Origin: Ulva prolifera
Taxonomy: Eukaryota > Chlorophyta > Ulvophyceae > Ulvales > Ulvaceae
Length of the DNA stretch: 64,000 bases
Assembly (NCBI GenBank): GCA_023078555.1
Contig: CM041196.1
Span: 10,186,985-10,250,984, forward strand
Direction of reading: 5' to 3'
Numbering within the stretch: position 1 is the first letter of the stretch; every line of letters begins with the position of its first letter. The notes under the pieces were generated by a model, which was given only the letters and a program-made list of their open reading frames with translations, had not been told where the DNA came from and ran no database searches. The position numbers and the translations under genes were made by a program. This document shows, one piece after another, positions 1-64,000 of this stretch.

Positions 1-96
1 GAGTCCGGGGCCGAAGCTCATTACTCATGTGCATGAGGCACATGCATGTGACAGGAAGACAATTACAGATCACCAGCACACCTTGCTGCGCTGCAG

Positions 97-2000
97 GGAC
101 TCGTTCCAGAACGTGGTGGAGCTCCTGGACGACATGTTCCAGCGCGCCGCCGCGGCTGATGAGCCGGAGGAGGAGAACTACGTGCGCAAGCACTGCGCCG
201 AGCTGCGCGCGGGCAGCGACAACGGCGTGGATGTCGGCAACGCGGCCGCCCGCCTCTTCTCCAACCCCGCCGGGGACTACGGCTCGATGGTGAACGAGCG
301 CGTCGGGGCGTCAAACTGGACAAGCAGCCAGGTCCGTGCCCCGCATGGCCTCCGTGCTGCGTGCTGTGCCATCGGCAGGCGAACGGCCACATGGTCCGAA
401 GCTTTGTCATTGCGCTGCCGATATCCCCATCACACTGTGGATGCTAATGCATCGACGGCATGCGTGCAGGAGCTCGGCGACACGTGGGCGTCGCGCAACG
501 CGTTCAGCTACGGCCGCGGCGACGAGCGCGGCGCGGCGCGGCCGGACGTGCTGCGGCAGCTGCTGTCCACCACGGACCGCGTAGTGCAGCAGGTGGACTC
601 GGTGGAGTATGGACTCACCGACATCCAGGCGCGGCCCCCACCCTCCGGTCCCCTTGCAGCATTGTTAGGCCTGCCATCCAGAAATCAGAGCTGAACATCC
701 GGAGGTTTTCTATGTGATCATCGAGGCACAGTGTGAATTTTCATTCGTACGTTTGCGTATCGGGCCGGTGTCGTGTCTCGCCTCAGTCGGCCGAGATCTC
801 GCAAGCGCAGGATTGTACATGCGCGAGAAGCACCGGCAGGCTGCCCTGTGTTTCGATTGCACGAGGGAGGTGGTGCTGCAGGAGTACTTCGCAAACACAG
901 GCGCCCTGGTAGCCGCGGCCGAGTCGGCACGAAAATCTGCAGGCAAGGCGCCGGGACGCGTCGGGTGCAGCATCGTGGAGGCATTTGGCGGGGAGCCACG
1001 GCCGGTGGAGCTCGAGGGGGTGCTCCGCATGGAGTACCGCTCCAAGCTGCTCAATCCCAAGTGGGCCAAGGCGATGGCTAATCAGGCACGCTCCCCTCTG
1101 CCGCCACAGCTGCTTGCCAGCTGATTTGACAGCTGATCTGGCGCAAAACCCGTGTGTCCCGCTATGCTGTTTTCGTCGGGGCAGGTTAAAGAGAATCTGA
1201 TCACATTGCGGGGGTGATGGGGTGGCGAAATCGTCGCCGCGGGCTGGTGTGTTTAGCAGCACGCGAGAGGCCGCGCTGGGCATGCTGCGCCGGCAGGTGG
1301 CGGGGCATGCCCCGGCCCCGGCCGACACGAAGGGAGCGGCGCCGTGCCGACGGGCGGCCTGCGGCAGCTGCGGCTGCGCTGTGGAGGCGCCGCCACATCC
1401 GCACCCCCGCGCTCCCGTGGTGTCCCTGCGTATTCACAGCACGTACACTCGCTGTCATGTGGTGTCTTTGCTTGATTTCCTCCGCACTTGCTGCTTCACA
1501 GCCAAGTCCGTCTCTGTTGTTTGGGCTCACTGCACCTGCCCGGGCAGCCGGGGCCCCCCAGAGACACGGCTGGCAATTTGTCGCCGCTCCTGTGACAGAC
1601 TGTGCACGCGAAGCTGCTGCACAGCGCGCAGCACGCTCCTCTGACCACGCCCGCATGCGACTCACAGCTTCAGCACGGTACAACCCCCCCCCCCCCCGGA
1701 CGTGTGCAGGGCAGCGGCGGCGCGTTTGAGATCAGCCAACGCATGACGGCCATGCTTGGCTGGGGCGCGACGGTCGAGTTCTCTGAGGACTGGACGTGGG
1801 AGCAGGCGGCGGAGACGTACGTGCTCGACAAGGACATGGCAGCGCTGCTGCGCAAGAACAACCCTGAGGCGTTCAAGAACACCGTCGCACGCATGCTCGA
1901 GGCCGCCGGCCGCGGCATCTGGGACGCCCCGGAGGAGGTGCTGCGCACGCTGCAGGCGCGGTACGACGACCTGGACGAGCAACTGGAGAAGGGGGTGTGA
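97..2000 (+). CDS. CHLH: Magnesium chelatase subunit H, C-terminal part (5' end outside window)
   Basis: This is the large subunit of the plastid Mg-chelatase, which binds protoporphyrin IX and inserts Mg2+ at the first committed step of chlorophyll synthesis. Four exons are seen: 97-331, 470-628, 882-1085 and 1710-2000 (about 296 residues; the family is about 1,300-1,400). They align in order with the ChlH C-terminus as I recall it: LLDDMFQRAAAADEPEEEN, ARLFSNPAGDY, LTDI, YRSKLLNPKW, MTAMLGW, and the ending with ARMLEAAGRGIWDAPEE. The first exon enters in phase 2, so the gene starts upstream of the window. Introns 2 and 3 appear to begin with GC (gcgcgg at 629, gcacgc at 1086), both in phase 0. 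Intron 3 carries a C14 run close to its acceptor. Identity is very secure; the two GC donors rest on protein alignment, not on transcript data. Confidence 0.95.
1684..1697 (+). repeat. poly-C run (14 nt) in CHLH intron 3
   Basis: Homopolymer C lying 12 nt before the acceptor of the last CHLH intron. It is the shortest of five long C runs on the + strand of this window. Confidence 0.95.
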
Positions 2001-2165
2001 GCTCGTGGCGGCGCACCGTGAACTTCCCGCCGTGCACAGTGTGGCTGGAGCGTGGGGCTCCTGGCGTCGGGAAGTAGGGGTTGTGTTGGCTCCCCATGCT
2101 GTGCACGCTGGCCTGTCAGGGTGGCGCAATCTCGGCGCATGGCGCAATGCAGGGGATGTCTGGGC

Positions 2166-2231
2166 GATCTATAGGGGATCTATAGGGGATCTATAGGGGA
2201 TCTATAGGGGATCTATAGGGGATCTATAGGG
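2166..2231. repeat. 11-nt tandem repeat, six copies (gatctataggg type)
   Basis: Exact 11-bp units gatctataggg, each with an extra G shared at the join. They start at 2166, 2177, 2188, 2199, 2210 and 2221 and decay at a GGATCC. G runs recur once per unit and CTATAG palindromes are repeated. The unit resembles half of the 22-nt minisatellite at 54301. Confidence 0.95.
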
Positions 2232-3060
2232 GATCCGAGTTGCATGCATAGTCAGCAGGGCACGGCGTGCTGTGGCCTGGGTGTGATCTGCGTCGTGCTG
2301 GGGGCTGCTCGCCTCTGAAGCCCACTCAGAAGGTGTGGTGGCACCTCCTTGGCCCTGCTTCGCCACGCACCGCAGCAGTACACAACACAGCTGCGGTTGT
2401 GCGCGGTCTGCTTCCCTGTCCTCGCACTCACCCTGGCCGCCCCTCGCGCTGCGCGTATGGCCTGCTCCTGCAGCCGTCTCCCTGCGACCGGGAACATGGC
2501 GGAGGAGTGGAGCACGTGTGGCCAGCACGCAGCACGCCCAGCACACTTCCGAAGTGTCCTTAGGTCAGCAAACAGGGTAGCGGCGCGTGCATGCATGGCA
2601 CGACAGGCCAGCTTCTGGTAGAGCCGTGTAGAGTATGGTGTGGACCGTAGCTTGCAGTGTTGCCCGGGGTGGCGTGAGGAGCTGGAGCGTCGCTCAGTGC
2701 AGAGTCATGGCTCGTTGTCAGCATGGCCAGGTGCTGCGGGGCTCTAGTGGCTGGGCACGGAGGTGAGAGTGTAGCAGATCAACCACCCTGAGATGGTGCG
2801 CCGCCTGCTGGCCGGAGATCTGGTGCAGCTAGTCGAGGAACAGCCGGGCGGTAGCCGCGGGCCGAGAGCAGTTTTCTATTGCCTGCTGCCAGTGGTGCAC
2901 AACACGCTCCAGTGGTGTCTCGTACGAGCTGCTGAGCTACCACGCAATGCAAGAGGAAAGTGCTGCACAGTCTCTGGAACTATGTGTAAGATAGATGGCT
3001 TGTGTGTGAGATAGTGGATGTGTAGACTGTACTGTGTGTGTTTCAGAGGTGCACCTGAGC

Positions 3061-3108
3061 TGTAATCTGTGATATGTAATCTGCTGTAATCTGTGATATG
3101 TAATCTGC
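3061..3108. repeat. 24-nt direct duplication
   Basis: Two tandem copies of a 24-nt unit beginning tgtaatctgtgatatg, followed by a partial third. They are in the spacer downstream of CHLH. Confidence 0.9.
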
Positions 3109-4150
3109 TGTAATCTAAGCTGTGGACGGGCTGGCGGGGTAGAAGAAGCTGTCGCCTGTGGCGGCATAGGCTAGCATGACATCCGTTGGGAGCTTTGCGC
3201 ATGAGCAGACTCCTCACATCAGGCTGATAATCTCTGTATGCAAGTAGAAGAGCTTCCTGGAGTACACATCAACAAGCGGAAGCATGTAGCATATGTGCAC
3301 GTCACACGGTCTGGGAAATGTCGCAACAGCTCCTGAAACATGCTGTTCTGCAGATGTAAGCAGTGCTAAACAAGGCTCAGCAGAGCACTGGAAGTTCTCA
3401 GGGGTGGATGTTTGATTGCGAGCGGAAGTATGCAGAGATGATCTGAGCAGTTTCTTTCAAGCAATCCATCTAGCTCTGTTCATGGCATGATGGCTGATCA
3501 GCGCTGCTGTTGCCCCAATGCTGCCAGCGATTTTGATCATCACACTCCATGCAGCCAAGACTCTCGAGCGCAAGTGCATAAGTGAAAGATCTGAAACTTC
3601 TTACAGGCACTTGAGGACTGTGAACAGTGGCCTGTTTTTCAGACCACTGCATGATGGTGCTGCCCCATGATGACGAAACTGTATGACCTGATTATGTACA
3701 TCACGCATACTGCACGACAAACAAGTGCAAACCAGGCGCGGTGGGTGTGCCACTCGGTGCTGCTGTCGATCACGGCAGACAGGCTGCATTATTACAGCAG
3801 CATTCCCCGCTGGCAATGGTCACAGCTGCCACGAGATGTCAACATTGGAGTCCATGCATGTCGCTCCAGTGGAATGCATGTCACTCCAGCTGCCACGAGA
3901 TGGGGTGACATGCAGGCACATCGACACTGTGGTGCAACGGTACACAAGGCATGTAGCAGTGACGCAGCTCTCTCGACGCCACTCCCTCTGTCGACAAGAC
4001 CACGCAGCAGCAAGGGTTTGGACACGGTACAATTTACACTGCGACGACCAGGCCTCTGCGCTCTGGACACACTCGGTGCTGCCCCGGTGGCGATCAAGGC
4101 GACGCCAGCGCTGCTCAGAGCTGCTGTGCTGGTCATTCTACTCGGGACGG

Positions 4151-5371
4151 TCATGCGAACGTCTCCTCAACTGGATACCGGGTTCCCGGTGCGGCCTGTG
4201 GCACAGGCTGTGGTGCTGGCCTTGCAGGCTGTGGCACTGCCCGGACTGGCTGTGGCACTGGCCTGGCAGCTGGTTGAGCAGCAGGCTGAGCCCGTTGTGG
4301 TTGTGCCTGTGCTTGGACAGGCACTGGCTGGGCTGTGGGAGGTTGCCTGTGGGCTCCTGGATCAGCTGGAGCGTTGGCTCGGCGCATGGCTGCCTCAGCT
4401 CGCACCATGTCCTCTTCGAGCGTGGAGCCTGGTGGGCGATGGTGTTGCGCCCTGGGCTGTGGTTGCGCAACTGGAGGAGCTTGCTGCTGAGTCTGGGCTG
4501 GTGGAACGGGAGCAGCTGGCACTGGTTGGGCTGGGCTTGGTGGGTGATGAGCATTCACGAGGTCTCCCTCCATTGCACTGGCTGGGAACTGCTGTCCGAC
4601 GTGTGTCGCTGGATGATGAGCTGGATGGTGAGTGTTCACAAGATCACCTTCTGCGGCACTGGCTGGGTAGTGCTGTCCGACGACGGGCCTCGCTGCAGCC
4701 TCATGGTTCTGTAGTGCCACTATCGTTTCTTCGAGCTCAGTGGCAGTTTGCCCGTGCGAGTGGGCCTCCTCTTGGTACGCACGCCTCCACTGCTCGATGA
4801 GTTCAGCATTTTGCTGTACGCTGGCGTGAGCTGCTTTCAGGTCCTCGTAGAGGTCCTTGACGTCTCCTCTACACTCTTCGATCTCGGAGATCAGCTCGTG
4901 CTCGTGCTGCAGGAACTCCTCGCGCTCTCTATCCTTCTCATGCTGTAGGTCGTCGCTGTGGTCTTCGAGGCTGTGTATCTGCGTCTTCAGGGACTCTGTG
5001 AGGTCATGGCAGTCTTCGCTCACATGGTTCACGCGATCCAGTGCATCCGTTGCGCGCTCCCGTTCTACCTTGAGCAGACGATTGGTATCTTCCAGCCGGC
5101 GACGAAGGTCTATACCGGACATCTTCTGGATTTCGAGGTTGTTTTCTAGTTCCGCTAGCGACCGCACTAGACGCGCACGGATGATCACGAGAACGAACGT
5201 GCCAACCAGCCCTACAGCAGCAAGAATACCAACGAAAATTACCAGCCACGCATCCTTGGAGGGGCCCGGGTGGGCCATCAGGCCTCCCCGCGACCCCACG
5301 CGCTTCGTTGTTCGCGGGATCATTTGCACATGGATCACATCCGGGGGGATATCAACCTGCTGTTGCCACAC
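4151..5371 (-). CDS. Single-pass membrane coiled-coil protein with P/Q/A-rich tail, unknown function
   Basis: Uninterrupted 406-residue frame with clear protein character; I do not recognise a family. Order of parts: a short N-terminus; one hydrophobic segment at about residues 42-66 (AWLVIFVGILAAVGL...); a charged heptad-rich coiled coil at about 70-215 (many E/L/R/D); then a low-complexity P/A/Q/H-rich tail to the end. The tail contains two near copies of a VGQ-PASA-EGDLVN-HHP unit. The arrangement (short lumenal or external end, one helix, long coiled coil, disordered tail) suggests a membrane-anchored tether or scaffold, which is inference. Methionine 32 (MAHPGPSK) just before the hydrophobic segment is an equally reasonable start. 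No intron is needed, unlike most neighbours. Confidence 0.7.
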   Translation of the reverse strand: MWQQQVDIPPDVIHVQMIPRTTKRVGSRGGLMAHPGPSKDAWLVIFVGILAAVGLVGTFVLVIIRARLVRSLAELENNLEIQKMSGIDLRRRLEDTNRLLKVERERATDALDRVNHVSEDCHDLTESLKTQIHSLEDHSDDLQHEKDREREEFLQHEHELISEIEECRGDVKDLYEDLKAAHASVQQNAELIEQWRRAYQEEAHSHGQTATELEETIVALQNHEAAARPVVGQHYPASAAEGDLVNTHHPAHHPATHVGQQFPASAMEGDLVNAHHPPSPAQPVPAAPVPPAQTQQQAPPVAQPQPRAQHHRPPGSTLEEDMVRAEAAMRRANAPADPGAHRQPPTAQPVPVQAQAQPQRAQPAAQPAARPVPQPVRAVPQPARPAPQPVPQAAPGTRYPVEETFA

Positions 5372-6555
5372 CCATCTAAGGAAGGCTCAGTGGAACAGGT
5401 GGCTGCCTGTGTCACTGAATCGACGACTGCACGCTTCACACCTGCTGCTCTTCAACTGCGAGCTGTGAGTGACCACGAGTGCGATCGTTATACGCGGGAT
5501 TACCCGCCCGCGGACCTGAGCGTATGTCCGCTGAGGTACATCAGGACAGCATATCGATGATCTTGCGCCACGAAATCATCTCATTACACGGGCGTGCTAC
5601 ATTGCCGAAGCAACACGTCGCAATTGCAGCGTGTTGAGCACACATGCATGTCAGCATGCAGACTTTCATGCATGCATGCAATAGTGGGGTCAGTCAAGTA
5701 GCTTGTTTTAGCGAGCTTTCGCATGTCAAAACAGGACAGCAGCGTGAAATGATGCTGACGAGAACATTGCATCAGGGCCCTGTAAGTACCCTGTTGGCAC
5801 ATCATGTCCGCAACAAGTTGCAGTGCAAGTAGGGCAACATATGATATCATCTGCTGCAAACAGTACATCAGTCACAACAAATCCAGTAATGCATACATCA
5901 ATGAAAACAGGAAACTTGCAAATATCGGTGCCCCGCATCCATAAGATTCTGGCAGCATGCATGCAGAGCAGGCTGCCCCTGTCTCCCATCACCACACGCT
6001 CCGTTATTAGAGCTGCTACCATAAGCAACATGCATGTTCCGAACTACTTTCTGTGTACTCAACGTCTGCTCCAGGGACTACTGCCGTGTCTAATGCTGGT
6101 TCTGCTGGTGCAGCCTGTTCCATTGAAACGCCCGTCTCCTGACCCTCGACGCCTCGTCTGTCGCGAGACAGAGATTGCCCCTGCTCACCCGTCTCTGGTG
6201 GCAGAATTGCCAGGCCGGCAAACGGGGCACCAGGCCCCAGCAATCTGTTTCGTCCAGAACGCTCGGTCTTGACTGGCCTTTCCCGCAGTCCGCCAGGCAC
6301 CCCTCTGAAGGATGTGGGCCGCCTAGATGCCACTTGATAACTGTATGGGCTGATGCCACGGGCCTCTTGCGATGCCTCCACACAACCGCATCACGGCCGC
6401 TGCAACCTATCTCGAGATAGAAGGCATGTCTGGCTCACCAAGATGCCAGGATCCCATCAGCACCTCTTCTGCTACTCTTCAGGACTGCTGCCTGTAACTG
6501 CAACTACACCGGCTGCCACTCGCCGCCGGGGGAACACAAGTGTAGTGGCTCGCCA
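5372..6555. other. Spacer between the coiled-coil gene and the FYR gene
   Basis: About 1.2 kb, upstream of the coiled-coil gene and downstream of the FYR-domain gene. It contains dense ATGCATG-type palindromes near 5643-5680, one TATCTCGAGATA-type palindrome near 6409, and the doubtful reading frame listed separately at 6016-6381. Confidence 0.5.
6016..6381 (-). CDS. Doubtful small open frame, R/G/P-rich
   Basis: A 121-residue frame starting MEASQEARGISPYSYQ, with an R/G/P-rich middle and an acidic, alanine-rich end. No family is recognised. It lies just downstream of, and on the same strand as, the FYR-domain gene. It could therefore be an alternative 3' exon of that gene, its 3' untranslated region, or chance. 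Composition is compatible with coding, but there is no supporting homology and no splice evidence. Listed only so that it can be tested. Confidence 0.2.
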   Translation of the reverse strand: MEASQEARGISPYSYQVASRRPTSFRGVPGGLRERPVKTERSGRNRLLGPGAPFAGLAILPPETGEQGQSLSRDRRGVEGQETGVSMEQAAPAEPALDTAVVPGADVEYTESSSEHACCLW

Positions 6556-9500
6556 TCACACGCCCCGGCGAGGGCGTTTTGCAGGCCGGGCAGGGCCCAC
6601 ATCTCGGCCCTCTGCCCCCGCGCCCTCCTGCAAGCCAGCGGATGCGCTCTCGCCAGCCCCATCTGATCCCCCCGGCACCACCGCAGCCTCCACCTCCTCC
6701 TTTTCCGCCGCCCGCGCACGCTTCCCCGCGCCACCCCTGCCGGTCCGCCCCCCCTTTGCTACCGGGCCCGCTTTCGCCGCAGCCGCCTTCCGTTTGGTCG
6801 GCGCGGCTGGGGCTGCATCTTTAGGCATGCTGCTCCGCGCACCGCCTTTGCTAGCCTTGGATTTCTTCAGCGCGGCGCCGAGCCCTGCCACGGCAGCCGC
6901 TTTGGGCCGCGCAGGGGCGCGTAACACCATGGCGGGGGCTGCAGTGCTCTGCGGCGCGGACGCCTTTGGCGCTGGTTCTGGCTGAGCTTCCTCCTTGACA
7001 GCGCGCCCCTGCACCACCCCTGAAAAATCTGGGTAACCGGCCAGAAACATCATCATGTATGTCAGTCCGCAAGCACAGCCGCATCAAAAGTGCAGCACGT
7101 TTGTCCACCACATGGCTCAGGGCACATTATAAATGCAGTATCTTAAATGCAGTATCATGATGCCAGCGATCGTAGATTCTGTGTCCTCGCAAAGAAGAAA
7201 GAAGAAAGAAGAAAAAGCTATGCTGAGACTCGACAACGGTGCACTGCAGCGGCAGAGGCAGAGGGCACGCACGCGCAGCTTCTCCCAGTACGGTGCACAG
7301 ACACGCTCCGGGTCAAGCGCCTCAATGTCCGCCACGATCGACGGCGCCGTCAATCCGAAGAACACCGTGCCCGATAGCTGCTGCCGCGAGGGCCCCTGCA
7401 GCTGCTCGCCAGCTTCCAGCCGCACGGCGATCTCCGCGTTGAGTCGGTCCTGCACCTGCTTCCACGCGCCAGACGCGGACTTGGCGACGATCGGCTCGTC
7501 CGGGCGATCCGCGGCCACGACGACAAACGTTGGCCGCGGCCACAGAGCACCGCCGCGGCCAACGATGGAGCACTTGTGCTCGACGAGGGCCGTCGGGTTG
7601 CGGCTGGAGCGGAACTTTGTGGTGGAGCAGTAACCCTCTGGAAATATGTAGCCTGTGGTGCACCAGCCGTTTGCCGGGTCGGGCCTGCAGGGTGAGCGCG
7701 GCGCATGATCACTACTGCAGCAGACGGCGGTCCGTGTGCCGCAAAAGTTGGTCGGCACGTGCACAACTGCAGGGGAGCGACAACATGCATGCGGAAGTCG
7801 CGCCACTGCGTGAAGCCCCGTGAGGCGGAGGCGTACCACAAGCGGCCGAGCTTACGCAGCTCGGAGTTTCGGACGAGCTGCGTTTTGGCGCGCCGAGCCG
7901 GCTCTACACCGTCCTTCTTCCGTGCCTTTTTCTCCCCCCGCCCTGCACCCAGCAACGCCTCAGCCACAGCACACGCAGCGCCTCCAACAAGCACCTCCAA
8001 CAAGGCTCAAGGGCTGACAGAGCTGCAGCCCAGGATGGCTTCACAGGCACTGCCAGGCTGGGGCCATAACAGTGATGGTCCATGCGACTGCAACACGGAG
8101 CACGGACGTGAATCGCAAATCACTGTGGCCGTGCGGTGCATTGAGGGCGTGCTGGCCACAAGCACTGCATTGGACACACAAGCGCTGCAACCACACTCCA
8201 GCACATGCGAGTGCTGCAGACAGAGGGCCACATACCTGCACTGCCGCCCTTCTTGACGCTGCCCTGGCCCCCGCGGCCCCCACGGCCAGGCGCGGCCCCG
8301 CTGCGGCTCCACTCTTCCTCCTCCTCTGCCTCATCCGCCCAGTCCGCAAACAACCCGACCGCGCAGCACTGCCGCGGTGGCCGCCCGCCGCGGCCCTGCA
8401 GCAGTGCCTCTAGCTCGCGGACCTCTCCCCCATCCGTGCTACCGCCGCCGTAGCTGTCCGAGCCGCGCGGCCGCGGCGGCGCATTGCCAGCAGCACTCAG
8501 TTGCGGCTGCGCGAGGCGGGGGCTCTCGCCACCGCCGCTGCTGCGATCTGCCTTTGATGGCCGCGGAGCCGCCCGCGCGGCCTTCCGCCCCGGCGCCAGC
8601 ATTGCATTGCACACCTCCGCGGCGGCAGCCTGCACGGCGTCGGTGACCGCAGTGGCTGCGGCGTCACCACCATTGTCACCGCAGCCATCCTCTGGTCCAC
8701 CCTCCGACACCGCATCGTCATCGCAAGTGCTTATGTCAAGATGCGTGGCCTCTGGAAGGACATGCACAGCATGGACAAGGGCCAGGTGCGGCCCGGCGCT
8801 GCTCAACACTCCAGCGCGAACTGAGGCATCTGTGATGACCGATTCGGAAGCCATTGCAATTTCCACGCGCCTGCGAGCCGGGTGCCACCCATAGTCATCA
8901 TCGCTGTCTGCCGCCGTGCATGCCTCAGCCAGCGGTGCAGCTTCCCTGCCGGCCCAGTTCAAGTCTGTCCATGCATGCGCTGGGGTTGGCCCAACGGGCT
9001 GCTCAGGGCTGCCGGCGTCATCGGCGATGATTGCAGTGTCAGCATGGCTGGCCGACACTTGCCGCCCAGACGCTGCGGTACCTGACAGCACACACGGCGC
9101 ATCGCTGGCCGTCTTCTCATCACTGCGTTCTGACACCGCTGCCCTGTTGCCACGGCGGCCGGGGGCATTGCTCTGGCGACGACCGCCCCGCTTCTTTGAA
9201 CTGGCCCGTGCAGCCTGGCGCTGCTTTTGGCGGTCGGGGTTGGCGGCATCTGTGGCATCCGCGTCGGGTGCCGACACCTGAGGCGTCTGCTCGACGCCGT
9301 CATCAACGTTGCCTGCACACACGAGATCCCTGCATCGACCGGTGAAATGTACAGCAAATGGCCACCATGCCCTTACTTATGTATGGAGGGTGCGGTCGGG
9401 TTGATGACTACACAATCAATCTGACTAGACAATGATCTCGTTTCATTTCATAATGTCACGCCCTTGTCCCCAATCATCGCCAGCCAGAATAAGAAGACAA

Positions 9501-11681
9501 ATTCACCTGGCAGTACTGCCAGACAATGAACCAGCCTTGGCGTGTACAGATTGTCGAAAGCGGCCTACGAGGAAAAACACGAGCTTCCAGGACTGAGGCA
9601 GCAGAGCAAGCGTAGCACTCATGGACATGTTGGGGCGCACACCCGCTGCTAAAGCAGGATCTCCACTCGAGCCTTCTGGAAGCTGCCGGGAGTTCTGCCT
9701 CGTGGGCATCGGAGGCGGCAGCTGACTGCTGATCTTGACGACGCCGCGCCCAGCTCCCCGGCCCCGGCCTCCACGTCCACCGCGGCCACGCCCGGCTCCC
9801 CGGCCTCTCCCGCCTCCCCTGCCGCGGCCCCGACCCCTGCCTCGCCCGCCGAAGCTGCGGGGTGGCTGCGGCGCTCCCGCAGGCACCTCCCCACTGCCGC
9901 TCGCCTGCCCCGCACGTAGCACATGCATGTGTGGTTCACAGCTGCCAGGCCTATCCGGTCTGCTATCATCATGGCACATGTGCGAGGCGGAGTCCAGCGT
10001 GCATGCCCCACCCTGCGCGGCGCCCTTGGCGCCACGGGGAAGTTCACAGACTACACGCATCACAGGCACAGGTCAGCCGAGACAAGTGCCACAGGAGATG
10101 AGTCCTATGGAACATGTAAACAAGGGCCACACGGCAATGAGTCATGTGCAGGGCTGCCTGTCTGTGTCCGCAACGCACGTTTTAGAATACAATATGAAAT
10201 GGACCGAAAATCTAACGCGACCAACTTGTTGGTATCGGCCACACCCCCGCAGGCGCACTGTTTCGTCCAGGGGGCCGTTGCTGGATTCATGATTGACGAT
10301 GGCACAGGCAAGCGACGCTACGAAGAATGACTATAAGGGGGGCGTCATCACAGACAGGGTCAGCGGTGAGATCATACTGGACCGGTTGGCGGTCCACAGG
10401 GCCGCCATGTAAAAGTCATCATCCGGCAGCGACGTCCGGAGCCAGGCGGTCAGTGCGTCTGCCTTCGCCAGGTGTGATCCAGAGTCCACATCGCGGAGCG
10501 CCTTGAGTGTGACCATTGCCGCAACAGCGCTGCAGCAGTTGTGCTCAATGATGTGACGTATCTGGGACTCATCCTGCACTTTTACACGACAGCTGGAGTT
10601 CTTCTTTCAGGCAACTGGAACAACAATAGACAAATCAAAAATCGCGCCATATCCACATGAGCTTCGGCCTCAGCACCGCCAAGTGGGGGGGAGCACAAGG
10701 AGTGAAGCCGGCAAGCGATTGCGTGCACTGCACAGCAGACCAGAGGATGGCTCGAGGACCACACAGAGAGGATGACACGCCTGTGAAACCTCACAAAATT
10801 AACACTGCTGCGTCGCACCAATGCACAAATAACACTACCCCATCGCATAGCCCTGCACCTGTCAGGCATGTGGACCAACAAACGCTGGACCCAGACCCTG
10901 GCCTGCAAAGAGTGATGCAAAACAGCTTGGACGGCATCTGTAGACCAGAGGGACACACGAACATGCAAGGCAGATGGCATACAAACAAGCCCGGGGCGTC
11001 AATATATTACTGTACAGGGAATGTGAAATAGGCTCTCTCTTCCGTGCGTCCGATGTGAACAGAGCGATGCAAGCTGAGAAGACCCAGGCCTGTCTGGCAT
11101 GACTAAAGCGCCCTTTGACACGTGATACGCAGGCGCCAAGAAGCGGGTGTGGCTGGCTTGCCGTGACCAGCGTGCCGGACGCCCGAACGGCAAATTATGC
11201 GTGCAAACGGCGCTACGCAGTCTACAGCATTCCCATCAATGTAGTGACCGTGTCGCACGTGACAAGTTGTCGCATTGTCGCCAGAAAGACTGGATATGTG
11301 ACCCTCGTCGGTATGCATGGGTTGAGGACACACCAAGGAAGCCCACGCTGCAGCAGCAAAAGCGGCAGCGCCACAGGGCCAACCATCGTACGGAGCTGAC
11401 ACAGAAACATCTCCTGAGGCACATTTCCGCGACCTAGCAAGCGGCTCCTCCTGCTGCACTGCCTGCTCGTGTCGATTGACCGCGACGCAGCAAGACTCTT
11501 TTTTAGATGGCGAATGCAGCAGACACGCCTCACGCTTGGTGTTCACTTGAGTTTTTTCGACATTTTGAATGGCCGTGCGAACGATGTCTCGAATGATCGA
11601 AGCGGCTGGTGTTTCAAACGACAACTCTTCTCGCGACGCGACCATCGACTTGAAGTGGAACGCGTTCACTAACATCTCAAC
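6556..11681 (-). CDS. FYRN/FYRC-domain nuclear protein (TBRG1/trithorax-associated type domain) with RGG and H1-like regions
   Basis: Exons in transcript order: 11681-11547, 10573-10352, 9904-9643, 9312-8236, 7942-7765, 7684-7273, 7008-6556. All phases join and give at least 912 residues; the true N-terminus may lie further upstream. Visible parts: a helical N-terminus (SIIRDIVRTAIQNVEKTQ); an RGG/RG-rich block; a long acidic, low-complexity region; basic KKARKK; then LRKLGRLWYASASRGF and an FYRN-like core (YIFPEGYCSTTKF, LVEHKCSI). This is followed by an FYRC-like core (PTFVVV, SGAWKQV, FFGLTAPSIVADIEAL) and a Lys/Ala/Pro-rich H1-like tail ending in KRPRRGV. FYR domains occur in chromatin proteins (MLL/trithorax, TBRG1, JmjC demethylases), so a nuclear chromatin role is inferred. 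I see no SET, PHD or JmjC domain. The exon 2 to exon 3 junction and the first exon are the weakest parts. Confidence 0.75.
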
Positions 11682-14200
11682 CTGCAGCACTGCAGCTCGT
11701 CCAGGCCTTGACAGGCGGAGCGACGTATCTTCAGATGGCTGCTTGAAAACAGGCACAAATCGGAGCGGGGTGGGGTATGCTTGCCCACGCCGTTGGTCAT
11801 GAAATCGGGACACACATGCAAGTAGTAGCAAGGAATACGTATGCTTGGTGATGTGGTGTGGAATTTACCTCGGGAAGAGCATGGTGTTGTCGACACGTTG
11901 CCCTGACTGTGCAGCTCGGTGTGTCGATATTCCCAGCCGAGCAATGGTGCCACGGAGAAGCAAACAATGCAGATATCCAGTACAGAATCAACTCTCGCTC
12001 ATGCGATTACCTGATTGCTTATGTAATGGTCCCTCTACGAGCCGGGAAATCGAGCTTTGGTTGACACGACCGCAGCCATCTTTGAATGCTCTCAATGACA
12101 GCAGAGCTCGTCTTGATAATCTAATACACTTACTGCGTGGAACAGCTATTGCGGAATCCGTGGTGGACTGACAAAGGTTGCGGTCATGTCGTGCTGACCA
12201 GCGCGTTGGTAGACATGTACAAGTCGAGACGAAGCCGCGGCAGGGAATGTCTCAGATTAATCGATGCGTTCTTTCTGCATGGGAGACTGTTTGTGATTCC
12301 GCCGGCCCCGCTGACGTCATTGCACCTTGTTCGAGCGAGGTTCAAGCGTTTGATGCAACCCTCGTTGTCACAGAGGGCTCCGCGCGTAAAAATCTGTGTC
12401 GGATCCTCTCATCTCGGCACTGTTGCGATGCTTTGTGGCCATTCACCAATCAGACAATGCCAGCCGAAACCACACACACGCCACATTCCGGTAATTCCTC
12501 GTCTCCCCGCAGGACGTCGCTATTCTTGCTTGACGTGTAGACCGCCTGCGGACTGCCGCTCACTTCCCGTTTTCCACGCAGCTTATGACAACAACACACT
12601 TCGGGCGACCATTATTGAGCCATAGTTGCTTCAAAGCAGAATCGATACCGCGAGTTCATTTCAGCCAGCACCACTCACATCAAGTGAGCGCTTTGCACTA
12701 GCGCCCATCCCGCACCAACGTCCTTGCCTCATCACGAAGACCTGATACGCCACGCGACTAGCGCTGATCCGACCATATCAAGTATGATAAGAGTTGTAGC
12801 TTGTCCCGCGCAGTCCCGGAATGTTGTAGCGGCAGCCAAGCGCAAGAAGCCAGGTATGTGTCTGCTTCAGTGCTCATCACGGAAACCGCAAGTTGGTGTG
12901 AGAGCGCTTGCTATATGCATCAATGCACATGTGTATTTTCTGCTTGTTTTTTACTGCATGCCGGTTTTCTGCGTCTAGTTCACATTGTGGCCTGCTGATG
13001 GCTGTGTCGTCTCTGTGCCACCTCCATGTGAACGAGAGTTTTAGTACAGCCGCAAATGGTGTCGTTGGTTTGCAAGCAACGACTGTTGAACGTCGAGCGT
13101 GTGCGTCCGAATCCTGTTTCGGCATCATCTGGCTGTGCCTCCATGCGATCGCTATGGTATGATCGCACGCGATCATAAATATGTTTGAGTGCGATGGTGT
13201 CACATGTGGTACTCCTTGATGTGATCTTATACACTTGCGTTGCTACGCCAGCTCAACCTCTACTGCGGATGTGGCCAGGAAGGTCGTGAGCACCACGACG
13301 TTCGCACTGCCGAAGCTGGGACTGCAAAATGAGCGGACATATGCTTTCTGATGCATATGCACTGATATATAATTCATTTAAGCTGCTTTGTGGGACCACA
13401 TCCTTGCGTGGTCGTGCACAGACCTGATTGTTTGCCAGACCAGTGCCAGGTCAAGCTTGATGACCCGTGGTGAACAACACCGCTGGTAAACAGCATGGCA
13501 GAGCCTTCGTATGCAAGGACACAATCCCCGGAGACAATATCATCCTTGAATTGCCCTCCAACTATGCATGTCGCTGCCGTATGTTTCGCTTTGAACACCG
13601 GATGGCTCGAAACATGGCGTTTGTCTGCGCGTTTCGTTCCGACGCTGACACCATGGACCGCGATCCTGCATCCCATGACATGCGGCAGCGATATCGTTGC
13701 ATTTCGCCGAATTATTTCTTCGGCGCCATGTTATGGCCCAGCGATTACCGTGGCTGGTGCTGCGTGTCCGAAACACCGCTCGACAGGTCCAGCACTTCAG
13801 CTCACGTCACATAACAACACGCATTATCAGCAGCGACACCGCTCAGATTACTTTTACTGTGATGGATATGACTGGAATTCGCTGTCTGTTTAGCCGCGGC
13901 CTCATATCGTGGGCTGATGCGCGGTTGGGCACGCTGACTCACGAATCCGACTCACTGATAAATCCTCCACCTCGGGATCACCATCCGCACTCAAATCAAC
14001 AAACTGCTGTGTTTTGAGCAAATATGAGCATGTTTCAGATGCCCACGGCAGGTCCTCCGCCACAGGCAGTGTGCTGGCTGCACAGGCAGCATCAGCCCAC
14101 AACAGGCACATTGGATGATCTTCATGCGCCCTTGGGCCTGTGATGGCACGAGGTGTACCATGTATGTGGTGCTCATTCGCATGAAATTCTGTTTGATTCC
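11682..14200. other. Spacer upstream of the FYR gene and RbcX (divergent)
   Basis: About 2.5 kb, visibly less GC-rich than the exons around it. Frames here lack family character. A minus-strand frame at 14345-14734 (containing IGELCIGDREAKNACDKA) looks somewhat protein-like but overlaps the RbcX intron/exon 2 antisense and was not called. This spacer probably holds the promoters of both flanking genes and any missing first exon of the FYR gene. Confidence 0.45.
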
Positions 14201-17200
14201 ATGTCCTCATCGATCAGCTGTTGTCGATACGTGGCAAGCTGCCCCGCTGTTTCATGCATCCCATGCTACAGTCGTAGAACAAGTGACCAGGCAACTGCCT
14301 CGAGTACCATTCCCCTCTCTGTAGGTTGCCACAGACTTGCAGCATCACATAGACGTCTGACCCGCATAATTCTCTCCCACTGGCTCCTGCAGTGTCGAAC
14401 TGTGCCGAGGACCGTACAAATGCGAACAGATGACACTCAAACAGGCACCTACACGCCAGCATAAGCACGTGGCCTCATCCACAGAGACACTCCCACCTCC
14501 AGCCAGCTCAACCCTCACATTCATCGTACGCTTTGCGATTACATAGGCAGGTGATCTGCCATACATTTGCTCGAGATCTTGTAAAGCCTTATCACATGCA
14601 TTCTTCGCTTCGCGGTCACCAATGCACAGCTCGCCTATGTTTGCCCACACAATTCCATCGCTACAGTTCCCCGGGCGTCCACGGGTGTGATATCTGGGAG
14701 TGAACGCCGCCTGGCCTTGCAGACTATGCCTCACGGCGGTCCGGAAACCAGGAGGAGAACCTGCGGCGGCGTGCGAACGGGCACCAGATGCCGCTGTCCG
14801 CGCGCGCCCCTCTTGAGCGGGACTCCCGCGACACCTCCGGCAACCTCCGCGCCCGCTCCTCCAAGGGCATCCTCTACATGAACCCGACGCGCCGCCGCGG
14901 CCGCCCAGCCCACCAGCGCTCCCCGGACGACTCCCCCCTGCGTGACGGCAACCGCGACCGCCTCATCGGCCTGCTCACGCTGCGTGCCGCAAAGACGCTG
15001 GAGTACTACTTCGTCGAGACGAACCTGACGTACCACCACTGGCTCTCGGTGCGCGTTGCGCTGATGTGCCGGCAACCGCACCGCACTACGCCTGGGGATC
15101 TGCTATGCCGAGAGATTTGGGGCCGAACTGTGCCCGTGGCGGGGCCATGCTGTGCGTGGGCCGTTGGCGGCAGTGTGCGGTGTTGTATGTGAATGCTCCG
15201 CAGAGGTCAAATACTGTGGCATGGATGGGGGATCCCTGGGGCATATGCGACGGTCGGACTCGCGCCGTGGCCCCTGTTGCGCTCCATGCTGTGCCCCAGT
15301 TTGTGCCAGGGATGTGGCCGGCCAATGTCCAGCTCGCGATGCCGTTCCCCATGCCATCCACAGGGCTATGTGCTGCATGTGCCGCATGCTGCTACATGCG
15401 GTGTGCGGCTGTGCTTGGACCTGTCTGTGTGCGTGGCCGCATAGCCGCAATGAAAAATGCGAAGTGGTTTGCCCGTAATACGCTTTCCACAAGTGCCGCA
15501 TGGAGGCCGTTCATGGACGTTCAGGCCTGTGCGCCGACGCGTGTCCCAGTCGCTTGGAGCCCTTCGCCTTTGCCAAGGCTGGCTAGGCGTCATGCGTGAA
15601 GCTCCCAAACACACACGGATAGGCACGTCGGGTGAGCGTATCAATTCAACTCGGTGTTGTGCGGTCCGACTCTGCCTGGACATGCGTGCGGCCATCTGAC
15701 CTCCTCTGCTCTTTCAGGAATACATCCGGCGCAATCCAATTCCACTGGAAGGGAACTGGGACGCTGTGTCTGGGGAGGAGTTTCTGCGGAAGCTGTTGAC
15801 CGAGGGCGTGGACGCGACGAGCTACAAGGGTGGCGTGCGGGACCCCCTGTTCTCGTGTGTGGGAACGATTGGCGTGGATCCCAGGGCCATCGGCCAGCGT
15901 GTCATGGATATTCGAAGTGCTCTTGCAAAGGAGTTCATTCAGGTACGTCCACACTTCTTGAGGGGGGGTGGCAAAGCAGTGTATTCAAGCTGGGCAGCTG
16001 GGTGGGTGCATGGGTGCAGCACTCATCTTCGGCAAAACTGGTGCAGTAGGCAGCGGTAAGATGGAGTGGCAAAGGGCAGCGGTAAGATGGAGTGGCAAAG
16101 GGTGGCGATCTGCCAAGGTCCACACCGTCTGTTGCGGATGAGTAGATCGGATTGCGCAGATGGCATGACGCCGATGATCGTGTCATGATTGCTGTGACTT
16201 CTACAGAATGCTCGTCGAAATGATGTATCAGTGAACGCAGAAATGCTAGAATGGATTGTGCACATCGTTGCAGGGAAGAAACGTGTAGGCTCCTGCTTGC
16301 TTGAATGTGCTATGGCGACATGTACTGAATTGCAGTCGCCTTTCAGCGATACGTCATTGTTTCGACCGGGCCTGTGAAGCAGTGTTGAAGGCGAGTGCTT
16401 GTGGCGGATTTTTGTTTGTGGTTGTGTGTTTCTGGGCGTTATTGTGCATGCAATTGTCCTGCTTCATCAACCAGTTGTGTGCACTCCGCATGGCCTCTGC
16501 AGGTAAACAACAGTAATGCCACTGTGGCCTGTCCGGAAATCACTGACCTGCTGATGTCATCAATCATACATACATGACAGGCGAGGTTGACTGCGGAGGT
16601 GAAACGCAAATCAGCTGGGCTGTTGCTGCGCCTGTATCAACCACAGAAGGCTCAACAAGGTAGCTCGTGCTCGAGTGGCAGCATCTACTGGCTCCCTGCT
16701 TCGGAACACAATAGTTCCTCTGCAGCATGTCACTGCAATTGATTCATGTGAAAATGCATGGCACAAATCAGGTTGGGTGCTGCATGCAGGATCTTCAGGA
16801 TGTGGCGGAGGAGAATGCTGTGCTGATGCGGGAGTGTGCAATGATGTCCTTGTCTGCGCTTGATTCGCTGGAAAGCGACGATGAGTTCAGTCCGCACCCA
16901 GAGATGCAGGATGGGGCCATGAACATCCCAGACACAGCGTCCGAGTTCCTAACACGGGCCTCTGAGACAGACATTGAGCGGTTTCAGAGGGAGCGAGAGG
17001 CACGTGAAGCTGCAGAGTCTGGCAGCGCTTCAGATGACCTGGGCGCTGAAAGTTCGTCTGATGATTCGATTCGGCCTGGTGCGTCTTGCACTAGCTGGGG
17101 GAAGTGTGAGGCACCCTTTGTTGCTCTGCAAGGGACTTCTAATTGTCAAGTTTTCTTGGACTGTGCGCCAATCATGTCCTGGGCGTGGGTCAGCAGTATG

Positions 17201-17525
17201 TGTTGGCATTGCCAATGTGCTGCATCAACCTGACAGATCTCGGATGTCTCTGCAGTAATGGTATCGGCGTGCAGGTGTTGACGATATCAATGAATTCGAG
17301 TCTGAGCTGGAAGCACCCGAGAAATGGGCACGCAGATTTCGCATGATGAAGGAGGCAGAGGGAGCAGAATCTGCTGATGAGAGCTCGCCACCTGAGATTA
17401 AAGCGGAAGGGCAAGCAGATGCTGATGACAAGGGACCCTCTTCCAGTGGTTTGGGGGAAAGCTCAAGAGACAACGATGGCAACCCAGAGAACGCGGGGGA
17501 CAAGGACAAGCCACGGCCTGAATGA
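14201..17525 (+). CDS. RBCX: RbcX-type Rubisco assembly chaperone with acidic C-terminal extension
   Basis: RbcX dimers bind the C-terminus of the Rubisco large subunit during assembly in the plastid stroma. Core exons are 14752-15048, 15718-15942, 16790-17078 and 17275-17525, all in phase. The diagnostic stretch LTLRAAKTLEYYFVETN followed by YHHWL matches the RbcX pattern LTY.AV.TVL.QL.ETN...Y.WL. EEFLRKLL and QRVMDIRSALAKEF match the later helices. Between these two lies an insert of about 28 residues. After the core comes an acidic, Ser/Glu/Asp-rich tail of about 175 residues with VDDINEFESELEAPEKW; usual RbcX proteins are 130-200 residues in all. A candidate first exon, 14201-14320 (starting MSSSISCCRYVASC; S/A/C-rich with basic residues, so transit-peptide-like), joins in phase 0 via donor GTAGGT to 14752. 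An alternative acceptor at 14722 is possible. The core call is firm; the first exon is tentative. Confidence 0.8.
16049..16100. repeat. 26-nt tandem duplication in an RbcX intron
   Basis: Two adjacent copies of a 26-nt unit (ggcagcggtaagatgg...) inside the intron between RbcX exons 15718-15942 and 16790-17078. Each copy contains a GGTAAGATG that resembles a splice donor, so the repeat may carry decoy 5' splice sites. Confidence 0.85.
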
Positions 17526-17907
17526 GATAAAGATTTGTAGCACACATTTGAATTGCAATGGTAGCTCGATCTTTGATATGTATTGTTTGCATAAGGCTAG
17601 GTGAAGTGTTGGCATCATTTGCCTGCTATGTACTGCCGTTGAAACTGCGGTTGTAGGAACACTGCCTGTTTGTGCGACCCCCTCTTCAAGTACTGTGGCC
17701 GTATTCCATGCTTCCAACATATTACACATCCGCATGAGGTGAATACTCATCATTAACAAAAAGCTGCTCTGGAAACGTGCTGCTCTGGAAACCTGCTGCA
17801 ATGCATGAGGCGCTGGCTGCGTGTGACGCTGTGGCCATGCGTAGACATGGCATCCTGCATGGAAGTCGGTCCACGATAGTTCAATAAATTGATATCAACA
17901 ACGACAC
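17526..17907. other. Spacer between RbcX and channelrhodopsin (head-to-tail)
   Basis: Only 382 bp separate the RbcX stop from the channelrhodopsin start, so this must contain the RbcX 3' end and the channelrhodopsin promoter and leader. An AT-rich patch (caataaattgatatc) sits about 25 nt before the start codon. No other element is recognised. Confidence 0.5.
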
Positions 17908-20438
17908 ATGGCTCCCACTGCGGAAGCAATTGGTGCCTTCAGTGGAACAGGGCCCGTAGTGTGTGCCGTCACATCCCGTTGTTCTTCTCCGTACCACAAC
18001 AGCGTCTTAAGTATGGGTGGTGTCATGTCTGTGAATGAAGGTCCGGAAGGAGAGACCTATGAATTTTTCTCCACTTGCGGGCCAATCGTTCAAGGGTACC
18101 CGGATCCGTCAAAGTACTACCTGGCCAATGACCTGGGGCCGGACTGCCCGACGAACGTCTGCGTGAAAGCAGGGCAGCTCGAATTCGGAGCTCCGTGGGA
18201 ACAATCGTTTGCTATTGGCCTTGTTTGGTTCACTCTCATCTCCTCCATCGCGCTGTGGTTCTTTTACACATGGTCTACGTTCAAGGCGACATGCGGTTGG
18301 GAAGAGTTTTACGTTGTGAATATGGAAAGTACGATTTTCATTTAATGGATTGCTGCCAAGTTCGGCCCTTGTGGTGCTTGAACGACAATGACAGCCCTTC
18401 TCCATCTTGCTTTGGAGTGCCGTGAGTGCCCAGTGACGAGGCCTCCCGCTGCTACCTGTACTGTCATGACCAGCTTACTTACGGTGCATTCACCGCATTG
18501 ATATGACGAGCCATTCCGACGTGCTTGGTAATTCAGACCATTTCAATGTTTGCGGCTGCGTGCAGCCCTCAAAGTTCTGATCGAGCTGCGACTTGAGTAC
18601 GAGTCACCTGCAATGATATACCAGGTTAATGGGTCAGCAGCCCCCTGGATCAGATATGCAGAGTGGTTGCTCACTTGTCCGGTTCGTTCCCACCATGCGG
18701 TGTTTCGCGCGCGGCCTGCTATGGTGGTGCACAGGCACCCGCTCTGCAGGTTATTCTCATTCATCTCAGCAACCTGACGGGGCTCAACGGCGAATATTCG
18801 CGTCGCACTATGTTCCTGCTCGTATCTGACCTGGGCACCATCGTCTGGGGCGTTTCTGCAGCGAATGCGACAGGAGCTGCCAAGGCCATATTCTTTTGTG
18901 TGGGTTTGATATACGGCTCCAACACGTTTTACAACGCCGCCCGTGTTTACATTGAGGCGTTTCACACGGTGCCGAAAGGGATTTGCCGAAATCTGGTCAT
19001 GGCGCTGGCGTGGATGTTCTTCATGTCTTGGGGGATGTTCCCTCTCGGCTTTGTGGCAGGTGCGAAGGTTACTTTTTCCGGGTTGATCGTGGACGCATTG
19101 CGCAAGTATGGCTGGGCTTTCAGTTGATGCAGCTGCACCGTTCTCATCCATTTCGAGGTACCTGCAGGACCCGAAGGATCGAAGACCATTTCTTATGCCG
19201 GCTCCACGATTGTCCACACGTTTGCCGACCTTCTCTCCAAAAATCTTTGGGGCTTTGTTGCCAACTACTTGCGAGTTTGTATCCACAAGCATATCATCAT
19301 GTATGGAGATCTACGTAAGAAGGTCAAGGTCCAGGTTGCTGGCCAGGAGATGGAGCTGGAACAGTATCAAGATGAGCAGGACGATGAAACCATCAAGTAC
19401 TCAACTGAACCGCTGGCAAGCCGTAACTCGTTCATCAACATGCGCAATCAGATGCAGGCACAGGTGACGCCAGTAGTGACTGTGTGGATGGTTGTGTTAT
19501 GCTGTGTAGGTCGACTGGCTGGTCATCTCAATCAGGAACTGTGATTCTGCAATTGACTGACAGACGTGATGCTTTGGATTGCCCCCTTGATGCTGCATCG
19601 TGCATCTTATGCATGCGATTCTGTTACATGAAATAGCTTTGGCTGGCTCTGGTTGGAAAACCGCGGCTGAACTGCTGGTTTTTTGTTGGACAGGGCATTG
19701 AGACGCGCGCTTCACTGGACATGTCTGGCATGAATGGGAATTTCAATGCAATGCCATCAATGGGAGGCATGAAGATGATGCCACCTCAGATTCGGGCTGG
19801 GCGTGTTATCATTGGAGTTGCGGAGCCTGGTCATGCTGATGTCTTCCGATCCGCCTACGCTCAGCTTTCCTCCCAAATTGAAGTTGTCCCCGCTATGGGA
19901 CCAGAGAACGTATGGAGCACATGCCAGCAGGTGCCCTTCATGGCTCTTAAGAGTCGATTGCCCTTGACGGCTGTATGGCTGTACACTAAAAGCTCGTCTA
20001 CTGGCCTGCCTGCGTCAACGTGTCTGGCTGCTGCATGTGGCATTGATTCCAGAATCAGTCCTGTTCAATGTGAGCAAAGCCATTGAGCATTTGATGCCAT
20101 ACTGCAGATATGTGGACTGTGGTGTGATCAGTTCTGTCCTGCAGGCTGCGAACAGTGGTGGATTTGACTTTGTGTTCCTTCATCCTGAGTACCTCCGTGA
20201 CCGAAGTGGTGGAAGTCTGTTGGTTGCTCTTCGCAATAATGGTATCAGCGTGGCCGCATATGGTTATGAGCCTGGATTTGCTCATGAGCTCATCGCAAGT
20301 GCTGGAATCAATGTGTTCATGTCTGGTCCAACCCCACAAGGCCTGGATCTGACCATGCTTGGAAACCTGACAGCTCAGATGCAAGCGCAGGCTGGAATGA
20401 TGGCAGCATCCGGCGGCATCCAGGTGTGGCCAGCATAA
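17908..20438 (+). CDS. ChR: Channelrhodopsin (cation-type signature) with receiver-like C-terminal domain
   Basis: Light-gated ion channel of the algal eyespot/plasma membrane that drives phototaxis and photophobic responses. Six exons: 17908-18328, 18566-18681, 18750-19059, 19168-19463, 19694-19930, 20145-20438. All phases fit, giving 557 residues. From TM2 to TM7 it aligns with Chlamydomonas ChR2 without gaps at a constant offset of 50. The retinal Lys is K307 (LLSKNLWG; ChR2 K257), with counterions E173 and D303 (E123, D253) and the gating C178/D206 pair (C128/D156). H184 matches H134, and TM2 E140, K143, E147, E151 match E90, K93, E97, E101. CGWEE is also kept. These glutamates favour cation conduction. 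Residues from about 407 (GRVIIGVAEPGHADVF...) form the receiver-like domain known from ChR1/ChR2, with FVFLHPEYLRD. The very long Met/Gly-rich tail of ChR2 is absent, so the protein is shorter than its 737 residues. Codons are less GC-rich than in neighbouring SKI2. Confidence 0.96.
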
Positions 20439-21205
20439 CACATACCATTCTTCTGGGATACGGCTATCGAAACTCAAGTCAACTGCGCTTTACGCACCGC
20501 ATTCAATACTACACAGCTGCATATATCAGGAGACGATCTTTAGACGTTTCAATTGTACATGCATCTGCTTGCAGTTGCCTGTGCACAGCAATTGCGCCAG
20601 GCCATCTATCAGGTTGACCACATGTGTGGATACATCTACACCACTGCACCAGTAGATAACACTGATGTTCACCAGGAGTGGATACTTATGAGGAGTGGCT
20701 AGCTGATCATGAAATCATCACACACCATTGGTACAGCTGTGCGATGGATACTGGGAAATAGGCATTCTATGGGAAAGTAGGCAATCTGTGAACACTTGGA
20801 GCATTTGTTCACATGCTTCCAGTCTGAGGTCAAACTTCATGACCTAATACGGCTGGATGTTGCACAACTGTGAGACAACATGTCGGAATGCTATCTGGAT
20901 TACGCACACACAGATGCATATCAAGCAGATGATGCTGAAGGTCTGCATTGTTGTGCAGGCTGAGCATGGGCGTGTGATGTGAGCAACACCCCAGAATTGT
21001 CGTGGAGACCAAATGGGCTATATATTTGCTGGGAATTTCCTGACATACAAGCTGAAATGGGCAACAAAAGCACTGACACATCACATTGGGGCTACTCTGC
21101 ATGCCACATGACAGTGGCTTCCACACAGGGAGCAGACCCTGGCAAGCCAATTGGTGATAAAAACAAAGTTACAAAGGTTTGATGGTAGTCACGGCACATC
21201 AACAC
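20439..21205. other. Spacer between channelrhodopsin and FKBP12 (convergent)
   Basis: About 770 bp between two stop codons. It must hold both 3' untranslated regions. No repeat or further gene is recognised. Confidence 0.5.
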
Positions 21206-21614
21206 CTATTCCATGCCGAGCAGCTCGACTTCGAATGTTAGAGTGGCATTCGCAGGAATGACAGGGGGGTACCCACGGGCTCCATAGGCATAGTCTGGAG
21301 TGCAGATCAATTTGGCCTTTTCACCCTTGCTCATCTGAGGAACTCCCTCATCCCATCCTTTGATGACTTGGCCAACACCCACCTGTACAAACAACATCAC
21401 TTGATGTTACTGAATACCTGCACCGACAGAGTTGCACACATGGATGTAATCATTAGAAACGTACGACAAACTGGAACGGCTTTCCTCGGTCGAGGGAGCT
21501 GTCGAATTTGCTCCCGTCGGCAAGGGTTCCGGTGTAGTGCATGATACACGTCTGGCCGGTTTTCGGGTAGTTGGCCCCGTCGCCCGCTTGAATTAGTTCC
21601 TTTGTGACGCCCAT
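21206..21614 (-). CDS. FKBP12: FKBP12-type peptidyl-prolyl cis-trans isomerase
   Basis: Single-domain FK506-binding protein that isomerises X-Pro bonds and is the cytosolic receptor for FK506/rapamycin. Two exons, 21614-21465 and 21382-21206, join in phase 0 to give 108 residues, the size usual for FKBP12. The sequence follows the family throughout: [55 protein letters not shown]. The active-site positions I can place are conserved (Tyr27, Phe37-Asp38, Phe47/Phe49, Val56-Ile57, Trp60, Tyr83). A cag just before the start codon context suggests a possible intron in the 5' untranslated region. No targeting peptide is seen, so it is probably cytosolic. Confidence 0.96.
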
Positions 21615-22562
21615 GGTCCTGCATGGCAATGGCATGCAATGTGCACAAATGAAGAAGCTACGCGTACGACGCCGAAGTCCAAACCGAGGTTCTTCGCTTC
21701 GCTGGACGCACACATGCAAGGCCGAAATAGTCAAAGCTGTGACTGAACACCAAGGCCGTGACCGTGTTAAACACCCAAGAAAAATTGGATTATCATAGAG
21801 ATTTCGCCGCATGCACTCGTACGATGCCAGTGCACAGACTACAGCTCGCGGAACATGCGTCAAAGAGGTTGTCATCAGCCACGTTCAGGCTGCCTGGAGA
21901 GAGGCACACGAGCAGCGACATTAGGAAAAAGCTCGATATCGATATTAAAACTTTGAAGACACGGGGTAGAGGTGTGCATGATGCTGTCGCGATTCCGTAA
22001 AATCCCCGCGACGCAGTCCGAACAGCCGAGCGGGCTATGATCACGGCAGAAGATCATGACAGCTGAACTCTTGAGATGGAAGTTGATATCTACCGAGAGG
22101 GCGTACTTGTGAAGCTTACGCAACCCCGATGCTAGATGGCGGGTCTGCGAACGAACCTTGCTGAAGTGGAATGCGGAATTCATCGAATTAAACAGCGTAT
22201 ATGATCAAGCAAGACAACATTTACAAGGGGCATGCCAGAGCTGCTGGTCTCTTTAAGCTCGCTCTTTGACCGATTACAGATTTCGCCCGTGTGGCCACAG
22301 CCTCGCTCGAGAATTGTGGCCCTAAGGATCTGCCTCGCGAGGCCTCGCTTGCAACACGATCAGCAAATCGCAAGCACACAGCGGCTCCAGCGATCATGGA
22401 ACGCAGGTTGTATACCAGACTACTAAGGATGCATGAAGGGGGCAGTCTGTTCTTAGCAGGAGTTTCGCGCTTTCGGTGACAACGACGGGGAAACATGCTC
22501 GCGGACGTCTTTTGAATTGAGATAACGATTGCATCAATCTAAACAAACAGTGTATTGCTGCT
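21615..22562. other. Divergent intergenic region between FKBP12 and the 22563 gene
   Basis: About 950 bp between two start codons on opposite strands, so it probably holds both promoters. No repeat or further coding region is supported. Confidence 0.5.
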
Positions 22563-23552
22563 ATGGTGGAGAAGACGCTGTACACACATGTGCAGTACAC
22601 CCCTGTTGGCGAGCCTTACTTATCGATCAAGCCAAGCAAAGCATTCGAGCAGCACCCATTTCAGGTGATTGGCTCATGTAGCGTGATATTCCTGTACTTG
22701 TACCTTTTTCAAATCACTCTGTACATTGCCAAGGAATGTGCGACTGGTCAAGCTTTGGGTCAATGATACATCGGTCTTCAAGCATACATACACTTGCAGC
22801 CGCCTCTCCCCCACAGTCAGGAAGCCAGCACAGTTTCAAGGCAGTACCTGAAGAATGAGTACGTCGCACTCCACACGGCTCGAGTCTGCGGACCGGTGCA
22901 TCGAGCAGCATATCCCACGCGGTGCTTCTTTGTTGACACTACTCTGTGGACTGAGCCTGCCTTGGCGCCCACTGCCGTGATCCCAAAACTCCCAGAGTCG
23001 CGTGGCGCGGCCTGTGGGTACGAGCAGCTTGAGCTGGGGGACGAGGAGCAGCTGGCTCGGTACCCCGTTTTACAAGCAATCAGGTCTGGCATCAAGCTTG
23101 ACACTGAGTCATACACCCGGGGAAACTACCAGACAGTTCCCATCGTCCCCGGTGAGTGCATGCCCCAACTCAACTGTAACAACCTCGGCTCGAAGCCTGA
23201 GCACAAAGCTCACTGCTTCAACCCTTCTGCAGGTGGCAGCGCTTGGACTAAAGTCGTGCCAGCCCTCGATGGAGCGAAACCAGAGGCATGGCTTCAAGAG
23301 TACCAGTCCGATGCCCTGCCTTCCGTCCACATTGAAGCGCTTGGCGAGAGCTGCTTCTCCAAGATGCCAGTAGACAAGACAGAAGCCACGGCCAGCATCC
23401 CATCAGCAGCACAGAGTGCTGAGCACCAACCGGGCGTGCCTCTGGGACCGTCCCTGACCAGTCCACGGGTGCTCACCGTCCATCTTCCTGCGCTTGGCTC
23501 CCTTGCAAAGCACTCTGCCTCGCATTGTTCTCACTGCTTCATTGAGCGCTGA
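22563..23552 (+). CDS. Unrecognised 257-residue protein, three exons
   Basis: Exons 22563-22664, 22800-23151 and 23233-23552 join in phase (donors gtgatt and gtgagt, acceptors ttgcag and ctgcag) and close to 257 residues. The start MVEKTLYTHVQYTPVGEPYLS and the stretch KPSKAFEQHPFQ look like ordered protein. The middle has ALHTARVCGPVHRAAYP and LWTEPALAP, with ELGDEEQLARYP after it. The last exon is Ser/Pro/Ala-rich with scattered Cys. No membrane segment or signal peptide is apparent. The Tyr/Phe/Pro/Gly-rich N-terminal style recalls small proteins that line axonemal microtubules, but I cannot assign it to a named family. Its stop lies only 34 bp before the foldback element at 23587, so that hairpin is likely in its 3' untranslated region. 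Confidence 0.6.
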
Positions 23553-23586
23553 TCACGTGTGCTGTAGCACACGCGTATTTGTACTA

Positions 23587-23750
23587 ACAACAGACACGGC
23601 TTGCTAGTGCGAGAGCACCTCGGTTGGATTTGCCGGTACAAATACGATATTGATAAATATAATTATAAATGTTTGCCTGTACAAAAATCATTTGTATGCC
23701 TACATAAATCCAACCCAGGTGCTCTCGCACTGGCAAGCCGTGCCTGTTGT
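23587..23750. mobile_element. Foldback/MITE-like element with 45-bp terminal inverted repeats
   Basis: Arms 23587-23631 and 23706-23750 are inverted copies of each other with four mismatches over 45 bp. They enclose a 74-bp AT-rich middle that itself contains partly complementary GTACAAAT tracts. There is no coding capacity and no clear target-site duplication. It may be a miniature inverted-repeat transposon or, if transcribed from the gene just upstream, a hairpin small-RNA precursor. Confidence 0.75.
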
Positions 23751-24099
23751 CGCAGAATTTGCACTCGACACACATACATGACCAGTACACATGCGGGCAA
23801 CGATGCCGTACTAACCGCATTTTCGTCCAAGTCGGTTCCGTCTGGTCGGCTATGCGATCATGTTTGAGCACACGTACAATGCCTGATCACAACACAACAT
23901 GCCGCACACAACATGCTCGTCGTGCTCCTGTGTTGTAAGAATGAAGGTGGCGAGCGGGCAGCAAGCAGCGCAAGAGTATGACCTCGTGCTGCTGTGCGGG
24001 GCCAAGTGCAGCCCGGATGGACTGTTCTGGGTTTTCACTCGCGGAGCTACCTGCCTATCAGCTTAATCCTCGTGACACAACACGCACGCGGCCCTGCAG
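23751..24099. other. Spacer upstream of the first SKI2 exon seen
   Basis: About 350 bp. The first recognisable SKI2 exon has no methionine near its start, so the initiating exon must lie here or further upstream. One ATG at 23941 (MKVASGQQAAQEYDLV) is in the same frame but is stopped before the exon. It could only be the start through an intron with a weak donor. Confidence 0.4.
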
Positions 24100-27000
24100 C
24101 CGGTTCCAGAAGGCGCGACGGGCCCCAACGCGCTCAAGCTAGAAGACATCTTCAAGACCATATACCTCGGTGAAGACTCCAGCGCAGATGCCGACACGCC
24201 GACCGACGACGACGCGGCAGCCGGCCCCCCGGCCGCCGACGCCGCCGCCGCCGTGCCTGCGCCGTCCCCGACCCCCGGCGCCGCCGGCGGCAAGGGCAAG
24301 TCCGGCGGCAGGGATAAGGCTCTGGAGCGTGCGACTGCCGCGGCGGCTGGGCAGGGCAGCGGCGGTGCGGCCGGTGGCGGCGCGGCCCCGATGCCGCTGA
24401 CGGCGCGGAACCTCGTGCTGAAGGAGAAGATTGAGCGCAAGGCAGAGGGCAAGCGGGGCGTGGCGCCGCGGGGGGAAGCCGCGGCGGTGGATGACGACGA
24501 ACTCCGCGCCATCGAGGGTACTTGTCCCCCTGGACTGATTTGTTTCCTTGCTGCTGTCCTGCCATTGTCAGAGTCAGTGACTGTTCACTGGCACTGTCTC
24601 CGCCATGACAGATGCTCATATTCCACCTTGACCATGTGTCGGGGTCAGCTGGCTGTCTCTGCTGATACGGCGACGGGTCGTCACCCTGTGACGCGTGTGG
24701 GAGATCAAATTCAACCAACCTCGTAGAGTGGTCATGCGTGCTCCATGCATGCATGTGCCGTATGCGTGCGCGTTCATGCAGAGGAGCGCGGCGACGCCGT
24801 CCCGGAGCTGCCGGTTCAAGACGACCTCGAGCTCGTGCTGCGCGCTTCGGAACCCCCGGCGGCCGCGCCCAGCGCGGCGGCGGCCGACGCGGCAGCGGCG
24901 CTGCCGCAGCTGCGGCAGCCACCCCCGCGCGGGCAGTACCAGTTCGCGATGCAGAACAGCGTGGCGAACCTCGGCGCGGCGTACGAGGCGCTGCGGCCGC
25001 GGCTCGCGATGACGTGGCCGTTTGAGCTGGACGAGTTTCAGAAGGAGGGCGTGGTGCTGATGGAGTGCGGAGAGAACGTGTTTGTCGCGGCGCACACGTC
25101 GGCCGGTGTGTGACTGCTCGCTCGGTCTGCGTTCCGGCGGGTACGTGTGAACGCGGCCTGCTGTCGTTCCCTGTATTGCGCGTGTACCCAACAACCTCGC
25201 TAAGCGCTGCGCGTACCACGAAACATTCGGTCACGTCCGCTGTGCTCGGTCACGTCCGCTGTGCTCGGTCACGTCCGCTGTGCTCGGTCACGTCCGCTGT
25301 GCTCGGTCACGTCCGCTGTGCTCGGTCACGTCCGCTGTGCTCGGTCACGTCCGCTGTGCTCGGTCACGTCCGCTGTGCTCGGTCACGTCCGCTGTGCTGT
25401 GCTGTGCTGTGCCGCAGCGGCATCCGCGCGACTGGCAATCAGACCGTGAAGTCAGAGCTGGTGTGGGGACCAGGCGAGCCGGTCGAACCGGCTGCTGCCG
25501 ATTGCACGTGCCACTGGCGTGAGCCATCACACCTGTTCAACGCAGCAGCACACGCGCATGCACCAGGGCGTGCACCAGGGCGCGCATGCATCAGGGCGCG
25601 CATGCATCATGCGTGCACCAGGGCGCGCATGCACCAGTGCACTAGGCATGTGCGTGTGTGTTGCAAGGACACACTCAATCAGGCAGGTTGCACTGCAGAA
25701 ACACCGTGCCCCCTGGCCACCACCGTCACTGCACAGAAAATAACACCATGTGCATCTGTGTGTGTGCAGGTAAGACTGTGCTTGCGGAGTACGCCTTTGC
25801 GCTGTGCGAGCTGCACAAGACAAAGGCGGTGTACACGGCGCCGGTGAAGGCGATCAGCAACCAGAAGTTCCGCGACCTCGGCGCGAAGTTTGACGTCGGG
25901 CTGCTCACGGGCGACGTGCAGATCAAGCCTGAGGCGAATTGCCTCATCATGACGACCGAAGTCCTCCGGTCAATGCTGTACAGGTATCTTACCTCCCCCC
26001 CCCCCCCCCCCCCCCCCCGCTGACGTATTGAAAGTGTTCCTGTCCTTATCTTTGCTTGCCCAATCCTCAAAGGTGCACCGCTCACCCCAATACATGGATT
26101 GTTTTCGAGCGCCAGTTCATGGCACCGGCAATCACAGCGTCTGGCAGGCGCTGGAGGTCCGGTGTTGTGTGGCGGGCTTCCTAGAATGAAAAACCATGGC
26201 TGGAACACGGATCTATGCCTGCGTGCCGTTCACGCCGCCGCACCCTGTGGGACTGACTGTGGTGTTGACAGCTGGCCTCACACGTAACTGCGTGTGCGCA
26301 TGCACTCTTGCTGTGTGGTTCGACCTTACGATGGAGTGGCTACAGGGGTGCAAATGTTGTGCGCGACATCGAGTGGGTCATCTTTGACGAGATCCACTAC
26401 ATCTCGGACGATGAGCGGGGCATCGTGTACGAGGAGGTCATCATCATGCTGCCGCCGCACGTCAACATCGTGATGCTGTCGGCGACGGTGCCGAACAAGG
26501 TGGAGTTTGCGGACTGGGTCGGGCGGACGCGGGGGCGGCTCGTGCGCGTGTGCGGCACGGAGCGCCGCCCGGTGCCCCTCGAGCACAACGTCTACTTCGA
26601 CAAGTCGCTCTTCCCGGTGTGCACGGGCAAGACGTTCAACGAGGCCGCGTACGAGAAGGCGAAGTTCAAGTTCAAGTGCGCGTCTGCGCGTCTGCGCGTG
26701 CATACGCCTTGCAACAATCAACCTGCGTGCGAACCATTCTTGCCAACAGCGACCTCATTTGCAAGTCACGGAAAAAACAGGAAAACACGACTACGATCGA
26801 TTCCCAACAGCCTGGCCCGTGGTCCGTGCTAGCAGCGTGCCTGCGCCGCATGTTGGTGGCGACATGCGACGCAAAGAATGAGAGCGGGAAGCATGTAGCA
26901 CTACATGCAATTCACAGGGATAGAAAATGATAAGCCGTTTCCCACGACATTGCTCACAATGACTCCGCATACAGTAGCAACATGAAATGCGCGGAGAATG

Positions 27001-30000
27001 TGGAGAATGCACACGGATTGTATACATCTGGCCAGTTTGAACTTTCTTGTGTGACAAGTGGAACAAAGGGATCTGGTTGCTGTATCCCAACAGGATATTG
27101 AAAACACAGAATGGCCGGGATCACAAGCCGATCTCGGAGTGGCTCCCTCACCGTGTGACAGTCACGCATGCGCCATGCGGCAAAAGTGTAAGCGTTCGAA
27201 GCAATTGCTTTCAACCCCCCCCCCCCCCCCCCCCCCCCCCAACGGGGTCTGTTGTTTGAATAACGAATGGTAGATAGATGTACACAAGCGCCTCGGGGTG
27301 TGCTCGGCGCTGCTCAGGGTGAGCGTGGCCCTCCTCAGGCATCCCGCGCTTGTGGCGTACATGCACACGCAGCGTGGCCGCAGAACCCTGAGGTGCTCCA
27401 GCTTGCATGTGCGGCGCATGTGCCCAGACAACTTCCGCATGGTCTGGAGCACACGCGGTTCACGGGCGGTTGCCGCGTGCGGTCACCACAGGCACAAAGG
27501 TCTTGCAGCACATAACACACAAAACGTCGTCTGATTGTACTCAACACATACACTGGAGAGTGGGGGCCAAGCAGCAGAGCGTGCTTGTCCCAACTCCTTG
27601 GCGGTGTCCCTGTTGCCCGCTGCAGGTCACAGCATGTGCAAACAGTGCGATGTGGGGGTGCAGGAACCCGAGCGGGCAGCGAGGCGCCGCAGGCGGCCGC
27701 GGTGGCCCGGGCGGCCGGGGCGGCTATGGCGGCCGAGGCAGCCCGGGTGGACGGGGCGGCCCGGGCGGCCGGGGTGGTCCCGGCGGCCGCGGCGGCGGCG
27801 GCCGTGGCCGAGGTGGCCCAGGTGGCGGCGGAGGCGGTGGGGGCCGGGGGCGGGGGCAGCAGGGCCGCGGCGGTCGCATCAACCCTGACGACCTGCGCCA
27901 GTGGACGGAGCTCGTGCGCACCCTCAAGGAGAAGGAGCTCCTGCCGTGCATCAACTTCATGTTTTCCAAGAAGGCGATCACGGACACCGCGGTCGCCCTC
28001 ATGCACCTCGATATGTGCACGGCAGCCGAGAAGAACCACATCCACAAGTTCGTCGACCGGTGCGCCACCTGGAACCCCAACCCTGTGCACATACTCCACC
28101 TCGGCACCTCTCTCGGCTGTGTGCGCGGAGATGGCACTCTCGTCAGTGCCGTCCCTTAGTCGTCACAAGACACAGTCTTCGTCGCTGTTCTTGTTGCGGT
28201 CAAATATCTCATCGTGCTTAGGGGATGCTGCTGCATCCCGGCGCTGCGCACTATCGCATTGCAACCCTGGACTGCTGTGCTGTCTGTGTCGTGGCAGCTC
28301 GGTTCCTCAGAGCTCCTGACCTACCTGCTGGACAAGGAGGCGGCCCTCCCCCAAAAGGGTGCCCCCTGCCCTTGCATTAGGAATCTTGACATGCGCATCC
28401 ATTTCATTCCGTTCTGTCTCATTCGTTCGGTGTGACACGTGAGGTCGCCTTGCAGGTCGCTGGCTCGTCTCAAGCCGGAGGACCGCGACCTCGGCCAGAT
28501 CCACGTCGTGCGCGCCCTCCTTGCGCGGGGCATTGCCATCCACCACGCCGGCCTCCTCCCCATCATGAAGGAGGTTGTGGAGATGCTCTTCTGCGAGGGC
28601 CTCGTGCGCGTGCTGTTTGCGACCGACACGTTCGCGATGGGCGTCAACGCGCCCGCGCGCTCCGTCGTCTTCTGGCACATCAACAAGCCCGACCAGCTGC
28701 CCGGCGCGAGCGAGGTCAGCATCCGGGACTTGCGGCCGGAGGAGTATGTGCAGATGGCGGGGCGGGCCGGCCGGCGCGGGCTGGATAAGGTCGGGACGGT
28801 CGTCGTGGTCGCGCACGACAACCGCGACGAGTTCCCGGAGCCCGCGGTGCGAAGTTCTCACAGGCCGCCGCGCACCGCCGGGCAACGTTTGCCGATTCAC
28901 TTCCTATTTGAGGATGTGTTTGTTTGATCAGGGCGGCACTTGCGATTGTGTTGAGGCTGCAGAGGCGTTTGTTGGTGTGGTGCTGTGTATCTAATCGATC
29001 CGCTCCAAGGTGGTCCTCATCAATAGTTCATGTCATCCAGGCCGTTGTTGGGCGATGTGCCTGCTCCCCCTCCTTGCTGCGATACTCTTGCATCGCTCCC
29101 ACCCCCCACCAGCGACAGGCCGATGGGTGGTTGTGACGGCATGCTGTGTGTGCTGCAGAAGCTGAAAAAGCTGATGACTGGCAAGAGCAACAAGCTTGAG
29201 AGCAAGTTCCGGCTCGAGTACCGGTGCGGCCCCCCTGATGCAGCCCCCCTTATACAACCGGATCTGCGCGTGTGTTACCCGTGCCGCATATGCATGGTGC
29301 ACTCCCGGTGACACTCGTGGCAATCCGCCTCCAGGCAACTGCACCGCAGTCCGCACATGAGCAGCCGCACGCGGCCCACCATGCATGCCGCTGCACGCCG
29401 TCGAATCAAGCTATCACTATCGGTTCGTCCATGCGTAGAGCGATGGCCTGAGCCGCTCACGCTGTTCTGCCACGCCTGCGTCGCTCATGCGGTGCGAAAA
29501 TGTGCTACGCGTGAGGGAGGCCCTGGCGTGCGTTCCTCCACGCCGTGTTGTCGGACTGAGCAGCCGCACAGCACGGTTCTGTCATGCAGGATGATTCTGT
29601 CGCTGCTGCGGGTGAAGGATTTTGCGGTGGAGGACATGATGCGCAGCTCGTTCGCGGAGTTCCGGGCGCAGCGCGAGCAGCCGGAGGTCGTCGCGGCGCG
29701 CACGCGCTACGCGCGCGCCCTCTCCGACCTGCAGGCCAAACCCTGGCCCTCCGGTCCCGGCCGGTGTGTCCCCCCGCCGCTGTGCATCACCCTCTGTGGT
29801 ATAATCTGCGGTGATATCGGCTGGTACATGAAACCCCACGGCGCGCAGCTGCTGTGGACTGATTGCGAGTCGAGACATATGGCCAAAACCAGGTTCATGA
29901 TTTGTAATCGGATCGGTGCGGGCACCTGCATGCGGAGCTGGCATCACAGTATGTGGTATAGGGGCTGGCCCCTTGTAGGTCTGGTATAGTCGCTTCCACG

Positions 30001-31164
30001 GCCCTTCCATCACAGGGATATGCGTTCAAAAGTAAAGTAAAAATTTTATGCTTGGGGGTCTGCTCCGGTCACCGCATTGCCCCATGCAAACTCTCACCCC
30101 CTCTGGTGTACCTGCGAACGGGCACCTCAAACATCTCCTTTTACATTGGGTCATACCGACGAGGCCGTGCTTGGTGCAGGCCGACCAGGGAGGAGGCGGC
30201 GGCATACGTCGACAGCGTCGACTACTCCGCTAACCTGCAGTCATCCCTGCTCACACAGGCGCGCGCCACGCCGCAGTTCGCGGCGGCGCTGCAGCGCGGC
30301 GCGCTGTGCATGCTGGCCGTGCGGGGCCACCTCCTCGAGGTCGCCGTCGTGCTCGGCTCCGAGTCCGCGCTCAGGGTGCGGCCTGCGCCTCGCTGTTGTG
30401 CATGCGTCGCGGTGGCTGCGCGTGTGATACAGTACGTGGCTTGTGCGCCTTGAGTTTTGCTCCCGATTTTCAGAGTGGTTGATCAAACTAAAAATTCCGG
30501 CATAGGCGAGCCTGGTTGGGCTTCCACGCCTCCTCCGAGTGCAGCCCCGGCAGCGCTTGCACCGCGTTCATGCATGCAGGAGCTTGCCGCGCAGGACGAA
30601 GGCGCTCCCGTGCCGCGCTCCCGCCGCGGCCGCGGCGCCCCCGCGGCGACGCAGGGCGCCGCGGACGACCTGTTTGTGCTGAGCCTGCATGAGCGCCACA
30701 GCCTGGACCCGCCCGACGCGCGCGCCGCGGCGACGGCGGCGGCGACCACGGACGCCTTTGCTGGCATGCAGCTTGTGGCGAGCCGGCAGCAGTGGAAGGC
30801 CCCGCCTCTTCCGATGTGCGCCCCGCCTTCCTCAGCCCGTGATCGGAGTGATCGCACAACAGATCGTCATGATCGCGTCGAGTAGTTCCGGGCGCCATAC
30901 TCGCGGGCCCTTCTGGCCGCAACGGCACACGTGTCCCAGAAAACGACACGGTGCACGTTCTGCAGGTACGGCGAGAGCCTGCAGCAGGGCTGGCAGCTGC
31001 GCAAGGTGCCGCACGACGCGGTGCACTCCTTCCTCGACCACGCGCCCCTGCCGGTGGCCCCGCTTGCGATCCTCGCCGACGAGCCCGCCCCGCTCGCGGT
31101 GCAGGCCGCCGTCGCCGACCTGCTGACTGTGCAGCGCTCCGGCGCAGGTACGCCCCCGCACCGC

Positions 31165-31195
<31 letters not shown>

Positions 31196-33137
31196 GCGGG
31201 GCGGATGCATCTCCCGCGTGTGCATGCATGTGCGACGTGTGTGTGTGCAGTTCGCACTAATAGAGGGAGGACGTGGGCCACTCGGCCAGGCCGCCCGTGT
31301 CTGAGCTCGCGAGGGGGCGGTGTGATGTCTGTGCTGGGGCTGCCGTGTGCTGCTCCAGCCAGCAGCCCCAAATCAGGGGCCCCAGCCGGATCAGTATCCA
31401 GCAATGCTAGACCAGACCCCCCCACACAGCGCAGCACCGCGGGGCGCGTGCACATGCAGCATCTGACACCGTGACAAACGACCGACAATCAGCCCGCATG
31501 CAGAGCAGCGGCAGGCGCTGCCGGGCGTGCCGCCGTCCGCGAGCGCGCAGTGGGCCGCCGCGGCGGCCGCCGTCGCGGCGCACCCTGTGCACCGCATGCC
31601 GTACCGCACCGAGGCGCTCGAGCGCGTCCGGAGTGAGCGCAAGCTGGCTGCCCTCATCGCGCAGGCCGACTTCAAGCTCGGCAAGCAGAGCCTCGAGAAG
31701 CTGCCGGAGTACGGCATCAAGCTGCGGCTGCTCAAGGCGATGGACTTTGTGTCCGACAGCGAGGTGCGCGCGCTGTGCATGTTGTGCGTGCTGTGCTCCC
31801 CGGCGACGCACACGAGTTGTTGGAATCGCCACAGCACGGTTTACGCAAAACGATCTATGTTGAATTTGCGGGTGCATGCTGCGTGCTGTGACACGCTCCG
31901 ACCACCAACGCGATTTGGTAGAGCTGCCCCACTCCTGTCTGCGCAAGAAGGATTTTCATCCGATTCTGTGGAAATGCGGAGCGCTGACGCAATTCGCGAG
32001 CATGTGTGCAGCTGGTGAAGATGAAGGGTCGCGTCGCGTGCGAGATCTCGACGTGCGAGTGCCTCATCGCGACGGAGGCGATCTTCCGGGGGCTCTTCAC
32101 GGATCTCGCGCCCGCCGAGGCGGCCGCGCTGCTGTGCACGCTCGTCAACCAGAACAAGACGGCGGTGCCTCTGTGGGGCGCGGACGTGCCGGCGACGCTG
32201 CTCGAGGCGCTCGGCCAGCTGCAGGCCCTAACGAAGGAGCTCGGCGGCGCGCAGCACGACGTCGGCCTCGAGGTGGACCCGACGGAGTACGTCGTGGCGG
32301 CCGTGCGGCCGTCGATGATCGCGGTGCGGCGCCCGAGTGGGTCCAGCCTCAGTTTCAAGGCCTTGTTCGATGCGGCCCCGGGGGCCAGAGTCGTCGATGT
32401 CCCTGTGAAATGGGGCTGTGTGGTCATGCATGCAAACACACGAAGTGCCGGTGCATGACGTGTAGTATTGTAGGATTGGGACCCAGGCCTCGGAGGAGCG
32501 TTCATTCATACACGAGCAGGTACCGGAGATTGTCTGTCACGGAGGTCCCACCATGGGCCGCGGGTTGCACAAATGTGCTCACACCCAGGCTGCATGCTGG
32601 CATGTGTCTCCGCAATTTCAGGGCGCAGGTTGCAGTGTCGGCCTGCAGCCAGACTGCGACCCCCCCCTTTATTGGGGGCCTGTCGTTTGACCAAACCCCT
32701 CTTCTGTTGGCGGCTTGCTGCCTTGCCAAATCCCCTGCTCCTTTCGCGGCCAGGTGCCGCGGCGCATTTATTCATCGGACCAGTGCACCAGAAAGCCGAC
32801 GCAGCGCCCGCACACATCCCCCACCACGTCCCCATGCCGCGCGGCATGCCGCATGTTGGCGCTGCGAGGCCGTCCGATGCGAGCGGCGCGCGCATGCATG
32901 CAGGTGACGTACCGCTGGGCGCTGGGGGAGCCGTTTGTGCGCGTGTGCGACCACCTGCCCGACGGCGTCATGGAGGGCGACGTCGTGCGCACCGTCACGC
33001 GCCTCGAGCACGCCTGCCAGGACATGTGCTCCGCCGCGCGCGTCATGGGCAACACGGCGCTGTTCGACCAGTTCGAAGAGGCCTCCCGGCTCATCAAGCG
33101 CGACATCATCTTCGCCGCGAGCCTCTACATCGCGTGA
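24100..33137 (+). CDS. SKI2: SKI2-type DExH RNA helicase (cytosolic exosome cofactor), initiating exon not identified
   Basis: Ski2 is the helicase of the Ski complex that feeds mRNA to the cytosolic exosome. Fourteen exons: 24100-24517, 24782-25105, 25770-25983, 26346-26675, 27664-28059, 28456-28846, 29159-29223, 29590-29763, 30180-30375, 30580-30815, 30966-31147, 31504-31763, 32012-32323, 32904-33137. Every phase joins; the sum is 3,732 nt (1,243 residues; human SKIV2L about 1,246). Visible motifs: Walker [27 protein letters not shown] box (VIFDEIHYI), [39 protein letters not shown], and [32 protein letters not shown] and the C-terminal [13 protein letters not shown] favour SKI2 over MTR4. 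A Gly/Arg-rich insert of about 70 residues (27665-27880) lies between the two RecA domains, which I do not know from other Ski2 proteins. The N-terminal exon is Ala/Gly/Pro-rich. Exons are extremely GC-rich at third positions. Confidence 0.93.
25228..25398. repeat. 19-nt minisatellite, nine copies, in SKI2 intron 2
   Basis: Nine essentially identical 19-nt units (cggtcacgtccgctgtgct) in strict register, ending in a short (tgtgc) tract. They lie wholly within the intron between exons 24782-25105 and 25770-25983. Each unit contains one CACGT core. Confidence 0.95.
25995..26018 (+). repeat. poly-C run (24 nt) in SKI2 intron 3
   Basis: Uninterrupted C24, 12 nt after the donor of the intron at 25984-26345. 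Confidence 0.95.
27215..27240 (+). repeat. poly-C run (26 nt) in SKI2 intron 4
   Basis: Uninterrupted C26 in the 988-nt intron 26676-27663, the longest intron of the gene. Confidence 0.95.
31164..31193 (+). repeat. poly-C run (30 nt) in SKI2 intron 11
   Basis: Uninterrupted C30, starting 17 nt after the donor of the intron 31148-31503. Confidence 0.95.
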
Positions 33138-35707
33138 GGGGTGCACGGTGCGGCAGCCGCGGAGGCACTGGAGGTCAGCCACCGCGGTGTGGGAACCGGC
33201 TGCGGTGCCGGATCCGCCGCGGAGTGGCCGGTGCTGCGGGTGCGGCTCTGGCGTGGGCGGTCTCAATGTGCGAGCCAGAGGGCCTGGTTGCCGGGGCAAC
33301 CCCGGGGAGTTGTCGTGTGGGGCGCGGTCGCCGCTCCGGGCGGAGTTGCAGCGGTGTCCTGTCTAGGCCCCGGCTTCACTGCGAGCCAGCATGCGCCATG
33401 GGCGAAGTGTGTGCAGAGGTCTGTGCACAGAGGTATGGCATGGCACATGATGTGGATACAGGCTCAGTATATGTCTTGTTCCCATGTAACTCCGGGGAAG
33501 CGGCACACGGTGACTGCTGCTGCTGCATTGGCAGCGACTGTGATCCACTCTGCTCTACCGGTGAGCTTCTGGGAGCAGGCACAGGCACATGTTGACTGGG
33601 CATGCTGACTGGGTCGTGTAGAGGCTCTGCTCCATGTTCTTCTCTATGCATCCTGCACGGCAGGTGAGGCAGATGCGATGGTGGTGTTCAGCAGCTGGAT
33701 AGCTGTCACGTGAGGCAGCATTGGCTGGAGGGGTTCTGAGTCCTCGCTGTGGGTGCTACGGATGCAGAGTGGGACCTGGTTCAGTAACATTATGCTGCAT
33801 GCATCATCAGCTGGATAGCAGTCGCGTCAGGCAGCATAGGCTGGAGGGGTTTCCAGTCCTTGCTGTGGGCGCTACGGATGGCTGCCGGCGGTATGGATGC
33901 AGATGCAGCGTGGGACCTGGTTCAGTAACATTATGTAGCATGCATTATCAGCTGGACGCACTGTGTGATGTCCTGCGCCAGCTGTGTGCGTGCGATATTG
34001 TACCCCAACGGATCTGGCGCTGGATTGCAACCCAATTGAACCCAATTGGGTTCCGGTAGGGTGGGGTGGTGGGGTCCGTGGGCAAGCTCCCCATGGCCTC
34101 ATCCCCAGATCTCTGACAGGAGACCCAGCCAGAACCAGCTGGTCAGGTCAGCCCCTTTATCTAGCTTGTCAGCCCTTTTATTATCTAGCCGATACCATGG
34201 GCAGCGCTCCTGATGCACCAGGTACGGGGGGCATGCATGCACCAGGCATGGGCGGCAACATGATAATGCTGTTTGCTCTGCGAAGGCTTCCCTGTGTACA
34301 GATGCCTTTGCTGCCTGCCTCCCAGCTGCCAGCGAACAGGTACAGGCCTGTGTCCAGGGAACACTTGGATGCCGTGAAAGGTCGCACCCTGGTGCATGTT
34401 CATGTGACCTTTGCACTGTTCATCCCTCAGGGGCAATTGGCCTGGAATGGGAGGTGCAGGAAGCACAGTGCGCTGGTGTTCAGCCGAATGGCCTGTGGAC
34501 AGGCGCTGCATGCAGCGTTGAAGCCGTATCTATCTGTGCGGGCGGATGCATGCCACCTCTGGCGGGCCCTCATGCATGACACCGTGACCACGGCAGCCGC
34601 AGTGCGTGGCTGTGAGGACGTGCATGTGCATGCGCGGCGGTTCTCGCGGCTGCTGGGATCAAGACAGTCGCGCCCGTGTGTGCATGCCTTGCACCTCCTG
34701 TCTCCTGCCTCTCCGCGTCCATCGTCAAGTTGTCTGCTCGCAGACACTGGCCTGCCCATCTGGACACGGCACGATCCGGATCCACAGCTATCTCGAAGCA
34801 AAGCGTTTGATCATGAAGGACGCTGCGCTAGCTGTATAGCTGTAACGTATTGTGCACAATTCAGCGATGTGGCTGCAGGCGTCGCTGAAGCTTGCTTGTC
34901 CAGGTTGGCCCGGAACGATCGGTCAGCCCATGCATCGCGAGGCACAAGTACGCAATATCGATACGACTCACGTGTCCGCATGGCCGTGTGACCGCACACG
35001 CTGCTGAGCTGGCACCCTATCTTGATCATCCGGGCCATCACCTGGCGCTAGCTGTAGTGCCTGAGACATATGCAGCGTGCATGCAGCCTCCTCAGCTGTT
35101 GATCCGGTTAAGTCATCCTGCCTGTGCAATTCTCCGAAGAATTCATGTACCGCCATTGCGAGCAACCGCATCCGAGCGCGGCTCGCCTGCTGTGCTGCAT
35201 CCTCTGAATACGCAGTCAATACATAAAGTTTGCAATGACTTTATCGACTCGAAACACGGCGCCAGTGTGTCTCCGCGGTTCTGCTCCTGCAGGATATAGC
35301 ATGCCCCACAACTTGCAATTGGTCAATGTCCATCGCTAAAGCTACCGCACTACCAGCATACATCTGCTATAAGCTAGCGCAGACGACCGGTATCGAGCTT
35401 AGCAGCTGCACAGCGATCTGTAGAGATCTCGATAGAATGCCAGCTGTTAGGCTTCGTCAGTCCAGATTCAAGTGAGGGCGCACATTCGCGGAACCACCTG
35501 CTGGTCGTGCTGTGATCCCGTTCGGTTCCTAGGTGCTTCTGCTGCGGTGCTAGCGCTGCTTGCCTCCCTAACTGGGTGCTTCCAACACACGCGCGGTGCT
35601 GTACGCGCTGCCTCTCAAGCTCTGATCAACCTTGCAACGCACGCGCAGTCGACACAGCGGCGACCGCGTCGCGTCGTCCGCGTGTGCGCGATCGAACTCT
35701 TGCCGGC
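33138..35707. other. Spacer between SKI2 and the poly-Q gene
   Basis: About 2.6 kb. It contains the duplicated block at 33692-33965 and many GCATGCATG palindromes (for example near 34230 and 34505). Long frames here lack protein character. The 3' end of SKI2 and the promoter of the poly-Q gene must be inside. Confidence 0.5.
33692..33965. repeat. Imperfect tandem duplication, units of 116 and 141 bp
   Basis: Two copies starting cagctggatag at 33692 and 33808, with the start of a third at 33949. Copy 2 carries an extra 25 nt (gctgccggcggtatgg...). Shared landmarks are ggctggaggggtt, gctgtgggNgctacgga and gggacctggttcagtaac. Confidence 0.85.
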
Positions 35708-36276
35708 ATGGGAAGACGGAAGGGCGGCCACGACTGGCCGCGCGCGCTCGTCGTGCACATCTGCCGCGACTTCTGGCGCAACCTCTCCGAGTCGCAGCGC
35801 GCCCTCTTTGCGCGCACGGGCAAGCTGGAGCTCCACCGCGGCGCCGGCGGCGACCCCGCGCTGACACGCACCCTGTGCAGCATCAGGGCGGCCGTGCTGT
35901 GCGACGACCGCACGACTGCCCTTGCACGGGGGCTCACCCGCGCACAGGTCTACGATATCGTCAAGGCACACCTGGCGCAGTACTTCACGCAGGGGGAGGA
36001 TCTGCACCGTGTTCGGAAGAACAGCGTGTCTGCATCGTCAAGCAGCGCCGCGCCGCGTCCGCCGCCGCAGCAGCTGCAGCAGGAGGGCACACAATTGCAG
36101 GCAGGCCCGTGCAGCGTGGCAGCTACAGTGCCCGCGGAATCGCCATCTTCCTTGGCGCCACTGGCAGTGCCTCTGGCTCCAGAGGGTGTACGCTCTGCGG
36201 AGCCGCTGCAGATGCGGAACACGTGGCCAGGGGATTCGACGCAGCCCGGGAGGGCAGCACACGCCGCTGCTGGATT

Positions 36277-36318
<42 letters not shown>

Positions 36319-36916
36319 CCGCGGCACGTGGCCGGTGGCCGCAGCTGCAGCACACTCCACTGTAGAGCTGAGAATGATGGAGCAGCAGCAGCAGCTGCAG
36401 CAGCGGCGGCGGAGGAGGCGCAGCGCGAGCCCGGTGGGCACATCAGCAACACGTGCTGCCACAGGACCAAGACCGCTGCCGCTGCAGCGGCAGCACAGCC
36501 CGTGGCCTGTGGCTGTGCCTGCCGCACAAGCCGTTGCGGAGTCAACGTCAAGATTACTGCCCCCCCTGCGGCAGCCACAGCGTCAGCAGCAGCGCAGCCC
36601 GTTCTCGGAGGCTGCGCCCGCCGCACAAGCCGGCGCGGAGTCAACGTCAAGACCACTGCCCCCCCTGCAGCAGCCCCGGCCTCAGCCACAGCAGCAGCAG
36701 CAACAGCGTCGCATCTGGCCGGTAGATACATCTGCTGCGCACTTTGCTACAGGGCTGAACCCGCCGCTGCAGCAGCAATGCGCCCGGCGAACGGAGATGC
36801 CTGTGTTTGCTGCACACGCCGCGTCCGGATCAAGGCCACCGCAGCAGCAGCAGCAGCAGGAGCGGAGTGCGGCAGGCGGCTGCACAGAAGACCTGCAGCC
36901 ACGGATCTACATGTAG
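35708..36916 (+). CDS. Poly-glutamine-rich protein with a conserved-looking N-terminal domain, unknown function
   Basis: Single exon of 402 residues from MGRRKGGHDWPRALV. Residues 1-105 look folded: ALVVHICRDFWRNLSESQRALFARTG, then a basic helix and TRAQVYDIVKAHLAQYF. I do not recognise the domain. The remainder is disordered and Q/A/P-rich, with 13 consecutive Gln encoded by pure CAG at 36278-36316. At least three degenerate repeats of about 40 residues are built on WPV-AAxAAxA followed by RPLPPLQQP and a Q run. Poly-Q plus proline-rich repeats behind a short folded domain are typical of transcriptional co-regulators or RNA-granule proteins in green algae, but that is inference. The frame continues upstream without a better methionine; the one at 35708 was chosen because residues before it look random. 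Confidence 0.6.
36278..36316 (+). repeat. (CAG)13 microsatellite coding for poly-Q
   Basis: Thirteen uninterrupted CAG triplets in frame in the 35708-36916 gene. Purity (no CAA) makes length variation between strains likely. Confidence 0.95.
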
Positions 36917-38160
36917 TCCTGTCACCAACGGCTGCAGATATCTGTAGGACTAGTCCTACCCAGTACTGGGTATCACAAATGCGATATAGCTGGGGCCGGC
37001 ACGCGTGGCGGGGCGGCCTGAATTGCAAGGGTATAGCTGGTAACAGTCGTGTACGTAGCTTCAGAGGTCTGCAGCTGGGCACTACATGAAGTGCAAACGC
37101 CGCCCGCATTGGCAGCTTGCAAGCGGTATCTGTGCCCAGGCACCAGCTGTGGTGCGAAGCAGCGCTCCATTTCGGAGGCATGAGAATGTGTATTTGATGT
37201 TTAGCCTGTCTGAGCGCATTGAGATCTTGTGTAAGTGGGCCATCTGGCTGGCAAGCTGGGCCGCAACTCTAGTATCTCAGGAATATCAGCGATCAGTGGA
37301 GCCGCCTGTGGCTGTGAAGCGGTGCCTGGATCGGCGGGCTGAGCGGTGTAATGCATGCATGATTGGGGACTGCCATGTCAGTTGCACATGTGGAGATGAC
37401 GCGGGGAGCCTGCTGTGACATACGCTATGGCCACATGTTTGTAATGGTACATCTCCGGGTGTGGGGGTTCTGCAGCTGCTGTGTTACTTTATAGGCTGAC
37501 ATGTCAGACGTCGACCTGCTGAGGTTAGCTGCCTACTGATACAACGAGAGTTGTGCATTGAGTACTGAACGTAGTGGATTAGCGCTACGATTACTGTGTC
37601 ACAATAAAAGATCTTGTACACTGTCAGACTTCGGACAGTTTGTAAACACAACAACAGAGTATCGATCCGCTTCAGTTGCAAGGACTGTGTGGGAGAGGCA
37701 GGTAGCCCCGCCGATGTCGCATAGGGGTGCAGCGCAACACAGTCACTACACCGCCGGCGTGCCGCCAACAAACATGAACGCATGTGCCATTTGAAAAATA
37801 GTCGTTGAGTCGCGGGCGCAGCGACTGGGTTCACGCATGTGGCATGCGTGCTGCGCGTGCTGCGCGCCACGCGGCCGTGGCCGTGGTTACACGCAGATAG
37901 AGAGAGATGAATGTAAGGACGGACACACACGCAGCCGCTCCGTGACCACTCCTTCCCCGAGTATGTTGGCAGTTGCTCGGCAATCATCATCGCAGCAGCA
38001 CACTGGCGTGCTGAGAAGCGCTCCTTGTTCCGGCGACACCGACGCCCTTACAGCCACACCCTCCGCCACGATTGCTTCTGCGCACAGCACACAGCGCAGG
38101 CGCACACGGCGCACGCGGACCGGATGATGCCACCGCCGACTGCACAGCACGCACAGCACG
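36917..38160. other. Spacer between the poly-Q gene and GrpE (convergent)
   Basis: About 1.2 kb between two stop codons. No repeat or further coding region is supported. Confidence 0.5.
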
Positions 38161-40449
38161 CTACTCGTCGAGAGGCTTGGCGACGCCGACGCCGGCGGCG
38201 CGGATGACGCGGCCGTTGAGCGCATAGCCGGCCTTGATGACGGCCGCGACGCGACCAGGGGCGATGTCGGCGGAGGGCACCTCGAACATCGCGTTGTGGA
38301 CGTTCGGGTCAAACTCGCCCCCGACCTCTGTCGGCACGCGCTCGAGGCCGCTCTCCTGGAAGATCTTGAACATCACCTGAATGTGAATGTACGTGACTTC
38401 ACCTGCAGCCTGCGGCCGACGGTGGCTACAGGTGCGGCACACCACGCGTGTGCCGAGGCACAACGGGCGTGTGGTGTGGGCGCTCTGCGCAGCGTGGTTG
38501 CTGACGCTGGTCGATGCATCACGATGTCGTGCGGTTGTGGTGTCGGCCGTGTGGCCGGGGACGTTTGCGGAGCGGCGCGGCCGGCACGGGCGCCCTCCGG
38601 CTGGCCTCCGGCTGGCCTGCAGGAGGGTGCTCATGCGCTCCACCGGGAGGGCTGCGCGTGGCCTCAGGAGATAGAACACCAGTATCTGTTCATTTACGCC
38701 ACAAAGGAGTAAAGTACTCCACAAAGTTGGTACACAACGGCCGACCAAGGCCGACAGACCGTTCCGGAAACGTGCCCGCATGACAATCTCCGCCAACACG
38801 AGCTGGAGGGACAGACTTGACGCTGGACGTTCGGGGCGGAATTTTTTTTTTAAATGCATTTTCACCTTTTTTGTGCCTTTTCCTGAGCACGTCGCCTCGT
38901 CGACTCGGGGAACACACCTTCTGTGACATCGCGACGCCGCCGTGGAGGCTGCTGAGGTTCTTCGCGACCAACTCGCACGTGACGGCGCCCTCCGCCTCAT
39001 CCCCGCCGCCCCCTCGCGCCAACCCCGCGCCGCCGTCCTTCGCGGCCTCCAGCACGTTCCCCGGCACGCTGTCCAGCGCACGCTCAAGGTTATCCGCAAC
39101 GTCGAGGATGTTCTTGCAGAACCCCTGCACGCCGTGCGAGGATCGCACACGCGCTGGACCGAGGCCGCAACCGACCGGAGAATGACGAAATCACCGAGCC
39201 CCGGCGCCCCCGCACACAAAACAGCAACAAGAATGTTGGGGAAGATGGAGGGGAGATGCCGGTGGGGTCAGGTCGTACCTGCAGCGCGAATTGTCGGGTC
39301 TCCTCCATCTGCTGGGTGGTGCGTTTGCGGAGGTTGTCCATGTCGGCCATGACCGAGACGGCGCGGCTGCGGACCGCCTCGAGCTCCTCTTCCAGCTCCT
39401 CTACCCGAGCCTGCTTCTCTGACAGCTGCCCCTGTACAGACTCCCAACCCGGTTCATAGCCGCAACGCGTACTTGTGGCTGTATGCACGCACATGGAGCA
39501 AGCCGAGTGGTTCATTTATGGAGGTGTCTGTCCCCTCACAGCATGGGCAGCAGGAGTGGTGGTGTGGCATTTGGCCGGGGTGCAAGTGGATGGAACATAG
39601 TCCGACGTGACAAGCTGGCAGAGGGTCACAGACGGTGTCTACAGGTGTCGGTGGACGAATGGTGTTTCGTCAGATAGGCTGCAGGTGGGATGGGTGAGAG
39701 TGGAGCGAAAGTATGCACACTGTGTGCTCTGCACAAGGCCAGACCGGCCTGCAGGCAAGCATGTGCGAGCACGAGTCGAACCACAAAAATTCATTCATGA
39801 TAGGCTTCATTGATATGTACAGCCCACTTTGGACGGTCGAGACCTGGACGAATCATGCTGAACAGGACAGGGCAGCTGTGCACAGTCTCTGGAGAGCAGG
39901 GAGTGCTTGTGCTTTTTTCTGGGAGGTCAGCATCGATGTCGAAACGCAGTTTTCGGCAGTTCAGTGCCTTGCATTCCTCTCGACGAAGGTCAGCCTGGCC
40001 ATTGGTTTGTGGAGGGGAGTCTCGATGGCTGCATGGCCCTCAACAACCAGCCACAAGTCGAAGGAGCAGCGAACCGCTTCCAGATACTAGAACTTTACAG
40101 ATGTGACTGATTAATACCACAATAATGTTGAAGCAGGCTTTTGCCGAAAGTTTGCGTGCGGCACGAGGCATTTAGGTGTCTGCGATTCCAGAAGGGACCG
40201 AGAGCATACCTGAAGCTCGGCTACGCTGCCGTCTTCGGCGCTAGCCTCGGCATCAGATTCAGATGCACCAGTTTCTGCTTCCGCGGTGGCCTCGGTCTTC
40301 GCGTCTCCGTCCTTCGGCTCCGATGCACTCGCAAACGCAGCTGTGCGGGGTGCTCGTTGCATTGCATCCGCAGCAAGCATTATTTGACGCGAAAGAATTT
40401 GCAACAGGGATGGATTGGATGATGTCGCTTGCACTGCGCGGCGTAACAT
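38161..40449 (-). CDS. MGE1: Mitochondrial-type GrpE nucleotide-exchange factor
   Basis: GrpE/Mge1 releases ADP from organellar Hsp70 and so drives protein import and folding. Four exons, 40449-40210, 39431-39279, 39124-38918 and 38376-38161, join in phase 0 throughout and give 271 residues. The N-terminus MLRRAVQATSSNPSLLQILSRQ is basic, amphipathic and free of acidic residues, as in a mitochondrial presequence. An acidic linker (about residues 50-80) follows, then the long GrpE helix (EELEEELEAVRSRAVSVMADMDNLRKRTTQQ). The head comes next, with NILDVADNLERAL and the C-terminal beta wing (PNVHNAMFEVPS, APGRVAAVIKAGYALNGRVIRAAGVGVAK). An in-frame ATG at 40575 would add 42 residues that look less like a targeting peptide. 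A plastid location cannot be excluded. Confidence 0.94.
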
Positions 40450-41788
40450 AGTTGTGGTTCTACGTGTGCTATTCAAGTGCCAAGGAACCGCTGGTGGTGT
40501 TTCTGTCACACGAGGCGCACTGATATTGAACAGACCGCGATCACACAAGTCACACCAACACCCTGTGAGAATCATGTACGTTGTCGCCCCATGGACATCA
40601 CCTGGCTGCTGTGGCGCTGTTTTTCGGATCTGTTTAATTGGCTGCGGATGTGGCTCCCGGATGTGGCGCTGGGGTGTCCGAGAGAAGCTCTACAAACAAA
40701 TGCTTTGCGCGCCGTCGTGGGGTCAAGGTACAGAGATGAATGCACAAATCACAACACGATCTCACAGCTTCCTGTCTGCACTGGCGTCCTGTGACTGGTC
40801 AGTCAGATTCAAGTAGCTGCGAATCAACGATCCATCTGAACAGACTTGCCACTCCGAACGTATGACCATCGCTATCCGCAATATCGCCTACCTACCAGCG
40901 AAGTCATGACGCTATGTACGCTGATGAACAGTGTTCTTGGAAAGGCAAGCTGTGCACCACTGTTTCGTGCGTGGGTCAGAGCCTGGCTCACCACGGGCAG
41001 GTCCAGAGGCCAGCGAACGCTTTCACTAGTCTGACATTCAATGTATGTGTAAAAAATTCCAATTTGGCAGGGGTGGCCGTACGGACACTCATGAGCCGGC
41101 CTCGCCGAACACGCCAAAAACGTTCTGCGACCGCATGGTCTCTGTCAGGAGCTGGTATGGGCGCACTCAGCCCACAAAATGAGCGCTACTTGCTCCACCC
41201 ATCCATGACGTACCGCTGAGCTGTTGAATTGCACAAGGTCGGGCGTCAAGCAGTGATAGCCATCGTTCACATTGGGCAACTGCACCTGGGAACTGCTGGG
41301 AATAGCTGCTGACATGGGGGGGGCTGCATTTCAGGGCGCCATCCAAGGGAACGCACCCGCCACCGCCGTGACATCTACCCGCAATTCCCAAGACCTTTTT
41401 TTCAGTGTGCTGAGCTGTGCAGCGGCCTGGCAACGACGGCAGCCCGTGCAAACAATTGAAAACAAGACTAGACCACATGGAGCACCACTTTGGGCCACTA
41501 CGGAGGTATAAGGAACTGCTTGCTGTGCCACAAGCCGCCCCGCAGAATCAGGAACATAACTCAGACAGAGCCGGGCCTGACGGCACGCCGCTACTTGTGC
41601 ACAGCATGCGCAAGGTACTGCTGGGTGTGGTAGTGCAGACCATGGCAGCCATCGCTGATCGAAGGGTCTGTATTAGAACTGAAATGATCGCCCACGGTAT
41701 CATTAACTGCAGCAAGCGATGCAGCAAGCGCATAATAACGCCACACCACCCCAGGATGTGCTGGCTGCGGTCGCCAGGCGCTGTGCGT

Positions 41789-41846
41789 CCGGGTGCGTCA
41801 GCACAGCGGTGCCGGGCGCCCCGCACCGCTGTGCTGACGCACCCGG
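41789..41846. repeat. Perfect inverted repeat, 24-bp arms, 10-nt GC-rich loop
   Basis: Left arm 41789-41812 and right arm 41823-41846 are exact reverse complements (ends CCGGGTGCG / CGCACCCGG) around cgggcgcccc. There is no T run after it, so it is not a simple terminator. It directly abuts a second palindrome. Confidence 0.97.
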
Positions 41847-41874
41847 ATATCGTATCCTGCGCAGGATACGATAT
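41847..41874. repeat. Perfect 28-bp loopless palindrome
   Basis: Exact palindrome with half-site atatcgtatcctgc, starting on the base after the preceding inverted repeat. It has no spacer between half-sites. Confidence 0.97.
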
Positions 41875-42567
41875 TTAGCAGGATTCATGGCGGCGGAAGA
41901 CCTGCTGCTGAACGTGGTCGATATCGTGGTCGATAAACAACGTCAAAGGTGCTCGCACGTGCCAATGGCAGATGTACAGATGGGCTAATGGGATGTAAAG
42001 TAAAGTAAATGTAAATTGGATGTGGTTGTCGAGCTCGAAGCAGCCTTGACAGCGATCTGCCATGGACAAAGACGGACACGGCTCTGAGCTGCTGGCCGGG
42101 ATCGCTTTCCCATTGCGAGCGCTTTGTTTGTGCGACAGCAAATTTGCCAGACCGTAGCCATGGCGTTGTTCGGACTGGCTAGATACTGCTGCGGGCAGGA
42201 TACTTGTGGAGTATCAGATGCTGCACGTGGCCACGCGTGGCCACAAAATACGGCTGATACGGTGGCGCCGGTGCCCTCGCTCCGCATGCAGGCACGGCTG
42301 TGAGAGCAAGGATTCACGGCAAGAGCCTGACACGCTGCCTTAAAAATGATCAGAGAGCCTGCGATGGAACAGATGCGCATGGTGCCGGCAGATTATGAAG
42401 CTATCGAACTCGTACGCATCTGAATCGTCGCTTGCTCGAACGTGATCTGGACACTGCAGAGCTCTTGTACATCTCATCCCAGTACCTTTAATTTGCCTCC
42501 TAGGGCTCTTTTTAGGTCTTGAGTATCGGCTGCAGTGTAGTTCAAGCCTTCCACAGCGGTTCGTGGA

Positions 42568-45500
42568 ATGGGTTCAAAGCAACGAGTACATGACGTCGTG
42601 ATCATCGGAGGAGGCGTTGCGGGCCTATCTGCCGCGAAAGAGCTGCAACGTCACGGCTGCGACGATGTATGCGTTGTGGAAGCGCAGAATCGGCTCGGCG
42701 GGCGTGTGAAACAGGTCCACGGCATCGCGCCCTGGGCTCTGGATGCTGGCGCCGAGCTGGTGCACGGCCAGCGCAGCACTGTCGCGTCTCTCCTCGTTGA
42801 TGACATCAAGGCTGATCTGGTGAAGAAGGAGTATCCGAACTACGTGTACTGGCGAGACAGCGGCGAAATTGCGTGCGCCTGCGGCGAAGGAGGCGAGAGC
42901 GAAGACACCGCAGTCGATAGCACGTTCAACCTGATAGAGCAGGTACGAAATTCTGGAGGCTTTATTGTTGTCAGGATCTGTGGTAGCCCTCCATGCCGAT
43001 TGACTTTCGTGCAGTACTCGAGAGTCGATGAGTCCATGCCTCGGGCAGTCCGCCACCGCATACGGTCCCGCATCCGCCGAATCCACGCACACGTTGTCGA
43101 AGTTGCGAGAAGCGCTCACGTTGGAGGCGTGGAGCATGATGGCTGTGTCCTGCGTTGACCAAACTCGCTGGCCGCCGGCCCGTTGACGGACAGGTTGTTT
43201 GGTGCCGATCTGCGCTTTGTCGCGGCGCTGTGCCCCAGGTCCTCAAACTTGAGATTTTATTGTAAAAGGCTGTTTTCGTGTGGCACTTGTATGTCGGTCC
43301 TTGCGTGATGTGCACCTGCCCTGACGGAGATGTTCTCGATGACAGCGCCCCACGTTCGTGGACGCCGAGGCGACAGGTCTGCAAAAATTCACAGAACGCA
43401 CCACTCGATGCATACATTTCCTGACGGTCACCAGGACGTTCTTGCTGCTAGGCGTCGTGTGCTGGCCGGCGGTCTGAACGTACATCTGCCGCGCGCTGCC
43501 TATCACAAGTACTTAACCGAAGAGGCAGTGGGATAGCAGTGGAGGACCACAGAAGCATCTGCCGTGCGCTGTGTGGTGCGTGCTGCGGGCCAGATTCGTA
43601 AATCTGTTCTGTCACGGATGAGTCCTGCAGTCACTTCGCGGTTGCATACAAACCCCGACAAAGATCCTGTAGCGTATCAGGCCCTGCGGTGTCTCACATG
43701 GCATCGAATGTCGAACGCGCTGGCGCCTCAACATGAGTGCAAACTCGGGCAGGTTGCCAGCGCTGCATGCCTCTCCCTGTAAGCGCAGAGCAAGGGTAGG
43801 AAGGGCAGAGCACCAGCTGCATGCCTTGATCTGCCACACCTATACAGATGTTCGCGGAAAGCTCTGCTGCGAGGCGGCAGTCATGTGAGGTACATGCATG
43901 TCAGCGCTCAAGCATGTAGGGGTGCGAGTGGGTCGATCACCTCTTCCGGTCACAGCATAGCCCCGCCGTCCGGCTACGTTACCTTGTCTCAGATTGTGTG
44001 CTCTGCGAAGCCTGTGCTAGATCTGTTGCGCTAGTGAAAGTCCACCGATCTGACCGAGAGCTGGCCTCCAGAGACAGCCTCTGATCACTGAAGAAGCGGC
44101 AGTGCACTTGCTGCACAGCCCTGTCTCCTCCGCAGGTGCACGTTCATGTTTCGGACATCTCCATCTGTCATCGAATCACAGATTACCTCCCCCCCCCGTC
44201 CCCCTTCCCGTCCCCCATGCATGTGCCATGTCAACAATACACTTGTCACAAGGCACTTCAGCAAGGCCGCGTGCAGACACGGTGAGATGCTGCATCAGGC
44301 CATCAGGTGCGTTCACCCGCACGGCATCGCACATCTTGCTCAGAGCCGTCCCGCCAGAAGCATTCGTGCCCAGCTCAGCCCCGACGCCATCCGTGAACAT
44401 CCAATCACTGAGATTCTGCACATCAACGCATGCTCCTCATGCGTGCAGCTTGCGGAGGTCTCACCGGACGACACCTCCGCGGACAAGACAGTGGAGCAGT
44501 GGTTCCGGGGGCGCTGCGACGCCGCAGCGTCTAAACGCGTGATGCCGCTGCTGGACGCGTACTACGCCAACGACCTGTGTTCGGACCTGCGCAGCCTGGG
44601 TGTGGCTGAGGCGGCGCTAGAAGCACGCAGCTGGAGCGATGGAGAGGACACGCTCGTGAAGGGGGGCACGATGGCCCCCCTCACGGCCGCGCTCTCACGC
44701 GGCGTGCCGCTGCGGCTGGGGTGGCCGGTGCGGGAGATCCGGTGGCGGGAGCAGGCAGGCGCGTGGAGCCGCGGCGGCGGTGCGGCGGCTCCGGAGGCGG
44801 CCGCGGAGGTCGTTGGAACAAACGGCGAGGTGCGTGCGTGCATGCATGCGTTACAAGAGCAGAACATCACCGTCCGCCGCTGGCATGCATCACTTCGGAC
44901 CATGCAAGGGTGGTGTCGAAGTGTCCGGATGTCCGATGTATGTGGCTTGCAGTGTATCCATGGTTGCTTTTGTGAGGTCCACCTGCCAAATTGTCTGTCT
45001 GGCCGAGGCAGACTGGAGCTTACACCATGCATGTCCCGGACCCAGTGCTGCCGGAGATAGATCTCAACACGATGTGCCAGTCTGGTAACTTGACCTATGC
45101 GCTCATCTGCTCTGACCATGCACACCGCCATTGCTGTTTGGGGACAACCCTGACTGCATGGCGTGCTGCAGGTCCTCCTAGCCCGCGCAGTCATCTGTGC
45201 CGTGCCGCTGACTCAGCTCCAGAAGCAGGCTCTGCAGCTGTCACCCGCCCCTGGCCCCGCCTTCCACCGCACCCTCCAAGCCACCCGCGTCCACAACGCC
45301 GTCAAGCTCTGGGCGGTCTTCAGGGTTCCCTTCTGGGAGAGCGCCGCGCCACTGCGCCGCGCCACCGCCGCCGCCGCCGCAGCCGCCCTCTCAGGGGATG
45401 AAATACCATCTGCGCTAGCCCTCGACGGCGTTCCATCCTACACGGGGTCCGATGACAAGACCGAGTCCGAGCTACAAACACATGCAGGAACTTCAGACAT

Positions 45501-46290
45501 GGAGAGGGCACCCGGCGCGCCGCGGCTCAAGCCCGCGCGAACCCTGGCCGCGACCTCGAGCCTTTCCGAGTCCACCCGCACCCTGAATGCGCAGTGCAGC
45601 ATTGATGCCTCTTCGCCTTCCGATGATGAGGACTCGGTCCCCTCCCGGACGGGCAGCCCCGCGCAGAGCTGCTCCAGCAACGGCACCGTAGAGGGGGTCG
45701 CGCCGGAGTTCTGGAACATGCTGTGCCCGGAATGCCCGGTTCCAGAGTTTTGGGTGCCACAGCACGCGCCTGACGGGCTCGAGGACGCGACGGGCGCGGC
45801 GGTGGTTGGCGCGGCAGACAGCGCGACAGGCGGCAGGCTCGCAGCGGCGCCGCTACCGGTGGAGTCTGTTCACGTGCTACAGGGTTTCGCATGCGCGGCG
45901 AAGGCTGACGCGCTGTCTGCCCTCGGCCCCGCAGCCGCAGTCCAGGTGTTTCTCGACCAGCTGGACCAGATCTTCAGCGCAGCGGACGCAAAGTCGCCCG
46001 CCGCGGCGGCTGCGGCGAGCCCGGCCAGCACCGCGTTTGTCCGCGGTGGGATCATGGACTGGGGGAAGGAACCCTACATCGAGGGGGGCTACTCGTCCCC
46101 GTCCGTCGGGCTGGAAGCCGGGGCGCGTGCCGTGTTGCAGGCGCTGCCGGGCGGCACCGTGTTCTTTGCGGGGGAGCACACGCACGAGCGGCTCAATGCG
46201 TGTCTACAGGGGGCCATGGAGACAGGCGTACGCGCCGCGACGCAGGCGATGCAGAGCCTCGGGGGCGGCCGGGGCCCCGAAGAATCGTGA
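42568..46290 (+). CDS. FAD-dependent amine oxidase (polyamine oxidase / LSD-like)
   Basis: Oxidises a secondary or primary amine with FAD, as polyamine oxidases and LSD-type demethylases do. Exons 42568-42942, 44449-44829 and 45172-46290 all join in phase 0 and give 624 residues. The N-terminal dinucleotide-binding fold is clear (DVVIIGGGVAGLSAAKEL, then VVEAQNRLGGRV with the GG-R motif, and DAGAELVHG). The substrate region has LLDAYYANDLCSDL. The second FAD contact is ARAVICAVPLTQLQ and the C-terminal FAD motif is TVFFAGEHTHERLNACLQGAMETG. An unusual Ser/Asp/Ala-rich insert of about 110 residues (roughly DNA 45380-45700) interrupts the substrate domain. No SWIRM or tower domain is visible, which argues against a true LSD1 and for a polyamine-oxidase-like enzyme. 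The first intron is 1.5 kb and contains C-rich stretches. No clear peroxisomal signal ends the protein. Confidence 0.88.
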
Positions 46291-48504
46291 GCGTGTGTCT
46301 GAGGCGGGGGACACAGGGTCGCTCCAGCTTGTGCCTGCGGTGGCTTGCAGAATAGTGCTGTGCCGATTTCGAACATGACGGACGCGATACCTTGTGTCGC
46401 GGTGACCTGTGGGATCACCGACTGGTTCCAATTTCACTTTTGCGGCACTGGTGGTGCTGTGAAGCGGCAGTGGGCAGATTCATGCCCATGCATGCTGTGC
46501 ATGCGTGATCAATATTTGACTGCTAGCGAACGAGACAGCTCGTGATGCCCTTTCTGTGGCGCCAGGGGTGCAGATACGCTGGCGCGGCGGTGAGCTGAGG
46601 CTGGCAGCAGTCGGGGTTGAGCAGACCCTTCCAGCTAACGGGCTTTTTTCAGAATAGGTTACAGAATCACCTGGTTTATGAGAATAATGCTTGTAATGTG
46701 ACTGCGGGATTGCACTGCTGCACATGCGGCGGGTACAATTGAGTGTTGATTGAGCCAAGCATCTGATTCTTGGCTCCGTGCGTCGGTCCGAGGGGGACAG
46801 GCAGACGCAACAGCTGCATCTCCTCAGCCCTGCTGTCGTGATGCCACCAGCAGAGCTGGCAGGCGCAGCTTCTAGGTCATCGTGATACATTTGACAGTCT
46901 CAAGAAGAATCGAAACCAGCAGAAACAGTCCCAATCACGTGGAATGCTGTTGATGTGTCGACGCTTGATGACGATGATGGCACTTTCGCAGATCGCAACG
47001 GCAGTTCGTGACCACCTCAAGCAGCACAGCATCGGGCCCTGTAGCCTGCGTAGGGTTCCCTGGGGGGGTAGGGTTCCCTGGGGGGGGATTTCAGGTGCTG
47101 GCCCCCCTTCTGCATGTTCCTAACCTTTCGGAGGTATCAGCGTCCGGTAACGATGCAGCTAAGCTAACCCAGATTGGCCTTTCATTACACATTAGCATGA
47201 TACGCTTGCATCAAGACAGGCCCTGTGTAGCGATGCATGTGCCGGGCAGGCCATTGGGCAACACAGCCATTCCTCTGGGGACACAGCCATTTCAGACAAT
47301 GCATGCAGTTAGTGGTGGCGGTGGCAAGGTCTGGCCTGGTTCAGCAGTGAGATCTCGGGGCACCTGTCTTGGGCTGCGCGCACAGTCGCCGACACGGCCT
47401 CTCACGTGATCACAGTTGCATCAGGGGTTGGCCACATCGAGGCAGCACTGGCTGAAGAAGCTGTACCGCATGATACTACTGCTTCAGCTGCATCACTCCA
47501 TCGCCGAGTCAAAGCCTAGGTAAGAGATGCACAGGCAGTCAGATGCCGCAAAGGCAAGGGTCAGTCCGGTGCGGGTGCCCGAACGGCTGCCCCCGGGTCT
47601 GCTGTTCAGGCTCCTGCTGTGACACCGGCCGCCCTCCCGAGCGATGGCTTGCAAATTTGCTGCTATGTGTGAGCGCATGATGTGCATGACACAGCCGGGC
47701 ACTTTGGGGCATGTTCATCGGAGCAACTCTGAAAATCGCGGCCGCTGCAGTGACATAGACAGGGTGGCTTTGGTGCCGTGTGATCGTGATGCCTCTGCGG
47801 CTCCGTTACTCTCTCCCACACTCATGCATGCCGGTCATGCAAACAGGCCACGCCATCTCCGTCTCGAGATATGCCTCATCAGCTCTCACAGCACAACTGC
47901 AGAGGATTGAATCGCCAACTGAACTCTCCCGGAATATCCGCACACCCTCCCTCCAGCTCCTAGACTACACAACCTGACACGCCGACAAATTCCCCCACAC
48001 TCCTTCCGCTCACACCACACAAGCCAGTGGTTTCAAGTGGAAAGTCCACTGCCTGCTGGATCCTCCGAACCCCGGTGCAGCTCACACCTCACCGCTCTCT
48101 GAAAACACCCCGGAAACTATCACAGGCCGCCGACTGAACGCAGCGGCTTCGAACAAGCATCATGCTGGGACCATACTGTGCGTGCTGCGCACAGCCGCTA
48201 CACCGGTGCTCGATGAGTCGCGAATCATACCCAACTTCTGAAAATGGACGCACTAAAGTGGCCTTGGTCTCGCCTTGTGCACTGCCCTCATCTACAGCAG
48301 GCCTCTTGGATCTGACGCTCTCCGACTCCGGCCTCCCCCGGGCCCCGTGCGGCGCCGGACGCGGACCGCACGTTCGCTACTGTCACCAATGCATGCAGCA
48401 CATGCATACAAGTGTAGCTGCCCCCTCTCCCTCCTGACGTGGGGACGTGCCGCCGCGGCAGCACCATGCGTATCTCAGCGTGGTACCGCAGCGCGCCGCC
48501 GCTG
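46291..48504. other. Spacer between the amine oxidase and the VTT gene (convergent)
   Basis: About 2.2 kb with no supported gene. It contains a G-rich direct repeat (tagggttccctgggggg, twice, 47050-47088) and one TCTCGAGATA palindrome near 47862. Confidence 0.5.
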
Positions 48505-50401
48505 CTATCGCGCCGATGGCTCGGTGGAACCCCAGGGGTCCGCGTGCCGCGTGCTGCGCTTCACGCTGTGCTGTGCTACGTTCGCCGACGGTGTTGTCAC
48601 CTCGGGCGCATCCTGAGAAGGCCTCCCACTGGGCCCCTCCTCCCCGCTTTCCCCCTCCTCTGGGTCCAGCACGTCCGCGAGCGCCTCCGCCGTCACCCTC
48701 CGTACAAACCAGACCGAATACGCCCCTGTAGCCACCGCGAGCACGCACGCCATCACTGTCACCACCGTCGAGTGGGACGCCGCGCCGTCCACCCCTGTAG
48801 CCACGGTCTCCATGGTCGCGGTCGTGTTCCCAGCCGCGCCGCCGGGGTGGAACAAATCCCCGCCGCGCGCCGCGGGGCCCCCCGACGACCACGCATGAGC
48901 CTGCAGCATCTGCAGCGCGCTGCCCGACGCGAGCCCGAGGTAGACCGCGACCACGACAAACGGGATGATCGCGACGGCGGACGCGGCGGAGTACTCCAGC
49001 AGCGAGATGCCGGTGAGGCCGAGGGCGTAGTTGAGGATGGTGAAGGGGATGCAGGGGGAGAGGCGCAGCACGAAAACGAGGCGCCAGCCCTCGCGGCGGA
49101 CGGCGGCGTCGACGGCGGGGAACTGCGGCCAGCGGGAGGTGATGAGGGTGCGGAGGGGGCGGTGGAGGAGGGAGCGGGCGAGGAGGAAGGCGAGGGTCTG
49201 GCCAAGGAGGTTAGCGGTGTACACGAGGATGATGCCCCAGTACAGCCCAAAGCACACGCCTGCATGCGGGCCATGCATGCTCAGCCTGGCGCACACGCCC
49301 GATGTGCCCTGAGCGTGAGCGCGGCATGTTGTGGTCTGACTTTCCCTTGCAGTGTGCTTCCACAAAGGGTCCGATCCGACCAACTTGATGCTGCACTGCT
49401 ATGGTGTGCTCCAGCATAGCTTTCTTCATGTGGATTTCGTGGGGCTGGTTCGCCTTGAGCTGGCTCGTGGGTCAAACAGTGCAGCATGTGCGGGGTTGCA
49501 CTGGAAACTACGGAGCCGTTGCAGCACCAGACGGCCTCGAATGGTCAATACACAGATGTACTATCAATCTGCAGCAATCGCGGAAGATGCACTGTGCGAT
49601 CGCTCGAGGTGCCGAGTCCGGGATGGGTATAGGTACAGGATGACCCTTGTGACAACCGAGCATAGCTTCAAGTAGCAGCCAGCATACACATCAAAGATAT
49701 CTAGTGCCAGAGTTGTGACACGACCTCACCGATTCATGGTGGGCATCGAGGAGTTGAGTGGAATACGCAGGCTCCAGCACTGCTGTCCGCCACGTGAAGG
49801 CATCAGTTTCATGCTGAAATGACGCAAGAACGACCGAAACATTGGCAAATTAGCATTGTGGGTGTCGCCGACCGAAGCATGGCGAATCCACAGGCGGGAG
49901 AGACAACCACCTGCCATGACAAGCCGATCATGACGCCATGATGCAACACTACAAAGGCGCGCCAGCAACACATTACGATCTTGACCGTCCAAAACACGGA
50001 GATAAATGGGGTGAATCGAGCGCACCTGCTAAGACGGCAAGGGCCGATGCTGGTAGCAACAGCAGCAAGCAGGCTGCATATCCAAGCACGAACACAACGC
50101 GGCCCTCTTGCTCATGCTGCTGCAGCCACTTCATCCATACGATCAGGTATGCATGGTCCCATGTATTGACTGCGACCAGGACGCAGAGCAAGCAGAAGAT
50201 CGCTGCAACGGCAGTGGAGGAAGGCCATTGTGCTGACGCACACTGTCGCCGTGACTGCCGAGGTTGATGAGGCGACAGTAAGGGATCGTGGTCGTTACGA
50301 ATTTCTCCGCTGGTTTTTCCTGCTGCAAGAGAAAGGACCACGGACTGAAGCTCTGGAGATGTCCGCTCCTCTGCGGTACATGCTGTCACGGGCATGGGCA
50401 A
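48505..50401 (-). CDS. VTT-domain membrane protein (TVP38/TMEM64/DedA superfamily)
   Basis: Polytopic protein of the VTT (SNARE-associated/DedA) family, whose members act as lipid scramblases or in membrane traffic. Two exons, 50401-50026 and 49259-48505, join in phase 1 to give 376 residues. Order: a soluble N-terminus of about 60 residues; TM1 (AVAAIFCLLCVLVAV); a second hydrophobic stretch (VFVLGYAACLLLLLPASALAVLAG). Then the VTT core: FGLYWGIILVYTANLLGQTLAFLLAR, the amphipathic part with WPQFPAVDAAVRREGWRLVFVLRLSPCIPF, NYALGLTGISLLEYSAAS, and IIPFVVVAVYLG. A last helix (VVTVMACVLAVATGAY) precedes an acidic Glu/Gly/Ser-rich tail. The RLSP-IPF-NY-GLT pattern is the family signature. Location (Golgi, ER or plastid) cannot be read from the sequence. 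Confidence 0.9.
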
Positions 50402-51962
50402 CGATTCGACGTCAACAAACTGTCTAACAAGGCGCTCATGGTGGAATCATGTCGCTTCCCTTCTCAACGCTGGCACTACCTCCGATCGTGGCGGGTCCCA
50501 CGATGCGTCACCGCAACAACCAAAACTGGTCATCTTGCACGGTATTGCCCTTGTATAGCCAGATTTCACAGCACATGTCCTGCATGGGTCATAGCACCAT
50601 GTGCGGCCGCTTGCCGTGTGCTCCGAGGCCCATGAGCCTGCAGAGTATATCCGTGCGTGCTACGTGGTGACAGCGCATGTGCAAGACGCGTCCTGTCAAC
50701 CACTCGAAGCCTGACCCCAGTCCTCCGTTCCAGCAACGCACACGATCAAGCGATGCTTACGGGCTCCGGCTGTAAGTTTACGCCTCCGAGCATGGCGCTG
50801 TGCACCAGCAACCTTAATAACACTTCGTCCCTGGCCCATGGCCCAGAACTATACACTTTATTCACCACATACACTGACATGCTCTTATCCTGCCATTTCT
50901 AATTGCATTGGGGCTACATCTGTGTTTGCTGTGCTGGTGCTGATTCAACTCCGTCTTCGCGCTGTCGTTCCTGCACGATGCCCAAGGCACAGGGCTGCCT
51001 GGGAGCCACGACATACTACGCGACACATTGCCTGAGTTCCGACCTCGACCATCCAAATCCATCTGAAGCTATGTGTCACCGATCCACCATGATCCAGCTA
51101 TTTGATGAAGTCTTCTTCCTTGACTGCCTGCCGATGGGACATCCCTTGCCACTCACCCGGCATCTTAGCCAAGGAAGAGCTCGGACACAGCCAAGTACAA
51201 ATATATGAAGAGTTTGGTGATTGCTTTGCACAGAGATATGCATGAATGCACCCGTGGGATCAGGAACGTTTGGCAGCCCGCATGCCTGCTCCACAGTGCC
51301 CAGAGGTCTCCCGCCGAGCAAACCAGGCTTCCCAGGCAGTGTGCGGGCCTGTTACAAATGCTACATGTGAAGTCTTCTGCTGCTGCAGATACCGGCTTGC
51401 ATGACAGCCTGCATGATCACAGAGCGTCAGTGCGGCCGCGTGCGAAACCGCTTTTGAAAGCAGCTGCTGCTTGTGTCCATTTGAGAGGCCGCCTGTTTCA
51501 AAGAGGCTATATTGCACGGAAGGCGTTGTATCTCGTCTGGTGGTTCATGTGCTTCATCTGGGGGTTCATTGGAAGTTCACCAGGGGCCTCAGGCTGACTC
51601 GGTTTGACTCTGATGGGGGTTTGCATGAGCGTGCCCCACTCCTGCACACACTCCTCTGCTCAGACAGCTGTGGACCCTGATGTGTGTATAGTGAAGTACG
51701 TCAGGACATACTGAGCGAAATCCTCAACAGGGACGTCCAGTGTCGGGAAAGCGGGGCAGGCCGACGGGATGGAGCAGTGACCCTCCTCAGGTCTCAGGCC
51801 TGGCAGATTGCTGAAAACTCGGGATGTTCTCCCTGAATTTGTTGCAAGGACGGAGCCGGAGAGGCAGCCGGCACTGCAGGGCGCACCGCGGGACCCTTCC
51901 AGCCACTCACGAACACCACTCGCGGCACGCCAAGCCACGACCGCAGCCGACACCCAAGCATA

Positions 51963-51990
51963 CCCCCCCCCCCCCCCCCCCCCCCCCCCC
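51963..51990 (+). repeat. poly-C run (28 nt), intergenic
   Basis: Uninterrupted C28, the only one of the five long C runs that is not in a recognised intron. Confidence 0.95.
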
Positions 51991-52186
51991 AGTACACACC
52001 AAGCGAACCGCCCTCCCAAGTACACGACCCGTATGCTCAATGCATCAGTGCTGAACCACCCCCAAGCACACAACCCCGTCTGGGCCTTGGGGTCTGTGCG
52101 CGTGTGTGCTGGTGTGTGGGTGTGTGCTTGGCGGTCTGCGGATCTGTGTCGCTTGCTGCGCCGGTGATGGGTGAGATGTGCGTGGG

Positions 52187-52256
52187 TGTCTTGCTTCGTC
52201 TGCTTGCTACTTTCGCGGTGCTGCCTGCCTTGCTGCCTTTGTCCTTGTGACACAAC
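52187..52256 (-). repeat. Dispersed repeat, copy A
   Basis: Reverse-oriented copy of a segment also found at 53427-53490 (about 52 of 57 bases alike) and, more diverged, at 52722-52785. The core contains tttcgcggtgctgcc and ctttgtccttgt. The differences between copies change amino acids in the only shared frame, so it is probably not coding. Confidence 0.7.
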
Positions 52257-52721
52257 CCCGTCTGCTTCACTTTGACATAACCCCGCCTGATCATGGGTAT
52301 CACGTGAGGGGTACCCCTGCACTGCCAACAGGCAATCTGGCAGGCGGCGACCGGCCTGCAGCCACCATATGGCCGCCTGCGTGGGCTGCGCACATGCGTG
52401 GGCTGCAGGGAGCTCAACAGATGACCTGCACTGAGTTCCCGCCAATCTGCAGACACGACCAGAGCACAATGACTCGTGCTGTGTATTGCAATTGGAGGAC
52501 CACCTGCAGCACAGGCCTGTGTTCAGCAGTAGAAGCCAGAGATGATACAGAGGCGGCAGACGCAGCAGAAGCCTTTGTGTCTGGGCCCTGACCAATGTCC
52601 GACCGAGAACTTAACTTTTGGACCACAATTCAGTAGTTCGAGCCTCAGGAGCTCGGAGTCAAGATCCATGGGGGGGCCCACCTTCAAGGCTGTTTATCAC
52701 ACACACCTCGATGCGATTCCC

Positions 52722-52785
52722 CAGGTTGTTGCTCGCGGTGCTACCTGCATTGCTTGCTTTGTCCGTGCAATTGTTACACGCACCT
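52722..52785 (-). repeat. Dispersed repeat, copy C (diverged)
   Basis: Same family as the copies at 52187 and 53427, recognisable by gcggtgctacctgc and gctttgtcc in the same order and spacing. Confidence 0.55.
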
Positions 52786-53426
52786 CCTGCGACTGTGGCT
52801 TGGGGGTGCAGTGACCCGGGGTGGTGGTTGGGTTGTTGAGCTGCTGGCTGGTTCCGCAATGCCCGCCTCACCGTCTTCATCCTTGAAACACACACTTCTG
52901 CTTGCCTCTGACGTCCTTGTAACACACCTTCTGCTTGCATGGAGCTGGTGACATGATGCATGACTGAGAACTCAGTCACTGGCACACTAGGTGTGTCTCA
53001 GGTCTATCACCTCATCACTTCGGGGCAGTCTATGTAATGTCTTGTTTCACAGCATCACATGGTGGAGCCTGTGTGTACTAATCATGATTGCAGAATGTGG
53101 CCACAAGTGGGTCAAGGGCATGGAGGGAGAGGGTCAACTCATGCTGTTTGATTTTTTTTGGCAGATGCATTCTACAGGTAGATTTGGTGACACATCTGAC
53201 TGCCACAATTTCGCAAGCCGAGATGCAGACATAATTCCTCGACGTAAGCAGAGGTGGCCCCCCAGAGCCACCACGTGCGGGTTTCAAGGCTGATCAAGCA
53301 TTGCATGGTTCAGACATGCAACTGCCCAGAGTTGCATTGAAACGTTTTGACATATATATGAAACATATGAAACCACAAACCTTCATACAAGAAACGCGTT
53401 TCAATGCAACTCTGCAACTGCCAGAC

Positions 53427-53490
53427 AGCGTGATGTGTTACAAGGACAAAGGCAGCAAGTCGGGCAGCACCGCGAAAGGAGCAAGCAGAC
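53427..53490 (+). repeat. Dispersed repeat, copy B, flanked by a short direct repeat
   Basis: Forward-oriented copy of the family. It is bracketed by two copies of gactgccagacagcgtgatg-like sequence (about 53407 and 53490), which could be a target duplication or part of the unit. Confidence 0.65.
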
Positions 53491-54300
53491 GACTGCCAGA
53501 CAGCGTGATGTGCATCAATCTTGAAGGCAACAACGTAATCAATAGGAAAAGCACCAGTTGCAGAGAGGCCACCCCTTCTGGAGAGGTCCACATGTGCACC
53601 CACCGATCAGACAGACAGACGGCGGCGGCAGCAACAGCAACAGTGACGGGGCTAACTGACGCAGACTTCTGCTGACTCTGAAGACACTCGGGCTGGGTGG
53701 TGGGCAGCCTCAATCGAGATCTTGATAGGCTGTGAGTGCAAAGACGCTCAGAGCCTATCTCAGACTTGATCTCAGAGTCTAGCCGTAAAAGATAGTATCT
53801 CTTAGAGATAGAGGTATGAAGGGATAGCAGAGATAGCTCAACATCAAGCTAGGCCTGAGCCTCCAAAATATTACATACTCACTTTCGAATGCTGAATGTA
53901 CAATGCATGCATCAGATGAGCACATATTGGTAGTGGCTACACGGGTACAATTGATTGTCTGAAACTGCACGTACAGTCTGAAAGCCATCTGGTCTGACAG
54001 ACAGTATGTGTGGCAGCTGCAGGAGCTACAGAGAGCCCGGTCAGCACTATGTGTCATTCACCAGCATAGTTCAGCCGTGTGCCAGGTCAGTGGTATGGCG
54101 GCCGGGTATACCTCTGGAGTGCACCATGCATCTGCATTGCCACAACAGCTGGGTCCTCTGAGATACGGCTGCCCAGCCCTCCCGGTCCTCTCGTACAACC
54201 ACTCGTACAACCACCTGCACAGCACCGATGCAGGCGCTGCCTTCACTGCCTCTCTTGCCTCACTCTGGAGGCCCCAGCCAGTCAAATCGCATGTGGGGGC

Positions 54301-54432
54301 CTATGTAGGGGCTGTAGGGGGTCTATGTAGGGGCTACAGGGGGCCTATGTAGAGGCTATAGGGGGTCTGTGTAGGGGCTGTAGGGGGCCTATGTAGGGGC
54401 TACAGGGGGCCTATGTAGGGGCTATAGGGGGC
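54301..54432. repeat. 22-nt minisatellite, six copies
   Basis: Six 22-nt units of the form ctatgtaggggctacagggggc start at 54301, 54323, 54345, 54367, 54389 and 54411, with few substitutions. Each unit is two 11-nt halves of the type ctatNtagggg, with G4-G5 runs every 11 nt. Confidence 0.95.
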
Positions 54433-55209
54433 CTATAGTAGCTAGGATCATCAGCTGCTGGTGTTCCGCTTCGGGTAACGCCAGATACGCCTCCAGATAC
54501 ATACATCGCCATGGCGACAGTGTATCCGTCGCCATCTATGGCCATATCACTGGATTGCCACACCATCGGCTCGGTCAGCCGGTCAACATGGTTGCCAGAC
54601 AAGCAAGGAGCTGCGGATGATCATAAGCCTTGCATATGAATGGACCCTACACACACCACACGGAGCAGCAGCTACATTGCCCACAGACACTGCACACATC
54701 CTCAGGCTATGCCACACTTCAAGTTGCACACCCAGGTGCGCCATGAGGGAATGCCCTCAGCCACCAGGCCTCCTCTTGTGGCAATCCAATAATATGGCCG
54801 CTATGCCACTGATTTGCTGCACCTCTAGATCTGCAGGGCCACAGGCAGTTGGAGTTGTCTTGGGCTGGCATCGATCTCAATGCATGAGCTCTCTGAGTGT
54901 CTAGGGCAAGCATGCATGGCCATGGTCTCCTGGCAGGCTTCTGAAGACCTAGGGGTTTTGGACCCTGAACGAACCAGCAGGGTGCAGCTGATTGAGCAGT
55001 GGAACAAACCAATCTTGCTGGGCTGTAACTGGAGACTGAAGTTGTCCTTCTGCCAATCTCCGACCCTGACATTGATCTCGCGATCCGACCGTGCCATTGA
55101 CAGCACATTCACAGCATGGCAAGTGGAGGCACAATTCAGGCGCAGCGCTGTGCCGACAGCCATCGGTGATCATGCTGTTGGCATCAACCAGTGCACTGCT
55201 GGCAGCAGT

Positions 55210-55378
55210 GATACAGCCTTGGAGTTTTGTCCATGCGTGATGCAGCCCTGGAGTTTTGTCCATGCGTGATGCAGCCCTGGAGTTTTGTCCATGCGTGATG
55301 CAGCCCTGGAGTTTTGTCCATGCGTGATGCAGCCCTGGAGTTTTGTCCATGCGTGATGCAGCCCTGGAGTTTTGTCCA
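55210..55378. repeat. 29-nt minisatellite, about 5.5 copies
   Basis: Units of 29 nt (ggagttttgtccatgcgtga...) begin at 55221, 55250, 55279, 55308, 55337 and 55366, the last one partial. They are virtually identical, suggesting recent expansion. Confidence 0.95.
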
Positions 55379-58300
55379 GCAGCATTGTACAGCACGTGCT
55401 GTATACACGCATGCATGGGTGCTGCACATACACGGCTGTGCCAGCCTCTGAGTTCAGCCAAAGCTTGCAGCCCCCTACCGCCCACTGCCAACATAACAAT
55501 AACAACACCGGGGCCCGTTCGCCCCCCATGGCCCCCCATGGCCTGCAGGGCCGGGGTCTCATTGGCCCCCAACGGGGGCCGGGCGGCCGCAGCAGCAGCT
55601 GCCATGGCTGCAGTGCCCCAACATCATGATGTCAACGGCAATACAGAAGACTGTATCAACAACGGATATCCAATATATAGTGGCGGCAGCAGGCCATGGC
55701 GTAGGTAGCCTGGTAGCCCAGTGCTCACATGCATGTGCGCGCGCACGCCATGTTGCGACGTCAGCACGGTAAACTCAAACTCGAGAGCTCTGAATCTGAC
55801 ACACTCGTACCGACGTCCAGGTCTCTTCAGAGGCTCGAGGATCGATCCGCGCTTGCACGTGTCTGGAGGCGGAAGCGTTGTCTCCGCAGAAGAGCACACG
55901 ACCCAGGCAATGAGCTGAGAACGATGTAACGTGTTCCGGAAGAGCGAGCGGGAGAGGGCAAATACCAGAAAAGAATCTCATCCGAATCAACAGCCAAACA
56001 CACACGGCCGGCCAGTGTCGCCACACTACAACCGCGATATAACGTAATGACGGCTATAGGATTTGTTGTGTATATTGGCTGGATGAGCCGCCCGCAGAGG
56101 CATCTGCCGTCGTGCGCAAGCGATCGACTGCACGAAGCGGCCGCGGGGGCTACATATCTGAGATGGCTAGAACATTAGGAGCATGATGTCGAGCCGTGTG
56201 CACATCGCACGGCGGCGCGGTGTCGCGGGGTCGCGCACCGCGTCTGCAGGGAGAATGCGGCGGAGAGGTTACGCCGCGGCTTTGTCAACATGCACGCAAC
56301 ATGCACGTAGTCACCGTGGTGACCACGGCTGTGCGGCGGACAGCTCGGCATATGCATTCGAAGGGCCACACTTTGCACGCATGCATGAAGGGCGCAGGTG
56401 AGATCGTTCGTGCAGTCTCACGGCGCTGCGGCAGCGTGACTAGCACAGCGCTGTGTGTACGGAAGCTGTTTTGCGAGGAATCTGTGTGCTGTGGTTGTTT
56501 AGGGCCGGCCCGTCCATTTTGGTAAGACGTAAGTCGGATGGGCTGAATTGTTCATGATCACGGGCAGCTGGGCGTCCAGCTGACCATTCCTGGCATTCGA
56601 ATTCACTACGCAGTCCAGGCTGGAGCAGAGCCCTTAGGTCTCCCGCGCACACAACTTGTTCCGGTTTTGTCCTTGTAACACACAACGTACAGTCGACGTC
56701 ATGTGCATACATTGCGCGAAGCCTACGAAGGCCTAACCATGCATGATCAAGGCGATGGATCAAACGGAATTATAATATTTTCCGCGGAACAACAACTGTA
56801 TCGATGAGATACGGTGCCAATCCCAGCTGCAGGCCCTATATGCGCGCATGCATGAGGCCATGCACCACCCGGCTAGGACCACACTAGGACCATGATGATT
56901 TATGCATACTAAAATGTTAACAATACCAAGAGCCAGCTGGAAAGCTCAACGACACGTTTCACGAATGCCTTGATCAGTGCCGAAGGGATTGCTGGCTGTA
57001 AAGCGCAGTATTTCGAAGCAAAGTCTGCTGAGCGCCCTGAACATGCGCATGCATGGTTCGCATTCGAATTCGTCTCGTCGCAACGACAAGCGAGTTTGAT
57101 CCACAGTCGCTCTCCTCGCGTCAGCACCATGCATCATGCCGCACGCCAAAACTGAATCGAAGGCCCCTCAGCGCAATGTTACTTAGAAAGACGCGAGATC
57201 AGCTACAGCTGCTTTCACAGAAACGACAATTGTCTAAGTCGAATTCCGGTGGTGCACAAGGGATTTGGCGCACAACAAATGGGCGATCAGGCAGCATGCA
57301 GAGCGAGATGAAAGCTGAACTTGAGGGATGGCGGGTTTTGGAGATGCGAGGCGATATAAATCACGATTGATAGGCTGTGAAACACATATGCTGGTGGATT
57401 TGGCAGAGGCTGCACATGGCAGCATCGACATTGCTGCAGGTCCACAACGCTGTTTAATTGTCAAATGAGTACAGTGGGTGCAGCGGTGGTAGCCCTGGGT
57501 GTTATGCGGTTTCATTCTGAGGCTGAAAATGCATTTTTGGACCTCACTCGAGGCACAAACAGCCACAACATGCCTCAACACCATTGCACCAGTCTTTCAC
57601 AGTTGCAACTCAACCGTTTTGGCTGCGGATTTCAGGGGCTAGGTGGCCTCATAACTTACAAACCATCTATATACACTCCCTTGAAGTCGGCCTTCGGAGA
57701 GCCAATGTGAATCAGACCAACAGACGATGCATCGCAATGCATTGCAATGGCGTGCGCAGGCATACATGCTGCGGCAGCGGTATCGAGGCGCCGACCGGAG
57801 CACGCTAATGCTTCTGCACTCACAGTCAACACGTCTGTCCCTGACCCTGTCGATATTTTAAAGCCTGTATATGTTTGGGCATGTGGAAGCAGACTGGATC
57901 TGCGCCGGCGCCGTATCTCGAGATACATGCTGTTTCCGCGGAAATAGCATGTACGATTGCTGAAGTTTGGCGATCTACCGGCACAAAACTAACAGCGGCA
58001 CCACATTTCGGGAGATCGAAGGAGAGGCTGTGGTTGAAGGACGTAGATACCCATGGCCATCGGGCCAACAAACATGTACACAACAAAACGTCACGGCAAT
58101 TGTTAGCATCTCGATCGATGCGGAGCTCAAGCATCGGTGCAATATTCCTGGACTTGATTCCTCTCGCTGATCGGGCCAGCTGCAGGATCGATTGAGCTAC
58201 GGTTGATAATCAACGTTCAGTCAACAGCATCTCGAGATATGCATCGGTACCAGGTCCGGCCCGGCCAGGTGGGCGGACTGGATCGGCTGCGCGGTGGTAC

Positions 58301-60970
58301 CGCTGCGCGCGGTTTACATTTTCGTACCTAACCATGGCAGCGCATGCATGCGCTGAACCAAGTGGGCATGTAAGGCCTTGCGTACTCTCGTCCAAGTGTC
58401 AACATGTAAAAACACAGCCCACGCAAACCTCAAATTGAAACCCTCACACATCTGTTCATGCGTCCCAAGCAACGCCTAGTGTGCATTTATGCATTTACGC
58501 TAGGCATGCGGCGGCTGGAAGAATTAAGTGTAGTAATATTTGTCTACGGGTAAGTGCATGAGCCAATACCGCAGTGACGGCTGCATCCAAAGCACGTGCA
58601 GCAATGGTCACGATCGCCGCCCGAGGGCCTGGGAAGTGTTTTCACTCCCTCCTCTCGTCATATTTGAGTGACTGTCCGCGGCAGAGATGATGACTAGCAC
58701 CCGCAATTCACTGTTCGATCCATCGAGTGCCCAGTGCATGTGCGCGGAAGCGTGAGCTGCGGCGTACACGCCTTGCATGCACATGCGGTGCGACAGCACC
58801 AGCCGCACGTCGTGGCTACTGGCCCCATGCACTATTACCGCATCGCGCAAAAGAGGTCATGATGCCTCGTCTGCCGCTCTGCCTTCATATGCTCTAGGCT
58901 TGGGAACTGACTCCACTCTCGTCGCCATACTCCTCCGCACAGCCGCGTTTGTTTGTCCGACCTTGTGTCGTCGAAGCAGAGTTTACACCGAGGTGAGGCC
59001 CTTCGCCCTGAGCAGCTCAAACTGTGCCACATCTCTCCAGATATAGCCACAAATCGTTTTGAAAGGCGTTCAAGGCCTTCCTTAGCGGGGATTCCAAGAG
59101 GCAAGGCCTTTCTCCGGGCCTCGCGGCAATGCCAATTTCGCAGGCCTGCAGTAAATCGCAAGACAGGCCAGCCGCTGTAGCAGTCGCAGCGTGACGGAAA
59201 GCAATATACTGCAGTTGCTATGGAGTGTTTTAGCAGCATGCGGCAGCTGTTGCAGCTTCGCAGGCCTGCTTCAGCCCTGTACTGCGCACTTGCTGGACGC
59301 GGGCGTCAACTAGCATAATGCCGTCAGCCGGGTATCCATGCACTGCGCTTGAATTCCAGACCCACCACGCTCCAGTGATTCTCCACGAGGCCCTAGTAGA
59401 GCTTTGCGACGTCCAGCTGCATTCGTCGACGACAGACCGCACGCCGGCTCTCTCTGGTTGCGCAGCTCTCAGGGCCACTGCAAGTCTAGCGACTGCGTAT
59501 TAGTACTGCATCATCACCAGAGACGATGCCGACATGCGTGCGGGGCTGCTTTTCCGCTGCGCACTGCACAGCCGCGGTGTCTCGCCGTTGCCATCACACT
59601 GCTGTGCACCAGCTACAGTGCGTGTTACCCCAGGCTGTTTGCTCGGCGGCTCCTGTGCTGTGCTTCATGTCACCTCGATGCATCGCGTGTGAATGCGTCT
59701 CGCTCAGAGGTAGAGCTCATGCTGCGTAATGCCTGCGTCGCTGGGCTGGGGTGCTGCACCTGCTCCTAGGTTCACAAGGCATGAGTACGTGCCTGCTGTC
59801 TAAGCGTTCCCTTTGTTTCCCGTCGCTTGCTGCAGTCGTTGTGGCGAAAATATGTGATTTTCCCCACGTTGGTTCGAGTTTGCCTGCCTTTGTCCGCATA
59901 AGTGCCCGGGGCGGTGCGGAGGCTCGTACACACTTAGTCATTCCGTCGCTTTGGAGCCATCCATGCAGCGCTCGTGATGCCTGCGCCCACGCGGTGGCAA
60001 TGCCACCAGTCGCACACGCATGGCTTTAGACGAAGAGGTTTTCGCCTGCTCTCATGAGACCTCTCGCAGCGACAGTGTAATACATGAACACTTGCGTCTA
60101 GACGCACAGACAGCCCGCAGGGCTTAACCACACGGCTGATCGTACGTCGATAGGCCCAGCAGTCGTCGACGCCGCGAACCATGTAAAAAAAACGTCTGCA
60201 AATTCACACTGCAACGAACGATTTGTCGATAGCTGCTTGTCTGGATTCACTTTGTGCCAAACAGCGCGAACCTGGTCGACATGTCCATACAGCTCCACCA
60301 GCCTGTCGCGCAGTTGCTTCAGACAATTCCTGTCTCATCAAGTCGTGTTGGTCAAGTGGGATTAATATGAACCACACCACACAGGTTACCGCCTCTGACG
60401 TCCCGGTCAGCCGATCGTGTCTCGTCACCGCAGCATACCGCCTCAGCTGGACCACATCCCGTCTCAGCCTCCCCGCTCACCGTCACCCGTCATCGTCACC
60501 TGATGGCCTCGATTCACACATCAGCATCATTCTTTGTCAATCACACGGCTCACTCACCCCCGTACCACCAACGTGTAAGCACTCCGTGGTTAGCCCGCGT
60601 CATCGCAGATCCTCACCGATCTGCCTTTGTTTCTGATCCACTTCTGCTGCTGGCAGCAGCAAGGCCGTGGCCTTGTCCAGCACATCCTATCTCGAGATAC
60701 TGCCTCGGAAGCTTTTGCTGAGACAACATGACAGCATTCTCTGCACACACAGCACCAGTCACACACAACAGCTCACCACTTGCCCACAGCCCTGTTGTAG
60801 CATGTGGCACAGCAACAGTACATGTGGTACAGTATCAGTACACTTCACATGGGTCGAACAACCACAGCCTCTACAACATGCACAGTGCTTTGCCACAGCA
60901 CCTCTGGAAGCCTGTGTGACTGCTGTGCTGGAATGCAGGGCGCCGCCGTATTGGAAGATTGCCATCCAGG

Positions 60971-62061
60971 ATGTCCGCTCTCATCACTTTTGTGGCTCTG
61001 CTCTGTGCAGCCCCTTCTGCTCTAGCTGTGAAGCTCATCAATGTCGAGGACCTCTCTCGTGAAGGTGAGCCAGCCTGCCCTTCTTCTTCAGTGCCCCACA
61101 TTCAGTCAGACCTGCCTCGGCTCCCTACTACTTTGTCTTTCTCACCGCGGCTCCCCCAATGTATTTTTGCAACAACCAGTCTAGGTACACCAGACCCATG
61201 CAAATGCTGTACCACAGCTGCCAGAGGTAAATAAACTACTTGTGTGTGAGCTGAAAAAAAGAAAACAGCAGTGTATAGTGAGCAAAAAAAACATCGATAG
61301 TGAGTAGGATGTCCAAGGCTGTGGTCCCGCTGTGGCAGCACGTCTGGAACACAGCAAACACGGTGAATGCAAGCAGGATCCACATCGATGTGAGCACCGG
61401 AGGCTCGGAAATGGGAAGCCCACTACTTTCAACAGGGCGATGTATCAGTTGTTCACTCCTTGTGTGGGTGACGTTGTGTGCCTGCTTGACATTCCAGAGG
61501 CACATGTAGGACATGACAATTGTATCTCATGTTTGGTGGGACATGACATGGGTTTTCATCAGTAGTCAAACTGTAGGCAGTCACATCTGTACACATCTGA
61601 TCTCTGTACCTGCCACCTGCTTCACAGATCAACACAGACCACCAACATTGTCTCCTTGCAGTGGGCATGCTTCATTACTACCTCTGTCCAGGCCCTTTTG
61701 CACAACCTTGCAGCATGCATGCTTTGAATTCCTGGCATCTAGCAAGTTTCAGCATGTACAACACAATTCCTCCCTCATAGTCCTCACACATGCCAAAGTG
61801 ATCGTGGCAGCTGGCAGGATGTAGATCACTTTACCGAGCACCCCACTCCAGCTCATGCCACCTAGCCCAGTTGCTTTTGGGCAACATCTTGTGGCTAGCA
61901 GGACATCAGGATCATCTAGCTGAGATACCTACGTTGATGCACACACTGCAGCCTTTCATCTGTGACAGCATGTCATGTTGCTGCCAGGCCGGAGCTCCAG
62001 GCATGCTTGTGTTCTGCGTACGCTGTGTCATCTCCGTTGTCCGTGACTCCCGTGTCTCCCC

Positions 62062-62117
<56 letters not shown>

Positions 62118-64000
62118 GTCTCCCGTCTCCCGTCTCCGTTGTCAGTGTCATATCAGTGTCTGTGTCAGGGATTGGCTATGCAATGATGCATGCATGAGTC
62201 CACACACTGGCATGTGTGAAGATTTTGCCACTAAAGTTCACCATGTGATCACCAGATGGGAGCTGGTGAGAGATGATTGTGAACTGAGGCCCAGATGCTG
62301 ACTGGGAGCTGTCAGTGTGGCCACTGGGACAGCTGTGCAGCTCCTCTGCTGCTCCTGCAGACATGCTGGCTGTGACTGTTGCACAGCACTGACACATAGC
62401 TGCATGCCTGCTGCATGAATGAATCTGCCATTGTCTGCAACGATGAGTCACAGGGCAGGACCGGTCCTAGTTGCCTGGGCTCAAACTCACCTTTCCTGGC
62501 TCTGTGCCCCAGCTGGGTCGAGCTTCTCTGCTGTGGATTCCTTGTGACCAGGCATGGCAACCCAGTCGTATAGCGGCCACATCACTGGATTGCTACACCA
62601 GGTCCAATGCTCTAGAAATTCAGAGTAGAACTTCCCGATCCACAACCGAAATGCATGTTCTTTGCACGTAAACACAGATACCCACTGTGCCCTCTCTTGA
62701 AGGCTGCGACTTGCAGCACAGGTCAAGCAACTCAAACTGCCACTGCTGCCACCTATGTCATCACCACATCCCCAGCTTTGGTGAACGCGCCCGCAGCCTC
62801 CAATTCCACCTATCGCTGCATCACACACCACCAACACAACATTGTCGGTGGCGTTGGTGTTCTGCCGCTGTGCTTGTGCGCTCCCCTGATGGCCTCTCCG
62901 TCGTTGTCCTTGTATCACACGTCACCGTACCCTCAGCCCCCTCGATCACAGCCCAACCACAACCAAACTGCATGTCTGGTCAAGGCCTGTCTGGTCAAAG
63001 CCTCACCCGCCATGCAGACGTGCTCGGGAGCGCAGCAGAGATGCCATGCGTCAGCGACAAGTCGCAGCGCATCGCCACATACAAGAAGGGCTGCTCAAGC
63101 CTGACCGGTCTGAGCCTGGGCTGCGCGGCCGAGGGCGACGTCTGCTACGTGAAGGACGGCAAATTCAGCCAGTGCCGGCCGATCAATCGCCACCTGCCGA
63201 GCCTGTGGCCCACGGTGAAGGCCATCTTCTGCGGTGCGCCCCTCCACCACCTGCACACCCCCGGCGCCACGCGTGCCTGAACTCTCTGCATGCGTAACAA
63301 GTACATGCGTAGCCTGCACTCCATGTGGCTGGCGTGAGCCGCAGGGCATTGCTATGCTATGGACTGCTTCAGTATGCCTTCTGAACAATGCATTGAGGCA
63401 GGCATGTAGAGTCAATGCATTGAGGCAGGCATGTAGAGTCAATGCATTGAGGCAGGCATGTAGAGTCTGGTGAAAAATCTGCGATCCGCATCTAGATCAG
63501 GGCGAGCTCTTGGTTTCCCCGCATAGTTCTTTGTCATCCTGCTCTACACGCTGCGTCTGTGCGATGCGTGAAGCCGCACTGCCATGGTTTGTGGCTGAGG
63601 TTGGGGGTGAAATCATGCCTGTCGCCGAGATCTCGCAGTAACACCCGCATGATGCAGAACATCAGTATGATGTGTGACGTCTCGGCTTCCTGCAGAGGGT
63701 GAGTCCCTGCCGGCAATCCCCGACGAACCCCCGAAGGGCCGCCCCCGTGAGCCTGGGCTACAGAACCCCACCGGCTCGACGCTGGTGAAGCACGCCAAGA
63801 CGGCAAAGAGCGAGAAGAAGGGGCACAGCCACGCGAAGGACCACGGCCCGATCCCCCCTGGCCACGAGGGCAACAACTGCAAGAAGTCTGACATGGATAA
63901 GGGCTGCGAGTGCGCGGGCCGCTTCTGGCGGTGCGGCGACCGCATCGACCTCATCGCCAAGGCCTGCGACGACGGGCTCGAGTGCGTGCGGAAGAACGCG
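60971..64000 (+). CDS. Secreted cysteine-rich protein (3' end outside window)
   Basis: Exons 60971-61064, 63039-63233 and 63696 to the window end join in phase 1 each time. The product starts with a classical signal peptide (MSALITFVALLCAAPSALA, cleavage expected after ALA). The first Cys-rich module follows (EMPCVSDKSQRIATYKKGC, LSLGCAAEGDVCYVKDGK, FSQCRP, KAIFC). Next is a basic, Lys/His/Pro-rich linker (KHAKTAKSEKKGHSHAKDH), and then a second Cys-rich module (NNCKKSDMDKGCECAGRFW, CGDRIDLIAKACDDGLEC) that continues beyond the window. At least 198 residues are seen. I do not recognise the family; paired Cys-rich modules after a signal peptide suggest a cell-wall, scale or extracellular-matrix protein. 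The first intron (about 2 kb) contains the TG microsatellite, the second the 27-nt repeat. Exon 1 is less GC-rich than exons 2 and 3, so its linkage is the weakest point. Confidence 0.65.
62063..62114. repeat. (TG)n microsatellite followed by 7-nt pyrimidine-rich repeat
   Basis: About 25 uninterrupted GT dinucleotides, followed at once by three units of cccgtct. They lie inside the long first intron of the secreted-protein gene. Confidence 0.95.
63386..63466. repeat. 27-nt tandem repeat, three exact copies
   Basis: Three identical 27-nt units (caatgcattgaggcaggc...) start at 63386, 63413 and 63440. They are in the second intron of the secreted-protein gene. Confidence 0.95.

Follow-up and report, generated by a model that had tools for sequence, protein, structure and literature searches.

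The window analyzed here, a stretch of 64,000 nucleotides of the Ulva prolifera genome, contains a predicted channelrhodopsin gene (to be referred to as Ulva ChR) at positions 17908–20438 on the plus strand. The gene model has six exons, which give 557 codons followed by a TAA stop, and each of the five introns, which are between 68 and 237 bases long, has GT...AG boundaries, in agreement with the six exons closing to 557 residues that the first-pass annotation had proposed. Based on the residue map, exon 1 (17908–18328) encodes the start, the extracellular N-terminus, TM1 and the first part of TM2 (residues 1–140), including E132, E133 and E140 (E82, E83 and E90 in ChR2 of Chlamydomonas), and ends at a GTACGA donor. 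Exon 2 (18566–18681) provides the remainder of TM2 and part of TM3, with K143, E147, E151, R170, E173 and C178 (ChR2 K93, E97, E101, R120, E123 and C128). Exon 3 (18750–19059) runs from the end of TM3 through TM6 and contains H184, D206, T209, G213, F228, G231, W273 and F276 (ChR2 H134, D156, T159, G163, F178, G181, W223 and F226). TM7, with the counterion D303 and the retinal lysine K307, is located in exon 4 (19168–19463), followed by a juxtamembrane cytoplasmic segment. The acceptor of the third intron, at the start of this exon, was picked among nearby AGs as the one with which the GPEG motif of ChR2 aligns ungapped. As placed by the tail alignment, exon 5 (19694–19930) encodes a Met/Gly-rich linker and the beginning of the C-terminal domain (residues 382–460), and exon 6 (20145–20438) the remainder of this domain and the TAA stop (residues 461–557). 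All six exons are on the plus strand. The reading frame of exon 1 opens at 17893, shortly before the first ATG. Judging from this sequence, internal ATGs at residues 36 and 40 could be alternative starts, and there may be an additional exon upstream.

Several other genes were recognized in the window. An exon encoding the C-terminal portion of an FKBP-type prolyl isomerase (21209–21406, minus strand; Pfam FKBP_C, 2.4e-22) belongs to a gene that adjoins the Ulva ChR gene tail to tail. The C-terminal part of a GrpE co-chaperone is found at 38164–39267 on the minus strand (3.9e-19), and a VTT-domain (DedA-like) membrane protein at 48508–49398, also on the minus strand (Pfam VTT_dom, 6.9e-23). On the plus strand, two adjacent open frames at 44092–46287 correspond to consecutive portions of the flavin amine oxidase family and are probably one gene; the later frame has long Ser/Ala-rich stretches. 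Elsewhere in the assembly, a plastocyanin, assembled from two exons joined by eye at a GT-AG intron, is identical at 98 of 98 residues to PDB entry 7pcy, with 1iuz as the next best match. We take 7pcy to be the plastocyanin of Enteromorpha (now Ulva) prolifera, and 1iuz that of Ulva pertusa. By this match the host is very probably an Ulva, and a sister species close to U. prolifera would also fit. An exact search of the whole assembly for four copies of the telomere pattern TTTAGGG (28 bases) gave no match; either the assembly lacks the telomeres or they consist of a different repeat.

The Pfam search identifies a single family in Ulva ChR, Bac_rhodopsin, with an E value of 5.1e-42 and a score of 144.3 bits (cut-off 24.6). 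Its placement within this family is based on the score ranking from a phmmer search of the PDB sequences, in which 48 distinct sequences were matched. The first eight of the 48 are ChR2, ChR1/ChR2 chimeras and the Chrimson chimera, and the ninth is KnChR. Two of these chimeras are the engineered iC++, an anion-conducting design. The score is 343 bits (3.5e-101) for CrChR2 (6EID), 258 bits over 267 residues for the Chrimson chimera (5ZIH), and 179 bits for the seven-helix core of KnChR (9J7W), after which it drops to 46 bits or less for kalium channels, anion channelrhodopsins and pumps. With ChR2 (residues 30–303) as the query, the Chrimson chimera scores 345.5 bits and KnChR 188. By these phmmer scores (343 versus 345.5), Ulva ChR is about as near to ChR2 as Chrimson is. 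The ranking places its nearest kin among the chlorophyte cation channels, and not among anion channels, kalium channels or pumps. The proposal of a complete cation-type channelrhodopsin gene from a green alga outside Chlamydomonas is supported by the score against CrChR2 together with the conservation of the key residues (see below). No viral or bacterial relatives were found in the viral and genome contig collections with six exact peptide patterns, a search that reaches close relatives only.

A local alignment of Ulva ChR and ChR2 covers ChR2 residues 30–303, with 148 of the 273 aligned residues identical (54%) and one gap. This gap precedes residue 44, and from there to residue 303 the numbering differs by a constant +50, a longer range than the gapless offset from E90 through K257 first noted. 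The residues C34, S63, E82, E83, E90, K93, E97, E101, R120, E123, C128, H134, D156, E235, H249, D253, K257, N258 and R268 of ChR2 are all unchanged, and the earlier statement that the retinal lysine, the counterions, the Cys/Asp gate, His134 and the TM2 glutamates are kept is correct for each of the residues concerned (E82, E83, E90, E97, E101, E123, D253, C128, D156, H134 and K257). The retinal lysine in TM7, equivalent to K257, is K307, as expected of a seven-helix microbial rhodopsin. The five glutamates of TM2 and the adjoining loop (E132, E133, E140, E147 and E151) and the carboxylate at the E123 position (E173) are all present. The C128/D156 pair corresponds to C178 and D206, and the central gate of S63, E90 and N258 to S113, E140 and N308. 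In comparison, C36 is replaced by a lysine (K87), and as a result the pattern of disulfides at the dimer end may be different. Other differences from ChR2 are Val at Q56, Ala at R115, Pro at Q117 and Asn at H265, and the three consecutive phenylalanines F98, F99 and F100 are Leu, Arg and Leu.

The five-glutamate pattern is described in PMC8406140 and PMC8818676. According to the former, the anion channels known at the time lack a carboxylate at the E123 position and at the majority, if not all, of the five positions. The same source reports some tested core-chlorophyte homologs without channel current, in which the analyzed positions carried Glu82 as the sole glutamate or no glutamate at all, and indicates that the meaning of the pattern depends on the wider context. 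The first-pass reading that these glutamates mark cation channels therefore stands as a tendency, but not as an absolute rule.

The divergence from ChR2 is unevenly distributed among the helices. With helix limits that we assume for these counts, 22 of 23 residues are identical in TM3, but only 8 of 23 in TM2 and 7 of 23 in TM1, which are the most diverged helices of Ulva ChR. On a helical wheel of TM2 (ChR2 residues 82–103), seven of the eight positions within 60° of E90 are identical, compared to two of 14 elsewhere. This statistic is partly circular, as the glutamates defined the face; with the five glutamates left out, the counts are three of four on the pore face and one of 13 elsewhere. 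The arginine at the position of F99, R149 (codon 18589–18591), is located between the equivalents of E97 and E101, and by its helical angle (180° from E90) it points opposite the pore face.

The C-terminal tail appears to be related to that of CrChR2. In a one-sequence blastp search, 46 of 106 residues are identical (43%, 1e-26) to a CrChR2 tail sequence that was reconstructed independently of the database entry and with the query already known, and the match, although strong as it stands, is provisional. The Smith-Waterman score against this reconstructed sequence is 218, compared to no more than 53 in any of 1000 shuffles. Three peptides of the reconstructed sequence gave no match in a literature search. 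Given this similarity, the tail looks like the tail of the family rather than a new fusion. An unnamed tail domain may be common to the channelrhodopsins of Ulvophyceae and Chlorophyceae, about 43% conserved since the split of the two classes and without a detectable Pfam family, a suggestion that we make tentatively, at somewhat less than even probability.

The assembly (88,887,114 bases in 44 contigs) was searched for other members of the family. The Bac_rhodopsin profile finds two loci, the Ulva ChR gene and a gene on contig C6 (G000:C6, approximately 6196.4–6201.0 kb, minus strand), which has a score of 26.1 bits, above the cut-off. The latter encodes a histidine-kinase rhodopsin, with a DxxxK motif recognized by eye, followed by a HisKA domain (1.7e-10) and a receiver domain with the sequence DLVLLDCMMP (4.4e-17). 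A second channelrhodopsin was not found in the assembly with the Bac_rhodopsin profile, Ulva ChR and ChR2 as queries, the best candidates having been scored exon by exon, a procedure that may miss a diverged second copy. Ulva ChR and ChR2 matched the Ulva ChR gene and no other locus.

The retinal pocket was at first thought to be altered, with possible new spectral properties, based on the segments GVSAANATG (ChR2 residues 163–171) and FVANYLRVCIHKH (ChR2 residues 262–274). A comparison at 13 positions that we take to line the pocket does not bear this out, as all 13 have the same residue as in ChR2. Within the two segments, the only listed pocket position is the first Gly (163), which is unchanged. 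The unchanged pocket gives no pointer to a new color. According to PMC8818676, the blue-shifted PsChR2 and TsChR have Gly and Ala in place of Thr198 and Gly202 of C1C2, and this Gly/Ala pair is absent from Ulva ChR, which retains the equivalent T159 and G163. A functional channelrhodopsin with clearly altered color or kinetics is consistent with the 125 of 273 aligned positions that are unlike ChR2, with the divergence of TM1 and TM2 (7 and 8 of 23 residues identical), and with the F98L, F99R, F100L, Q56V, R115A and H265N differences. We nonetheless consider it unlikely, as the 13 listed positions, including T159 and G163, are unchanged, and so are C128 and D156, a pair that is tied to the lifetime of the open state according to PMC7902849.

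The C-terminal domain had also been described as receiver-like, and this raises an alternative for the function of the protein as a whole, in which it is mainly a signaling or proton-moving photoreceptor with little channel current and the tail is the receiver of a phosphorelay. By eye, the strand-like stretches RVIIGV and DFVFLH do resemble a receiver, and the same genome also encodes a histidine-kinase rhodopsin that has a genuine receiver. However, the receiver assignment finds no support in the profile searches. The tail (residues 381–557) matches no Pfam family at E values up to 10, in a search where the HMMER filters discard the majority of matches with E values greater than about 0.1, and among the PDB sequences it has no convincing match, the best E values being 0.29 for the tail alone and 0.69 for a two-sequence profile. 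With hhalign, the tail was also compared to two genuine receivers, the only two of the 10 receiver matches in the same assembly that are nearly full-length. It scored 11.1 by itself and 13.8 when the reconstructed ChR2 tail was included. These scores are no better than those of shuffled sequences (median of 9.8 and maximum of 14.5 for 60 shuffles of the tail by itself), whereas the two receivers score 39.8 against each other. The place of the phospho-accepting Asp appears to be occupied by a His (FLHPEYLRD) and that of the Lys by Gly/Ser (FMSGPTP), as judged by eye, with both places uncertain for want of a reliable alignment. An AlphaFold model of exon 6 alone is unusable (mean pLDDT of 46.7). 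The fold of the tail could still be related to that of receivers, but with the pore residues also retained, a phosphorelay function at the expense of the channel is very improbable. The probability that the gene is an unexpressed or decaying copy is close to negligible. That one channelrhodopsin copy was found in the assembly can be taken in its favor, and the 557 codons without a stop, the five canonical introns, the retained key residues and a tail that is 43% conserved relative to the reconstructed ChR2 tail all argue against it.

The reading that we prefer is that Ulva ChR belongs to the chlorophyte channelrhodopsins and acts as a light-gated cation channel, and from its sequence we regard this as highly probable. 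Points that weigh against this reading are the arginine R149 in TM2, the missing C36 and the core-chlorophyte homologs that gave no current. The protein has the features of an intact seven-helix opsin, with the retinal lysine, both counterions, the C128/D156 pair, the central gate, the five pore glutamates and a cytoplasmic tail. In the mechanism that we propose, absorption of blue to blue-green light would isomerize the all-trans retinal on K307, the proton of the Schiff base would be transferred to E173 or D303, and the pore between TM1, TM2, TM3 and TM7 would open to protons and cations. The resulting depolarization of the membrane that overlies the eyespot would steer the flagella of gametes and zoospores, and the tail would serve in targeting, scaffolding or regulation rather than in phosphotransfer.

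The channelrhodopsins of Chlamydomonas are located in the membrane over the eyespot, where they drive phototaxis (PMC9700795). By homology, there is a strong case that Ulva ChR acts in Ulva as these proteins do in Chlamydomonas phototaxis, and, by this analogy, it is likely to be the photoreceptor in the eyespot with which gametes and zoospores carry out phototaxis. Ulva gametes are biflagellate, with eyespots and positive phototaxis, as described in PMC6751216, and zygotes of U. partita were collected by negative phototaxis, according to PMC5601483. If this role is correct, how one receptor serves both positive phototaxis in gametes and negative phototaxis in zygotes is a question that can be asked in Ulva.

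Ulva ChR is a clear but unremarkable representative of a family that is already well known, and it leaves the picture of this family unchanged. The Ulvophyceae are already listed among the classes with channelrhodopsin sequences in PMC8818676, citing Rozenberg 2020. Among the matches listed in a search of the main texts of non-subscription papers, there is no paper on an Ulva channelrhodopsin; in PMC8891106 channelrhodopsin appears in the reference list only, and in PMC2781859 the same is true of Ulva. The present model describes a complete channelrhodopsin gene, with its tail, from a multicellular green seaweed, in which the eyespot is found only in the short-lived swimming cells. At the time of PMC8406140, expression tests covered only a few of the chlorophyte sequences, which numbered more than 150, and the Ulva protein would thus be a useful comparison in optogenetics and in studies of the unexplained cytoplasmic tail. 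If the tail domain is indeed shared, Ulva, with apparently a single gene, would be a simple system for probing its role.

Among known systems, Ulva ChR is most similar to CrChR2 (6EID), with which it shares 54% identity over 273 residues, the gate, the pore, the counterions and the listed pocket residues, and apparently also a tail domain (43% over 106 residues against the reconstructed CrChR2 tail). It differs from CrChR2 in its longer N-terminus (+50), the F99R substitution in TM2, the absence of C36 and the H265N substitution. In addition, its full length is 557 residues, compared to the 737 residues given for CrChR2 in PMC7902849. The histidine-kinase rhodopsin on C6 is a microbial rhodopsin like Ulva ChR, but it has a HisKA domain and a true receiver and, by score, is not a channelrhodopsin. 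Chrimson (in the 5ZIH chimera) is also a chlorophyte cation channel, matched with 258 bits over 267 residues, and is farther from Ulva ChR than CrChR2 is, by score only. KnChR of Klebsormidium nitens (9J7W) shares the seven-helix core (179 bits) and a long cytoplasmic tail. On the other hand, in KnChR the positions of ChR2 E83 and E101 are occupied by Val and Pro, and the tail includes a putative FimV domain, as described in PMC7902849, whereas Ulva ChR has both glutamates and a tail in which no Pfam domain was found.
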